The notes below the pieces were generated by a model. The model saw only the letters and a program-made list of their open reading frames with translations. It was not told the origin of the DNA and did no database searches. DNA of 60,756 nt, taken from positions 1 through 60,756 of the forward strand of contig JAPTWT010000012.1 of the NCBI GenBank assembly GCA_028064935.1. The letters are read 5' to 3'. Within the stretch, counting starts at the first letter, position 1. Each line of letters starts with the position of its first letter. The position numbers were made by a program, and so were the translations under genes. Shown here piece after piece: positions 1 through 60,756 of the stretch. Origin of the DNA: Gammaproteobacteria bacterium. Lineage in GTDB: Bacteria; Pseudomonadota; Gammaproteobacteria; Acidiferrobacterales; Acidiferrobacteraceae.

Positions 1-476
1 GGCACACCCGTCCGTGACGTGCTGTCGTTTCGGTGCGGGCCCACCGAAGCTCATTACGATTCTTGCTCATTGGTGGCGTGGTGCTGCGAGAAGGGAATAC
101 CCTTGTCCAGCGTGATGGCAAGTCAGCCCCCCCGGGGGGGGGGGTAGGTGCCGAGCGCCATCCGCTTCTGCTTGCCCGCCCAGTTAGGTGCGGAAGTGCC
201 AAGTCACCCCCCGCAGCCGTGACGGCCAGGGAGAGGCCGTCCAGGTCAGGAAGGGTGTATGCCTTGCGGTTTGTTTCCCTTGGCCTGCCAAATAGCCAGG
301 CCTGAGAGTGCCGTGCTCTTGCTCCTGAACATGAGTCAGGAACCAGATGCCGTTAAAAGTCCCGGCGGTAGGCGGATCGCAGTGGGCCGCGGCAGAATGT
401 CAAAGAGGGGAGTCCTTGTGTGGCAACAGCTTGCGGACGCTCTTGGACTTCTGCGGAAGTCCGCAGAATGATGCGG
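1..476. other. Leading region with no recognised gene
   Basis: No open frame here resembles a known protein. Visible structure: a run of seven C followed by eleven G at 127-144, a 7-bp inverted repeat at 221-241 (GACGGCC/GGCCGTC), and two overlapping inverted repeats at 445-466 (GGACTTC/GAAGTCC and CTGCGG/CCGCAG). The last lies just downstream of the minus-strand tRNA and could act in its 3' processing or termination, but no T-tract follows it on that strand. Confidence 0.5.
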
Positions 477-550
477 TGGAGCGGGTGAAGGGAATCGAAC
501 CCTCGCTATCAGCTTGGGAAGCTGAAGTTCTACCATTGAACTACACCCGC
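477..550 (-). tRNA. tRNA-Gly (anticodon CCC)
   Basis: The minus strand folds as a complete cloverleaf. The acceptor stem GCGGGTG pairs with CACCCGC, the T arm contains GGTTCGATTCC, and the seven-base anticodon loop TTCCCAA sits on the stem TCAGC/GCTGA, which gives anticodon CCC. The terminal TCCA (discriminator U plus CCA) is encoded at 477-480. The sequence closely resembles the gammaproteobacterial tRNA-Gly that reads GGG codons. It lies divergent from thiS with about 50 bp between them. Confidence 0.95.
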
Positions 551-612
551 ATAGCCGGACGGCCTTTGAGGCAATACAATATATCGCTTTTTAGGGATGC
601 GTGCCATTGTCT

Positions 613-813
613 ATGCAGATTTATGTGAACGGAGCGTCTCGTACGCTCCCCGAGCCCGTGGCCCTCATGGCCCTGTTGCTCGAGATGGGGCTTGTGGGCA
701 AGCGCGTCGCGGTCGAGATCAACCACGAGATCGTCCCGCGCGCCCAGCATGGCGACCGTGTTCTGCGGGACGGTGATCGGATCGAGATTGTTCAGGCGAT
801 TGGGGGTGGTTAG
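613..813 (+). CDS. thiS: Sulfur carrier protein ThiS
   Basis: Small ubiquitin-like protein (66 aa) that carries sulfur as a C-terminal thiocarboxylate to ThiG for synthesis of the thiamine thiazole ring. It starts MQIYVNG and ends in GGG, the glycine tail that is adenylated and thiolated. I chose ATG 613 because family members begin at this MQI motif. An in-frame GTG at 601 would add four residues; the AGGGA at 593-597 is too near that GTG and rather far from the ATG, so the start is not settled. thiG begins two bases after the stop. No thiF is seen nearby, so the activating enzyme must be encoded elsewhere. Confidence 0.93.
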
Positions 814-815
814 GG

Positions 816-1600
<785 letters not shown>

Positions 1601-1604
<4 letters not shown>

Positions 1605-2263
1605 GCGGACTTCATCCTCGCGAGATCCGTAGCTACGCGCGCCGTGAGCGGCCTCTGGGCAATGCTGCCAGGGCCGCGCGCGAGCGCCTCTGGGGGCGGT
1701 TTGCGGTCGCCGACCATGAGTGGCACAGACTGGGCGAAGGGTGTCGGGAGGTCGTATTAGATATAGGGTTTGGAGATGGTGAGTCGTTACTGACTTTAGC
1801 GGCGGCGGATTTGGCGCGCGACTATGTCGGGGTCGAGGTCTATCGCGCGGGTCTCGTGAAGGCGTTGCGCGGTATCGAGCAGGCGGGGCTTACAAACGTG
1901 CGCGTGATCGAGGCCGATGTGCATGACGTGTTTCGCCATATCCCCGATCAGCGGATCGCGGCCATACAGGTATTTTTTCCCGACCCCTGGCCCAAGACCC
2001 GCCACCATAAGAGACGGCTCGTGCAGGGCCCGTTTCTCCGGGAGGCGGCACGCATCCTCCGCTTCGGGGGGGTCTTGCATATCGCCACGGACTGGGCGCC
2101 TTATGCGGACGCCGTGCTTGAGGCGGCGGCATCGGTCCCGGCCTTGGTCTTAAGTGGATGCGGGAGGGAAGAGCGCCCCTGGACACGCTTCGAGCGGCGC
2201 GGCCTCGGGCTGGGCCAGGCGGCCTGCGACCTGCGATTTCACAGGGCAGCGGATACCCGCTGA
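1601..2263 (+). CDS. trmB: tRNA (guanine-N7)-methyltransferase TrmB
   Basis: Methylates G46 in the variable loop of tRNAs using S-adenosylmethionine. The 220-aa protein shows the SAM-binding motif [11 protein letters not shown] near residue 52 and the family signature [17 protein letters not shown] near residues 126-142, which binds the tRNA. The start is GTG, overlapping the thiG stop by four bases. Co-location with thiamine genes and close to gyrB is a recurring gammaproteobacterial arrangement. It converges on rof with 40 bp between the two stops. Confidence 0.95.
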
Positions 2264-2303
2264 CGGTTGGGCCGCGATCGGTCAGGGCGCGCGGCGACCG
2301 GTA

Positions 2304-2540
2304 TCAGGGGTCGTCGTGGAGACGCACGTGGTCCAGGCGCACGCGGTGGATGCGGCCGTGGCGGTCTGCGAAGCGCACATACTCGGCCCCCTGGGCGGTC
2401 TCGAGATCGAGGATGCGCACACGGTCGTTCAATCGCAGATCGCCGCTGGGCCAGTCCAGGGAGAGCGGTTGCCCAGTGATAATAGCGCGCTCATAACGAT
2501 CCTGAACCGCACAAGGGATGGGTCGATAGGCGTCGTCCAT
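2304..2540 (-). CDS. rof: Rho-binding antiterminator (Rof family)
   Basis: A 78-aa protein that resembles Rof (YaeO), which binds the transcription termination factor Rho and inhibits termination. The N-terminal YRPIPCAVQDRYE matches the family start, where E. coli has YQPINCDDYDNLE, and the middle and C-terminal parts fit the small Sm-like beta-barrel (VRILDL, EYVRFADRHG, HRVRLDHV). It begins eight bases after the gyrB stop on the same strand, so it is probably the last gene of the dnaA-dnaN-recF-gyrB transcript. Assignment rests on short motifs in a fast-evolving family. Confidence 0.8.
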   Translation of the reverse strand: MDDAYRPIPCAVQDRYERAIITGQPLSLDWPSGDLRLNDRVRILDLETAQGAEYVRFADRHGRIHRVRLDHVRLHDDP

Positions 2541-2548
2541 AGAGGTCT

Positions 2549-5011
<2,463 letters not shown>

Positions 5012-6061
5012 TCAAGGTCCGCGCAGATGACCATGTTCCACGTGGAACATGGGAATAGGGGAGGGAAGGGGTTCGGGCTCCATGGCGGTGACCACCGCTT
5101 GAAGGTTCAGCGTAATGAGTGTTTCATAAAATGCCGCCCGCCGCCGTCGATCCAGCTCCGCTGCGAGATCATCGAGTAACACGAGCGCCCTGCGGCCTTT
5201 TTCCGCAACCAGTTGCACGACCGCCAACCGCCAGGCACTGACCACTATCTTTTGTTGACCGTGAGACGCCACTTCTTGAATCGCGCGCTGCTTCACCTCG
5301 AACACGATATCCGCACGGTGCGGCCCGACCTGCGTATATCCCAGCCGTTCATCACCGGATCGACTCTGCTCCAGGGCCTCAGCCAAGGATTCCCCATCCC
5401 ATCCCGGGCGCCACCGCGTTTCTGCGGGCATCCCCAGGCCCAGGCGCTCGGTCAATGACGCGAATGGCGCGCCGATGGCCTCTACCGTCCTCCGCCAGAA
5501 TTGCGCCAATACCAGACCTGTCTGAATGAGCCCCGGCTCGAATAATCGATAGGTTGAGTCGTGCAGGCGCAATGCGGCGTTCCGTTGGCGCAGCAGGCGC
5601 TGGTAGCGCCTCCACGTCTCCAGAAATAAAGGTTCCACGTGGAACATTCCCCAGTACATGCCGGCCCGGCGGGCGTTTGCATCCTGCAAGACCGCGTAAT
5701 GTGCCTCGGGGTTAAACACCATCACCGGCACCAGCTCATAGGCGAGCGCCGCCGACCGCAACATCCCATCGTTCAACTTCCAGACACGCTGCGAACGCGT
5801 CCTTTCATAGACCAAATCCCCAGCCTCCAGCCCCTCACCGAAGGTCGCCCCTACCCGTAATCGGTTCTGCCCCTGTGTGATCGCCCCTCGGCTACTACCA
5901 GGCCGCAAGGCCTTGCCCGTGCACACCAGACTGATCGCTTCAAGGAGACTCGTCTTGCCCGCGCCGTTTTCCCCGATCACAACATTAACGCCTGGATCCA
6001 GGTTCCACGAGGTTGTCGCGAGACACCGTACGCCTTCCACCTCCAAGTGCTTTATGGCCAT
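5012..6061 (-). CDS. recF: DNA replication and repair protein RecF
   Basis: SMC-like ATPase that helps load RecA at single-strand gaps. The 349-aa protein has Walker A GENGAGKTS near residue 31, a signature region near GPHRADI and the Walker B-type VLLDDLAAELD near 295. Length is close to the usual 350-370. Two parS-like palindromes lie inside the coding sequence, and both are translated as FHVE: one near residue 142 and one in the last dozen codons. It sits between dnaN (33 bp) and gyrB (45 bp), the standard order. Confidence 0.97.
   Translation of the reverse strand: MAIKHLEVEGVRCLATTSWNLDPGVNVVIGENGAGKTSLLEAISLVCTGKALRPGSSRGAITQGQNRLRVGATFGEGLEAGDLVYERTRSQRVWKLNDGMLRSAALAYELVPVMVFNPEAHYAVLQDANARRAGMYWGMFHVEPLFLETWRRYQRLLRQRNAALRLHDSTYRLFEPGLIQTGLVLAQFWRRTVEAIGAPFASLTERLGLGMPAETRWRPGWDGESLAEALEQSRSGDERLGYTQVGPHRADIVFEVKQRAIQEVASHGQQKIVVSAWRLAVVQLVAEKGRRALVLLDDLAAELDRRRRAAFYETLITLNLQAVVTAMEPEPLPSPIPMFHVEHGHLRGP
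5034..5049. promoter_or_regulatory. parS-like centromere site 1
   Basis: Perfect 16-bp palindrome TGTTCCACGTGGAACA, extended to 18 bp by flanking A and T. It matches the ParB-binding parS consensus of gammaproteobacteria. It falls in the last codons of recF, about 20 kb from parAB in this window and about 2.3 kb from the candidate origin. This position is typical of parS sites. Confidence 0.88.
5631..5646. promoter_or_regulatory. parS-like centromere site 2
   Basis: GGTTCCACGTGGAACA differs from the perfect parS palindrome by one outer base. It lies inside recF, about 600 bp from site 1. The 14-bp core GTTCCACGTGGAAC is identical in the two sites, so both probably bind ParB. Confidence 0.83.
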
Positions 6062-6094
6062 AACACCGCCCCACCCGAGACGCCTCTTCGCCGC

Positions 6095-7198
6095 CTAGAG
6101 CCGCACCGGCATCACCACGTAGACCTGATCGTCCCCACTCTTTTCCGCTTTAAGCCTCACCCCTCCATTACTATCGTTCCACCCGAACAGGAACCCCTCC
6201 TCCTCGAGCGCCCCGATAGCCTCCACCAGATATGTCACATTGAAACCGATCTCCAACTCCGGCACCGGCCCCGTCAACTCCAACTCTTCCCACGCCTCGT
6301 CGCGATCCGTATTCGTAGCGCTTGCCGCCAGTATGTTTCCCTGGAACCTGAGGCGAATACCCCGAAACTTCTCCGTCGATACCACCCCGACACGGCCCAA
6401 CATCTCCAATATCGCCGCGCGCGGCAACACCACCTCATGCTTCACGGTCTGCGGAATGACTCGGTGATAGTCCGGGAACCGGCCATCCACCAGCTTCGAT
6501 ACGAACACCCAATTATCCTGCGTCACCCGAATATGATTCGCCGACAGCCCGAGCTCGATCGGCACGCCTCCATCCCCCAGAAAGCGGGCCATCTCCGCCA
6601 CCGCCTTGCGCGGTACGATCACCTGCCGTTCCCCCGAAACCCCGCTACCCATCTCCACCGCGCACAGCGCCAGGCGGTGCCCGTCGGCGGCCACCGCCCT
6701 CAATGCCTGGCCACTCATTTCCAGCATCACCCCGTTCAGGTAATACCGCACATCTTGCTGCGCCATGCAAAACTGCGTCTTCTCAATCGCCCGCCGAAGG
6801 TCGGCCCGTGGCACAGATAACGTCGTATCCCACTGAATATCCATGAGATTCGGAAAATCCTCCACCGGTAACGTCGCCAATTGAAAGCGGCTTTTACCCA
6901 TCGCCACCCGGAAACGCCCCCCCTCTATCTGACACCGCAGCAGGCTTTCGCCCGGCAAGGTCCGCACGATATCGAGAAACTTCCTTCCTGGTACCGTCAC
7001 TTTCCCTGGTTCCTGAACCTCCGCCGGGCAACGCGCCACCACTTCGAGTTCCAGGTCGGTCCCGGTGAGCACGATCTCCCCGTCGCCCGCCGTCACCAGC
7101 ACGTGCGTCAAAATCGGCTTCGTCTGCCGCCGTTCCACCACACTACCTACCACACTCAAGGCCTTTAAAAGGTCGTCACGTGCCACGTTGATCCGCAT
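6095..7198 (-). CDS. dnaN: DNA polymerase III beta subunit (sliding clamp)
   Basis: Ring-shaped clamp that tethers the replicative polymerase to DNA. The 367-aa protein begins MRINVARDDLLKALSVVG, the family start, and ends with YVVMPVRL, the conserved C-terminal peptide-binding region. The open frame extends 26 codons upstream to 7276, but that part reads as low-complexity sequence and coincides with the AT-rich candidate unwinding region, so ATG 7198 is the right start. The nearest purine-rich stretch (AGAGGA) is about 13 bases upstream, further than optimal. It follows dnaA by 240 bp. Confidence 0.97.
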   Translation of the reverse strand: MRINVARDDLLKALSVVGSVVERRQTKPILTHVLVTAGDGEIVLTGTDLELEVVARCPAEVQEPGKVTVPGRKFLDIVRTLPGESLLRCQIEGGRFRVAMGKSRFQLATLPVEDFPNLMDIQWDTTLSVPRADLRRAIEKTQFCMAQQDVRYYLNGVMLEMSGQALRAVAADGHRLALCAVEMGSGVSGERQVIVPRKAVAEMARFLGDGGVPIELGLSANHIRVTQDNWVFVSKLVDGRFPDYHRVIPQTVKHEVVLPRAAILEMLGRVGVVSTEKFRGIRLRFQGNILAASATNTDRDEAWEELELTGPVPELEIGFNVTYLVEAIGALEEEGFLFGWNDSNGGVRLKAEKSGDDQVYVVMPVRL

Positions 7199-7438
7199 AT
7201 GGGTGCCGTTATCCTCTTCGTTTGTCACAAATGATTTATATATCTCTCTTTTGTGGTTTTTATTATTACGCCTCACCCTTTCTGTGGATAACCCTCTCTC
7301 CAGGCGGTATCCGCTTGCGATCAGCGACCCATAACCCCGGTATAACTACCGTCCCCGACTGTGGGTAAGCTTGTGGACAGATGTGCATAAAATCCCGCAT
7401 TCCCGCAAAAGCCCACTTTTTCCTTTTTCATGCACAGC
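7199..7438. other. oriC: Candidate chromosomal origin (oriC) between dnaA and dnaN
   Basis: Non-coding 240 bp with several DnaA-box-like nonamers, all in the same orientation: a perfect TTATCCACA on the minus strand at 7283-7291, single-mismatch copies at 7360-7368 (TTACCCACA) and 7383-7391 (TTATGCACA), and a weaker one at 7372-7380. Next to the perfect box is a 14-bp GC-richer spacer (7269-7282), then TAATAATAA on the minus strand (7260-7268), which resembles a DnaA-trio, then an AT-rich stretch to about 7221 that could be the unwinding element. An origin between dnaA and dnaN is known in several gammaproteobacteria. Confidence 0.78.
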
Positions 7439-8767
7439 TTATGTCGTTAATATCCGCGTCAGGTTCGCGTAATCCTCCTTGATCCGCGGATCCTCCTCTA
7501 TAAGCTCGCTCACTTTCCGGCAAGCGTGTATCACGGTGGAATGATCACGACCCCCGAATTCCTTGCCGATCTCGGGGAGGCTGTGGTGGGTCAGTTCCTT
7601 GGCGAGCGCCATGGCGATCTGCCGGGGCCGCGTCACCTGCCGCGAGCGGCTCTTGGCGCTCAGATCCGATACCCGGATCTTAAAGTACTCGGCGACCATC
7701 TTTTGAATATTGGCGATGGTGACCAGGCGTTCCTGGAAGGCGAGGAGGTCCTTCAGGCTCTCGGCGGCTAGTGTAAGATCGATTGGGCGGCCGGTGAAAT
7801 TAGCGCTCGCCATGACACGTCGCAGCGCCCCTTCGAGTTCGCGCACATTGGAGCGTACGCGCTTGGCGATAAAGAACGCCACCTCGTCGCGTAAGGGTAT
7901 GCCTTCCTGCTGTGCCTTCTTGATCAGGATAGCGACGCGCGTCTCCAGTTCCGGCGGTTCTATCGAGACTGTAAGCCCCGAACCGAACCGTGACACCAGC
8001 CGCTCCTCGACACCCACGAACTCCTTCGGGAAGCGATCGGCGGTGATGATGACCTGCCTTTGACCCTCGAGCAAGGCATTGAATGTATGAAAGAATTCCT
8101 CCTGGGAGCGCTCCTTGCCGGCAAAGAACTGGATATCATCGATCAATAAGGCATCAAGCGAACGGTAATGTTTCTTGAACTCGTTGATGGCATTATGCTG
8201 CAAGGCCTTCACCATATCCGCCACGAATCGCTCGGAATGCACGTAAGACACCCGGGCCTCGCGTTTATGGGCCGTCAGGAGATTCCCGGCCGCTTGCATT
8301 AAGTGAGTCTTTCCTAACCCGACACCCCCGTATATAAAAAGCGGGTTATAGGCGCCGCCAGGATTTTCACCCACCTGCCGGGCGGCCGCCCGTGCCAGTT
8401 GGTTCGACTTTCCCTCGATGTGGGTCTCAAAAGTAAAATCCGGATTGAGGCGCGAACTGTGCGGGGTCTCGCGACGCGTGGTGCTGACCGCCTTCGGCGG
8501 CACCGGGCCTTTTGTCGACGTGCTCCCGACTTGCACGATCACGCTCACAGCCCCCGCGCCACCCTGATACTGCGCCGCCAGTTCGGCGATCCGTTCAGCA
8601 AAACGATCCTTCACCCACTCCGTCACAAACCGGTTCGGGGCCAGCAGACGTAAACAATTTTTCTCCCACTCGGCCTGCAGCGGCCGGATCCACGTATTGA
8701 ATTGTTGCGCGGACAGCTCCTCTTCGAGCCGGTCCAAACATTTTTTCCAGACGGTCGGCTGACTCAC
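7439..8767 (-). CDS. dnaA: Chromosomal replication initiator DnaA
   Basis: AAA+ protein that binds DnaA boxes and opens the origin. The 442-aa product contains domain I (start [18 protein letters not shown]), a short linker, the AAA+ core with Walker [11 protein letters not shown] near residue 147 and Walker [10 protein letters not shown] near 207, and the C-terminal DNA-binding domain with [12 protein letters not shown] near 412. The start is GTG at 8767. A promoter with its -35 region overlapping a perfect DnaA box lies upstream, which implies autorepression. It is the first gene of dnaA-dnaN-recF-gyrB-rof. Confidence 0.98.
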
Positions 8768-8804
8768 GGTATCTCAACCTGATTTAGGAGGGGGCAGGGC
8801 CGAT

Positions 8805-8833
8805 AGTCTAGGGCGGGCCCCAGTTATCCACAA
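8805..8833 (-). promoter_or_regulatory. Predicted dnaA promoter
   Basis: Reading the minus strand: TTGTGG (8833-8828), 17 bases, TAGACT (8810-8805), then about 37 bases to the dnaA GTG. The -35 hexamer overlaps the perfect DnaA box at 8824-8832, so DnaA binding should compete with RNA polymerase. Matches to the hexamers are moderate. Confidence 0.55.
8824..8832 (+). promoter_or_regulatory. DnaA box in the dnaA-rpmH divergent region
   Basis: Perfect TTATCCACA nonamer. It lies between the divergent dnaA and rpmH genes and overlaps the predicted dnaA -35 region. It is a single box, so it looks regulatory, while the cluster at 7283-7391 looks like the origin itself. Confidence 0.75.
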
Positions 8834-8867
8834 GATCGCAAAACCTTATTCCTCACCGGGCGTGCCG

Positions 8868-8896
8868 TTGACAAATGCCCGCGGACCTCGTAGTGT
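8868..8896 (+). promoter_or_regulatory. Predicted rpmH promoter
   Basis: TTGACA at 8868-8873, exactly 17 bases, then TAGTGT at 8891-8896, 38 bases ahead of the rpmH ATG. The -35 is perfect and the -10 weak. It would drive rpmH-rnpA-yidD-yidC-mnmE. Confidence 0.6.
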
Positions 8897-8934
8897 TCCG
8901 GCCTTTTGAGACTCATTGACCTTAAGGGTTTGCC

Positions 8935-9069
8935 ATGAAAAGAACATTCCAGCCCAGCGTCTTGAAGCGTAAACGCACTCATGGCTTCCGCGCGCGCATG
9001 AGCACGCCCGGGGGGCGCGCGGTCCTCAACGCGCGGCGCGCCAAGGGCCGCGCGCGTCTCAGCGCCTGA
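8935..9069 (+). CDS. rpmH: 50S ribosomal protein L34
   Basis: A 44-aa, very basic ribosomal protein of the large subunit. MKRTFQPS at the start, THGFRARM in the middle and a repeated R/A-rich tail are diagnostic of L34. Length is the same as in most gammaproteobacteria or shorter by one or two residues. AAGGG sits about ten bases ahead of the ATG. It is followed by rnpA after six bases, the conserved pairing. Confidence 0.98.
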
Positions 9070-9075
9070 CGTGCG

Positions 9076-9441
9076 GTGGCTCGGGGCACTCAAGGCTTCC
9101 CGCGGCATGTGCGCCTGACGGATCCCGAGCGTTATCAGGAGATATTCAAGACCGGCAAGAAGGTCCGTCACCCCTTTATGGGGATCATGGCCCTGGCAAG
9201 CGACCTTGAGCATCCCCGCCTGGGCCTCGCCGTATCCCGCAAGGTATCGCGCAAGGCCGTCATAAGGAATAAGATAAAACGACGGATCCGGGAATATTTC
9301 CGTCGTGAACAGGCCCGTCTGCGCCCCCTCGATTTCGTGGTCGTCGCCTATCCCGATGCGGTCCGCGCGGACCCTAAGGCCTTTACCGAGGCCCTAGGGT
9401 CTCTGTCGCACAAGATCTGTCGTTTATGCGCAAAGCCCTGA
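9076..9441 (+). CDS. rnpA: Ribonuclease P protein component
   Basis: Basic protein cofactor of RNase P, which trims the 5' leader of pre-tRNAs. The 121-aa protein carries the signature RNKIKRRIRE near residues 69-78 and the preceding LGLAVSRKV. The start is GTG 9076, six bases after the rpmH stop, chosen because LTDPERYQEIF lies at the expected distance from the N terminus. The 3' end overlaps yidD by 16 bases, the usual arrangement. Confidence 0.96.
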   Translation: MARGTQGFPRHVRLTDPERYQEIFKTGKKVRHPFMGIMALASDLEHPRLGLAVSRKVSRKAVIRNKIKRRIREYFRREQARLRPLDFVVVAYPDAVRADPKAFTEALGSLSHKICRLCAKP

Positions 9442-9638
9442 TACAAGTGATTCGCGGCTATCAGTACTTCATAAGCCCATGGCTCGGCTCGCATTGTCGT
9501 TACCACCCGACTTGTTCCGCCTATGCCATCGAGGCCATAGATCGCCACGGGCCGCTACGCGGCCTCTGGTTCGCCGTGAAACGCATCGCCCGTTGCCACC
9601 CATGGCACGCCGGCGGGCATGACCCCGTTCCTCGCTGA
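9426..9638 (+). CDS. yidD: Membrane protein insertion efficiency factor YidD
   Basis: A 70-aa inner-membrane-associated protein thought to help YidC-mediated insertion. It shows the family pattern of cysteines and aromatic residues: IRGYQYFISPWLG, CRYHPTCSAYA and the C-terminal RCHPW. It overlaps the end of rnpA by 16 bases in another frame, and yidC starts 20 bases after its stop. Confidence 0.96.
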   Translation: MRKALIQVIRGYQYFISPWLGSHCRYHPTCSAYAIEAIDRHGPLRGLWFAVKRIARCHPWHAGGHDPVPR

Positions 9639-9658
9639 GGTTGTTCGAAACCCCGATC

Positions 9659-11287
9659 ATGAATAGTTATCGCCCGGTACTTTATATCCTGCTTGCCGTC
9701 ATCCTGTTTTTCCTATGGACGGACTGGCAACATTGGCATGTCCCCGTGAGCCATCCGGTAGCTACCACGAGCGCCTTACCCGTGGCCCCTGGGCAGGCCG
9801 CCCCACCGGCCGCGCCCACCACCACAGCGCCCCCCGCGCCTACCCACGCTGCCGCCCCCGTGACGTCCCACGCCGCCTCGCTGGTGGTGAAGACCCGGGT
9901 CCTGACCGCCACCCTCGACACCCAGGGCGCCGACATCACGCGTCTTGTCTTGCATGGGTATTTTGCTGACAAAAGCCACGCGCATCGCCCGTATGCCTTA
10001 CTAAAGCCCAGCGGACACCGGGTATTCGTGAATGAAAACGGCCTCCTTGGTCGGGTCCCGTTACCGAACCACACCACTTTCTACGGGACCAGCCATCCCG
10101 GTTCGCGCCTCACCGCCGACACCAAGCCTGTGCAGATACGATTCCGTTGGCACAAGGGCGCGGTGCGTGTCGTGAAGACTTATACCTTCACGCCTTCGAG
10201 CTACACCGTGCCGGTACGCTACGCCGTTTCCAATACCGGCCAAAAACCGGTAAAGGTGTACCTCTACAACCAGTTCGTGCACAGTCCCGCGCCCGCGACG
10301 CACTTCCTGCATTCCGCCCCCATCTATGTCGGCGCGGCGTTCTATAGCCCCGCCCGCAAGTATCATAAGCTGCCGTTCCCGCATATGGTCAAACACCCAT
10401 TGCATGTCGCCGCGACCGGCGGATGGGTGGCGGTTTCGCAACATTACTTCCTGGGGGCGGCGATCCCGGAGGCCGCGCAGCCGGCTATCTTTTACAGCTC
10501 GGTGCTCGCGGGCCCGCGTTACATCATCGGCTACAAGACCGCGCAGCCGGTGGTGGTGGCCCCAGGCCACACCGCGGTTCTTACGACTCGGCTCTTTCTA
10601 GGCCCCAAAAAGCCCTCGGTCCTCAGTAAAGTGGCCCCTGGTCTCAATCTCACCGTCGATTACGGCTGGCTTACCGTACTCGCCCAGCCCCTCTACTGGG
10701 TGTTGGCCCACATCGAGCGCGTGGTTGGCAACTGGGGTGTATCCATCATCCTGCTCACGGTCCTCATCAAGGTGATCTTCTTTCCGCTGTCGGCGGCAAG
10801 TTTCAAGTCGATGGCCAAGATGCGCAAGCTCCAACCGCGCATGGCCGCCTTGAAGGAGCGTCACGGTTCCGACAAGACCGCCCTCCAGCAGGCCATGATG
10901 GAACTCTACAAGACCGAGAAAATGAATCCGCTGGGCGGCTGTCTGCCGATGATCGTCCAGATCCCGGTATTCATCGCCCTTTATTGGGTCTTGCTGGACA
11001 GCGTGGCGCTACGTGACGCCCCCTTCGTACTTTGGATTCACAACCTCGCGGCGCCCGACCCGTACTTCGTGCTGCCCATCCTCATGGGTATCTCCATGCT
11101 CGTTCAGCAGATGCTGAACCCGGCCATGATGGATCCCACACAGCGCAAGGTCATGATGGTGATGCCGGTGATCTTTACGGCATTCTTCCTGTTCTTCCCG
11201 GCGGGTCTGGTGTTGTATTGGGTCACGAACAACGTCCTGTCCATCCTCCAGCAGCAATGGGTGATGCGCCGCGTGGACAAGGCCTGA
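9659..11287 (+). CDS. yidC: Membrane protein insertase YidC
   Basis: Inserts and folds inner-membrane proteins alone or with Sec. The 542-aa protein has an N-terminal membrane anchor (YILLAVILFFLW), a periplasmic beta-sandwich domain that starts after a Pro/Ala-rich linker (residues about 35-80), and the conserved C-terminal core of five membrane segments with FPLSAASFKSMAKMRKLQP and NPLGGCLPMIVQIPVF. I chose ATG 9659 because family members start with a few residues before the first hydrophobic segment; an in-frame TTG at 9641 would add six residues. Neither start has a strong ribosome site. Confidence 0.97.
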   Translation: MNSYRPVLYILLAVILFFLWTDWQHWHVPVSHPVATTSALPVAPGQAAPPAAPTTTAPPAPTHAAAPVTSHAASLVVKTRVLTATLDTQGADITRLVLHGYFADKSHAHRPYALLKPSGHRVFVNENGLLGRVPLPNHTTFYGTSHPGSRLTADTKPVQIRFRWHKGAVRVVKTYTFTPSSYTVPVRYAVSNTGQKPVKVYLYNQFVHSPAPATHFLHSAPIYVGAAFYSPARKYHKLPFPHMVKHPLHVAATGGWVAVSQHYFLGAAIPEAAQPAIFYSSVLAGPRYIIGYKTAQPVVVAPGHTAVLTTRLFLGPKKPSVLSKVAPGLNLTVDYGWLTVLAQPLYWVLAHIERVVGNWGVSIILLTVLIKVIFFPLSAASFKSMAKMRKLQPRMAALKERHGSDKTALQQAMMELYKTEKMNPLGGCLPMIVQIPVFIALYWVLLDSVALRDAPFVLWIHNLAAPDPYFVLPILMGISMLVQQMLNPAMMDPTQRKVMMVMPVIFTAFFLFFPAGLVLYWVTNNVLSILQQQWVMRRVDKA

Positions 11288-11297
11288 AGGGCGCCGG

Positions 11298-12608
11298 TTG
11301 ATCGACACGATCTGCGCGATCGCCACACCCCCCGGCATGGGCGGTATCGGCATCGTGCGGATCTCGGGCCCGCTCGCCCCGCAACTCGCCCAGGCGGTCC
11401 TCGAGGGCGTCCCGCCCGCCCGCGTCGCTACACTATCGCTGTTTCGCGACGAACAGGGGAGGGTGCTCGACCAAGGCGTGGCGGTGTTCTTCCCGGCCCC
11501 GGCGTCGTTCACCGGCGAGGATGTCCTAGAGCTTCATGGCCACGGTAGCCCGGTGGTCCTGGATCGCCTCATCCAGGCACTCGTTATGCAAGGGGCGCGC
11601 TGTGCGCGCCCCGGGGAATTTACCGAGCGCGCGTTTCTCAACGGCAAAATCGACCTCGTGCAGGCCGAGGCGGTTGCCGATCTCATAGAGAGCGCCCACG
11701 AGGGCGCGGCACGTGCCGCCGCCAACACCCTGCAGGGGGCCTTTTCCGCGATGGTGCGGGCCCTGGATGGGCGGCTCGCCGATCTACGTTGCCATGTGGA
11801 GGCGGCCCTCGATTTTCCCGACGAGGCCCTTGACATCGCCGAGGATGCCGCACTCGCCGAGGCCCTCACCACGCTCTCAACGGACATCGCCGAGGCCGCG
11901 CGCCGTGGGCGTGAAGGTCGCGTCCTCCGGGAGGGGGTGCGGGTCGCGATTGCAGGCCCTCCCAACGCCGGGAAATCGACGCTGCTCAATGCCTTGGCCG
12001 GTCACGAGGCGGCGATCGTGAGCCCCTACCCGGGGACCACTCGCGACCTGGTCCGTGAACGCGTCGTGATCGAGGGGCTTGCCTTGGAATTGACCGATAG
12101 CGCCGGGCTGCGCGCCACCGACGACCCGGTGGAACGCGAGGGCATACGGCGTGCCGAGGTCGCCCTGGCGCAAGCCGACTGTGTGCTGTGGCTCGTCGAC
12201 GATAGTGCCGAAACGCCACCACCGGCGCCGCCGGCGAGCCTCATCATCTACACGAAGATCGATATCAGCGGGCGCGCAAGCGGCCCCTGCCCCGAAGGCT
12301 ACGCGGTGTGCGCGCCGACCGGCGCCGGCATTGCGGCCTTGCGCGCGGGGCTGCGCGCGCGTTTCCTGGCCCCCGCCCAATACGCCGAGGTCGAAGGCGC
12401 CTTTACCGCCCGCCGCCGCCATGTCGTGGCCCTTGAGAAGGTCGGGCGCGCCATCGCCGCCGCGCTTACGCACCAGGGGGAGGGGAGCGCCGAACTGGTC
12501 GCCGAGGAGCTGCGCCTCGCCCACGAAGGCCTGGGTGAGATCACCGGCCGGTTCACGAGCGAGGACCTCCTCGGCCGTATCTTCTCGGCGTTTTGTATCG
12601 GCAAGTAG
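11298..12608 (+). CDS. mnmE: tRNA modification GTPase MnmE
   Basis: Works with MnmG to place the carboxymethylaminomethyl group on U34 of certain tRNAs. The 436-aa protein begins with the tetrahydrofolate-binding domain (IDTICAIATPPGMGGIGIVRISG), has a G domain with GPPNAGKSTLLNAL near residue 219, the DSAGL switch near 264 and TKID near 315, and ends with CIGK, whose cysteine is the functional residue. The start codon is TTG, preceded by AAGG. It lies ten bases after yidC, and a terminator follows. It is slightly shorter than E. coli MnmE (454 aa), mostly in the inter-domain linkers. Confidence 0.96.
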   Translation: MIDTICAIATPPGMGGIGIVRISGPLAPQLAQAVLEGVPPARVATLSLFRDEQGRVLDQGVAVFFPAPASFTGEDVLELHGHGSPVVLDRLIQALVMQGARCARPGEFTERAFLNGKIDLVQAEAVADLIESAHEGAARAAANTLQGAFSAMVRALDGRLADLRCHVEAALDFPDEALDIAEDAALAEALTTLSTDIAEAARRGREGRVLREGVRVAIAGPPNAGKSTLLNALAGHEAAIVSPYPGTTRDLVRERVVIEGLALELTDSAGLRATDDPVEREGIRRAEVALAQADCVLWLVDDSAETPPPAPPASLIIYTKIDISGRASGPCPEGYAVCAPTGAGIAALRAGLRARFLAPAQYAEVEGAFTARRRHVVALEKVGRAIAAALTHQGEGSAELVAEELRLAHEGLGEITGRFTSEDLLGRIFSAFCIGK

Positions 12609-12615
12609 TAAGGCG

Positions 12616-12635
12616 CGGTGTGCGCACCGGTTTTT
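12616..12635 (+). terminator. Rho-independent terminator after mnmE
   Basis: Stem CGGTG (12616-12620) and CACCG (12625-12629) with loop TGCG, then G and five T (12631-12635). It starts eight bases after the mnmE stop. The stem is short but GC-rich and correctly placed. Confidence 0.6.
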
Positions 12636-12713
12636 GTGGACGCCCATTACACCTCCAGTGGATAATACCTGCCGCGGGGCCCGTACAGGCCCCGTCTTTC
12701 CGGGAGAACCACC

Positions 12714-13877
12714 GTGTCTACCGTCCACGACGTGAGGGGCCAGGGGCCGCTCGTAGGGGCGCTGCTGCTGTTTTCATCGGCCCTGCTCGCTTTGATCGCC
12801 GCCAATTCCCGCTACGGCATCGCCTACCATGACTTCTGGCGTACCGCGCGCCCTCTCGGACCGGACTTCGCGTTCACCTTCCAGGCCCTGGTGGACAAGG
12901 GCCTCATGACCCTGTTCTTTCTGGTCATCGGCCTGGAGCTAAAACGCGAGATCACGCACGGCGCCTTGCGTCACCCGCGCGCCATGATCCTCCCGCTCTT
13001 GGCCGCCGCCGGTGGCATGTTGCTCCCGGCGCTCATCTACCACGTCTTCAATCAACGGGGTGTCGCGGCCCACGGCTGGGGCATCCCGATGAGCACCGAT
13101 GTCGCGTTTGCCGCCGCCGCGCTCGCGGTGCTTGGCCGGCGTGTCCCGCGCAATCTCCTGATCTTCGTCCTGGCACTGGCCATCGTTGATGATGTCGGTG
13201 CCATCCTCGTCATCGCGCTCTACTACAATCGTGGCGTCCGGCCGCTGCCGCTCGTAGGGGCGTTGCTGGTGTTCGCCGCCTTGCTGATCTTCGCGCGCCG
13301 CGCCCGGCGCTGGATCTGGCCCTACCTGATCCTGGGCGGCGCGTTATGGACTGCCTTGTGGCGTGGCGGGATCGACCCGCCGCTTGCCGGCGTGCTGGTG
13401 GCCGTGGCGTTTCCCGGCCCGTCCGACGCCACCCCCGATCACGCATCGCTTGCCAGGCGCCTCGAGCGACGCCTGGCCCCCTATGTCACTTATGGCGTCC
13501 TGCCGCTGTTCGCGCTCGCCAACGCCGACCTGCCCCTGGCGGTTCACGATTTCACCGCCCAGGGCCGGGTCCTGCTCGGGGTTTTCCTTGGGCTACTCCT
13601 CGGAAAGTTCTGTGGCGTGGGGGGCGTATCGTCGTTGGCCACGCACCTGCGGCTCGGCGACCTGCCAAGCGGTGTCGCCCCCCGTCATCTCGGGGGCGCG
13701 GCGTGGTTGAGCGGTATCGGATTTACGATGGCACTTTTCGTCAACACCCTGGCGTTCCCGCCCGGCCCCGACCGCGTTGCCGGCAAGCTCGCCATCCTTA
13801 CGGCCTCGCCACTCGCCTTCATCCTCGGCACCACGTGGCTTGTGGTGGTCCACCGCAGGGCCGCGCATCCACCCTAA
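12714..13877 (+). CDS. nhaA: Na+/H+ antiporter NhaA
   Basis: Inner-membrane exchanger that expels sodium in return for protons and helps control internal pH. The 387-aa protein has about twelve hydrophobic segments. GWGIPMSTDVAFA near residue 122 and LAIVDDVGAILVIAL near 158, with the paired aspartates that bind the ion, are the family motifs. The start is GTG, with GGGAGAA about ten bases upstream. Its stop overlaps the stop of the convergent transglutaminase gene by four bases (CTAA). Confidence 0.95.
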   Translation: MSTVHDVRGQGPLVGALLLFSSALLALIAANSRYGIAYHDFWRTARPLGPDFAFTFQALVDKGLMTLFFLVIGLELKREITHGALRHPRAMILPLLAAAGGMLLPALIYHVFNQRGVAAHGWGIPMSTDVAFAAAALAVLGRRVPRNLLIFVLALAIVDDVGAILVIALYYNRGVRPLPLVGALLVFAALLIFARRARRWIWPYLILGGALWTALWRGGIDPPLAGVLVAVAFPGPSDATPDHASLARRLERRLAPYVTYGVLPLFALANADLPLAVHDFTAQGRVLLGVFLGLLLGKFCGVGGVSSLATHLRLGDLPSGVAPRHLGGAAWLSGIGFTMALFVNTLAFPPGPDRVAGKLAILTASPLAFILGTTWLVVVHRRAAHPP

Positions 13878-15820
13878 CGTGACCGAGGTCGCGGTCGAAA
13901 ACGTGCCACGCGGGCCTTCAGTTCCGCCAGGGCCTCCTGGCGCCCGCCATAACGGCATTCGACATAGCAGCGCGTGATGGTCGTGATCTCGCCGCCCAGG
14001 TCCGGCCGCGCCTCGCGGGCACGAATGCTGAAATCCCGAGGCCCTTCACCCCCGGCGCGCACAAGTCCGATCCGCTGCAGACGCCGGCAGTAGCGCTCAT
14101 AGGCGCTGCGCGCCGGGTCGCGCACGGTACGCACCCGCCCGCCGAGCGTCTTCACCAGCGAGACCGCGGTGATTGCCAGGATCAGGGTTACCAGGCCCAA
14201 GGCCAGCGGACCGGCATCCCGCCAGCCGAGCCGCCGCAGGAGCTCGGCTTGGCGGCGGCCGCTGTAATCCACCACCCAGTTGTCCCACTCGGTCGTCGCC
14301 GCATCCCGCCACAGCCCGAGGCGGTGATGAACCCGGTCCCACCACGATCGCGAACCCTGAAATGTCGTACCATGCTCCAAAAACCGCCGAAACGTAGGCC
14401 AGCGCTCCTGGAGCGCCCCCGGCGCCACGACCGCGGTCGGGTCGATCCGCAGCCAGCGACCTCGCACCCAGATCTCATCCCAGGCATGGGCATCGTAATT
14501 GCGCACGATGATATCGCCGCCATCGGGATTGAATTCCCCGCCGAAGAAGCCCACGACCACGCGCGCCGGTACGCCGGCCGCGCGCATCAGCGTGGCAAAG
14601 GCCGCGGCATAGTCCTCGCAATAGCCGGCACGCACGTGGAACAGGAAGCGGGGGATCGGGTGGCGCCCCATGGTCGGGGGGTTCAAGGTATAGACGAAGT
14701 GATGCCTCACGAAATACCTCAAGGCGTCCTTCGCCAGGGCGCGCGGCGCCGGGTTCGTCTTGCGCCACCGCGCCACCAGTCGCCGGATGCGTGGGTCGAG
14801 GGTGGCGGGCAACGCCAGATCGCGCCTGCGCCCGGCGGCGGTGAGGGGGCCGTAGCGGCGCGCGCCGCTTGTCACGCGGTAGCGCAAGAGATGCCGCACC
14901 GCATGGCGGGCGCGCACCACCCCCCCGGGGCCGAGCGTGTCCCCGCGAGGGACCTCGAGGGGCCAGTCGAGGACCGGTAGCACGCGGTTGCCGGTGGGGT
15001 TCAAAAGCACGGTATAGGAGGTAAAGGGGCCCCCTTGCGTGCGGCCGACGGCGCGCAGCCGGCCGGGCCGCCAGACCCGTCCGTTGGTCACCGTCAGGAC
15101 ATAGGCGCGGAAGTAGCGCCGGTCGCGGGCCGGGCGGGGCCCGTGGAAGATCACGCGCATGGCCACCGCGCGCGAGGATAACAGCGCGCTCAAGGACCCG
15201 GGCCGGAGGTCGGGTGTAAGCCCGGTCTGTCCGACGGGCCGCGGCGCGCTGTGCCAAAGTCCCCCGGCGATGCGCGGGAACACGACATAGGCAAGTGCCG
15301 CCAGGGGAATGGCCTGCAGCATGATCACTGTGCTCTGACGGAGGCGTTGGCGCATGCCAAGCCCCCGGGGCTGGGCGATGACCGACAGGGCCACGAACGA
15401 TGCGGTCAAGAACAGTAGAGCGAAGGCGCCCATGGCCATGGAAGGCCGGAACAGGAGGTCGCCGAGCAGGGTGACATAGCACATAAGCACCAATACCACC
15501 GCATCGCGGGGCGAGTCGGACTCCAGGCATTTCAGGCCAAGCAGCATGATCAAGAAACTCAAGCCCGGATGCTCGCCGAAGAGGGTATGAAAGTGCGCGT
15601 ACACGAGCAGGGTGACGGCCGCTACCAGGAGCCAGAGCAGGACTCGTGGCGGGCGTGCGACGTAGCGGTCACGCGCGTAGCGCCAGCCGGTGAACAGCAG
15701 GGCGGTCGCTACCGTCCACCACGGCAAATGCGCGAGCAGCGGCAGACAGGCGAGCACCATCAGCCCGGCGATGAGCGGCGGGGGTGTAAAAACCGCGGGC
15801 TCAGCGGCGCGTGCCGTCAT
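13874..15820 (-). CDS. Transglutaminase-like membrane protein (TgpA type)
   Basis: A 648-aa membrane protein with about six N-terminal hydrophobic segments (DUF3488-like), an extracytoplasmic transglutaminase core, another membrane segment (LALGLVTLILAITAVSLV) and a small C-terminal cytoplasmic domain. The catalytic triad can be seen: Cys in RAGYCEDYAAAF, His in YDAHAWDEIW and Asp in RIDPTAVV. In Pseudomonas, TgpA is essential and sits in the same MoxR-DUF58-TgpA order; its substrate is not established. I chose ATG 15820, overlapping the upstream gene by 20 bases, because the frame further upstream reads as noise. Confidence 0.9.
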   Translation of the reverse strand: MTARAAEPAVFTPPPLIAGLMVLACLPLLAHLPWWTVATALLFTGWRYARDRYVARPPRVLLWLLVAAVTLLVYAHFHTLFGEHPGLSFLIMLLGLKCLESDSPRDAVVLVLMCYVTLLGDLLFRPSMAMGAFALLFLTASFVALSVIAQPRGLGMRQRLRQSTVIMLQAIPLAALAYVVFPRIAGGLWHSAPRPVGQTGLTPDLRPGSLSALLSSRAVAMRVIFHGPRPARDRRYFRAYVLTVTNGRVWRPGRLRAVGRTQGGPFTSYTVLLNPTGNRVLPVLDWPLEVPRGDTLGPGGVVRARHAVRHLLRYRVTSGARRYGPLTAAGRRRDLALPATLDPRIRRLVARWRKTNPAPRALAKDALRYFVRHHFVYTLNPPTMGRHPIPRFLFHVRAGYCEDYAAAFATLMRAAGVPARVVVGFFGGEFNPDGGDIIVRNYDAHAWDEIWVRGRWLRIDPTAVVAPGALQERWPTFRRFLEHGTTFQGSRSWWDRVHHRLGLWRDAATTEWDNWVVDYSGRRQAELLRRLGWRDAGPLALGLVTLILAITAVSLVKTLGGRVRTVRDPARSAYERYCRRLQRIGLVRAGGEGPRDFSIRAREARPDLGGEITTITRCYVECRYGGRQEALAELKARVARFRPRPRSR

Positions 15821-16712
15821 ACAGGGCCAGGGACTTAAGACAGTGCTCGAGGTGCGCGGCCCCGGCCCCCGGAGGGGTTCGCGCCAGATCCAGGGCGAGC
15901 CCATAGCGGTAACCGCCCTTCTCGGCATCCAGGCTCTGCCGGCATAGGCGCTGAAGGCCCTCCTCGGGGTCTAGGGAGGCGTCCAGGGTAAGCCAGATCT
16001 CGCGCTCGGCAAGGCCGGCAAAGCGCTTTACCAGCAAGCCTTTGCCGGCCGCCATGGCCCTCCAGTGGATGTGCCGCGGGTTCTCGCCAGGCCGGTAGTC
16101 GGCCAATCCCGCGAAGTCACCGCCCCCGCCTCCGTGATGGATCGCGGCATCGATGTCGTGATCGTCGCTCGCGTATCCCGGGGGCAGGGGTGCGAACAGC
16201 GCCGGCCGGGGATAGACGATCGCCATATCCTCGAGCGCGATCCGTCGCGAGAACACACGCAGCAGACCGAACGGATAGCGGCTGCTGATGCGCAACATGG
16301 GTGCCGGCACCGCCCCTCGCTGCGTGGTGGGCCAGGGGATTTCGATGCCGCGCTGCTCGCGGGGGGCGAGATCCACGATGATCGGCGGTCCCGGGTGCCC
16401 GGTAATGGTGACCCCGAGCCGCGGGGTATCGGTGGGGTTTGCCAGGATCACCCGGAATCCGACCGCGGAACCGGCGAATGCCGGGCGCGGCAGGCCCTCA
16501 TGGACCACGAGCCCAAGGAGGTTGCGCTGCCCCTGCGCCGACGACAGGGTGGCGAAGGCCGCCAGCAGAAAGGTGACGGCATAGGCAAGCCCGTTGCCAT
16601 AGTTCACGGCCGCGAGCAGCAGGACGAAGACGGTCGCGCCGAACCACAGACCCTCGCGCGTCGGCAACAGATAGATGGAGCGCCGCCCGAGCGTCTGGGC
16701 CGGCCGGCTCAT
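15801..16712 (-). CDS. DUF58 domain protein
   Basis: A 303-aa protein with two N-terminal membrane segments (ATVFVLLLAAVNYG, YAVTFLLAAFATL) and the DUF58 motif near residues 205-225, where DYRPGENPRHIHWRAMA is the hallmark. Members are linked to von Willebrand-type adhesion proteins and are almost always encoded next to a MoxR AAA+ ATPase. The start ATG 16712 overlaps the moxR stop in an ATGA, and the 3' end overlaps the transglutaminase gene, so the three are one transcriptional unit. Biochemical role unknown. Confidence 0.92.
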   Translation of the reverse strand: MSRPAQTLGRRSIYLLPTREGLWFGATVFVLLLAAVNYGNGLAYAVTFLLAAFATLSSAQGQRNLLGLVVHEGLPRPAFAGSAVGFRVILANPTDTPRLGVTITGHPGPPIIVDLAPREQRGIEIPWPTTQRGAVPAPMLRISSRYPFGLLRVFSRRIALEDMAIVYPRPALFAPLPPGYASDDHDIDAAIHHGGGGGDFAGLADYRPGENPRHIHWRAMAAGKGLLVKRFAGLAEREIWLTLDASLDPEEGLQRLCRQSLDAEKGGYRYGLALDLARTPPGAGAAHLEHCLKSLALYDGTRR

Positions 16713-17626
16713 GGTACGGCCACAGTCTCGAGCAGCCGGCGCACCTCGCGCTCGGGGTCGCCGGCCGGGAGCCTGTGGGCCAGGACCGCGACCGCCACCG
16801 CCTGGGCATCCTCGGGTAGCACGTAGTCCCGCTCCTCGAGGACCGCGTGGGCGCGCGCGGCGTCTCGTAGCGCGAGCCCGGCGCGCGGCGAGAAGCCGCC
16901 ACCCCAATCGGGCCGCGCGCGGCTCGTCGCCAACAGGTCCTGGATGTAGTCGAGCAACGCCTCTGAACAGCGTACCGCGCGCACCTGGGCACGCAACGCC
17001 ACAAGATCGGCGGCGGCGAGCAGCGGCGCCTGCTGGCGGGCCATGACCTGGCGGTCGCCGCCGGTCAGGATCTCACGTTCCGCGGCGCGGTCCGGATAGC
17101 CCAGCGTCAGGCGCATCAGAAAGCGGTCCATTTGCGACTCGGGCAGGGGAAAGGTGCCGACCTGGTGGTGAGGGTTCTGGGTGGCGACCACGAAAAACGG
17201 TTGCGGCAGACGGTGCGGCACGCCATCGACCGTGACCTGCCCCTCGGCCAACGCCTCGAGCAGCGCACTTTGGGTCTTGGGGGTGGCGCGGTTGATCTCG
17301 TCTGCGAGCAACAGCTGGGTAAAGATCGGCCCCTTGTGAAAGCTAAAGCCGCGCGCCTCGGGGTCGAATATCGAGACCCCGATGACATCGGCCGGCAACA
17401 GGTCGGCGGTGAACTGCAGGCGCTTGAAGGCAAGCCCCAGGACCGCCTGCAGGCCGTAGGCCAGCGTCGTCTTGCCGACCCCGGGCACGTCCTCCAGCAG
17501 CAGGTGGCCGCCGGCGAGCGCGCAACATAGGGCCAGCCGTACCGACTCGGTCTTGCCGACCAAGATCGTTTCGAGCGCGGCCTGCGCGAGCGCGAGGCTG
17601 GTGTGGTGGGATATCGGGGTGTCCAC
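16709..17626 (-). CDS. MoxR family AAA+ ATPase
   Basis: Cytoplasmic AAA+ chaperone-like ATPase of 305 aa. Walker A LEDVPGVGKTTLAYGLQ near residue 42, Walker B LLADEINRATPKTQSALLEA near 105 and sensor/arginine region FVVATQNP near 145 are all present. MoxR proteins are thought to assist assembly or activation of DUF58 and VWA partners, which fits its place as first gene of the MoxR-DUF58-transglutaminase unit. The start is GTG 17626. Divergent from the pilin cluster. Confidence 0.95.
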   Translation of the reverse strand: MDTPISHHTSLALAQAALETILVGKTESVRLALCCALAGGHLLLEDVPGVGKTTLAYGLQAVLGLAFKRLQFTADLLPADVIGVSIFDPEARGFSFHKGPIFTQLLLADEINRATPKTQSALLEALAEGQVTVDGVPHRLPQPFFVVATQNPHHQVGTFPLPESQMDRFLMRLTLGYPDRAAEREILTGGDRQVMARQQAPLLAAADLVALRAQVRAVRCSEALLDYIQDLLATSRARPDWGGGFSPRAGLALRDAARAHAVLEERDYVLPEDAQAVAVAVLAHRLPAGDPEREVRRLLETVAVP

Positions 17627-17757
17627 GACCCCAAGTATAGGGGTTCTGTCCGCACCTGCCTACGCACTCCACCCCGCGGCCCTCAGTCCTTTGGTCACCA
17701 GGCGGCGACCGTTCATCCGCGAACCTGATCATGACCTGTGGTTCTGGCCGCCTGGTC

Positions 17758-17763
17758 TATAAT
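17758..17763 (+). promoter_or_regulatory. Possible -10 element ahead of the pilin genes
   Basis: A perfect TATAAT lies about 105 bases ahead of the first pilin start, in the moxR-pilin divergent region. I see no good -35 hexamer at 16-18 bases upstream, and no sigma54 GG-N10-GC pair with consensus flanks, so an activator would be needed. Confidence 0.35.
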
Positions 17764-17868
17764 CAACTCCTGGATGAGCCCGCTCGCGTCGCGGGACGTC
17801 TCGCGGCCCCCGCCGGGCGCCATCCGAGGGGACGCGCATTCCAGGACGCGGTAAGGGGTGGGTGGCAT

Positions 17869-18345
17869 ATGGTGGCAGGGATGCGACACGAGAGACCGTT
17901 CCCACGGCAACAGGGCCTGACGCTCGTCGAGATCATGGTGGTGATCGCCATCCTTGCCATCATCGCGGCGATCGCCGTCCCCATCTATTCGCATTACGTC
18001 AAGGACGCCAAGATCGGGCGGGCCGAGGGCAACCTCGTCTTGTTGTCCACCCTCATGGAGCGCTATTACCAGAACAACAATGCCTACCCGAGCAGCCAGA
18101 CCCTGGTCGCCAACGCCATACCGGGTTGGAACCCCGGCAACAACCCGAACCCGCTCTTCACTTACGCCATCCAGAACCCGGATACGGGCGTGTGCAACGT
18201 CGCCGCCCCCTCCGGCCCAAGCTACTCGTTGTCGGCCACGCCGACCGCGGCCTCGGGATTGCCCACCAACGAGGTTTTCTATCTGGACAGCCTGAACGAC
18301 CGTTGCGAGGTGCTCCCCAATGGCACGACGGTGGTGGGGTGGTGA
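17869..18345 (+). CDS. Type IV pilin-like protein (PilE-like)
   Basis: A 158-aa prepilin. A short basic leader ends in G, followed by LTLVEIMVVIAILAIIAAIAVPIY: the processing site for prepilin peptidase, glutamate at mature position +5 and the hydrophobic helix that packs in the pilus core. ERYYQNNNAYP after the helix matches PilE and type IVa pilins. A cysteine pair (VCNV and RCEV) near the C terminus can form the D-loop disulfide. ATG 17869 has AAGGGG ten bases upstream; ATG 17881 is an alternative that shortens the leader by four residues. It is first in a row of five prepilin-like genes. Confidence 0.88.
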   Translation: MVAGMRHERPFPRQQGLTLVEIMVVIAILAIIAAIAVPIYSHYVKDAKIGRAEGNLVLLSTLMERYYQNNNAYPSSQTLVANAIPGWNPGNNPNPLFTYAIQNPDTGVCNVAAPSGPSYSLSATPTAASGLPTNEVFYLDSLNDRCEVLPNGTTVVGW

Positions 18346-18346
18346 C

Positions 18347-18922
18347 ATGCATGGCCGGTATCCGGATCACTCGATGAGCGGGGGTCGCACGAGCCGCGGC
18401 CTCACCCTGGTCGAGCTCGTGGTGGTGCTTGCGATCATCGCCATCCTGCTCGGCGCGGGCTTCCTGGGCCTCCTGTCGTGGCTTGGAACGGACAACGTCC
18501 ATGTCGCCCAGGCGCGCGTGCGCACGGCCCTGCAGGTGACCATGGCCAGCGCCCTGACAAGCCCGCCCGCGTCCACGACCCCCTATCACAACTGGTCCAT
18601 GCAGCTTGTCACCCAAGGCGGCCAGCAGTATCTCTATGTCTGTACCGGGAGTCACGGCGGCTGCGCCGGCAATACCAAGCCCTCGGCGGGACCCGTGCAG
18701 GTGCGCGCGAGCGCGGTGCCGGCCCATGTCCATCTCACCATCAATCAGTCGGCGCTTACTTGTCTTGCCTTCAGTCCGCTCGGCCAGCCGCTGCTCGGCG
18801 CCACCACGCCGGCCACGGCGTCGGCCGGCGCCTGCTACTGGCCGGCAGCGACCAATGGCCAATGGACCTTCCAGGCGAGCGTCACGGGCGGCGCCGCGGC
18901 GAGTAGCAGCTATGTCTTCTAA
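18347..18922 (+). CDS. Minor pilin, FimU/GspH-like
   Basis: A 191-aa prepilin with cleavage site SRG|LTLVELVVVLAIIAILLG and glutamate at +5. The rest is beta-rich and ends with a short QASVTGG segment, as in GspH/FimT-type minor pilins that sit at the pilus tip. ATG 18347 lies one base after the stop of the preceding gene and suggests coupling; ATG 18374, which leaves a nine-residue leader, is possible. The 3' end overlaps the next gene by 11 bases. FimU is the expected name from gene order (PilE-FimU-PilV-PilW-PilX). Confidence 0.82.
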   Translation: MHGRYPDHSMSGGRTSRGLTLVELVVVLAIIAILLGAGFLGLLSWLGTDNVHVAQARVRTALQVTMASALTSPPASTTPYHNWSMQLVTQGGQQYLYVCTGSHGGCAGNTKPSAGPVQVRASAVPAHVHLTINQSALTCLAFSPLGQPLLGATTPATASAGACYWPAATNGQWTFQASVTGGAAASSSYVF

Positions 18923-19295
18923 GGGCTTTACGCTCATCGAGACCCTGGTCTCGCTCGTGATCTTTCTTTTGATCGCCATCGGCGTCGGGTTTGGGCTGCA
19001 CCATGCCGTCGACAACAACGTCTTTGACAGTCAGCGCCAGGATGTCCTGAATACCACGCTCGCGTTGCTCGATAGTCGCCCGCCCGGCCAGCTCTGCCCG
19101 GCCCCGGGCGCGACCAACACCGTACCGGCGACCACTTACGCGGGTCTTGCGTTCACCATCGACATCAGCTGCACGGTGGCGCAGGTACCCGTGCCGGCGG
19201 CGGTGCCCACCGCGAAGGTCCCCGTAACGGAGCTTACCGCCGTCGCCCACTGGACCACATTCGGAGTCTCTCGCAGTGTCACTATCGCGCACTAA
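18912..19295 (+). CDS. Minor pilin, PilV/GspI-like
   Basis: A 127-aa prepilin that begins MSSKG|FTLIETLVSLVIFLLIAIGVG, with a minimal leader, a conserved +5 glutamate and a hydrophobic helix. The mature domain is short and carries two cysteines (LCPAP and SCTVA). It overlaps the previous gene by 11 bases and the next by 20, so the genes are translated as a block. The FTLIE-TLVSLVI start is typical of PilV and GspI. Confidence 0.82.
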   Translation: MSSKGFTLIETLVSLVIFLLIAIGVGFGLHHAVDNNVFDSQRQDVLNTTLALLDSRPPGQLCPAPGATNTVPATTYAGLAFTIDISCTVAQVPVPAAVPTAKVPVTELTAVAHWTTFGVSRSVTIAH

Positions 19296-19983
19296 GGGCC
19301 TTACCCTGGTCGAGCTCATGGTTGCCATGGCGATCGGCGCGCTGCTCGTGCTCGCCGCCATGATCCTCTATGTGCCGGTCTCGCGCTCATTGATCGATCA
19401 GGGGGTGGTGGGCCAGCAAACCCTGAGCGAGGCGGTGAACTACGACTTCGACGTCATGAACATCGCCAATGCCGGTTACGGGATCACAAGCCCCCAACTG
19501 AATACCGATGTGGTGCTCGTCACGGGCTCGGGACCCGGCAACAACACCACGGTGGCCATACCGCCGAAGAGCAGCGCTCAGGGCAACGGGCTCTTTTGGG
19601 ACTGGTCGATCCCGGCCGCGGGTGCACCCACCGGCTGCGCCGGTCTGCAGGTCATAAAGAGCGCCAACAGCAATGCCGGTAACCTGCGGCTTGTCTATTA
19701 CGAGGAGGTGCCGGGCGGGACCTGCACGGCCACCGCCATGAATACCGCCGCCAACTGGGATATCGAGACGGTTTTGCCGAGTGTCGCGACATCGGGTCTT
19801 GCGCCCATCACGGTTACCGACGCCCAGGACTGCGATCTGCGCGGGTCGCAGATTGTCGGCAACCCGGTGTTGCACCCACTCGTGACCTTGCAATTGCCGA
19901 TACCCAAGACCTTGACGGGCGGCTTCTTCGCCCATCAGGCCGATCAGGTACCCGTCAACGTCTGTCTGCACAACCTGCCCTGA
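19276..19983 (+). CDS. Minor pilin, PilW-like
   Basis: A 235-aa prepilin: leader MSLSRTKG, cleavage, then LTLVELMVAMAIGALLVLAAMILY with +5 glutamate. The size and the long beta-rich C-terminal part fit PilW/GspJ. It starts at GTG 19276 inside the end of the preceding gene. Several cysteines (GCAGL, GTCTA, DCDLR, VCLHN) may form disulfides outside the cell. Confidence 0.83.
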   Translation: MSLSRTKGLTLVELMVAMAIGALLVLAAMILYVPVSRSLIDQGVVGQQTLSEAVNYDFDVMNIANAGYGITSPQLNTDVVLVTGSGPGNNTTVAIPPKSSAQGNGLFWDWSIPAAGAPTGCAGLQVIKSANSNAGNLRLVYYEEVPGGTCTATAMNTAANWDIETVLPSVATSGLAPITVTDAQDCDLRGSQIVGNPVLHPLVTLQLPIPKTLTGGFFAHQADQVPVNVCLHNLP

Positions 19984-19999
19984 GCGGCGAGGCATCGTC

Positions 20000-21688
20000 A
20001 TGCGCACATCCCTTAAAACACAACGCGGCGTATCCACCCTCATCATGATCCTGGCCGTGGGCGCGGCGCTTGCCGCCAGCCTCTACGGCGCCTACAGCCA
20101 CATGCAGGCGAGTGGCCGGTCACAAGACACGAGCAGTACGCGCGCACAGGCCCAAAGCTACGCCGAGGACGCCCTGACCGCCTCCGCGGAATACTTCAAC
20201 ATGCTCTTTTGTGGCTCGCCGAGCGCGACGTGCGCGAGCGGCTCGGCCGGCAATCTCACCCCGACCCTGGTGCCGGCGGGGTTGGTCGTCGTCGATCATG
20301 CCCCCGCCAATGGCAATGGCGGGTACTACACCGCCACGGTGGTCAACAACACCTTTGCCACCAATGGCGAGATCGAGGTCGATGCGGTCGGCACGACGGC
20401 GACGGGCTCGGCGGCCATCCGCGCCTATCTCCATGCCGGCACGATCTACACGTTTACGCCCCTCAATTACGCCTTTCTCATAAACGGCAGCCAGGTCTTG
20501 ACCGGAAACGTTTCCATCAACACTGGTAGCAGTTCGCTGACCGTGGTCGGCAATCTCGGCATCCAGGGCAGCGCCAGCGTGAGTGGCGCGGCGCGGGCCA
20601 CCGGCAGCATCACCGACAGTACCGGCAAGAGCTGCGGCGCGACCGCCACCTGCACCCAGAATATCGACGCCTCGAGTGTCGTGTCGCCGTCCATCAACAC
20701 CTACAACCTGACGGGCGAGGCCAATGCCATCCTGTCGGTGGACGCCCATGGCAACCCGCAGGTGACGTTCGCCAACGACCCGGGTCTCACGCCGGCCGGC
20801 ACCACCTCCTTCGCCTCCTTCCCGGCAAGTTCGACAGCCCTGTGCGCGGCCGGCGGCACTGGCTGCATCGTGCCCCCGTCGAACAACAACGGCGCATGGG
20901 AGATCAAGGGGACGCCGAATCCCGGGGTCCTGTTCTTCTACGGCGACCTCGCGGTTGCGAGCGGCGTGATCGGCAAGAGCACGTCGAGCACACCGGGCTA
21001 CGCCACCCTGATCGCGACCGGCAATGTCGACGTCAAGACCTTGAACGACATCGTCGCCTACGGGCAGATGCCCAATGTCTGCAACCAGGCGGTCATCCCG
21101 ACGAACGTGTGCCCGGACGGGACCAATGCCACGAGTCCCGGGGAGGGCACGGGGCCGGTGGCCAACGCCGTGCTGCTGAGCGGCGGCAGTGTCGACTACC
21201 CCTATAGCGGCGGCGGGACCGTCTATGTCGCCGGGGCGGCCTCCACGGCGGTGCCCCCCCTCAATGCCACGACCGAGACCGCGGCCAGTGACACCACCCA
21301 GCCGAGCGGCACGGTCACGGGCTATCTCTGCACGAGTGATGGGGCCACGACCGGCAGCGCCGCAAGCTGCGGGTCGGATGCCACCACAAGCGGCATCATC
21401 ACCGGGGGCGATGTGACCCTCGAGGGCAACTCGGACCTGACCGGCGTGGTCGCGGCCGGCGAATCCCTGACCGCCCGCGGGACCGGGACCATTACCGGCA
21501 TGATCGACACCGCCAACACCAACAATACCTCGACCTCGACCTTGGGCAACAACTCGAGCACCAATGACATCAACGGCAACCTGAAGATCCGATATGCCCC
21601 GGGGGTGTCCAACGCCACCAACTTCGGAGGCGGCGGCAACACCCCGGAAATGGCCTTTGTGCCGCTTTGGCAGCGCTTTATATACTGA
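20000..21688 (+). CDS. Large PilX-like minor pilin
   Basis: A 562-aa protein with an N-terminal QRG|VSTLIMILAVGAALAASLYG segment like PilX and GspK. The +5 position is not glutamate, as in GspK, the first subunit of a pseudopilus tip. Typical PilX is roughly 170-200 aa, so this one is far larger. The remainder is rich in Thr, Ser, Gly and Asn, with cysteine pairs (FCGSPSATC, SCGATATC, LCAAGGTGC) and stretches that look like repeated short beta strands (GNVSINTGSSSLTVVGNLGI), a pattern seen in surface or adhesive domains. It is the last gene of the pilin row; no pilY1 follows. Confidence 0.8.
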   Translation: MRTSLKTQRGVSTLIMILAVGAALAASLYGAYSHMQASGRSQDTSSTRAQAQSYAEDALTASAEYFNMLFCGSPSATCASGSAGNLTPTLVPAGLVVVDHAPANGNGGYYTATVVNNTFATNGEIEVDAVGTTATGSAAIRAYLHAGTIYTFTPLNYAFLINGSQVLTGNVSINTGSSSLTVVGNLGIQGSASVSGAARATGSITDSTGKSCGATATCTQNIDASSVVSPSINTYNLTGEANAILSVDAHGNPQVTFANDPGLTPAGTTSFASFPASSTALCAAGGTGCIVPPSNNNGAWEIKGTPNPGVLFFYGDLAVASGVIGKSTSSTPGYATLIATGNVDVKTLNDIVAYGQMPNVCNQAVIPTNVCPDGTNATSPGEGTGPVANAVLLSGGSVDYPYSGGGTVYVAGAASTAVPPLNATTETAASDTTQPSGTVTGYLCTSDGATTGSAASCGSDATTSGIITGGDVTLEGNSDLTGVVAAGESLTARGTGTITGMIDTANTNNTSTSTLGNNSSTNDINGNLKIRYAPGVSNATNFGGGGNTPEMAFVPLWQRFIY

Positions 21689-22729
21689 GGGGCGGCTTGG
21701 GCGACCCGGCAGGGGGCCGTGGGCCGTGCCGGACGACGGGCCGTCAATCCGCCGTATCCGGGCGGAGCAGCCCGCGAGGAGACTCGAAGCGACCCCGACC
21801 CCACGCCCGACATGATCGCCGGCACGCCGCGCCAGCGGGTGATCGATTATGAGCGCCGCGAATCGCGCGCCTTCGCGGGCGAGGGCGGTACTGTTCCCCG
21901 TGATTCCGGTGCTTGCGCGCGGCGATCTACGGCGCGTCCTGGTCTTCGGTTCTTTGGAGCGCTGAGCGCACCCGGATATCGCAACGGTCCGCGCGGGCGC
22001 TTCCAGGGCCGGATGTTGCGAGACGGCATCGCGCGGCTGTCATGAACGCGAAACTCTAGGGCGAGGGTCCGGAGCGGATGGCGGGGACCAAACACGCCCT
22101 GGCGGCGGCGCCATTGTGGTCTGGCCAAGGGCTTCGCACGGGCCTTCGTCTCTCGGCAGGCGGCCGAGAAGGCCTTTAACGATCTCGCCGATAGTCCGGA
22201 CCCGGTTGGCCGGACCACTCCCGGAGGCCGCGCAGGCCGCGACCGGCCGCGGTCTTTATTAAAGGCCACGGGGATTCGTAGGCGCGGTGAACATGCAGCC
22301 CGCCGCCCGACGCAGGTGATGCCGTTTCCGGCACGCATCACGCATCGTGGGCCACATAGCGCATATCTCCGTCCGGGGCATCGGCGGAGTAGTCGCCTGG
22401 ACACGGGCCCATGTTGTCTGATACCGGGGAATCAGGCGCCGCAGGGTTGTTCCTCTGCGGGTTCTTCGGAACACGCCCACGGACCGTGTTCATGGGGTTA
22501 GAGGCCCACCCGCTTGAGCGGCTTGGGGGCGTCGCACGGACCAAAAGCTCGCCCGCTTTGGCGGGTTGAGGGTGTCCCCCATGTCGCATGGCGCTACCCG
22601 GTGTCGCCCCCGCGAGCGCGCCCCGTTTGGGGTCATCGCCGGCCGCCCGGCCGCAACGGAATGGCCGCGGCCCCCCAAGGACAGGTCCGCGCTCATGTTA
22701 TCATCTCGTCTTCGCGGGAGGTCTGCGGC
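21689..22729. other. About 1 kb without a recognised gene
   Basis: Between the PilX-like gene and mnmG. Open frames exist on both strands, the longest at 21847-22404 on the minus strand, but their sequence is Arg/Pro-rich and matches no family I know. A GC-rich inverted repeat near 22236-22251 is followed by TCTTTATT and could be a weak terminator. GGGAGG at 22716-22721 is the mnmG ribosome site. The region could hold a decayed gene or the mnmG promoter; I cannot show either. Confidence 0.45.
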
Positions 22730-24589
22730 ATGGAGCACGAGGAACATTACGAGGTCATTGTGGTGGGTGGCGGTCATGCCGGTACCGAGGCCGCGCTCGC
22801 TGCCGCGCGCATGGGGCGCAAGACCTTGTTGCTTACGCACAACATCGAGACCCTGGGCCAGATGTCGTGCAACCCGGCGATCGGTGGCATCGGCAAGGGG
22901 CATCTGGTGCGCGAGATCGATGCCCTGGGCGGGGCCATGGGTTACTGCGCCGACGCCGCCGCCATCCAGTGCCGTACCCTGAACGCACGCAAGGGCCCGG
23001 CGGTGCGCGCCACGCGCGTGCAGGCCGATCGGGTCCTCTACAAGGCCGCCGTGCGCCGCGTCCTGGAGCACCAGCCGAACCTCCACATCTTCCAGCAGGC
23101 GGTCGACGACCTCGTGGTCGAGGGCCGCGCGGTCGTGGGGGTCGTCACCCAGATGGGCCTCATCATGCGTGCCCGCGCCGTCGTCCTGACCACCGGCACG
23201 TTCCTGGCCGGACTCATCCACGTGGGCCAGAGCCGGCACGCCGGGGGGCGCGCGGGCGAGCCCCCGGCGCGCGCGCTGGCCGAACGCCTGCGCGCCCTGC
23301 CGTTGCGGGTGGGGCGCCTGAAGACCGGCACCCCTCCACGCATCGACGGCCGCACCATCGATTTTTCGGTCCTCGAGGCGCAGGCCGGCGACGAACCGGC
23401 CCCCTATTTCTCCTATGACGAGCCGGCGCGGCCGCCTCAGGTGGCCTGCCATATCACTCAAACGACCGAAGAGACCCATGCGATCGTGCGCGCGGCCCTT
23501 GACCGGTCCCCGCTCTACACGGGGGCCATCGAAGGGGCCGGGCCGCGCTACTGCCCATCCCTCGAGGACAAGGTCGTGCGCTTCGCCGACAAGGTCTCGC
23601 ATCAGATCTTTCTCGAGCCCGAGGGTCTGGATACCCCCGAGATCTACCCCAACGGCATTTCCACCAGCCTGCCATTCGATGCCCAGTGGCGCCTGGTGCG
23701 CTCCATACCCGGTCTGCACAAGGCGGTACTGACCCGCCCCGGCTACGCCATCGAATACGACTACTTCGATCCGCGCGACCTGAAGCCCTCACTGGAGACC
23801 CACGCCGTCGAGGGGCTGTTCTTCGCCGGCCAGATCAATGGAACGACCGGCTATGAGGAGGCCGCCGCGCAGGGCCTCCTGGCGGGCATCAATGCCGCGC
23901 TCGCGGCGCGCGCCGAGGGCGCCTGGTGGCCCGGGCGCCACGAGGCCTATCTCGGGGTGCTGGTGGACGACCTCATCACCCAGGGCCTGACCGAACCGTA
24001 CCGCATGTTCACCTCCCGCGCCGAACACCGGCTCTTGTTGCGCGAAGACAATGCCGATGAACGGCTGGCCGAGGTCGCGCATCGCCTGGGGCTCATCGGT
24101 GATGCCCGTTATCGGGAGATCCGGGCCCGCGAGCAGGCCGTGTCCCGCGAGCAGGCGCGCTTGCGCTCGGTGTTCGTGCGTCCCGGCGATCCGGCGGTGG
24201 CCGCGTGCCTCGGCCAGGATCTGGCGCGCGAAAGTTCCTTGTTCGACCTCCTCAAGCGCCCCGGCGTACGCTATAACGACATCATTGAGATAGTGCCCTC
24301 CGAGGCGGCGCTCACGGACGCCAAGGCCGGGCGCCAGCTCGAGATCTCGGTCAAGTATGCGGGATATATCGCGCGCCAGGGCGACGAGATCGCGCGCCGC
24401 GCCCACCACGAGGGAATGGTTTTGCCGGAGGATCTGGATTATCAAGGGATACGCGGCCTGTCCACCGAGGTCCGCCAGCGCCTGGCGCGTCACAGGCCGG
24501 CGACCCTCGGTCAGGCGGCGCGCCTGCCCGGGGTCACGCCGGCGGCCGTGTCGCTGTTGCTCGTCCACCTGAAGCGGGTGCGGGCCTGA
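22730..24589 (+). CDS. mnmG: tRNA U34 carboxymethylaminomethyl synthase subunit MnmG
   Basis: FAD-dependent partner of MnmE in wobble-uridine modification. The 619-aa protein has the Rossmann FAD motif [19 protein letters not shown] near residues 11-29, then [19 protein letters not shown], a second signature [14 protein letters not shown] near 273 and the [20 protein letters not shown] region near 364. Start ATG 22730 is set by GGGAGG eight bases upstream and by family length; the frame is open further upstream, but without homology. It leads the mnmG-rsmG-parA-parB cluster typical of origins. Confidence 0.98.
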
Positions 24590-24590
24590 C

Positions 24591-25253
24591 ATGGGCGGCG
24601 CGCGCGCCATGGGCGCGGAGCCGTGGGGGCGGGCGCGAGAGCGCCTGCGTGTCGGCATGCAAGCGCTGGGGCTCACGGCCGACGCGCCCACGCAAGCGCG
24701 CCTCCTGTCCTATCTCGAGACCCTGGCGCGCTGGAACCGGGTGTTCAATCTGACGGCCATCCGCGACCCCGAGGACATGGTCGCGCGCCACATCCTGGAC
24801 AGCCTCACCATCCTGCCGCACCTGCCGGCCGGCCGCCTGCTCGACATAGGCAGCGGCGCGGGCCTGCCGGGTATCCCCATCGCCGTGCTGCAACCGCAGC
24901 GCCCCGTGGTCCTGCTCGATCGCTCCCGCAAGCGCATGGATTTTCTGACCGAGGTGGTCGCGCGCATGGCCCTTACGCAGGTCGTTCTGGCCCATGGGCG
25001 GGTGGAGGACCACGTCCCCGAGGCGCCTTATGCCGTAATCACCGCGCGCGCGTTCGCAAGCCTGGATGATATTGCGCTGGCCGCCGGTCGCCTGCTCGCG
25101 CCCGGCGGTATCATCGCCGCCATGAAGGGCGCGCTCCCGACCGAGGAGTTGGCGTCCGTGGCGCCGCCCTTTACCGTGCAGGCCGTGCATGCCCTGCAGG
25201 TGCCGGGGCTTGCCGCCAAGCGCCACCTCGTGGCGCTCGTGCGCGACCCATGA
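24591..25253 (+). CDS. rsmG: 16S rRNA (guanine-N7)-methyltransferase RsmG
   Basis: Methylates G527 of 16S rRNA in the decoding region. The 220-aa protein shows NLTAIRDPEDMVARHILDSL near residue 48 and the SAM motif DIGSGAGLPGIPIAVL near 85, both diagnostic of the family. It starts one base after the mnmG stop and overlaps parA by four bases (ATGA), so expression is coupled. Confidence 0.97.
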   Translation: MGGARAMGAEPWGRARERLRVGMQALGLTADAPTQARLLSYLETLARWNRVFNLTAIRDPEDMVARHILDSLTILPHLPAGRLLDIGSGAGLPGIPIAVLQPQRPVVLLDRSRKRMDFLTEVVARMALTQVVLAHGRVEDHVPEAPYAVITARAFASLDDIALAAGRLLAPGGIIAAMKGALPTEELASVAPPFTVQAVHALQVPGLAAKRHLVALVRDP

Positions 25254-26032
25254 CGCGCACCGTCGCCACCGCCAATCAAAAGGGCGGAGTGGGCAAGACC
25301 ACGACCAGCATCAACGTGGCCGCGGCGCTTGCCGAGCAGGGCCGGCGCGTCCTGCTCATCGATCTCGATCCGCAGGGCAATGCCACCATGGGCAGCGGTG
25401 CGGCGGGCACGGAACGCGGTCTGTATGATGTCCTGCTCGGCGAGGTCGAGGCCCGGCACGCGATCGCCCCGACGGCGTGCGGCTATGACATGCTGGCGGC
25501 GCATGCCGATTTGTCGGGCGCGGAGCTCGAACTCGCCCAGGCCCCGCAGCGCGAGCGGCGCCTGCGCCAGGCGCTCGCCCCCCTCCAGGGCGACTACGAT
25601 TATATTTATATCGATTGTCCCCCGGCCTTGAGTCTTTTGACCGTCAACGCCCTCGTGGCCGCCGACGCCGTACTGATCCCCATGCAGTGCGAATACTACG
25701 CCCTCGAAGGGCTCACGGCCCTGCTCGGCACCATACGACGCGTGCGTGCCCAGCTGAACCCGGCGCTGACCATCGAAGGCCTGCTGCGCACCATGTTCGA
25801 CCCGCGCAACGGTCTGGCCCTCGAGGTGTCGGATCAATTGACCCGCCATTTCGGCAACCAGCTCTTTCAGACCATCATACCGCGCAACGTCCGCCTGGCC
25901 GAGGCCCCGAGCCACGGTGTCCCGGTGATCCAGTATGATCGTTCGTCGCGCGGGGCGCAGGCCTACCTGGCCCTGGCCGCCGAGATACTGGCGCGCGAAT
26001 CCCCACCTGCCGCAGGAGACCCACCCCCATGA
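25250..26032 (+). CDS. parA: Chromosome partitioning ATPase ParA
   Basis: Deviant Walker ATPase that moves ParB-parS complexes over the nucleoid. In the 260-aa protein, TANQKGGVGKTTTSINVA at residues 7-24 is the ParA-type P-loop, LIDLDPQGNATMG follows near 38 and the Walker B-type YIYIDCPPALSLLT lies near 117. It has no N-terminal helix-turn-helix, as usual for chromosomal ParA (Soj). It overlaps rsmG and parB by four bases each. Two parS-like sites lie in recF about 20 kb away. Confidence 0.97.
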   Translation: MTRTVATANQKGGVGKTTTSINVAAALAEQGRRVLLIDLDPQGNATMGSGAAGTERGLYDVLLGEVEARHAIAPTACGYDMLAAHADLSGAELELAQAPQRERRLRQALAPLQGDYDYIYIDCPPALSLLTVNALVAADAVLIPMQCEYYALEGLTALLGTIRRVRAQLNPALTIEGLLRTMFDPRNGLALEVSDQLTRHFGNQLFQTIIPRNVRLAEAPSHGVPVIQYDRSSRGAQAYLALAAEILARESPPAAGDPPP

Positions 26033-26880
26033 AGGAGAAACGCCCCCGGCTCGGACGCGGCCTGGACGCCCTGTTCGGCGATGGCCAGCGTCCCGACACC
26101 CTATCCGCGTCGCCGGACGCCATCCGTACCCTGCCGATCGAACGCCTGCAGCGTGGCCGTTACCAGCCGCGTACGCATATGGAGCCCGAGGCCTTGAACG
26201 CGCTTGCCGATTCCATCCGCGCGCAGGGCATCGTGCAACCGATCCTGGTGCGCGAGGTGACCGGCGGCTTCGAGATCATCGCCGGGGAGCGCCGCTGGCG
26301 TGCCGCCCAGATCGCGGGCCTCGCCGAGGTGCCGGTGATCGTGCGCGACATACCCGACCAGGCGGCGATGGCCGTCGCCCTGATCGAAAACATCCAGCGC
26401 GAGGACCTGAACCCCCTTGAGGAGGCCGCCGGTCTCAAGCGCCTCCAGGAAGAATTCGGTCTCACGCACGACGAGATCGCCGCTCATGTCGGGCGATCGC
26501 GCGCCGCCGTCACCAACCTCCTGCGCCTCCTGGGCCTCGCCCCGGAGGTGCGCGAACTGCTGGAGACCGGCCGCCTCGAGATGGGGCACGGCCGCGCCTT
26601 GCTCGGCATCGCCGACGCAAGCGCCCAGGCGGCCCTGGCGCGCGAGGTGGCAGCCCAGGGTCTGAGCGTCCGCGAGACCGAGCGACGCGTGCAGCGCCAC
26701 GGCCGTCCGACACCCCCGAAGGCGGCCCCCGATCCGGATGTCGAGACACTGGAGCGCCGCCTCACCGAAACCCTGGGGGCGCGCGTACGCATTCAGGCGC
26801 GGCGTGCCGGCGCGGGACGCATCACGATCGACTATCATAGTATGGACGAGCTCGAGGGACTGCTCGGCCGATTCTCGTGA
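26029..26880 (+). CDS. parB: Chromosome partitioning protein ParB
   Basis: CTP-dependent DNA clamp that loads at parS. The 283-aa protein starts with RLGRGLDALFGD, the ParA-stimulating N-terminal box, then has IRTLPIERLQRGRYQPR, the CTP-binding GERRWRAAQIAGL near residue 87 and ENIQREDLNPLEEA near 123, the helix-turn-helix around residues 140-165, and a C-terminal dimerisation region. Its binding site probably is the palindrome found twice in recF. Confidence 0.97.
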   Translation: MKEKRPRLGRGLDALFGDGQRPDTLSASPDAIRTLPIERLQRGRYQPRTHMEPEALNALADSIRAQGIVQPILVREVTGGFEIIAGERRWRAAQIAGLAEVPVIVRDIPDQAAMAVALIENIQREDLNPLEEAAGLKRLQEEFGLTHDEIAAHVGRSRAAVTNLLRLLGLAPEVRELLETGRLEMGHGRALLGIADASAQAALAREVAAQGLSVRETERRVQRHGRPTPPKAAPDPDVETLERRLTETLGARVRIQARRAGAGRITIDYHSMDELEGLLGRFS

Positions 26881-26893
26881 GACAGGAGGGGGC

Positions 26894-27208
26894 GTGAAAC
26901 GATGGACTCCCGGCATCGCCGGCCTTACCCTAGCGGTCTTGTGTTGGCATACGGCGCACGCGGGCCTGCGGGGCCTGCGGCACGCGGCCCGTAGCGGGGC
27001 GCCCAACGCCGAGTTGAAGTTAGGCGAGCTGTATCAGTATGGGGTCGGGCAGCCGGACCATCTCGTCCATGCCCTGGCCTGGTATGAGCGTGCCGCCCCG
27101 AAGTCGCGGCGCGCGGCTGAACTCGCCCGGCAGCTCACGGCGAGGCTGACTCCGGCCGAGCGCCAGCAGGCTGCGGCATGGGCCAAGCCGCGGCTCGGCC
27201 CCCCCTAA
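26894..27208 (+). CDS. Small secreted Sel1-like repeat protein
   Basis: A 104-aa protein with a probable signal peptide (basic VKRW, hydrophobic stretch to AHA near residue 24) and one Sel1-like repeat: AARSGAPNAELKLGELYQYG followed by ALAWYERAA. Sel1 repeats are helical hairpins that mediate protein contacts. The start is GTG 26894, supported by a strong AGGAGGGG just upstream; no ATG fits. It follows parB by 13 bases and precedes the atp promoter, an unusual guest between parB and atpI. Function unknown. Confidence 0.72.
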   Translation: MKRWTPGIAGLTLAVLCWHTAHAGLRGLRHAARSGAPNAELKLGELYQYGVGQPDHLVHALAWYERAAPKSRRAAELARQLTARLTPAERQQAAAWAKPRLGPP

Positions 27209-27257
27209 ACCCGCGCCTGTCCGACAGCGATCCCGGGCGCCCCGCGCATGGCCCCGT

Positions 27258-27286
27258 TTGACCCTAGCATAAGGAACACTTATACT
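27258..27286 (+). promoter_or_regulatory. Predicted sigma70 promoter of the atp operon
   Basis: TTGACC (27258-27263), 17 bases, TATACT (27281-27286), 47 bases ahead of the atpI start. Five of six bases match at each hexamer, with ideal spacing, which makes it the best promoter I see in the window. Confidence 0.75.
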
Positions 27287-27333
27287 GCGCCGCCGCGGGC
27301 GCCCCTAACGAGGCCGACCGGGTCGGGATCATC

Positions 27334-28493
<1,160 letters not shown>

Positions 28494-28532
28494 GCCCGGT
28501 TTCTTTCATCTTTACATTCAAGGAGTCGCTTT

Positions 28533-28838
28533 ATGGTTGATCCGCAGCTTGCGTCGGTTATTGGCATGGTCTTTTCCTACACGGCCGTCGCCGTGGGCAT
28601 CATCTTCGCGGGAGCCGCCCTGGGCTCGGCCCTCGGCTGGGGCCTCATCTGCTCCAAGTACATCGAGGGCATCGCCCGCCAGCCGGAGATGTTGCCGACC
28701 TTGCGCATCCAGATGTTCATCACCGCGGGCCTCATGGAGTCGTTTCCGTTCATTGCCGCGGCCTTCGCCATGTACTTCACCTTCGTGAACCCGTTCGAGG
28801 GGGCGGCCGTGGCCGCCATCACGCACGTCGCCCATTAA
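28533..28838 (+). CDS. atpE: ATP synthase Fo subunit c
   Basis: Forms the rotor ring. The 101-aa hairpin protein has two hydrophobic helices joined by the polar loop EGIARQPEMLPTLR. The ion-binding carboxylate is glutamate (GLMESFPFI), not the aspartate of E. coli or Pseudomonas. The residue that aligns with Gln32 of sodium-type rings is tryptophan (GWGLICSK), so a sodium site is unlikely and the enzyme is probably proton-driven. A ribosome site AAGGAG precedes the ATG. Confidence 0.97.
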   Translation: MVDPQLASVIGMVFSYTAVAVGIIFAGAALGSALGWGLICSKYIEGIARQPEMLPTLRIQMFITAGLMESFPFIAAAFAMYFTFVNPFEGAAVAAITHVAH

Positions 28839-28863
28839 GGTCAGATAGGGACACGCCCACACC

Positions 28864-29334
28864 ATGCCGATATCCGTGACCCTCATCGTCCAGATGGTCA
28901 CCTTCGCGGTGCTCATCCTATTCGTCAAGCGCTACCTCTGGGGGCCGCTTACGGCGGTCATGGAGCGTCGCCAGAAGCGCATCGCCGACGGTCTGGCGGC
29001 GGCCGACCAGGGCCGCAAGGCGCTCGATGAGGCGCAACGCCAGCAAGACGAGATCCTGGCCGTGGCGCGCGAGCGCGCCGCCGAAATCCTGGACCATGCC
29101 GAGCGGCGTTCGCGCGAGATCATCGAGGAGGCCCGCGAGCGCGCCCGCGCCGAAGGCGAGCACGCCATGGCCCTCTCGCGCGCCGAGGCCGAGGCCGAGA
29201 TGACCCGCCTGCGCGAGCGCCTGCGCGCCGACGTCGCGCGCCTGGCCCTGGCCGGGGCCGAGCGCATCGTGGAGCGCGAGATAGACCGCCGCCTGCATGA
29301 CCGGCTTCTCGAAGAAGTGGCGGGGCAGCTGTGA
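28864..29334 (+). CDS. atpF: ATP synthase Fo subunit b
   Basis: Peripheral stalk. The 156-aa protein has one N-terminal membrane helix (LIVQMVTFAVLILFVKRYLWGPL) followed by a long charged coiled coil rich in Arg, Glu and Ala. The length is the same as in E. coli. Its 3' end overlaps atpH by four bases (GTGA). Confidence 0.97.
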   Translation: MPISVTLIVQMVTFAVLILFVKRYLWGPLTAVMERRQKRIADGLAAADQGRKALDEAQRQQDEILAVARERAAEILDHAERRSREIIEEARERARAEGEHAMALSRAEAEAEMTRLRERLRADVARLALAGAERIVEREIDRRLHDRLLEEVAGQL

Positions 29335-29864
29335 TCCGCGATCAGCTGGCGGCGATTGCGCGCCCCTATGCCCGGGCGCTCATGGCGGTGCCCGGGAGCG
29401 ACCGCGCCGCCCTGCTCGCATCCCTCGAGGCTGCCGCCCAGGCGCTCTCCGATCCGGCGATCGCGGCGCTGGCCGAGAACCCCGAGATCCCGCGCGCGCG
29501 CCTGGCCGCCGCCCTGGCGCCTGACGCAACCGACCGGTCCCTCGTGGCGCGCCTCATCGACGTGTTGTTGCAAAATGACCGCCTGGCGGCGCTGCCGTGG
29601 ATCGCGAAGACCTTTGCCGCCTTGAAAGACGAGGCCGAAAACCGCACGCACGCCACCGTCACCACCGCCCAGCCCTTGAGCGAGCCCCAGCGCGAGCGGT
29701 TACGCGCGGCGCTCGCGCGGCGCACCGGGCATACCGTGGAGCTGATCGTGGAAACCGACGACCGCCTCCTGGCCGGCGTCATCGTCCAGCATGGGGATAT
29801 GGTCTTCGACGGCTCGATCCGCGGCCGTCTGGCAGCCCTTGCTCATGCGTTAAGCCCTTTCTAG
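29331..29864 (+). CDS. atpH: ATP synthase F1 subunit delta
   Basis: Connects the peripheral stalk to the alpha/beta head. The 177-aa protein begins with the [12 protein letters not shown] motif of subunit delta and ends with the conserved [30 protein letters not shown] region. The GTG start overlaps the end of atpF. The sequence between is Ala- and Arg-rich, in keeping with the base composition. Confidence 0.97.
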
Positions 29865-29874
29865 AGGAATTCCT

Positions 29875-31406
<1,532 letters not shown>

Positions 31407-31407
<1 letters not shown>

Positions 31408-32267
31408 TGGCGCGCGGAAAGGAGATCCGGAACAAGATCCGCAGCGTGCAGAGCACGCAGAAGATCACCCGCGCCATGCAGATGGTGGCGGCGGCCAAGA
31501 TGCGCAAGGCCCAGGAACGCATGCGCGCCGCGCGCCCGTATGCCGAGAGCCTGGTGGCCATCATGCGCCATATCCGGGCCGCGCACCCCGAGTATCGCCA
31601 TCCGCTCCTGGCCGTGCGGCCGGTACGGCGCGCGGCCCTGCTGGTTGTGACCTCCGATCGTGGTCTTGCCGGGGCACTCAACGTCAATGTCCTGCGCGTC
31701 GCGGTGGGCCAGCTGAAGGAGTGGGAGGAGGCGGGTATTCAGGGTGAGGTCGCGGTGTTGGGCAACAAGGGCGCGGCGTATTTTCGCAGACTCCGGGCCC
31801 CCGTGGCGGCCCAGCTCGCGCCGCTCGGGGACCGCCCGACCCTGCAATCGATCATAGGGGTGGTCAAGGTTCTGGTCGACGCCTACCGTGAGGAGCGTCT
31901 TGACCGCATCGTGCTCGTCTACAGTCGCTTCGAGAACACCATGAGCCAGGTGGCGGTGACCGAGGACCTGCTGCCGCTGCCGGAGCCCGGACCGGATGTC
32001 GATCGGCACCGCTGGGACTACCTCTACGAGCCGGAGGCCCAGGATGTCCTGTCCGACATCCTGACCCGCTATGTGGAGACGCGTGTCCACGGGGTCGTGA
32101 TCGAGAATCTTGCGAGCGAACAGGCGGCGCGCATGGTCGCCATGCGCGCCGCGACCGACAACGCCGGGCGTCTGATCGGGGATCTGAAATTGGCCTACAA
32201 CAAGGCGCGCCAGGCGGCGATCACGCAGGAAATCGCGGAGATCGTAAGCGGCGCGTCGGCGGTCTAG
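31407..32267 (+). CDS. atpG: ATP synthase F1 subunit gamma
   Basis: Central rotor shaft. The 286-aa protein has the two terminal helices that form the coiled coil: IRNKIRSVQSTQKITRAMQM at the N terminus and the region ending RQAAITQEIAEIVSGA at the C terminus. LLVVTSDRGLAGALN near residue 73 is the conserved Rossmann-like part. Confidence 0.98.
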
Positions 32268-33653
<1,386 letters not shown>

Positions 33654-33659
33654 TCGGCC

Positions 33660-34103
33660 ATGGACAACTTTCGCATCGACATCGTCAGCGCCGAGGGCCC
33701 CCTGTTCTCGGGGGACGCGGCGCTCGTCATCGCGCCCTTGCGCGATGGTGACGCGGGTTTCCTGCCCGGCCATTCGCCGCTGCTGGCCGTCCTTCGGGCC
33801 GGTGCCCTGCGCGTGCAGGATGCGAATGGCGGGGAGCAGGCCTTCTATGTGAGCGGCGGATTCGTCGAGGTCCAGCCGCGCCATGTCACGGTGCTTGCCG
33901 ATGCCGGCGAGCGCGCCGCGGATATCGACGAGGCGCTGGCGGCGCGCGCGGTCGAGGACGCCGCACGGCACGCCGAGGAGCAGGCCGGCAAGACCGACTA
34001 TGCGCATGCCCAGGCGGAGCTGGCGCAGGCCGCCGCGCGCCTGTCGGTGGTGCGGCGCTATCGGTCACAAACGTCCTATTCGGCGCCGGAGCGTATCCGG
34101 TAG
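33660..34103 (+). CDS. atpC: ATP synthase F1 subunit epsilon
   Basis: Regulatory rotor subunit. The 147-aa protein begins with the beta-sandwich (FRIDIVSAEGPLFSGDAALV, DAGFLPGHSPLLAVL) and continues with the C-terminal helical hairpin that can block rotation. It is last of the nine atp genes. A short gap of eight bases separates it from the FKBP gene, which may be co-transcribed. Confidence 0.97.
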   Translation: MDNFRIDIVSAEGPLFSGDAALVIAPLRDGDAGFLPGHSPLLAVLRAGALRVQDANGGEQAFYVSGGFVEVQPRHVTVLADAGERAADIDEALAARAVEDAARHAEEQAGKTDYAHAQAELAQAAARLSVVRRYRSQTSYSAPERIR

Positions 34104-34111
34104 GAGGTCGC

Positions 34112-34582
34112 ATGGCGGTCACCAAGGGCAAGGTCGTGTCATTGACCTACACACTGCGGGACGAGCGCGGCGAGATCTTCGAACACACGGATGTCCCGAT
34201 CTCCTATCTCCACGGGTCGGGGGAGGGGTTGTTCGAGAAGATCGAAAACGCCCTCGATGGCCTGGAGGTCGGTGGGTCCGTCGACATCGAGCTTGCGCCC
34301 GCCGAGGGCTTTGGCGATCATGATCCGGCGCTCACGTTCACGGACGATATCGCCAACGTGCCCCCCGAGTACCAGCATGTCGGGGCCGAGGTCGAGGCCG
34401 AGAACGAGCAGGGCGAGGCGGTCCGTTTCGTGGTGACCACGATTGCCGACGGTAAGCTCACGGTCGATGCCAATCACCCGCTTGCCGGTCAGACGGTACG
34501 CTTCGCGGTCACCGTGCAGGCGATCCGTGATGCGACCCCCGAGGAACAGCGCCTCGGCCAAGTCACACCGCCGCTGCACTAG
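34112..34582 (+). CDS. FKBP-type peptidyl-prolyl isomerase (SlyD-like)
   Basis: A 156-aa cytoplasmic folding factor of the SlyD group. The FKBP half is split by a chaperone insert: GKVVSLTYTLRDERGEIFEHT, PISYLHGSGEGLFEKIENAL, then the insert from about residue 70 to 120, and the closing DANHPLAGQTVRFAVTVQAI. The His/Cys-rich metal-binding tail of E. coli SlyD is absent. It lies eight bases after atpC. Confidence 0.93.
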   Translation: MAVTKGKVVSLTYTLRDERGEIFEHTDVPISYLHGSGEGLFEKIENALDGLEVGGSVDIELAPAEGFGDHDPALTFTDDIANVPPEYQHVGAEVEAENEQGEAVRFVVTTIADGKLTVDANHPLAGQTVRFAVTVQAIRDATPEEQRLGQVTPPLH

Positions 34583-34639
34583 GCCATCGGCCCTTTGGGC
34601 ATTGCCTTTAGCCCCTGGGGCCGCTCTAATACCGAACTT

Positions 34640-36031
34640 ATGCAGGGCCCGGTTCCTTCTCTCGAGATCATCATTCTGGCGGCAGGCCAGGGGCGGCGCA
34701 TGGCGTCGGCCCAGCCCAAGGTCCTGCACACGCTCGCTGGTCGCCCCTTGCTGGCGCACGTCCTCGATACCGCCACGGCGCTTGCGCCGCGCGCCATCCA
34801 TGTGGTCTATGGTCACGGGGGTGAGCGCGTTCGCGCGGCCTTCCCGGACACGCCGCTGGACTGGGTCTTGCAGGCCGAGCCGCGCGGTACCGGGGACGCG
34901 GTGCGCTGTGCGCTGCCGCGGCTTGCCGAGGACGCCCTGACGCTCGTACTCTTGGGTGATGTGCCCTTGATCACCCCGGACACCCTGAAGACCCTGTGCG
35001 CGCGCGCCGTGGCCGGGGTCGCGTTGTTGACCTTCGAGGCCCGCCACGAAAACCAGTACGGCCGCATTGTGCGCGACGACCAGGGGCGTGTCGCGCGCAT
35101 CGTGGAGTGGCGCGATGCCGATGGTGCGCAACGCGCCCTACGCGAGGTCAATAGCGGTGTGTTGGCGGCCCCCGCCGCGCATCTGCGCCGATGGATCCCG
35201 CGCCTGTCCACCACCAACGCCCAGGGCGAGCTCTACCTCACAGACGTCATAGCGCTCGCCGTCGCCGACGGCCTGCCGGTCGCTACCGCCTCTCCCGGCC
35301 ACGTGACCGAGGTTGAGGGGGTCAACAGCCGCGCCGATCTCGCCGTCCTGGAGCGCGCCCTTCAGGAGCGGCAGGCGGCGGCACTGATGGCGGCCGGTGT
35401 GCAGCTCATGGATCCGCGACGCCTCGATATCCGCGGCATGCTGATTGCCGGGCGCGATGTCCAGATCGACGTCAACTGCGTCTTCGAGGGCCGCGTGGAG
35501 CTCGCGGATGACGTATGCATAGGGGCGCATTGTGTCCTACGCAACAGCCGCATCGCGCGGGGCGCGCGCATCGAGGCCCATACGATCATCGATGGCGCGG
35601 AGGTGGGCCCCGGCTGCGTGGTGGGCCCCTTCGCCCGCCTGCGTCCCGGCACCGTACTCGGCGGCCGCGCGCGCGTCGGCAATTTCGTGGAGGTCAAGGC
35701 CGCGCGCGTGGGCATGGACACCAAGATCAATCATCTGAGCTACGTCGGCGACGCCGCGATCGGCCATGGCGTCAATATCGGCGCGGGCGTCATCACCTGT
35801 AATTACGACGGGGCGCGCAAGCATCGCACGGTCATTGGCGATCGCGCGTTCATCGGGTCCGACACGCAATTGGTGGCACCCGTCGAGATCGGGGCCGATG
35901 CCACCATAGGCGCGGGGTCCACGATCACGAAAGACGCGCCGGCCGGTGAGCTTACCCTCAGTCGGGCGGTCCAGAAAACGGTCAGCGGTTGGCGGCGCCC
36001 GGAGAAACAGGCGCGCCCCGACAAGGAGTGA
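34640..36031 (+). CDS. glmU: Bifunctional GlmU (N-acetylglucosamine-1-P uridylyltransferase / glucosamine-1-P acetyltransferase)
   Basis: Makes UDP-N-acetylglucosamine for peptidoglycan and lipopolysaccharide. In the 463-aa protein the N-terminal half holds the nucleotidyltransferase motif LAAGQGRRM with PKVLHTLAGRPLLAHV, and the C-terminal half is a left-handed beta helix of hexapeptide repeats with the NFVEVKAARVG and HLSYVGDAAIGHGVNIGAG signatures. I chose ATG 34640 because LEIIILAAG begins close to it in homologues; a TTG at 34595 is open in frame but unlikely. glmS follows after three bases, so two steps of the pathway are co-expressed. Confidence 0.97.
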   Translation: MQGPVPSLEIIILAAGQGRRMASAQPKVLHTLAGRPLLAHVLDTATALAPRAIHVVYGHGGERVRAAFPDTPLDWVLQAEPRGTGDAVRCALPRLAEDALTLVLLGDVPLITPDTLKTLCARAVAGVALLTFEARHENQYGRIVRDDQGRVARIVEWRDADGAQRALREVNSGVLAAPAAHLRRWIPRLSTTNAQGELYLTDVIALAVADGLPVATASPGHVTEVEGVNSRADLAVLERALQERQAAALMAAGVQLMDPRRLDIRGMLIAGRDVQIDVNCVFEGRVELADDVCIGAHCVLRNSRIARGARIEAHTIIDGAEVGPGCVVGPFARLRPGTVLGGRARVGNFVEVKAARVGMDTKINHLSYVGDAAIGHGVNIGAGVITCNYDGARKHRTVIGDRAFIGSDTQLVAPVEIGADATIGAGSTITKDAPAGELTLSRAVQKTVSGWRRPEKQARPDKE

Positions 36032-36034
36032 TCC

Positions 36035-37864
<1,830 letters not shown>

Positions 37865-38093
37865 GGGCGAAAAGTGGCCACGGATCAGGGCCGCGATGCA
37901 AGATGGAGCGCGCAGAGCCCCCTTTCTCTTGCTCCCCGAGGGCTGTGAGTAGCACCCAGGGTCGCGGTTACCAGCCTATCCTTCCTACACCCGTGGACCA
38001 GCGAAACACCGCGCGCGGCCACCGCAACGCGACGGCGCGCCTCGGACAGGCCCTGCTGTCTCGACTCCATCCGCGGGCCGCGCCGCCATTCCA

Positions 38094-39083
38094 TCACGTT
38101 CCGTCGTCGATTCCGACGCGCGCCACCAGCTCACGGACCAGTCGTTCGAAGTCCTCGCGGCATTGCATAACGCTTGCTTGGTGCGCCCCTATGGCGCCAT
38201 CGGCGGGTTTTAAGGCGAACATCGGCTTGCGCGCCTCCATGGCCATTGGCATCAGGCTGCGATAGTGCTTTATGCGCTGAATCTGGTTGGGGTCGGTCCC
38301 GGGCGCGTGTGTGAGCAAGGGCTCGCCCAGCACGCTCTCGCGATAGGCGATCGGCAGGCGATTTTGCCATTTGGCGTAGGCCTTGGTGGGACGCCCTAAA
38401 CGTTCGGCGTGCTGCATCAAGACATAGCCAGCGGGCATCATGCGGCCCGATGGCGTTTCGCCTATGGCCGTGGGGGCCTTGCCGCGCGCCTCCCCCCACA
38501 TGGTTCGCCATTGACGCAGGATGGGACCGAGGTTCTTCAGGCCCTGGAGAGAGAAAAGATCCGGCGCCACGGGCATGACCACATGGCTTGATGCCACCAG
38601 GGCGGCACGGTTGATCGCCCCGAGATTTGGCCCGACATCGATCAGCACGACGCCCGCCTGGTATTGGGCGGCCGCCTTCCTGATCACGCGCCAGAATGCG
38701 CTGGTTACACGAAAGGCGCGCTCCTGGCCCAATACGCATCGTGGCCACTCGGTCGACAGGTCATCCTCGATCCGCGACAAGGCCAGATCGCCCACCAAGA
38801 GCCCCAGGCTGTCCGACAGCGCCTCGACATGCGCAGCCCCGATGTCGCCCGTTCCGCCAAACAACGGGTTCACCGCTCCGAACAGGGTTTGCGGATGATC
38901 CCCCTCGGGCCACAGCGCCTCCAGGCGCTCCTCGTCCAGGGCCATGATCGAGAGGTTCGATTGCGGATCGAGATCGACGGCCAATACCCGGTAGCCGAGT
39001 TCGGTGAACATCCAGGCCGCATGATAGACAAGCGATGTCTTCCCGACACCACCCTTGTTATTGAAAAACGCGATGCTATGCAT
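38094..39083 (-). CDS. ParA/MinD-type ATPase (second, accessory)
   Basis: A 329-aa deviant Walker ATPase, not the chromosomal ParA. IAFFNNKGGVGKTSLVYHAAW at the N terminus is the P-loop, with AVDLDPQSNLSIM near residue 35 and the Walker B-like GVVLIDVGPNLGAINRAALVAS near 142. The C-terminal half (for example MQHAERLGRPTKAYAKW) differs from partition ATPases. It has no ParB partner; its start overlaps the end of the AlbA_2/ATPase gene by eight bases, so the two are co-translated. Function unknown; the pairing suggests a mobile or defence-type module. Confidence 0.85.
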   Translation of the reverse strand: MHSIAFFNNKGGVGKTSLVYHAAWMFTELGYRVLAVDLDPQSNLSIMALDEERLEALWPEGDHPQTLFGAVNPLFGGTGDIGAAHVEALSDSLGLLVGDLALSRIEDDLSTEWPRCVLGQERAFRVTSAFWRVIRKAAAQYQAGVVLIDVGPNLGAINRAALVASSHVVMPVAPDLFSLQGLKNLGPILRQWRTMWGEARGKAPTAIGETPSGRMMPAGYVLMQHAERLGRPTKAYAKWQNRLPIAYRESVLGEPLLTHAPGTDPNQIQRIKHYRSLMPMAMEARKPMFALKPADGAIGAHQASVMQCREDFERLVRELVARVGIDDGT

Positions 39084-40278
39084 GACCGTCCCCCTGAAGG
39101 ACGATGGCAGCTACGAATCCTGATTGAACCTCGAAGCGCAGTCGGGCACCCAAGGCCTTGCGAGCGATGGCAATGCCGGCGCCGAATCGTTGCACGAAAC
39201 CCAGGGCGCGTAGCGCCTCGGCGAGATTGGGGTTGCGATAGTCCGTGATTCCCGGCTGGCCGAAGTTATCCGGGGTCACGCACCCGAAGGGCCCTCCGGG
39301 GTTGTGGATCTCCAGACGATCGTCGAACCAGTAGACGCGCACAGGCGCGTTTGTCGCTTCGTAACTGCGATGCATGAAGGCGTTGCGCGTCAGCTGGCGC
39401 AAGGCGTCCACGGGATAAATCTCGGCTCGTGACTCGAGGTCCACATCCGTGAATCGTACCCTGCGCCGGTTATGTGTCTCGAGCTTTTCCTCCAGGCGCC
39501 GGATTTGATCCGCCACCGTGCCGTAAATCGCGGCTTCATCTTCCACGGTTGCCGTCAAATCGCGCCCCGCAATCCGCAAGAATTGCGTATAGGCCCCTGG
39601 CAGCCAGTCGGCCGGAGATTTCCCGATCACGAGCATGCCCAGCACCGTAGGACGGGTCCCCTTGTCCGCCACCATTTTCGTGGCAGCCAGGCGCTGCTCG
39701 CGGCTGCGCTCGTTGGCGGCGAGCACATCGGGGGCGACCGCCGACGGCAGGTACTCCTGTTCGAAGCGCAGGAGATCGAGGTCGTCAAGGGTCGCTTCCG
39801 GTAGAGGCTGGGCGTCAAATGGCAGGTCGCGATAACGGCGGCGCTCGTTAAGGATGCGCTCGTCCTGCGCGCTAGCCAAGCCGCGCCTCGGCCCCCAGCG
39901 GACATGGATTCGTCCCTTGTAGCGCGTGGGGGGCGTATGGCAAGGCCATACCGTAATGACCGCCACGTCATGACCTCCCAGCGATCGTTTTTCCACGAGC
40001 AGGCTCGGAGGTGGCACAATATTACCGTCGGATTTGATATCCGCGAGCTGGCGAAGCAGCTCGTCGCTTATCTCAAGCCCAGTCGCTGTGCCGTCGTCTC
40101 CCACGCCCACGAACACGACACCTGGCTCGCCATGGCCCGCCAGATCGTTGGCAAAGGCGCACACCGCCTCGCGCACCGCCTGTGGCGCCCCGCCTTTCAG
40201 GGACTCCTTACGTTCCACACGGTCCGACTCGGGGTCGGCCAGCATGGTGGCGAGCACGCCATCGCTATAGGTTTTCAT
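39076..40278 (-). CDS. AlbA_2 (Schlafen-like) and HATPase domain protein
   Basis: A 400-aa protein. The N-terminal third has the AlbA_2 pattern (RVERKESLKGG, AVCAFANDLAGH, GVVFVGVGDDGTATG), related to Schlafen nucleic-acid-binding domains. The C-terminal part is a GHKL-type ATPase: LTRNAFMHRSY (N box), RLEIHNPGGPFG (G1) and FVQRFGAGIAIARKAL (G2). Such proteins are common in accessory DNA and are often labelled as transcriptional regulators or RecG-like helicases. I chose ATG 40278 since the AlbA_2 domain begins about 20 residues in; the frame is open upstream without homology. Overlaps the accessory ParA gene. Confidence 0.85.
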   Translation of the reverse strand: MKTYSDGVLATMLADPESDRVERKESLKGGAPQAVREAVCAFANDLAGHGEPGVVFVGVGDDGTATGLEISDELLRQLADIKSDGNIVPPPSLLVEKRSLGGHDVAVITVWPCHTPPTRYKGRIHVRWGPRRGLASAQDERILNERRRYRDLPFDAQPLPEATLDDLDLLRFEQEYLPSAVAPDVLAANERSREQRLAATKMVADKGTRPTVLGMLVIGKSPADWLPGAYTQFLRIAGRDLTATVEDEAAIYGTVADQIRRLEEKLETHNRRRVRFTDVDLESRAEIYPVDALRQLTRNAFMHRSYEATNAPVRVYWFDDRLEIHNPGGPFGCVTPDNFGQPGITDYRNPNLAEALRALGFVQRFGAGIAIARKALGARLRFEVQSGFVAAIVLQGDGHA

Positions 40279-40711
40279 AAGTCCGTACCCTCGATAGAGG
40301 GGGATCCAACAGCTAGCCGAGCCTCGTTTCCGGTCCTCACCCCCACATTCCTTAGACGACGGCTCGGCGCGAAGCGCCTGATCCTCCGAAGGAAGCGCCA
40401 AGGCGCTAGCTAGTGGCGCCATCATAGCAAAGCTTGACCGTCGTCTCTCGGACCAAGACCGAAGACCGGAAAGGGTCCACAGCAAAGGCCGGGCTCTCCG
40501 CGGGGCGACAATCAACGGCCGGATCACTGCCTCTGTGTGATGCGAATCAGCCGCCACCTCCACGCCATGCCAATGGGCGACGAACACGCATGATGTGGTT
40601 GTCACGGCCCTCAAAGGAGTGGCCCTGTGGTCTGCCAGGCTCCTCCGACATGCTAAAGGCCTGTGTCCGATCCCCTCCGCGGTTCCTGGTTGACCCACAC
40701 CTCTAATAAAA
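40279..40711. other. Non-coding stretch between the AlbA_2 gene and vapC
   Basis: No recognised gene. It must contain the promoter of the AlbA_2-ParA pair, which reads toward lower coordinates, but I see no convincing hexamers. The frame of the AlbA_2 gene stays open through most of it without family similarity. Confidence 0.45.
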
Positions 40712-41425
40712 CTAACATCGCGCCATTACGTCCCCCCGTCCGCCCCTGCTTGTCCGGCCTTTGTCGACGACAAACATATTCTGGCGGGTAAAAAGCAAAG
40801 CCCGCAGCCTTTTCCAATAACAAGGAGAATCGGAGGCATCGACCCATCCGCCGGAAACGGCGGTCCCGGAAGATGCTTCCCTGTGGATGCCGCGCGTTCC
40901 CTTAAGCCCCGCTGGGCGGTCTGCGGCGCGTTGATTGCCATGGGAAATCCCGCATGCCGCGTCCTGAATACCGACATTCAGGGCCTCCATGGGTTGCTCG
41001 CGTACCGCCTTGCGCGGCCTCGCGTCCCGGGGCCCTTGCCTGCGCTTAGCCCGGGTCTTTTGCCGGTAATGAACGCCAGGCAGACCCGCAAAACCCGCAT
41101 CCAGTGTCCACGCTTCGGCCCCGTGGTAACGTGCGGTGGCCAGGACCACCGCGTCGGCCAGGGGCCGCTTGTGCATAATGCCAAGCCGGCGCGGCCTCCA
41201 GCGCCGGTCCGCGGTGAGCTCCGCCACTATCCCTGCCCGCATGAGCGAAACGGCCGGCAGTGCCTGACCGACATCGTGCTGCTGCGCGACGCGCTCAAAG
41301 ACCTCAAGAAGGCATATCGTCGGGACGACCCGCCGTTTTGTATCGCATAGGGCGGGCGCGAAAAACTCGGCCTGCTCGCCGCCCGCAAAGTATTCGAGCC
41401 AGCCGCAGGGATCCACCACATTCAC
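40712..41425 (-). CDS. VapC-like PIN domain toxin, probably decayed
   Basis: The first 120 or so residues are a PIN domain: MNVVDPCGWLEYF, VPTICLLEVFERV, PLADAVVLATARYHGAEAWTLDAGFAGLPGVHY. Acidic residues D5, E41, D91 and D109 are kept, though the second aspartate of the usual DADF motif is glycine. Residues 73-78 read DRRWRP; shifting the frame over this short stretch gives the expected ALEAA helix, so two compensating indels are likely. No stop follows the PIN core, and the frame runs on to 237 aa with unrelated sequence. The start is GTG, overlapping the last codon of the broken antitoxin frame. VapC proteins are tRNA- or rRNA-cutting RNases; this one may be inactive. Confidence 0.7.
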   Translation of the reverse strand: MNVVDPCGWLEYFAGGEQAEFFAPALCDTKRRVVPTICLLEVFERVAQQHDVGQALPAVSLMRAGIVAELTADRRWRPRRLGIMHKRPLADAVVLATARYHGAEAWTLDAGFAGLPGVHYRQKTRAKRRQGPRDARPRKAVREQPMEALNVGIQDAACGISHGNQRAADRPAGLKGTRGIHREASSGTAVSGGWVDASDSPCYWKRLRALLFTRQNMFVVDKGRTSRGGRGDVMARC

Positions 41426-41622
41426 GTCCGGTCCTCATCCCTCGGTGCGGTGGTTCAAGAGGCCCGAGGAAGCCGCGCATCTCGCGGATATCGCTCGGGG
41501 AGGAGCTCCACGCGTCCTTCATAGACCAGAACGCGCAGGCTCTGGCCGGGGCGGGTGCCGAGCGCGGCCCGGGCCTCGGGAACAACGATCTGATACTTTT
41601 CCGAGACCGTGACCGCTGTCAT
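41422..41622 (-). pseudogene. VapB-like (AbrB/SpoVT type) antitoxin, frameshifted
   Basis: The first frame encodes MTAVTVSEKYQIVVPEARAA and then LGTRPGQSLRVLVYEGRVELLPER, the swapped-hairpin AbrB fold, with one codon missing in the usual PxxVR motif. After that, the family ending is split over the other two frames: IREMRGFLGPLE in one and TTAPRDEDRT with a stop in the third, the stop overlapping the vapC start (GTGA). Two frameshifts therefore separate three recognisable parts of one antitoxin. As written, the open frame ends early at about 41455. Confidence 0.75.
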
Positions 41623-41868
41623 GCTAAGCCCCGATCGATAGGCAACTCGTAAAGCATACGATTGCCGCTGGGTAAGGTCAAAGGGCGACCTCTTCCAGTA
41701 CGCGGTAATGGGATGGTCGCCCCACCGATCGGCACCAAGGTGCCGAAGTCGAGCGTCCAAGCCACAGCTGGTTGGACGGGGGTCACCGTCCTGTTGTGCG
41801 GGGATCGGAAAGATCCGGTGTCTTCGCCTTGATCGGGGCGGCAGGGCCTTGCCGGACCTTTAGGCGCG

Positions 41869-42564
41869 TTATTTCTTCACCTCGCCCTTGAGGCGTTCGA
41901 GTTCCGCGTCCACCGCACCGCCCGAGCGCAGTTTGTCGAGTTCGCGTTCGCTCTGCGAGCGGTCGTCGCCGTCATCCAGGACCCCGCTATCGGCCAGCGT
42001 GTCGACCGCCTGGGCGCGGGCCTGCATTTGTTCGGTCTTGTCCTTGGCGCGGCGCACGCTCTCGCCCACGCCGCCCAGCTTATCGCTCAGGCCCGACAGC
42101 GATTCGTTGACCTTCACCTGGGCCTCGGCGCTGCCGTACTGGCTCTTCAGGACCTCTTTCTGGGTACGGAAGGTATCGATCTTGTCCTGGAATTTGTGCT
42201 CGTATTCGACGAGTTTTTGGACTTGCGCTGCGATGTTGTCGTGGGCCTCGGTGAGCGACGCGAGCTTCACGGTCGCGGCCTGCTTTTGGGTGAGCGCGGC
42301 GCGCGCCAAGTCCTCGCGGTTCGATTGCAGGGCAAGCCGGGCATCGCCGTCGTGGCGCGTGATCTCGGCCTGCGCGGCCGCCATCTGTTGCTCCAGGACC
42401 TTTTGCTCGGTGACGACATCGGCGAGATGGCGGCGGGTCTCCTGGAGGCCGGCGAGCATCTTTTCGTAGGAGAGGTCGAGGGTGTCGTTCGGGTCCTCGG
42501 CGGCATTGATGATCTTGCTGAACTTGGCCTCTATGACCTCGGCCGCGCGCTTGAAAAGACTCAT
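41869..42564 (-). CDS. pspA: PspA/IM30 family protein
   Basis: A 231-aa, almost wholly helical coiled-coil protein of the PspA/Vipp1 family, which binds stressed inner membranes. SLFKRAAEVIEAKFSKIINAAEDP at the N terminus is the amphipathic helix and start of the coiled coil, and MLAGLQETRRHLADVV follows as the conserved hairpin. The C-terminal part (SERELDKLRSGGAVDAELERLKGE) is the short tail typical of genomes without pspBC. It is the last gene of a four-gene minus-strand operon with two YbjQ-type proteins, 16 bases after the nearer one. No pspF is seen. Confidence 0.9.
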   Translation of the reverse strand: MSLFKRAAEVIEAKFSKIINAAEDPNDTLDLSYEKMLAGLQETRRHLADVVTEQKVLEQQMAAAQAEITRHDGDARLALQSNREDLARAALTQKQAATVKLASLTEAHDNIAAQVQKLVEYEHKFQDKIDTFRTQKEVLKSQYGSAEAQVKVNESLSGLSDKLGGVGESVRRAKDKTEQMQARAQAVDTLADSGVLDDGDDRSQSERELDKLRSGGAVDAELERLKGEVKK

Positions 42565-42580
42565 GGGGAAACCTCCCTGC

Positions 42581-43405
42581 CTAATCGTTTACTGGTATGA
42601 CAATCTGCGGGACCAGTCGTTCAGGGATGATGGCCGCATCTTCTATGGGCTTGACCGCCGTGCCGATGGCGAAGAACTCGATCACGTGCGGCTGCCAGTT
42701 GTGCGAGCCCTCGTGGAGCTGGACTGCGACCACCCCTTCGGCGCCGGCCTCCTTGGCTTCTTGCTGCATGCGCTCCATGGCCAGTTCGCGGGCATCGTAC
42801 ATGGCCTGGGTGAAGAGCGGCATCTCGACATTGCGGCCGACATTGCCAAGCGACTGGAACATGCCTTGATGGGCGACGTGGTACACGCAGGAGCCCATAA
42901 CCAGGGCGAGCGGCCGGTAGCCGGACTGCAGCAGCATCCAGAGATCCTGGCCCGACAGGTCGGACGTAAAGGGCTTGCCGGACGGACCCTTGAAGCCGGG
43001 GTGGCCTTTGCTATGGGCGATGGCCGTGCCGATGGCCAGGAACTCGAGGATATCCTTGTCCCAGTCCATGCGTTTGACCTCCAGGCGCACGCCCACCACG
43101 CCGTCCGCCGACAACGACTGCGCCTCCTGCTCCATGCGCGTCATGGCCAGCTCCCGGGCCTCGTACATGGCCTGCGATAGCACCGCCATCTCCTGATTCT
43201 TGGCCCAGCCGGCATACTGGATGCCGGTGTGATAGATGCACGAGCCCACCACCAGGCCGAGCGGCTCGAAGCCGGCCTCGCCCACCATGAGAAATTCGTT
43301 GACCGAGAAGTCGGAGGTGAAGATGCCGCCCCGGCGGCTCGTGTCGCGCAGGCCCTCCAGGCGCTCGCGCGCATGTTGCGGCAGATCGGGGACTGTATCG
43401 CTCAT
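42581..43405 (-). CDS. Tandem YbjQ-like (DUF74) domain protein
   Basis: A 274-aa protein with two copies of a YbjQ/heavy-metal-binding-type domain: first copy around residues 45-130 (EPLGLVVGSCIYH, QAMYEARELAMTRMEQEAQSLSADGVVGVRLE, EFLAIGTAI) and second around 155-255 (RPLALVMGSCVYH, QAMYDARELAMERMQQEAKEAGAEGVVAVQL, EFFAIGTAV). Single-domain YbjQ proteins are about 110 aa and form rings of five. The metal role is only inferred in the family. It begins two bases after the upstream YbjQ-like gene. Confidence 0.85.
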   Translation of the reverse strand: MSDTVPDLPQHARERLEGLRDTSRRGGIFTSDFSVNEFLMVGEAGFEPLGLVVGSCIYHTGIQYAGWAKNQEMAVLSQAMYEARELAMTRMEQEAQSLSADGVVGVRLEVKRMDWDKDILEFLAIGTAIAHSKGHPGFKGPSGKPFTSDLSGQDLWMLLQSGYRPLALVMGSCVYHVAHQGMFQSLGNVGRNVEMPLFTQAMYDARELAMERMQQEAKEAGAEGVVAVQLHEGSHNWQPHVIEFFAIGTAVKPIEDAAIIPERLVPQIVIPVND

Positions 43406-43407
43406 TG

Positions 43408-44307
43408 TTACAGGACCTCCCTTACGGTGTTGGTGGCGGCCAGCAGCCGCGGGTTGCGCACGCTCGTCACCGGGCGCACGCCGAACGGGCGTAGCGTGCG
43501 GCTATCGTGGAGGATGGCGGTGCCGAGCGCGATATAGCGCGCGAGGAAGCGCGGGTAGGGGTTGTTCTCGTCGGGCTCCACGCGGTAGAGCTCGGTATGC
43601 TGGGTGTGGGCAAGCACGCCCGAGCCCAGGCGCACGCCGTCATCGCGTAGCTCCTGCAGGGCCTGGCGGCGCACGCGTGTCAGGAAACTCGAAAGCGGGG
43701 CGATCTCCTGGTTCCAGAAAGAGGCCGCGTTCGCTGTCTGATAGCCATTCGCCACGAACCAATCGTAATGGGCGCCGATGGCAAGCCCGACGGGCACGAT
43801 GCCGGATTCGAGCAGGCGCGCGAACTCCAGGGCGGAGACCGTGGCGAGCGCCGGATTGGTGGACTCGCGCAGCCTGTCCAGGCGCACGGCCGTGCCCATG
43901 ACGCCATAGTCCATGTGGCCTTCATTCTCGGTGCCCGGCATGCGCCGCACGCGCAGGGTGACGTCCACGACCGCATTGGCGCCCATGAGCCCAGCCTCCA
44001 CGCGCAGGCGGTCGAGCGCCGTGTGCCAGCCCTCGTAATGGCCGCGTGTCCAGGAATAGCCGAACTGGAACCAGCAGTTGCCGGAGACGAGCCCGAGCGG
44101 GCGGATGCCGTGGGAGCGCTGCGCCAATAGGCCCGCGGGCGAGGCGGTGCTGACCCAGGGCCGCTTGCCGGTCATGGTCTCGGCGAGCCGCTCCTTCACG
44201 AAGGCTGGCACCGTGCCGCGCGTGAGCGCCTCGTTCCAGGCCGTCTGCCGGGCAAGTGACCCCGCGTCGTCCTGGGCGCTACCACTGGGTGGACCGAAGC
44301 GGGCCAT
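43408..44307 (-). CDS. YbjQ-like domain protein, divergent tandem copy
   Basis: A 299-aa protein related to its neighbour. RPLGLVSGNCWFQFGYSW and LRVEAGLMGANAVVDVTLRV near residues 70-120, then VMGTAVRLD, form one YbjQ-like unit; VPVGLAIGAHYDWFV, RRQALQELRDDGVRLGSGVL and YIALGTAIL near 170-275 form a second. The hallmark (GL.xG, helical repeat, GTA) is kept while the cysteine in GSC is changed to N or H. An N-terminal 60 residues are extra. Spacing of eight bases from the unknown gene upstream places it in the same operon. Confidence 0.75.
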   Translation of the reverse strand: MARFGPPSGSAQDDAGSLARQTAWNEALTRGTVPAFVKERLAETMTGKRPWVSTASPAGLLAQRSHGIRPLGLVSGNCWFQFGYSWTRGHYEGWHTALDRLRVEAGLMGANAVVDVTLRVRRMPGTENEGHMDYGVMGTAVRLDRLRESTNPALATVSALEFARLLESGIVPVGLAIGAHYDWFVANGYQTANAASFWNQEIAPLSSFLTRVRRQALQELRDDGVRLGSGVLAHTQHTELYRVEPDENNPYPRFLARYIALGTAILHDSRTLRPFGVRPVTSVRNPRLLAATNTVREVL

Positions 44308-44315
44308 AATGCCTC

Positions 44316-44702
44316 CTATGACGTCAGAAAGTCTTGCAGGATCCCGCGCGCACCTTCCAGGCTCCCCGACAGCCGCCGCAGCTCGTCTTCCAGGTCTTGC
44401 AGCCAGCGGTCGAGCGGAAGGGATTCGGTCTTCAGCACCACGCCGCGCACCTCGTGCTGACGGCTTGCGCGGACATCATGATCGTGGGCATCCAGGAGGT
44501 AGCGGCTGCCGTCGACCTGGATGGTGATCGCGATTACGTGGCGGGTTGCGCTCAGCAGGCCGTCGCGCTTGCGTTCCACCTGGACGCGCCCCGGGAGCGC
44601 GCCCTCGAGGCGCGTGGCGAGGGCCTCCAGGAAGGCATGGAGGTCGGTTTGCGCCCGGCGGATCCAGGCGGCATGGAGATCGAAATCACGGATTTCGTCC
44701 AT
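44316..44702 (-). CDS. Conserved-looking protein of unknown function, first gene of the pspA operon
   Basis: A 128-aa protein. I see no membrane segment or signal. The N-terminal half is helical (DLHAAWIRRAQTDLHAFLEALATRLEGAL), the middle forms beta strands (RHVIAITIQVDGSRYLLDAHD, EVRGVVLKTESL) and the end is helical (RWLQDLEDELRRLSGSLE). ATG 44702 is chosen because the helix starts there; a TTG further upstream is possible. It opens the operon that runs through two YbjQ-type genes to pspA, divergent from uvrD with about 120 bp between. Function unknown. Confidence 0.7.
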   Translation of the reverse strand: MDEIRDFDLHAAWIRRAQTDLHAFLEALATRLEGALPGRVQVERKRDGLLSATRHVIAITIQVDGSRYLLDAHDHDVRASRQHEVRGVVLKTESLPLDRWLQDLEDELRRLSGSLEGARGILQDFLTS

Positions 44703-44824
44703 GAGATACCCAAAAATACGCAACCCCGCTAGTTGACACCACTTGCGCGGTCATTGCAATGCGCAAAGCCGAGACCCCGCCTGTCACGGTTTCCCGCGCC
44801 TGGCCCGCGGGTTACACTCGCGCC

Positions 44825-46948
44825 ATGGAATCTTCGTTCGTCGACGGCCTCAACGAGGCCCAGCGCGAGGCGGTCACGGCCGCCCCCGGCCCCATGCGCA
44901 TCCTGGCGGGCGCGGGCAGTGGCAAGACGCGCGTCCTCACCCACCGGATCGCCTGGCTCGTGGACCGGGGGGCATCGCCATTTTCCTTTCTCGCCGTGAC
45001 CTTTACCAATAAGGCCGCCTCGGAGATGCGCCGGCGCGTAGAGGGGCTCTTGCGGCAGAGTGTCTCTGGTCTGTGGATCGGCACCTTTCATGGTCTCTCG
45101 CACCGCTTCCTGCGCGCCCACTGGCGGGAGGCCGGTCTTCCCGAGGCGTTTCAGATCATCGATAGCGACGATCAGCAGCGCCTGGTCAAGCGTCTCATGC
45201 GTGCCCAGGCGCTGGATGAGGCGCGCTACCCGCCACGCATGGTCCAGGCGTTCATCAATGGCCATAAGGAGGCCGGGCGACGGGCGCGGAAGGTGGAGGC
45301 GCTCGCCGATCCGACGCAGCGCGCGCTGCTCCAGGTCTACCAGGCCTACGAAACCTTGTGCCGCGAGCAGGGCCTCGTCGACTTCGCGGAGCTCCTGCTC
45401 GCCACGCTCGAGGTGATGCGCGGCCATCCGGCGGTACGCGAGCATTACCAGCGGCGCTTCCGGCACACGCTGGTCGACGAATTCCAGGACACCAACCTCG
45501 TCCAGTATGAATGGTTGCGGTTGTTCGGCGCCGGCGGCCATCTGTTCGTGGTGGGCGACGACGACCAGTCCATCTACGGGTGGCGCGGCGCCGAGGTCGA
45601 GAACATCCTGCGCTTCGAGCGCGACCATCCGGGTACGCGCACCATCCGGCTCGAACAGAACTACCGTTCCACCGGGCGTATCCTTGAGGCCGCCAACGCC
45701 GTGATCGCGCACAACGCCAAACGCCTCGGCAAGACCTTGTGGACCGCCGGGCGCGAGGGCCGCCCGGTGGCCATTTATGCCGCCTACAGCGGGGTGGACG
45801 AGGCACAATTCGTCATCGAGCGCATCCGCAGGCGGCTTTCCGAGGACGGACGTCCGCGCGATGTCGCCATCCTATATCGTTCCAACGCCCAGTCGCGCCT
45901 GTTCGAGGAGCTGCTCGTGCGCGCCGGCATACCCTATCGCGTCTACGGGGGACTACGGTTCTTCGACCGCGCCGAGGTCAAGGACGCCTTGGCCTACCTG
46001 CGATTGGCCCTGAATCGCGATGACGACACGGCCTTCGAGCGCGTGGTCAACGTGCCGACGCGCGGTATCGGGGCGCGTACCGTCGAGGGCCTGCGCGCCA
46101 AGGCCCGGGGCGACGGGATGTCCTTATGGGCGGCGGCGGTCGCGCTCGTGACGGACGGCGGCCTGAGCGGCCGGGCGGCCGCGGCGGTGCGCGGTTTCGT
46201 GGGCCTGATCGAGCGGCTGTCGGCGGACGCCGCGGTCACGCCCCTGGATACCTTGATCGAGACCATTCTCAAGGCGACAGGCCTGCTCGATTTCTATCGC
46301 GAGGAGGGTCGTGAGCGCGGCGAGGCGCGCGGCGAGAACCTGGAAGAGTTGGTGTCGGCGGCGCGATTTTTCATGGCCGAGGAGCACGAAGGGCAACCGG
46401 TCCCGGAGTTCCTGGCGCATGCCGCGCTCGAGGCCGGGGAGGGGCAGGCCGGGGAGGGGCAGGACTCGGTCCAACTCATGACCCTGCATGCCGCCAAGGG
46501 TCTCGAGTTCCCGGTGGTGTTCCTGACCGGCCTCGAGGAGGGGCTGTTCCCGCATGAGCGCTCTCTTTATGACGAGGCGCGCCTGGAGGAGGAGCGCCGG
46601 CTCTGTTACGTCGGGATCACGCGCGCCATGCGCGAGCTTACCCTGAGCTATGCCGAGACCCGGCGCCTGCACGGCGAGGACCGCTATTCACCGCCGTCGC
46701 GATTCCTGGCCGAGATCCCCGATCACCTCCTCGATCATGTCCGCCCGCGGCTGGCCGCGGTCACCCCGTCCCCGGTATCGCCGGCCGGTGGGCCGTCGAT
46801 CGGTGGCCGCGTGGCGCACGCGACCTTTGGCGAGGGGGTGATCATCGACAGCGAGGGCCACGGCGCGCAGGCGCGCGTGCAGGTGCAGTTCGCGGCCTGC
46901 GGTGTAAAGTGGTTGGTCCTGGCCTATGCCGGCCTGACGATTCTTTAG
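44825..46948 (+). CDS. uvrD: DNA helicase II UvrD
   Basis: Superfamily 1 helicase for nucleotide excision and mismatch repair. The 707-aa protein starts FVDGLNEAQREAV and has motif I LAGAGSGKTRVLTHRIAWL near residue 26, motif II DEFQDTN near 220, QNYRSTGRIL near 280 and LMTLHAAKGLEFPVVFLTGLEEGLFPH near 555 (motifs V-VI). I chose ATG 44825 to match the family start. The C-terminal Tudor-like tail (ATFGEGVIIDSEG) is present. A 15-bp tandem duplication is seen at 46433-46462. Confidence 0.97.
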   Translation: MESSFVDGLNEAQREAVTAAPGPMRILAGAGSGKTRVLTHRIAWLVDRGASPFSFLAVTFTNKAASEMRRRVEGLLRQSVSGLWIGTFHGLSHRFLRAHWREAGLPEAFQIIDSDDQQRLVKRLMRAQALDEARYPPRMVQAFINGHKEAGRRARKVEALADPTQRALLQVYQAYETLCREQGLVDFAELLLATLEVMRGHPAVREHYQRRFRHTLVDEFQDTNLVQYEWLRLFGAGGHLFVVGDDDQSIYGWRGAEVENILRFERDHPGTRTIRLEQNYRSTGRILEAANAVIAHNAKRLGKTLWTAGREGRPVAIYAAYSGVDEAQFVIERIRRRLSEDGRPRDVAILYRSNAQSRLFEELLVRAGIPYRVYGGLRFFDRAEVKDALAYLRLALNRDDDTAFERVVNVPTRGIGARTVEGLRAKARGDGMSLWAAAVALVTDGGLSGRAAAAVRGFVGLIERLSADAAVTPLDTLIETILKATGLLDFYREEGRERGEARGENLEELVSAARFFMAEEHEGQPVPEFLAHAALEAGEGQAGEGQDSVQLMTLHAAKGLEFPVVFLTGLEEGLFPHERSLYDEARLEEERRLCYVGITRAMRELTLSYAETRRLHGEDRYSPPSRFLAEIPDHLLDHVRPRLAAVTPSPVSPAGGPSIGGRVAHATFGEGVIIDSEGHGAQARVQVQFAACGVKWLVLAYAGLTIL
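46433..46462 (+). repeat. 15-bp tandem duplication inside uvrD
   Basis: GCCGGGGAGGGGCAG occurs twice head to tail without mismatch and encodes AGEGQ twice, just ahead of the conserved DSVQLMTLHAAKG. E. coli has a different five residues at the second position, so this is a local slippage product rather than a conserved element. Confidence 0.85.
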
Positions 46949-47016
46949 GGGCGGATTGGAAAGCGGTCTCGCGGACGCCTATAGTTCTTGACACACCCTC
47001 GATCTCGGGATGGATC

Positions 47017-47781
47017 GTGAACCCGTTTTTTTTCCTGACCAAGCAAGGCGGGCTGCGACGCAAGCCGTTTGTGATCGTCACCAGTGCGCTGGCCCTGGTG
47101 ATGGGCGTCGTCGCCATCGCCTTGAGCCTCGCCTGGCCGACATGGTGGCCGGTGTTCGCCCTGCTGCAGGCCGTGGGGCTTGCGGTCGCCGTCTATGCGT
47201 TCGCGTCGCGCATCATGAACGTCAAGCGCCCGGCGGCGGCCCCCGACCCGCTGGGGGGCCCGACGGGCCTGGTCGACGATCTCACGCGGACCTTGAACCG
47301 GCGGGGCATCACCTCCAGCCTTATCGAGGCCATGGCCCAGTCCCAGCGTTACGGTACGCCCCTGTCCCTCGTAAGTCTCGGCATCGACGGCGCGCAGACC
47401 CTCGTGGAGCACCTGGGGCCCGAGGCCGAGGCGCCGGTACTCGAGGCGGTGTCGGCCGCCTTGGGCGAGGCCCTGCGACTGCCCGATCGTCTCGGCCGCT
47501 ATCAGGGCTGGGAGTTTCTCGTGGTCTTGCCGCAGACCCGTACCCCGCAGGCCCTGCTGGTCGCCGAGCGGCTGCGCATGGCGGTGGCCGGTATCGCATT
47601 GACCGTCAAGGGCGAGAAGGCGGCGGTCAGCCTGAGCGCCGGCATCGCCGAGTTCGGGCGCGGCCAGGACCTGGAGCGGTTTTTGGCGAACGCCCACGAG
47701 GCCTTGTACGGGGCGCAAAGGGCCGGCGGCAACCAGGTGCAGGCGTTCGCGTCGTCGCCACGGGCGAAGGACGCCTTATGA
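47017..47781 (+). CDS. Membrane protein with degenerate GGDEF domain
   Basis: A 254-aa protein with two N-terminal membrane helices (FVIVTSALALVMGVVAIALSL, VFALLQAVGLAVAVYAFA) and a cytoplasmic diguanylate-cyclase-type fold. The signature is GRYQGWEFLVVLPQ, where active enzymes have GGDEF, so catalytic activity is unlikely. LVDDLTRTLNRRGI and the later LSAGIAEFG match the family elsewhere. GTG 47017 is chosen because it leaves a normal N terminus before the first helix. It ends in a six-base tail-to-tail overlap with the next gene. Confidence 0.82.
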   Translation: MNPFFFLTKQGGLRRKPFVIVTSALALVMGVVAIALSLAWPTWWPVFALLQAVGLAVAVYAFASRIMNVKRPAAAPDPLGGPTGLVDDLTRTLNRRGITSSLIEAMAQSQRYGTPLSLVSLGIDGAQTLVEHLGPEAEAPVLEAVSAALGEALRLPDRLGRYQGWEFLVVLPQTRTPQALLVAERLRMAVAGIALTVKGEKAAVSLSAGIAEFGRGQDLERFLANAHEALYGAQRAGGNQVQAFASSPRAKDAL

Positions 47782-48498
47782 GCCGGAGCCCCCGGCGCGC
47801 AGCGACTTGTAGCTCAGATAGACCGCGAGCGTGAGCGGTATGAAGGTGACGAGCGCCACGAGGGTACGGATCCATGGCCCGAGATAGGAGGCGAGGATGA
47901 GCGGCACCACGAACGCCACCCCAAGGCCGGCGATGGCGAGTGGCTGCTTGCGCCACAGCACGAGCGTCTGCTCGAGGGCATCCAGGGGGCGCGCGGCGCC
48001 GAGCACGGTGGCCGCGAGCACATAGAGCACGGTCATGATCAGTGCCACCCGCAGACCCCAGAAGATGGCGAGCAGGACCCCGGTAAAGACGCGGGCGAGC
48101 AGGTCGCGATGCGCGAACATCGCCCCGAGAGAGGTCCCGTCCACGCCCAGGATCATCGCCAGTACCGTCAAGAAGACCCAGGCCCCCAACAGGATCGTGG
48201 CGACGCTCATGACCGGTAACGCAAGCTCGGGATCGCGCAGGATCCCCACGAAGATGTCGCAGGCGCGGTGCGCGTAGTCGCCGGTTGTACCCGGGCGCGC
48301 GGCCTCGCGCAGGACCCCGGCGACGATCACCGGGGTGAACAGCACCAGCAGCACCCCGCCCGCGAGCGGCAGGTCCGAGACGACCGCGGCGACCGCGAGG
48401 TAGGCTGTGGTCGTGCCCGCCCATAACATGAGATCGGCGGTCGTGAGGGCGTAGGCGCCCGTGATCCACGGTCCCGCCTGCGACAGATCCTTGTCCAT
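47776..48498 (-). CDS. Integral membrane protein (BPSS1780-like)
   Basis: A 240-aa protein of five to six hydrophobic segments, among them AGGVLLVLFTPVIVAGVL, PVMSVATILLGAWVFLTVLAMI, GVLLAIFWGLRVALIMTVLYVL and PLAIAGLGVAFVVPLILASYL. The pattern fits BPSS1780-type membrane proteins of beta- and gammaproteobacteria, whose function is unknown. It lies upstream of nothing on its strand and downstream of thrB with 36 bases between, so it may share the transcript. Confidence 0.72.
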   Translation of the reverse strand: MDKDLSQAGPWITGAYALTTADLMLWAGTTTAYLAVAAVVSDLPLAGGVLLVLFTPVIVAGVLREAARPGTTGDYAHRACDIFVGILRDPELALPVMSVATILLGAWVFLTVLAMILGVDGTSLGAMFAHRDLLARVFTGVLLAIFWGLRVALIMTVLYVLAATVLGAARPLDALEQTLVLWRKQPLAIAGLGVAFVVPLILASYLGPWIRTLVALVTFIPLTLAVYLSYKSLRAGGSGS

Positions 48499-48534
48499 GG
48501 CAACCCCCTTCCCGAGAAGATCGCGCCCGCGCCG

Positions 48535-49500
48535 CTAACCCGCTCCGCGCCAGAGGCCGCGCAGGCGCGGCGTCTCCCGCCGGCGCGCCGTCAGTATCCG
48601 CCGAAAGACGAGCGGGTCCTTAGTGTGCGTCAGCTCGCCGGCCCTTGGGAAGTGGAGATCGGTCAGGCGCGAGAGCCAAAAGCGCAGGGCCGCGGCCCGC
48701 AGCAGCACCGGCCAGGCCCCGCGCTCGATGCCGGTCAATGGACGAACCCCCTGATAGGCCGCGACCAGCGCCTCGGCCCGCCGAAAGTCGAGCCGCCCAT
48801 CGTCCTCGCTGGCCCAGTCGTTCACGGTGATGGCCAGGTCGTAGAGCCAGGTATCGGTACACGCGTAGTAAAAATCGATGACACCGGTAAGGCGGTCGCC
48901 ATCGAACAGGGCGTTGTCCCGAAAGAGGTCGGCATGGATGATCCCCCGTGGCAGGTCCGCGAAGCGGTAGAGGGCCTGGAAACGGAGCTCCTCGGCGAGG
49001 ATGTCGGCGTCTTCCGCGTCCAGGTGGCCCGCCAGCCGCTCGGCCGCCGCCCGCCACCAGCGCGGGCCCCGTGGATTGGGACGTTCCCCACCGAAGGCGA
49101 ATGCCGCGCCCGCCGCGTGGAGGCGCGCCAGGGCCTCGCCTATGGCCGCACACTGCGCCATCGAGGGGGTCATGACCGATCGCCCGTAGAGCCGCATGAC
49201 GAGCGCCGCTTTCTTGCCGTGGAGCACACCCACGTACTCGCCATCCGCGCCGCGCACCGGATGGGCGCAGGGGATCGCGTGTTCGGCCAAAAACGCGGTC
49301 AGGTTCAGGAAAAACGGAAGGTCGGCGGGGTCTACCCGCTCAAAGAGCGTAAGTACGTACTCGCCCTCCGTCGTCGACACGAAATAATTGGTGTTCTCGA
49401 TGCCGCTCTGGATCCCGGCAAAGGATCGGAGGGTGCCTACCGGATAACCCGCCAGAAAGGCCGCGAGCTCCGCTTCTTCTATGCGCGTGAACACCGACAT
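48535..49500 (-). CDS. thrB: Homoserine kinase, Pseudomonas type (APH fold)
   Basis: Phosphorylates homoserine in threonine synthesis. The 321-aa protein belongs to the aminoglycoside-phosphotransferase-like ThrB type and not to the GHMP type of E. coli. SFAGIQSGIENTNYFVST near residues 27-44, the catalytic loop GIIHADLFRDNALF near 187 and the metal-binding GVIDFYYACTDTWLYDLAI near 207 are visible. Length is normal. Gene order thrB near polA is the same as in pseudomonads. Confidence 0.94.
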   Translation of the reverse strand: MSVFTRIEEAELAAFLAGYPVGTLRSFAGIQSGIENTNYFVSTTEGEYVLTLFERVDPADLPFFLNLTAFLAEHAIPCAHPVRGADGEYVGVLHGKKAALVMRLYGRSVMTPSMAQCAAIGEALARLHAAGAAFAFGGERPNPRGPRWWRAAAERLAGHLDAEDADILAEELRFQALYRFADLPRGIIHADLFRDNALFDGDRLTGVIDFYYACTDTWLYDLAITVNDWASEDDGRLDFRRAEALVAAYQGVRPLTGIERGAWPVLLRAAALRFWLSRLTDLHFPRAGELTHTKDPLVFRRILTARRRETPRLRGLWRGAG

Positions 49501-49519
49501 ACGAAACCAGGCCCCCTCG

Positions 49520-50272
49520 TCAGAGGTTGAGCTGGATCTCCTTTTCCTCTTCGGAGGGCTCGAAGCCGCTCAATTCGTAATAGCGGAATATGGTGTCGAT
49601 GACGTCTTCCGGCCGGTCGAGCATGACGAACAGGTCCAGATCCGTATCGCTGATCACGCCGTCGCGCAGCAAGGCCGTGCGGAACCACTCCACGAGGCCC
49701 GTCCAGAATGGGGTATGGACGAGGATGATGGGGATACGCCGGCTCTTGCCGGTCTGGATGAGCGTCAGGATCTCCATCATCTCATCCAGGGTGCCGAAGC
49801 CGCCGGGCATGACCACATAGGCTGTGGCATACTTCACGAACATGACCTTGCGCGCGAAGAAGTGCTGGAAGGTCAGGCGGATGTCCTGGTAGGCGTTGCC
49901 GGCCTGTTCATGAGGCAGGCGGATGTTCAGGCCGACACTCGGCGAGGGGCCGGCATAGGCGCCCTTGTTGGCGGCCTCCATGATGCCGGGGCCGCCACCG
50001 CTCACGACGCTAAAACCCGCATCCGATAACTTGCGGGCGATGTCCTCGGCGAGCGCGAAGTAGGGGTGGTCGGGGGCGATACGGGCCGAACCGAAGATGC
50101 TCACGGATGGCCGGATCTGCGCCAAGGCCTCGAAACCCTCGACGAACTCCGCCATGATCTGGAAGATCTTCCAGGCCTCCCGCGATAGGGCGCCCTCGGG
50201 GGCCAGTCCGCCGGCGTGCACGGCCGTGGGTTTTCTTTTGATCAGGGGTTTTTGTGCTTTTGGGGCAGTCAT
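49520..50272 (-). CDS. LOG family nucleoside 5'-monophosphate phosphoribohydrolase
   Basis: A 250-aa protein of the LOG/TIGR00730 family, which releases bases (including cytokinins) from nucleoside 5'-monophosphates. SGGGPGIMEAANKGAY near residue 97 and PGGFGTLDEMMEILTLIQTGK near 157 are the two signature motifs. The start ATG at 50272 overlaps the divergent polA ATG by two bases, so upstream regulatory sites must lie inside polA. A 19-base gap separates it from thrB. Confidence 0.92.
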   Translation of the reverse strand: MTAPKAQKPLIKRKPTAVHAGGLAPEGALSREAWKIFQIMAEFVEGFEALAQIRPSVSIFGSARIAPDHPYFALAEDIARKLSDAGFSVVSGGGPGIMEAANKGAYAGPSPSVGLNIRLPHEQAGNAYQDIRLTFQHFFARKVMFVKYATAYVVMPGGFGTLDEMMEILTLIQTGKSRRIPIILVHTPFWTGLVEWFRTALLRDGVISDTDLDLFVMLDRPEDVIDTIFRYYELSGFEPSEEEKEIQLNL

Positions 50273-52931
50273 GATACCGAGCGGGAATCCTGGACAACTC
50301 TTGCTGTTGGTGGACGGCTCATCCTATCTGTACCGGGCGTTTCACGCCATGCCCGATTTGCGCAATACTCGCGGTGAGCCGACGGGCGCGATCTATGGCG
50401 TAGCCAACATGCTGCGCAAGTTGTGCGCGGATTACAAGCCGCGGCTCGTCGCCATGATCTTCGATGCCCCCGGGGGCACCTTCCGTGATGCCCTCTACGC
50501 CGATTACAAGGCGACGCGCACGACGATGCCCGACGACCTCGCGGTCCAGATCCCGCGGCTGCATGCCTTGATCAGGGCCTTGGGTATCCCGCTGCTCGCG
50601 GTGCCGGATGTCGAGGCCGACGATGTGATCGGCACGCTCGCCGCGCTCGGCCGCGCCCAAGGCCTGAAGGTCGTGATCTCCACGGGCGACAAGGACATGG
50701 CGCAGCTCGTGAGCGCGGATGTAACCCTGATCAACACCATGACCGATCAGGCCCTCGACCACGAGGGAGTGATCGCCCGCTTCGGCGTGCCGCCCGAGGG
50801 CATCGTCGATTACCTCGCCATCGTCGGCGACAAGGTCGACAACGTCCCGGGCGTGGCCGGCGCCGGCCCGAAGACCGCGGTGCGCTGGCTCGAGACCTAT
50901 GGCTCGCTCGATGCGCTCATGGCGCATGCGGACGATATCCCCGGGCGATTGGGCGAGGCCTTGCGCGCGGGCCTGCCGCAGTTGCGGTTGGCGCGCGAAC
51001 TCGTCACCATCCGCTGCGACGTGCCCTTGCCGCTTACGCTCACCGAACTCGTGCCGCAGCCCCCGGACCGGGATGCGCTCCGCCAATTGTATGGTGAACT
51101 GGAGTTCAAGGGCTGGCTTTCCGAGCTCGGCAGTGAGGCGCGGGGCGTCCCGACCACCGCGTTGACCCTGACCGACCCCGAGGTCATCCACGCCCAGGCC
51201 AAGGCCTGGCGCGCGGCCCCGCTGGTGGCCCTCGATCTATGGGATGACGACGGAAGGATCGCGGCGGTGGTCGTGGGAACGGCCGAGGGTGCGTGGATGA
51301 TCCCGGCGGCCGATGACCTCTTAAACGGCCCCGCGCTCGAGGCCTTGCTCGCCGCCGTGCGCCCGCTCTTTGAGAGCGGCGCGCCCCCCCTCGTAGTCCA
51401 CGACAGTAAGCGCATACTCCGGTTTCTGATACCAGAAAACATCGGCTTTGCGGGGTCATGGGACGACGTCATGCTGGCCTCGTATGTCCTGGACAGTGGG
51501 GCCGCGAGCCACGACCTCGCCACCTTGGCCCTGAAATACCTGGGCCGTCCGGTCGCGACCCGGACGACGTTGCTCGGCGAAGGTCGGGGGCGCCGAGGGC
51601 TCCCGGTGGTCCCACCCGATGAGCGGGCGGCCGCCGCCGGTGACACCGTCTCCGCGCTGCTGGCCGTGCATGAAGAGCTGCTCGGGCGGCTTGCCGCGCA
51701 GCCCGGCCTGTCGCATATCTACGCAACGATAGAGCGCCCTTTGAGTCCGGTGCTGGCGCGCGTCGAGGCCACGGGCGTCCCCATCGATACCGCCATGTTG
51801 AGGGCGCAAAGCGCCGAGCTCGGCATCAAGCTCGCCACCCTCGAGAACCGCGCGCATGACCTCGCGGGGCGCGTCTTCAACCTCAACTCGCCCTCGCAGA
51901 TCCAGGATATTCTCTTTACGGAACTGAAGCTTCCGGTCAAAAAACGCACCCCCAAGGGGCAGCCGTCGACGGCCGAGGAGGTGCTCGCCGAGCTCGCCCT
52001 CGACTACCCCCTGCCGCAGCTCATCCTCGATTATCGCGCGGTCGGCAAACTGAAGAGTACCTACACCGACAAGCTTCCGTCGATGGTGGATCCGCGCACC
52101 GGCCGCATCCATACGACCTACCACCAGGCCGTGGCCGCCACCGGTCGCCTGTCCTCGAGCGACCCGAACCTCCAGAACATCCCGGTACGTACCGAGGAGG
52201 GCCGGCGCATCCGCCAGGCCTTCGTGGCCGGCCCCGGCCAGCGCATCCTGTCGGCCGATTATTCCCAGATCGAGTTGCGCCTCATGGCCCACCTGTCACA
52301 GGACCCGGGCCTGGTGCGCGCCTTTCAGGAGGGGCGGGATGTGCATCGCGCGACCGCCGCCGAGGTCTTTGGCATGACACTGGATACGGTCACAGACGAC
52401 CAGCGGCGGGCGGCCAAGGCGATCAATTTCGGGCTCATGTATGGCATGTCGGCGTTCGGCCTCGCCCGCCAGCTGCGCATCGACCAGGCGCGCGCCCAGG
52501 CCTACTGCGATCTCTACTTTCGCCGCTATCCGGGGGTCCACCGCTATATGGAAGACATGCGCGCCACGGCCCGCCGTCAAGGTTATGTGGAGACCCTGTT
52601 CGGCCGCCGGCTCTATATCCCGGACATCAAGGCAAGCCACGCCGGACGGCGGCAATACGCGGAGCGCACCGCCATCAACGCCCCCCTGCAAGGCACGGCC
52701 GCCGATCTCATCAAGATGGCGATGCTGGCGGTGGACGCCTACCTCGCCGAGACCGGCCTTAGCGCACGCATGATCATGCAGGTCCATGACGAACTCGTGT
52801 TCGAGGTCCCGGAAGGGGAGATCCCGGCCTTGAGGGAGGCGGTGGTGGCACGCATGGAGCAGGTCGCCGCCCTTTCAGTACCGCTCATCGCCGAATGCGG
52901 CGTGGGAAAAAACTGGGACGAGGCCCACTGA
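50271..52931 (+). CDS. polA: DNA polymerase I with apparently inactive proofreading domain
   Basis: Gap-filling and Okazaki-fragment-processing polymerase, 886 aa. The N-terminal 5'-3' exonuclease is intact (LLLVDGSSYLYRAFHA, VEADDVIGTLA, STGDKDMAQLV, IVGDKVDNVPGVAGAGPKTA). The polymerase domain has the SADYSQIELRLMAHLS (A), RRAAKAINFGLMYG (B) and MQVHDELVFE (C) motifs. The middle 3'-5' exonuclease region lacks the key acidic residues: at the FDTET site the sequence is LDLWD, at the second site VVHDSKRILRF has isoleucine where Asp424 aligns, and the third site reads GDTVSA. Start ATG 50271 is set by the family N terminus and overlaps the divergent LOG gene start. Confidence 0.96.
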   Translation: MIPSGNPGQLLLLVDGSSYLYRAFHAMPDLRNTRGEPTGAIYGVANMLRKLCADYKPRLVAMIFDAPGGTFRDALYADYKATRTTMPDDLAVQIPRLHALIRALGIPLLAVPDVEADDVIGTLAALGRAQGLKVVISTGDKDMAQLVSADVTLINTMTDQALDHEGVIARFGVPPEGIVDYLAIVGDKVDNVPGVAGAGPKTAVRWLETYGSLDALMAHADDIPGRLGEALRAGLPQLRLARELVTIRCDVPLPLTLTELVPQPPDRDALRQLYGELEFKGWLSELGSEARGVPTTALTLTDPEVIHAQAKAWRAAPLVALDLWDDDGRIAAVVVGTAEGAWMIPAADDLLNGPALEALLAAVRPLFESGAPPLVVHDSKRILRFLIPENIGFAGSWDDVMLASYVLDSGAASHDLATLALKYLGRPVATRTTLLGEGRGRRGLPVVPPDERAAAAGDTVSALLAVHEELLGRLAAQPGLSHIYATIERPLSPVLARVEATGVPIDTAMLRAQSAELGIKLATLENRAHDLAGRVFNLNSPSQIQDILFTELKLPVKKRTPKGQPSTAEEVLAELALDYPLPQLILDYRAVGKLKSTYTDKLPSMVDPRTGRIHTTYHQAVAATGRLSSSDPNLQNIPVRTEEGRRIRQAFVAGPGQRILSADYSQIELRLMAHLSQDPGLVRAFQEGRDVHRATAAEVFGMTLDTVTDDQRRAAKAINFGLMYGMSAFGLARQLRIDQARAQAYCDLYFRRYPGVHRYMEDMRATARRQGYVETLFGRRLYIPDIKASHAGRRQYAERTAINAPLQGTAADLIKMAMLAVDAYLAETGLSARMIMQVHDELVFEVPEGEIPALREAVVARMEQVAALSVPLIAECGVGKNWDEAH

Positions 52932-52956
52932 ACTTCTCGTGGGGCCCACGGTCTAT

Positions 52957-53072
52957 GTGTACAGGACGATATGTCCTTTATCCGCTTCTCCTCCCTGAGC
53001 GGGTAACCTGGGCCGCTAGGCCCAGGGTCTCGTTTATCCCCGGGCCCTCTCCCTTGTGCCCGGGGTTTTTTT
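52957..53072 (+). ncRNA. Candidate small RNA downstream of polA
   Basis: Four hairpins in a row: AGGAC/GTCCT (52963-52977), CCGCT/AGCGG (52982-53002) with loop UCUCCUCCCUG, CCTGGGCC/GGCCCAGG (53007-53026), and a terminator (53038-53072) with loop CCUCUCCCUUGU. Two loops are pyrimidine-rich and contain CUCC runs, complementary to Shine-Dalgarno sequences, as seen in several sRNAs that repress translation. In E. coli the polA-engB gap holds Spot 42; I do not claim homology. The 5' end is a guess and the RNA could be polA 3' UTR. Confidence 0.5.
53038..53072 (+). terminator. Strong rho-independent terminator
   Basis: CCCCGGGC (53038-53045) pairs perfectly with GCCCGGGG (53058-53065), with a 12-base loop, followed by seven T (53066-53072). 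It ends the polA message and, if real, the small RNA. Confidence 0.92.
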
Positions 53073-53732
53073 GTGAGCCATCATATACGCACCCGTAAGC
53101 CCGCGTAAAGACGCGCTCGCCCCGCATCGTCCTGGGACAATAAGGCCACGCGAGGCAGGGCCGTCCGCGAACCCTTGATCACGCAAGGGATACCGTTCAA
53201 GGCCAAATCCGGCGAGTCTGTAGGTCGCCGGCGGCGGAGCAAGCCTCATGAGAGCGGCCGGCCTCGCCGGCTCGTCATACGGTGATCATCGGAGCAGGCT
53301 CGGGTGGCGTCGATTCGCCCATTCCGTATTTAGGGCCGCGGCGCCACCGGCTCCACCATCACGGTCCTTACGCCCACACGCCCTTCCCGGGATCGGTCAT
53401 CGGATGAGCGCGCTAGCCCTCCCGATTATGGTCCGTCCATAAGACGTTCGAGGTCTCCATCCCCGCGAGGTCTGGTTTTGGGGCCCCGGAGGATGCCGGA
53501 GTTCGTTCGGCGGGGCGCTCGGTGGTCGTGACGCCGGTCCCGCCTCATTCAGGCGCGGGCCTCTATCATCGTTATCGGCCTCCGTCGCCCTCGACGCCGG
53601 TCTCTTGCCGTGCAGGCCTGGTGCCCGAGACTGTGCGCCCATTCTGTAGCGATGGGGGGCGGCAAGCGCGATGCGGCGGCGATCCCGGTGACCGGGCCGG
53701 CCGCGGATTCGCCCGCCCGGTCAGGCGGGGTC
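53073..53732. other. About 660 bp without a recognised gene
   Basis: Between the terminator after polA and the engB stop. Short open frames are Arg- and Pro-rich and match nothing known. No tRNA-like fold or array of repeats was seen. Confidence 0.5.
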
Positions 53733-54320
53733 TTAGGCTGCCGTCAGTCCGAGCCATTCCAAAACGGTCTCCCGGGTTTCCTCCAGGCCTTCTTGCGAGA
53801 GGCTCGAAAACGGTAGCAAATAGGCGGTCTCGGGGGCGACCTTCGCCAGCTCGCGAACGATGCGTTGGCGCTCGCCGCGATTGATCTTGTCGGCCTTGGA
53901 GAGCAGGACCAGGATGGGGATGTCATTGCGGCTTTGGAGGAGGGTATGGTCTTCGGCCTTCAGTCCCTGGCGAATGTCGGCCAGCAGCACGAGGCCTTTC
54001 AGGCTCCGGCGGTGCTCGAGATAGTCGGTCGTGAGCGCGAAGAAGGTGTGACGCAACGCCTGCGGGACCCTGGCATAGCCGTAGCCGGGGAGGTCGACCA
54101 GGCGATGGTCGTGCGAGAGCGCGAACACGTTCAGCTGCTGCGTGCGTCCCGGGGTCTTGCTCACGCGCGCAAGCCCCGTCTGTCCGGTCAGGGCGTTCAG
54201 AGCGCTCGACTTGCCGGCGTTCGAACGGCCCGCGAAGGCCACCTCCGCGCCGGTATCGGGGGGGAGGTCGCGCACCCGTGGGGCGCCGAGCAGAAACACG
54301 GCGTCACGCAGTGTCGGCAT
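53733..54320 (-). CDS. engB: Ribosome biogenesis GTPase EngB (YihA/YsxC)
   Basis: GTPase for large-subunit assembly and cell division. The 195-aa protein has G1 GRSNAGKSSALNAL near residue 33, G3 VDLPGYGYARVP near 76 and G4 LSKADKI near 141. ATG 54320 is chosen because MPTLRDAVFLLGA fits the family N terminus; the frame upstream overlaps rnd and has no homology. It overlaps the rnd end by 17 bases, unusual for this gene. Confidence 0.95.
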   Translation of the reverse strand: MPTLRDAVFLLGAPRVRDLPPDTGAEVAFAGRSNAGKSSALNALTGQTGLARVSKTPGRTQQLNVFALSHDHRLVDLPGYGYARVPQALRHTFFALTTDYLEHRRSLKGLVLLADIRQGLKAEDHTLLQSRNDIPILVLLSKADKINRGERQRIVRELAKVAPETAYLLPFSSLSQEGLEETRETVLEWLGLTAA

Positions 54321-55410
54321 GGCGTTCCGCGATCTCGGCGAGCAGCCGCTCGCCCTCCGTCCCGAGGACCTCGGCGCGCCAGCCGCGGGCGAGGCTCCCG
54401 GGGGCGGCGCCTTGCGCAATCTCCTTCAGGGTCCGGCGTGAGCCGATGACGCCGCCCTGGATGCCCAGGGCCTGGGCGCGCGCGTCGATCAGGGCCGCCA
54501 GGGCCTGATACAGGCGCTCCTCGTCGGGATCGAGGCGCGCCGCGGGCCAGGGGTGGAGCGGCCGGTCCGGGGCCTCCTCGATTACGCTTAACAGGTGATC
54601 ACCCAGGCGTCGGATCTGGCGGTCGTCCAGCCCGCGCCGCTGGGCTAAGTCCGCGCGGCCCTTCGGCGGCCGGGCGGCGAGATCCAGAAGGACCGCGTCC
54701 GCCACCACCCACGCACGCGGCAGATCGGCCTTACGGGCCGCGTCCTCGCGCCACAGGAGCAGTGCCTGGAACAGGGCCTGGGCGGGTGTCGACAGGTTCG
54801 CGCCCTGGCGGTAACGGCGCACCAGCTGTTCGGCCGAAAAGCGATAGAGTCCAGGGTCGTTCAAGGCCGCGCAGTCCTCGACGAGCCACGCGCCGCGCCC
54901 CAGGCGCTCGAGTTCCGCGAGCAGTGCGGCGCGCAAGGCCTCGAGATGGCGTACGTCGTCTTGCGCATAGGCGAGTTGGCGATCACTCAGGGGGCGCGCC
55001 GCCCAATTGGTGCGCGTGGCGTCCTTGGCGAGATCCACCTTGAGTAGCTGGGCTACGAGATTCGCATAACCGATCTGCTCGTCGTAGCCCACGAGCGCCG
55101 CCGCCATCTGGGTGTCGAACAGCGGCGCCGGCAGGATGCCGGTCTCCTGCAAAAAGAGCTCCAGATCCTGTCGGCCGGCGTGCAGGATCTTGATCCCCGG
55201 GCCCGCGAGCGCCTGACCGAGGGGCGCGATGTCGAGAGGCAGGGGGTCGACGAGCGCGATGGTGTCCGGGGTCGCGACCTGGATCAGGCAGAGCCTGGCG
55301 TAGTAGGTGCGCTCGCGCACGAACTCGGTGTCGAGACCCGTCCAGGGAGACGCGGTGATCGCGGCGGCCAGTGGGGCGAGGGCCGCGCCGTCTGTCAGAA
55401 GTTCGGTCAT
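54304..55410 (-). CDS. rnd: Ribonuclease D
   Basis: 3'-5' exoribonuclease that trims tRNA and stable RNA ends. The 368-aa protein has the DEDDy residues: GLDTEFVRERTYYARLCLIQ near residue 25, HAGRQDLELFL near 79, YAQDDVRHLEAL near 150. An HRDC domain follows (LAQRRGLDDRQIRRLGDHLL near 255). Length matches E. coli Rnd. It is upstream of engB on the same strand. Confidence 0.95.
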   Translation of the reverse strand: MTELLTDGAALAPLAAAITASPWTGLDTEFVRERTYYARLCLIQVATPDTIALVDPLPLDIAPLGQALAGPGIKILHAGRQDLELFLQETGILPAPLFDTQMAAALVGYDEQIGYANLVAQLLKVDLAKDATRTNWAARPLSDRQLAYAQDDVRHLEALRAALLAELERLGRGAWLVEDCAALNDPGLYRFSAEQLVRRYRQGANLSTPAQALFQALLLWREDAARKADLPRAWVVADAVLLDLAARPPKGRADLAQRRGLDDRQIRRLGDHLLSVIEEAPDRPLHPWPAARLDPDEERLYQALAALIDARAQALGIQGGVIGSRRTLKEIAQGAAPGSLARGWRAEVLGTEGERLLAEIAERHADTA

Positions 55411-55521
55411 GAGCCGGCCAGTGTAGAGGGATGCGGCGTTTTGTTCCAGCCGCGAAGCGGTTTATCATCCGCCATTATGTCTTCGTCCTCGCCCGTATCC
55501 CGCTCGCGTGCGTGCCCCTAG

Positions 55522-56022
55522 ATGCGGGCGCTGCTCAAACTATTTCTCGACATCGGGTTTTTGGTGGGCCGCCCGCAGGATCTCCCGGCCTCGCGGGCCC
55601 TGCTGGTGCTCGCCACGGTCTTGGCGCTGGCGACGAACTACGCGGTCGACACCGGTTTTTCGCATAACATCCAGCGGCTTGGCTTTGCCGCCGCCCAGAC
55701 CTCCCTGCTGGGCCTGTGGGTGGCGGCCTTTATCGCCATCCGCCGGTTGTGGGTGCGCTACAGGCAGACCATGACCGCGGTCTACGGCAGCAACGTGCTC
55801 ATCAATCTCGTCACCTGGCCCTTGTCGCTCGGCCACGGCTTCGGCGCCCTGGGTTCCGAGGTCCTGGCCATTGCCCTTGCGGTGTGGTTCACGGCCATCG
55901 TCACCAAGATCCTCTGGCACGCCCTGGAGCTCCCGCTCCCCTTGAGCGCGCTCATGACCTTGACCGGGATCTTCGTGAGCGGCTGGATTCTTATTACCCT
56001 CTTTCCTTTACCCAAGAGCTGA
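55522..56022 (+). CDS. Integral membrane protein of unknown function
   Basis: A 166-aa protein with four hydrophobic segments: ALLVLATVLALATNYAV, LLGLWVAAFIAIRRLW, LAIALAVWFTAIVTKILW and LMTLTGIFVSGWILITLF. I recognise no family. The stop overlaps the mpl start (TGATG), so it is probably translated together with mpl. A link to peptidoglycan recycling is possible from this position only. Confidence 0.75.
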   Translation: MRALLKLFLDIGFLVGRPQDLPASRALLVLATVLALATNYAVDTGFSHNIQRLGFAAAQTSLLGLWVAAFIAIRRLWVRYRQTMTAVYGSNVLINLVTWPLSLGHGFGALGSEVLAIALAVWFTAIVTKILWHALELPLPLSALMTLTGIFVSGWILITLFPLPKS

Positions 56023-57377
56023 TGCGTATCCATATTCTCGGAATCGGTGGGACATTCATGGGGGGCTTGGCGCTGTTGGCGCGGGCCTCGGGGCTTGAAG
56101 TGACCGGATCCGATCGCGGGGTCTATCCCCCCATGAGCGAGCAGTTGCGAGCGAGCGGTATCGCCGTCACCGAGGGCTATGACGCCCTGCCGACGCCGGC
56201 CCCGGATCTGGTGGTCATCGGCAACGCCCTCTCGCGCGGCAATCCGGCGGTGGAGGAGGTCTTGAATGCCGGCATCCCCTACGTCTCGGGCCCCCAGTGG
56301 CTGGCCGAGCAGGTCTTGCGCGACCGCTTCGTCATCGCCGTGGCCGGGACCCATGGCAAGACCACGGTCACGAGTCTGGTCGTCTGGATCCTGGAACAGG
56401 CCGGACTCGATCCGGGATTTCTGATCGGCGGCGTCCCGCAGGACTTCGGGGTGTCGGCGCGGCTCACCCCATCCCGTTTCTTCGTGGTCGAGGCCGACGA
56501 GTACGACACCGCGTTTTTCGACAAGCGCGCCAAATTTGTCCATTATCGGCCGCGGGCCGTGATCCTGAATAACCTGGAGTACGATCATGCCGACATCTAC
56601 CCGGATCTCGCCTCCATTTCCCGGCAATTCCAGCACCTGCTGCGCATCGTTCCCGGGACCGGCCTGGTCATCGCCAACGGCGCCGACCCCGCCCTTGACG
56701 ATGTGATCGCGGCCGGTGTCTGGACCCCGGTCGAATATTTCTCGAGGGCTGACGGCTGGGAGGCGCGGTTGCTGGCCGCTGACGGCAGCGCCTTTGCGGC
56801 CTGCCTGGGGGGGCGCGAGATCGGCACCGTGCAGTGGTCGCTGGTCGGCCGCCACAATGTCGCCAATGCCCTGGCGGCGGTGAGCGCGGCGCGTTTCGCC
56901 GGGGTTCCGGCGGATACCGCCTTGCGGGCGCTCGCGACCTTTCGCGGGGTGAAGAGGCGTCTCGAGGTGTCGGGAAGCGCACGCGGCGTTACCGTCTATG
57001 ATGATTTCGCCCATCACCCGACCGCCATACGCGCCACGCTCGAGGCCCTGAAGGCGCGCGTCGCGCCCGCCCGCGTCCTCGCCGTCCTGGAGCCGCGCTC
57101 GAATACCATGCGCCAGGGGGTGCATCGCGAGACCCTCGGGCCGTCGCTGGCCCTGGCCGACGCGACTTATGTCTTTGCCCCGCCGGATATCGGTTGGGAC
57201 GTCGAGGCGGCGCTGGGCGGGCTCGGCGGCCGCGCGCGCGTCTACCGCAGCCACGAGACCCTGATCGCGGATCTCGCGGCCGACGCGCGCCCCGGCGACC
57301 ACATCCTCATCATGAGCAACGGCGGGTTCGCGGGTCTCCACGGCCGCCTGCTCGCGGCCCTAGGGGCTAGCGCTTGA
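56022..57377 (+). CDS. mpl: UDP-N-acetylmuramate:L-Ala-gamma-D-Glu-meso-DAP ligase
   Basis: Recycles murein tripeptide by joining it to UDP-MurNAc. The 451-aa Mur-ligase-type protein begins MRIHILGIGGTFMGGLALLA, with the ATP-binding loop AGTHGKTTVTSLV near residue 108, EADEYDTAFFDKRAKFVHYRP near 155 and DDFAHHPTAIRATLEAL near 326. Length and motifs are typical for Mpl rather than MurC. It overlaps the tail of the convergent cyclic-nucleotide-binding gene by 11 bases. Confidence 0.95.
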   Translation: MRIHILGIGGTFMGGLALLARASGLEVTGSDRGVYPPMSEQLRASGIAVTEGYDALPTPAPDLVVIGNALSRGNPAVEEVLNAGIPYVSGPQWLAEQVLRDRFVIAVAGTHGKTTVTSLVVWILEQAGLDPGFLIGGVPQDFGVSARLTPSRFFVVEADEYDTAFFDKRAKFVHYRPRAVILNNLEYDHADIYPDLASISRQFQHLLRIVPGTGLVIANGADPALDDVIAAGVWTPVEYFSRADGWEARLLAADGSAFAACLGGREIGTVQWSLVGRHNVANALAAVSAARFAGVPADTALRALATFRGVKRRLEVSGSARGVTVYDDFAHHPTAIRATLEALKARVAPARVLAVLEPRSNTMRQGVHRETLGPSLALADATYVFAPPDIGWDVEAALGGLGGRARVYRSHETLIADLAADARPGDHILIMSNGGFAGLHGRLLAALGASA

Positions 57378-57861
57378 TGCCGCCCCCATGGATGTACTGG
57401 GAGAAGCCGGCGACGTCGTTACTGACGCGCCGGAACAGGTGGTCGAGACTGATCACGGCATGCTCGAGGAGGTTCACCGCGATATAAGGGTGCTCGACCC
57501 GTATGCGCTTGTACTTGGCGCGCGAGAGCAGCAGCACGCGCGTGTCATCGGATTTCGCGCGCATGCGCGCCGAACGCGGCTTGCGATCGAAGAACGACAT
57601 CTCGCCCATGAGTTCGCCCTCGGTCATGCGCCCGACCTCGTTTTCCTGCCCCCCGTCGTCGTAATAGAGGGCCACCTCGCCCTTGACAACGAAGTACAAG
57701 GCCTCGCCGACCTCGCCGATGTCGGCGATCGTCTCGTTCTTGCGAAACTGCACGAGCTCGGTATAGTCGAGCAGCGTCTCGACCTCCTTGATGGTCAATG
57801 ACTCGCACAGATATTGGTGTGTCAGAAACTCCGCCAATTCGACCTTGGACTTGCTTGTCAT
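57367..57861 (-). CDS. Cyclic-nucleotide-binding domain protein without DNA-binding domain
   Basis: A 164-aa protein that is a Crp-type sensor domain alone: FRKNETIADIGEVGEALYFVVKGEVALYYD, then GELMGEMSFFDRKPRSARMRAKSDDTRVLLLSR near residues 80-113, the phosphate-binding cassette with the RxA-type region. No helix-turn-helix follows; the C terminus is helical (VNLLEHAVISLDHLFRRVS). The ligand is unknown. Divergent from dsbA, tail-to-tail with mpl. Confidence 0.85.
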   Translation of the reverse strand: MTSKSKVELAEFLTHQYLCESLTIKEVETLLDYTELVQFRKNETIADIGEVGEALYFVVKGEVALYYDDGGQENEVGRMTEGELMGEMSFFDRKPRSARMRAKSDDTRVLLLSRAKYKRIRVEHPYIAVNLLEHAVISLDHLFRRVSNDVAGFSQYIHGGGIKR

Positions 57862-57974
57862 ACCCCGTTCCCCGGCGCTCCGCGCTGCCTGCGCATAGGA
57901 TAGCCGCTGTCATGGGGGAACACAAAAACGGCTACAATGAGTGCGGTATCATCCATTATCGAGGAGATGGCGCA

Positions 57975-58610
57975 ATGAGGAGACAGTTGGCCCTGGTCCT
58001 GGGTCTGGCCCTGCCTTTGGCGATATCCACCGCCCAAGCGAACGTGGTCGAAAGCATGGAGTACGTGCGTGTAAGCCCCGCGCAACCGGTGCCCCCGGGC
58101 CCCAAGATCCTCGTGCAGGAGGTGTTCTGGTATGGTTGTCCGCATTGCTTTCATCTGCAGCCGGTCTTGAACCGCTGGCTCGCGCACAAGCCGGCCGATA
58201 TCCTTTTCGAGCGCCAGGCCGCGGCCATCAGCCCCTATTGGCTCCCGCAGGCCCGCGCCTTCTTCGCCTTCAAGGACCTAGGTCTCGTGCCGGCCCTGCA
58301 TGACAAATTCTTCAATGCCATCCATATCCATCACGAGGTCCTGGACAATGCCGCCACGATCTCCGCATGGGTGGCGGACCATAGCCACGTGAGCGCGGCG
58401 CGTTTCAAGGCCGTCTATCGGTCGTTTGCCGTGGGCCTCGCGGTCCGCAAGGCCCGCCAACAGCAGACCGAGGAGGACATACACTCGGTGCCGACCTTTG
58501 TGGTTGACGGGCGCTACCGCACCAATCCCAGCCTTGCCGGTGGACGCCGCCAGATGCTGCGCGTGGTCGACTATCTTGTCCGCAAGGCGCGACGCCGGCA
58601 GGGGCACTGA
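57975..58610 (+). CDS. dsbA: Thiol:disulfide interchange protein DsbA
   Basis: Periplasmic oxidase that forms disulfides in secreted proteins. The 211-aa protein has a signal peptide (MRRQLALVLGLALPLAISTAQA), the active site FWYGCPHCFHL near residue 52 and the cis-proline loop HSVPTFVVDG near 174. CPHC is the strongly oxidising DsbA motif. GAGGAGA lies seven bases ahead of the ATG. The disulfide-rich PilX-like and pilin proteins would be natural clients. Confidence 0.95.
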   Translation: MRRQLALVLGLALPLAISTAQANVVESMEYVRVSPAQPVPPGPKILVQEVFWYGCPHCFHLQPVLNRWLAHKPADILFERQAAAISPYWLPQARAFFAFKDLGLVPALHDKFFNAIHIHHEVLDNAATISAWVADHSHVSAARFKAVYRSFAVGLAVRKARQQQTEEDIHSVPTFVVDGRYRTNPSLAGGRRQMLRVVDYLVRKARRRQGH

Positions 58611-58612
58611 GC

Positions 58613-60244
58613 GTGAACGCCGCCCAGCTGTTCGTCCGCGCACTGGAAAACGAAGGGGTCGAGTACATCTTCGGGATCCCGGGCGAGGAGAACCTGGGCC
58701 TCATGGACGCCTTGCTCGAATCGCGCATACGATTCGTCACCACGCGCCACGAGCAGGGCGCGGCGTTCATGGCCGACGTCTATGGCCGGCTCACCCATCG
58801 CGCCGGCGTCTGTCTGGCGACGCTCGGTCCGGGCGCCACCAATCTCGTGACCGGCGTGGCCGACGCCAACATGGATCGTGCCCCGCTCGTGGCCATCGCC
58901 GGACAGGCCTCGACGTTGCGTCTGCACAAGGAATCCCATCAGGTCCTGAATCTCGTGAACCTGTTCGCGCCGATCACCAAGTACGCCGTCCAGGTGCTCG
59001 AGCCGGATACCGTGACCGAGGTGGTGCGCAAGGCCTTCAAGCTCGCGCAGATCGAGAAGCCCGGGGCCTGCTTCATCGACTTCCCGGAGAACGTGGCCGC
59101 GCGCGCCGCCGCGGGCTCCCCTCTCAAGGTGCAGGCGGCCCCGGCGCCCTATCCGGCGGCCTCGCAGGTCGCGGAGGCCGCGAGCGTCATCGCCGCCGCC
59201 AACTTTCCGATCATCATGGCCGGCAACGGCGTGATACGAGGGCGCGGTTGCGATGCGCTCGTGCGTTTCGCCGAGCGGCTCAATGTCCCGGTCGCCACGA
59301 CCTTCATGGCCAAGGGCGCGATCCCGGCGTCCCACCCCTTATGTCTGGGCACCGTCGGACTCCAGGCCCATGATTACATCTCCTGCGGCTTCGATCGGGC
59401 CGACGTCATCATCTGCATAGGCTATGATATCGTCGAGTACCCGCCCATCCTTTGGCACAAGACCGCCGATCGTCAGATCGTGCACATCGATCTGCGCCCC
59501 GCCGAGGTCGACGCCCACTACATCGTGACCGCGGGCGTCATCGGCGACTACGCGGTGACCCTGCCGGCGATCGCCGATCGCGTGACGGGCCGGCCCCCGG
59601 ACCGCTTCGCGAATCTGCGTGAGCTGATCCGCCGCGAATTGAACGGTTTCCGTCATGACGCGTCCTTCCCGGTCAAGCCCCAGCGCGTGGTCGGCGATCT
59701 GCGCGAGGCCCTGGGGCCCGAGGACATCGTGGTGTGCGACGTGGGTGCCCACAAACTCTGGATGGCCCGCCTCTACGACGCCGAGCGCCCCAATACCTGC
59801 ATCATATCGAACGGCTTCGCGAGCATGGGCATCGCCGTGCCGGGGGCCTTGGCGGCCACGCTGGCCGCCCCCGGGAGGCGTGTCGTGGCGGTGACCGGGG
59901 ATGCGGGATTTCTCATGAACTCCCAGGAGATCGAGACCGCCATGCGTCTCAAGGCCGCATTCGTGGTGCTCATCTGGAATGACAACTGTTATGGCCTCAT
60001 CGAGTGGAAACAGCAGTTGCATTACCAGAGGACCGGCAACGTGCGCTTCACGAACCCCGACTTCGTCCAATACGCGCGGGCCTTCGGGGCCGATGGTTAT
60101 CGCATCGAGCGCGCCGAGGACCTGCTGCCCACGTTGCGCAAGGCCCTCAAGACGCCGACCGTGACACTCATCGACTGCCCGGTCGACTACACCGAGAACA
60201 TCCGCCTGACCGAGGAGCTGGGCCAGATGATCTGTCCGACCTGA
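58613..60244 (+). CDS. Acetolactate synthase-like thiamine-diphosphate enzyme
   Basis: A 543-aa enzyme that most resembles the catabolic AlsS type. It starts MNAAQLFVRALENEGVEYIFG, has the activating glutamate in TTRHEQGAAFMAD near residue 48, GPGATNLVTGVADAN near 80, and the cofactor motif GDAGFLMNSQEIETAMRL...IWND near 430-460. It probably joins two pyruvates to 2-acetolactate. The start is GTG, two bases after dsbA. No regulatory-subunit gene follows, in keeping with the AlsS type; relatives such as glyoxylate carboligase cannot be excluded. Confidence 0.85.
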   Translation: MNAAQLFVRALENEGVEYIFGIPGEENLGLMDALLESRIRFVTTRHEQGAAFMADVYGRLTHRAGVCLATLGPGATNLVTGVADANMDRAPLVAIAGQASTLRLHKESHQVLNLVNLFAPITKYAVQVLEPDTVTEVVRKAFKLAQIEKPGACFIDFPENVAARAAAGSPLKVQAAPAPYPAASQVAEAASVIAAANFPIIMAGNGVIRGRGCDALVRFAERLNVPVATTFMAKGAIPASHPLCLGTVGLQAHDYISCGFDRADVIICIGYDIVEYPPILWHKTADRQIVHIDLRPAEVDAHYIVTAGVIGDYAVTLPAIADRVTGRPPDRFANLRELIRRELNGFRHDASFPVKPQRVVGDLREALGPEDIVVCDVGAHKLWMARLYDAERPNTCIISNGFASMGIAVPGALAATLAAPGRRVVAVTGDAGFLMNSQEIETAMRLKAAFVVLIWNDNCYGLIEWKQQLHYQRTGNVRFTNPDFVQYARAFGADGYRIERAEDLLPTLRKALKTPTVTLIDCPVDYTENIRLTEELGQMICPT

Positions 60245-60365
60245 GCGGGCCGCCGTCGACCGTCCCCATAGGCGCATGACACCGGCGACGCGCCGCCCGC
60301 TTGAGAGGGCCTTGCGCCTCCGCGGAACATGGCGACCCGCCCTATGGTGCGGCCGGATTCCCGCG

Positions 60366-60569
60366 ATGATCGTCGACACCTCGGCCATCATCGCCATTCT
60401 TCGCAACGGACCGCATGCCCTGACCCAGACAACGGCTCTGGCGGCCGCGCGCTCGCGCCCCGCACCGGCCGCAAGCCATCGGGAGGCCGCGGCCGTGATT
60501 GGTCCGGCGCGCGACACGCCCCGCCGTCCACGGTGGGGAAGGATCCCATGGGGCTTCGTTCGGTCGTAA
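60366..60569 (+). pseudogene. Truncated VapC-like PIN domain
   Basis: Begins MIVDTSAIIAILRNGP, the usual start of VapC toxins with its first catalytic aspartate, followed by AALAAARSRPAPAA and HREAAAVIGPARDTP, the region of the conserved helix with its acidic residue. The sequence then turns into an unrelated Arg-rich tail, and the rest of the PIN domain (about 75 residues, with the other acidic residues) is missing. No antitoxin is seen upstream. Confidence 0.7.
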
Positions 60570-60598
60570 TTATGAGACGGCGTAGCCGTCCTTGGGTT

Positions 60599-60756
60599 TC
60601 AGTGCCGGGCCTGCTGGGGCTCGATGTCTTGGCGCACGATAGAGATCGGAGCGCCGCCGCAGGGCGAGGCGAAATCCGTACACGCCGGCCTCACCCGTCC
60701 GCGCGCCCCCCCTTGCTGCGGGCCGTCGGCCACGAGCAGCAGCACGCCGCCCACGA
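60599..60756 (-). other. Partial open frame at the window edge
   Basis: A minus-strand frame that is open from the window edge (GGVLLLVADG near its visible start) to a stop at 60599-60601. A perfect inverted repeat GACGGC/GCCGTC (60575-60589) lies just beyond the stop on that strand. I recognise no family, so this may be a real 3' end of a gene or chance. Confidence 0.25.

Follow-up and report, generated by a model that had tools for sequence, protein, structure and literature searches.

The classical Psp system of E. coli (pspF-pspABC) combines, like the locus described here, a PspA/IM30 protein with partner genes, and envelope stress is the likely trigger of both. In E. coli, PspA is said to repair proton leakage, a report that goes back to Kobayashi in 2007. 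In acidophiles it has been named a proton-exclusion protein (available text of PMC11471286), and a review mentions its increase at low pH in A. caldus, which may concern the operon copy or another one (PMC8425152, citing Mangold 2013; partial text). Proteins of the YbjQ family and their DUF74 relatives are known from another context, since the single-domain members are described as pentamers with a fold common to the envelope-stress sensor RcsF (available part of PMC4092069), in agreement with the remark of a first-pass annotation of this DNA that relatives of YbjQ form rings. No link between YbjQ and PspA was found in the literature searched, a body that does not comprise supplements and most subscription papers, and the sole paper in it that names both proteins, an E. 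coli persister proteome, has them in separate tables of the accessible part. Here we describe a conserved four-gene unit, present in several lineages that are mainly acidophilic, which bears on how PspA-type ESCRT-III coats are controlled without the classical partners and on what role YbjQ proteins play. It appears to be a form of membrane-stress (PSP) system not described before, and it includes an unnamed protein family.

Results

The window, i.e., the whole stretch of 60,756 nucleotides analyzed, holds the genes U, YD, YT and pspA head-to-tail on the minus strand, from 44702 to 41869, separated by 8 (U-YD), 2 (YD-YT) and 16 bases (YT-PspA), and our reading of its open reading frames confirms the order and spacing annotated before. 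PspF and PspB were absent among the ten open reading frames of the window scanned against Pfam. The features are the following:

44316..44702, minus strand: U, 128 aa, unnamed family
43408..44307, minus strand: YD, 299 aa, divergent, two YbjQ-type domains; PF01906 E=1.4e-6
43879..44151, minus strand: YbjQ domain 1 of YD, residues 53-143
43504..43845, minus strand: YbjQ-type domain 2 of YD, residues 155-268
42581..43405, minus strand: YT, 274 aa, with YbjQ domains at residues ~25-135 and 141-258, both clear
42686..42889, minus strand: part of YT domain 2 with C173, H176, H179, H235, W237 and H240
41869..42564, minus strand: PspA/IM30-family protein, 231 aa, amphipathic first helix; PF04012
44730..44759, minus strand: promoter-like element TTGCAAT-N13-GTGTCAACTA, 27 bases upstream of U

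Both YbjQ-type proteins exceed the Pfam gathering cut-off of PF01906 (23 bits), YT with 83.3 bits in two stretches (E=2.2e-23) and YD with 29.3 bits. The two halves of YT match one another in profile comparison (E 1.6e-41), while the second domain of YD is visible solely through profile comparison with the YT domains and in a structure model of YD (mean pLDDT 76.3), and on these grounds the earlier count of four YbjQ-domain copies, two in YT and two in YD, stands. Chains of this kind have two YbjQ domains, sometimes three. The charge of YD was considered as a common trait and discarded, its pI spanning 5.7-9.8 in 30 sequences. A published claim that YbjQ replaces ThiE is, we take it, about YjbQ, a different protein. 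That claim (PMC7084401, partial text) was set aside.

YT is the best conserved member of the unit, with 57-99% identity across 19 loci, over which the identity of U drops to 28%. In an alignment of 149 YT homologues, near-copies counted in, C173, H176, H235, W237 and H240 of domain 2 are present in every sequence and H179 in 145, and in domain 1 H59 is kept in 148 and C56 in 135. The hairpin of the solved YbjQ chains that align with YT has no matching His. This Cys/His set may bind metal, and the strand-helix-strand order suggests that its residues could meet in space; Pfam labels PF01906 as putative heavy-metal-binding.

As annotated before, U belongs to no family in Pfam or NCBIfam. We retrieved 71 homologues, and the named close ones come from Acidiferrobacter, which marks the source genome as Acidiferrobacter-like; the nearest genome in the comparison has 93% of sampled words in common with the window. 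The structure model (mean pLDDT 81.4) predicts an initial helix followed by a five-strand meander and two further helices; it has no clear PDB relative in structure comparison, and profile comparison detected no relation to YbjQ domains. The CesT/Tir chaperone superfamily had no Pfam match among 34 U-family members and does not appear in the list of structure-comparison matches for the model, although a relation may still exist. The predicted order of strands and helices in U also differs from what we take to be that of CesT.

The PspA of the window reaches 104.3 bits with PF04012 (gathering cut-off 33.9) over residues 2-228, can be aligned with solved Vipp1/PspA chains from residue 1 to 226, and has a peak hydrophobic moment of 0.54 at residues 4-21, which points to an amphipathic N-terminal helix. 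It falls below the cut-off of the E. coli-type equivalog TIGR02977 (93.6 against 242.95 bits). In none of the four proteins is there a membrane-span-like stretch, the most hydrophobic 19 residues averaging 1.39, and the idea of a channel for envelope stress, raised in the first-pass annotation, was therefore rejected.

A scan of named genomes for the U family gave 20 loci, and 16 of them hold all four genes: twelve of the Acidiferrobacteraceae type (L011-L022) and one of Hyphomicrobiales in the order of the window, and three of the Acidiphilium type in the order YT-PspA-U-YD. Two others (L027 and L029) have U with two tandem-YbjQ genes and no pspA seen alongside, and the sequence of L028 and L030 stops just past U. 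In the class of the window, YT was found in 3 of 321 genomes (a lower bound, as are the YD counts given below, with few candidates scored per genome), namely two Acidiferrobacter relatives and G1257, a member of another family. We take the latter family to be Acidithiobacillaceae, because YT of seven of its loci is 88-100% (rounded) identical to four named Acidithiobacillus/Igneacidithiobacillus proteins; the closest pair, YT of L085 and a protein of A. sulfuriphilus, rounds to 100% and is not letter-identical. Of the 29 genomes of the G1257 family, 26 encode both YT and PspA, whereas G1319, G1320 and G1321 encode neither. The PspA gene lies 17-45 bases after YT in 25 of these 26 genomes, and in the other, G1323 (69% complete), the two are on separate contigs. 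All four genes stand together at 15/15 loci examined in this family (15 of the 26 genomes), with U positioned behind pspA in L085. A further four-gene locus, L064 (genome G511), has additional YbjQ genes between U and YD, bringing the four-gene loci to 32 in total, the window not counted. The neighborhood search that had been proposed for U and YbjQ genes beside pspA was therefore positive, at 16/20 loci from named genomes, at 15/15 of the G1257 family and at L064.

Joint occurrence also holds among the 31 genomes nearest to the window, 17 of which have U: PspA scored above the cut-off in 16/17 genomes with U against 1/14 without it, and in the sole U genome lacking such a PspA (G011) the match to U is only partial, covering 35 residues. 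When these genomes are pooled with the G1257 family, the figures are 42/43 and 1/17 (Fisher p 2e-12, for genomes that are related and not independent). Nevertheless, divergence is unequal within the unit. Compared with the window, YT of the Acidiphilium-type loci is 78% identical and PspA only 46-47%, and in L077 the values are 73% and 58%, so that the histories of YT and PspA are not identical.

In a tree of 41 PspA sequences (33 operon, four actinobacterial and four canonical copies), which contains long branches according to a program warning, the 33 operon PspAs form one side of a branch with modest support (66/83), the four actinobacterial ones are the group nearest to them (97/85), and the four canonical ones are distant (100/100). 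Three of these canonical sequences are second copies in the Acidiphilium-type genomes, and since PspC lies about 400 bases or less from the canonical pspA in all three, two Psp systems coexist there. A second PspA is also found elsewhere in eight genomes of the G1257 family. The actinobacterial PspA (146-174 bits against that of the window) was considered as a special partner and rejected as such; it is taken as the ordinary PspA of Actinobacteria because of its putative PspAA/PspAB-like neighbors, named after the available text of PMC11237479.

A conserved element precedes the unit and is lineage-specific. TTGCAWT-N13-GTGTCAACTW was found upstream of U in 13/13 Acidiferrobacteraceae-type regions, the window counted, as a 30-base element 24-34 bases ahead of the gene, with a mean column conservation of 86%, compared with 49% and 58% for the flanking sequence. 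Its core occurs a single time, ahead of U, in 7/9 genomes searched and is missing from G015 (with U) and G016 (without U). The same upstream region serves a divergent helicase gene, and the element was for that reason assigned to U by distance. The regions of the G1257 family show a different pattern from TTGCAAT-N13-GTGTCAACTA of the window, namely GAAC-N16..18-GTC ahead of U in 14/15 (N17 in 13 and N18 in 1), while shuffled sequences contained it in 2.4% of cases on average. In L085, the locus with U at the end, GGAACTATCGT...GACTCTC ahead of YD resembles this pattern but misses it. Promoters dependent on RpoE in Shewanella have such a form, one of them being GAACTA...GGTC (accessible part of PMC4336711), which suggests an RpoE/ECF-like promoter in the G1257 family. 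The role in envelope stress ventured in the first-pass annotation fits both this putative promoter and the presence of PspA.

Eleven loci, in Actinomycetota, on Streptomyces plasmids and in others, have U with tandem-YbjQ genes and no pspA seen beside. Among 246 genomes from the phylum to which G461 belongs (Actinomycetota), U was detected in 7, the seed counted, and at all seven loci at least two tandem-YbjQ genes adjoin U with no pspA seen alongside, the sequence of one of them (L068) ending 140 bases past YT. Two Streptomyces linear plasmids have two tandem-YbjQ genes and U consecutively, and G171 (Pseudomonadota) has U-YD-YT without adjacent pspA; except in G171, the partner YbjQ gene of these loci is outside the YD subfamily. 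PspA is present elsewhere in 9/9 searched genomes of this group, the two plasmid hosts left out. The shared system supposed earlier is partly supported, the four genes being a conserved unit across genomes, while PspA, given these eleven loci, is not obligatory to it. When the genes of 25 loci were grouped by homology, we recognized no further conserved neighbor in the 30 largest groups.

YD occurs in at least 2 of 397 genomes searched in the phylum and in at least 2 of 289 from the class to which G459 (Acidiphilium) belongs. Named relatives of YT and YD, among the matches listed, include Acidithiobacillus, Acidiphilium, Acidihalobacter and Thiomonas, and also Dyella, Rhodanobacter and Streptomyces, three genera not counted, to our knowledge, as extreme acidophiles. 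The tie of the unit to acidophily is accordingly an impression drawn from genus names.

Discussion

The proton-leak role of PspA, the reviews on acidophiles and the pentamers of YbjQ proteins with the RcsF fold led us to propose that the unit is an acid-adapted envelope-stress module of the PSP type, with PspA as the membrane effector and the YbjQ proteins and U as a cytosolic scaffold or regulator, an explanation to which we would give an even chance. PspA would coat the inner membrane and seal it against proton leak, and YT and YD, being without membrane spans, would use their tandem YbjQ domains to build cytosolic rings derived from pentamers, perhaps two-layered, for which the single-domain relatives are the precedent. 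With U as adaptor, the rings might govern the assembly or disassembly of the PspA polymer, replacing PspF, PspB and PspC, and the invariant Cys/His set of YT could act as a switch dependent on metal, pH or redox state. Our confidence in this explanation is reduced by the different degrees to which YT and PspA have diverged in Acidiphilium-type loci.

The set of C173, H176, H235 and H240, invariant in 149/149 homologues, also opens the way to a different account, in which U, YD and YT form a cytosolic complex for handling metals or redox and PspA is merely co-transcribed in acidophiles, where acid, metal and membrane stress arise together. We regard it as rather unlikely, though several points favor it: YT is the best conserved member of the unit, Pfam names the YbjQ family for heavy-metal binding, if putatively, and eleven loci pair U with tandem-YbjQ genes and no pspA seen beside. 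It sits less well with the fact that YT and PspA are either both present or both absent in the G1257 family, with the RpoE-like promoter there, and with the occurrence of PspA elsewhere in all nine pspA-less-locus genomes searched, even if PspA is common in Actinomycetota; moreover, both metal binding by the YT residues and their meeting in space are putative. If U and the YbjQ proteins instead served as assembly factors or as a regulator for another envelope process, such as protein export or respiratory complexes, PspA would be answering the failure of that process. We consider this account improbable. The client would be hypothetical and U is not known to be related to the CesT/Tir chaperones, although a client may be encoded elsewhere, as the 25 loci yielded no other conserved neighbor in the 30 largest homology groups, and chaperone-like partners of PspA have been proposed for other systems (available text of PMC11237479). 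That the neighborhood is a mere passenger of horizontal transfer with no common function seems very improbable. Its spread is indeed patchy (YD in at least 2/397 and at least 2/289 genomes, YT in at least 3/321) and relatives reside on Streptomyces plasmids, but the gene set survives rearrangement, is retained in 26/29 species of the G1257 family, and has a conserved promoter element upstream.

Within the envelope-stress explanation a bolder version can be formulated, which we consider doubtful: a self-contained membrane-repair machine in which stacked pentameric discs of tandem-YbjQ proteins, their Cys/His metal switch and the adaptor U would sense the acidification or metal influx that follows membrane damage, and would nucleate or dismantle the PspA (ESCRT-III) coats. 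If true, the discs and U would be an acidophile counterpart of PspF, PspB and PspC and, to some extent, of what Vps4-type control does in eukaryotes, and the disc and adaptor unit of Actinomycetota would have as its partner an unlinked PspA or something else. The unit may be relevant to the limitation of proton leak in acidophiles. The conserved operon, in which an unnamed family and tandem-YbjQ proteins go together with a PspA of a distinct group, offers a concrete genetic handle on the control of PspA coats and on the role of YbjQ proteins, in hosts that are cultivable and non-pathogenic.

Among described systems, the actinobacterial PspA-PspAA/PspAB operons (PMC11237479, partial text) have the PspA nearest to that of the operon in our tree, and the regions around the actinobacterial pspA (L045, L046, L047 and L049) yielded neither YbjQ nor U genes. 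The CesT/Tir-PspA dyads of the YjfI-YjfJ type, as presented in the accessible part of the same paper, likewise place a small soluble uncharacterized protein beside pspA, but U has no Pfam relation to them (34 members) and the other operon genes differ. The YbjQ/UPF0145 and DUF74 pentamers and RcsF have a domain family and fold in common with YT and YD (available part of PMC4092069). The former, however, are single-domain proteins, whereas YT-type chains have two to three domains, invariant Cys and His residues and operon partners, and RcsF is an outer-membrane lipoprotein, unlike YT and YD, which have no hydrophobic stretch. PspC was found in 0/12 genomes of the two main families, in neither G460 nor G511, and nowhere beside the unit. 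The classical Psp system is under a sigma-54 promoter in E. coli (PMC11237479, partial text), while the promoter of the unit is RpoE-like, putatively, in one family, and the partners of PspA in the unit are the tandem-YbjQ proteins and U.

Genes downstream of pspA

Below pspA in the window lie a MazE/AbrB-like ORF and a PIN-domain ORF, which, judging from their profile matches, may form a VapBC-like toxin-antitoxin pair; further down, past the PIN-domain ORF, Schlafen/AlbA_2 and ParA-like ORFs were identified by family-profile search.

41455-41760, minus strand: MazE/AbrB-like ORF (PF04014, E 2.4e-4, below the family cut-off)
40712-41425, minus strand: PIN-domain ORF (PF01850, E 2.6e-5)
39076-40698, minus strand: Schlafen/AlbA_2 protein whose C-terminal domain is of the RecG type
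38094-39083, minus strand: ParA-like ATPase

Variation in YbjQ domains and genes

The number of YbjQ domains per chain is variable among relatives of YT, one of the two double-YbjQ proteins of the operon, because the homologues P0206 (386 aa) and P0277 (377 aa) of protein alignment A3 carry three. In genome G511 (L064:4925-11151), additional tandem-YbjQ genes sit between the gene for U, the 128-aa protein, and YD, the other double-YbjQ protein, and YD-type genes number two. On two Streptomyces linear plasmids (L061:5971-8057 and L062:5956-8057), two tandem-YbjQ genes and U are consecutive, with one further gene upstream of each row (212 and 224 aa, respectively). The plasmid YT (L061:6881-7672) gave a very weak match (E 0.17) to PF23025, a YbjQ-like domain from the eukaryotic protein C2CD5; this resemblance perhaps reflects a common fold and nothing more.
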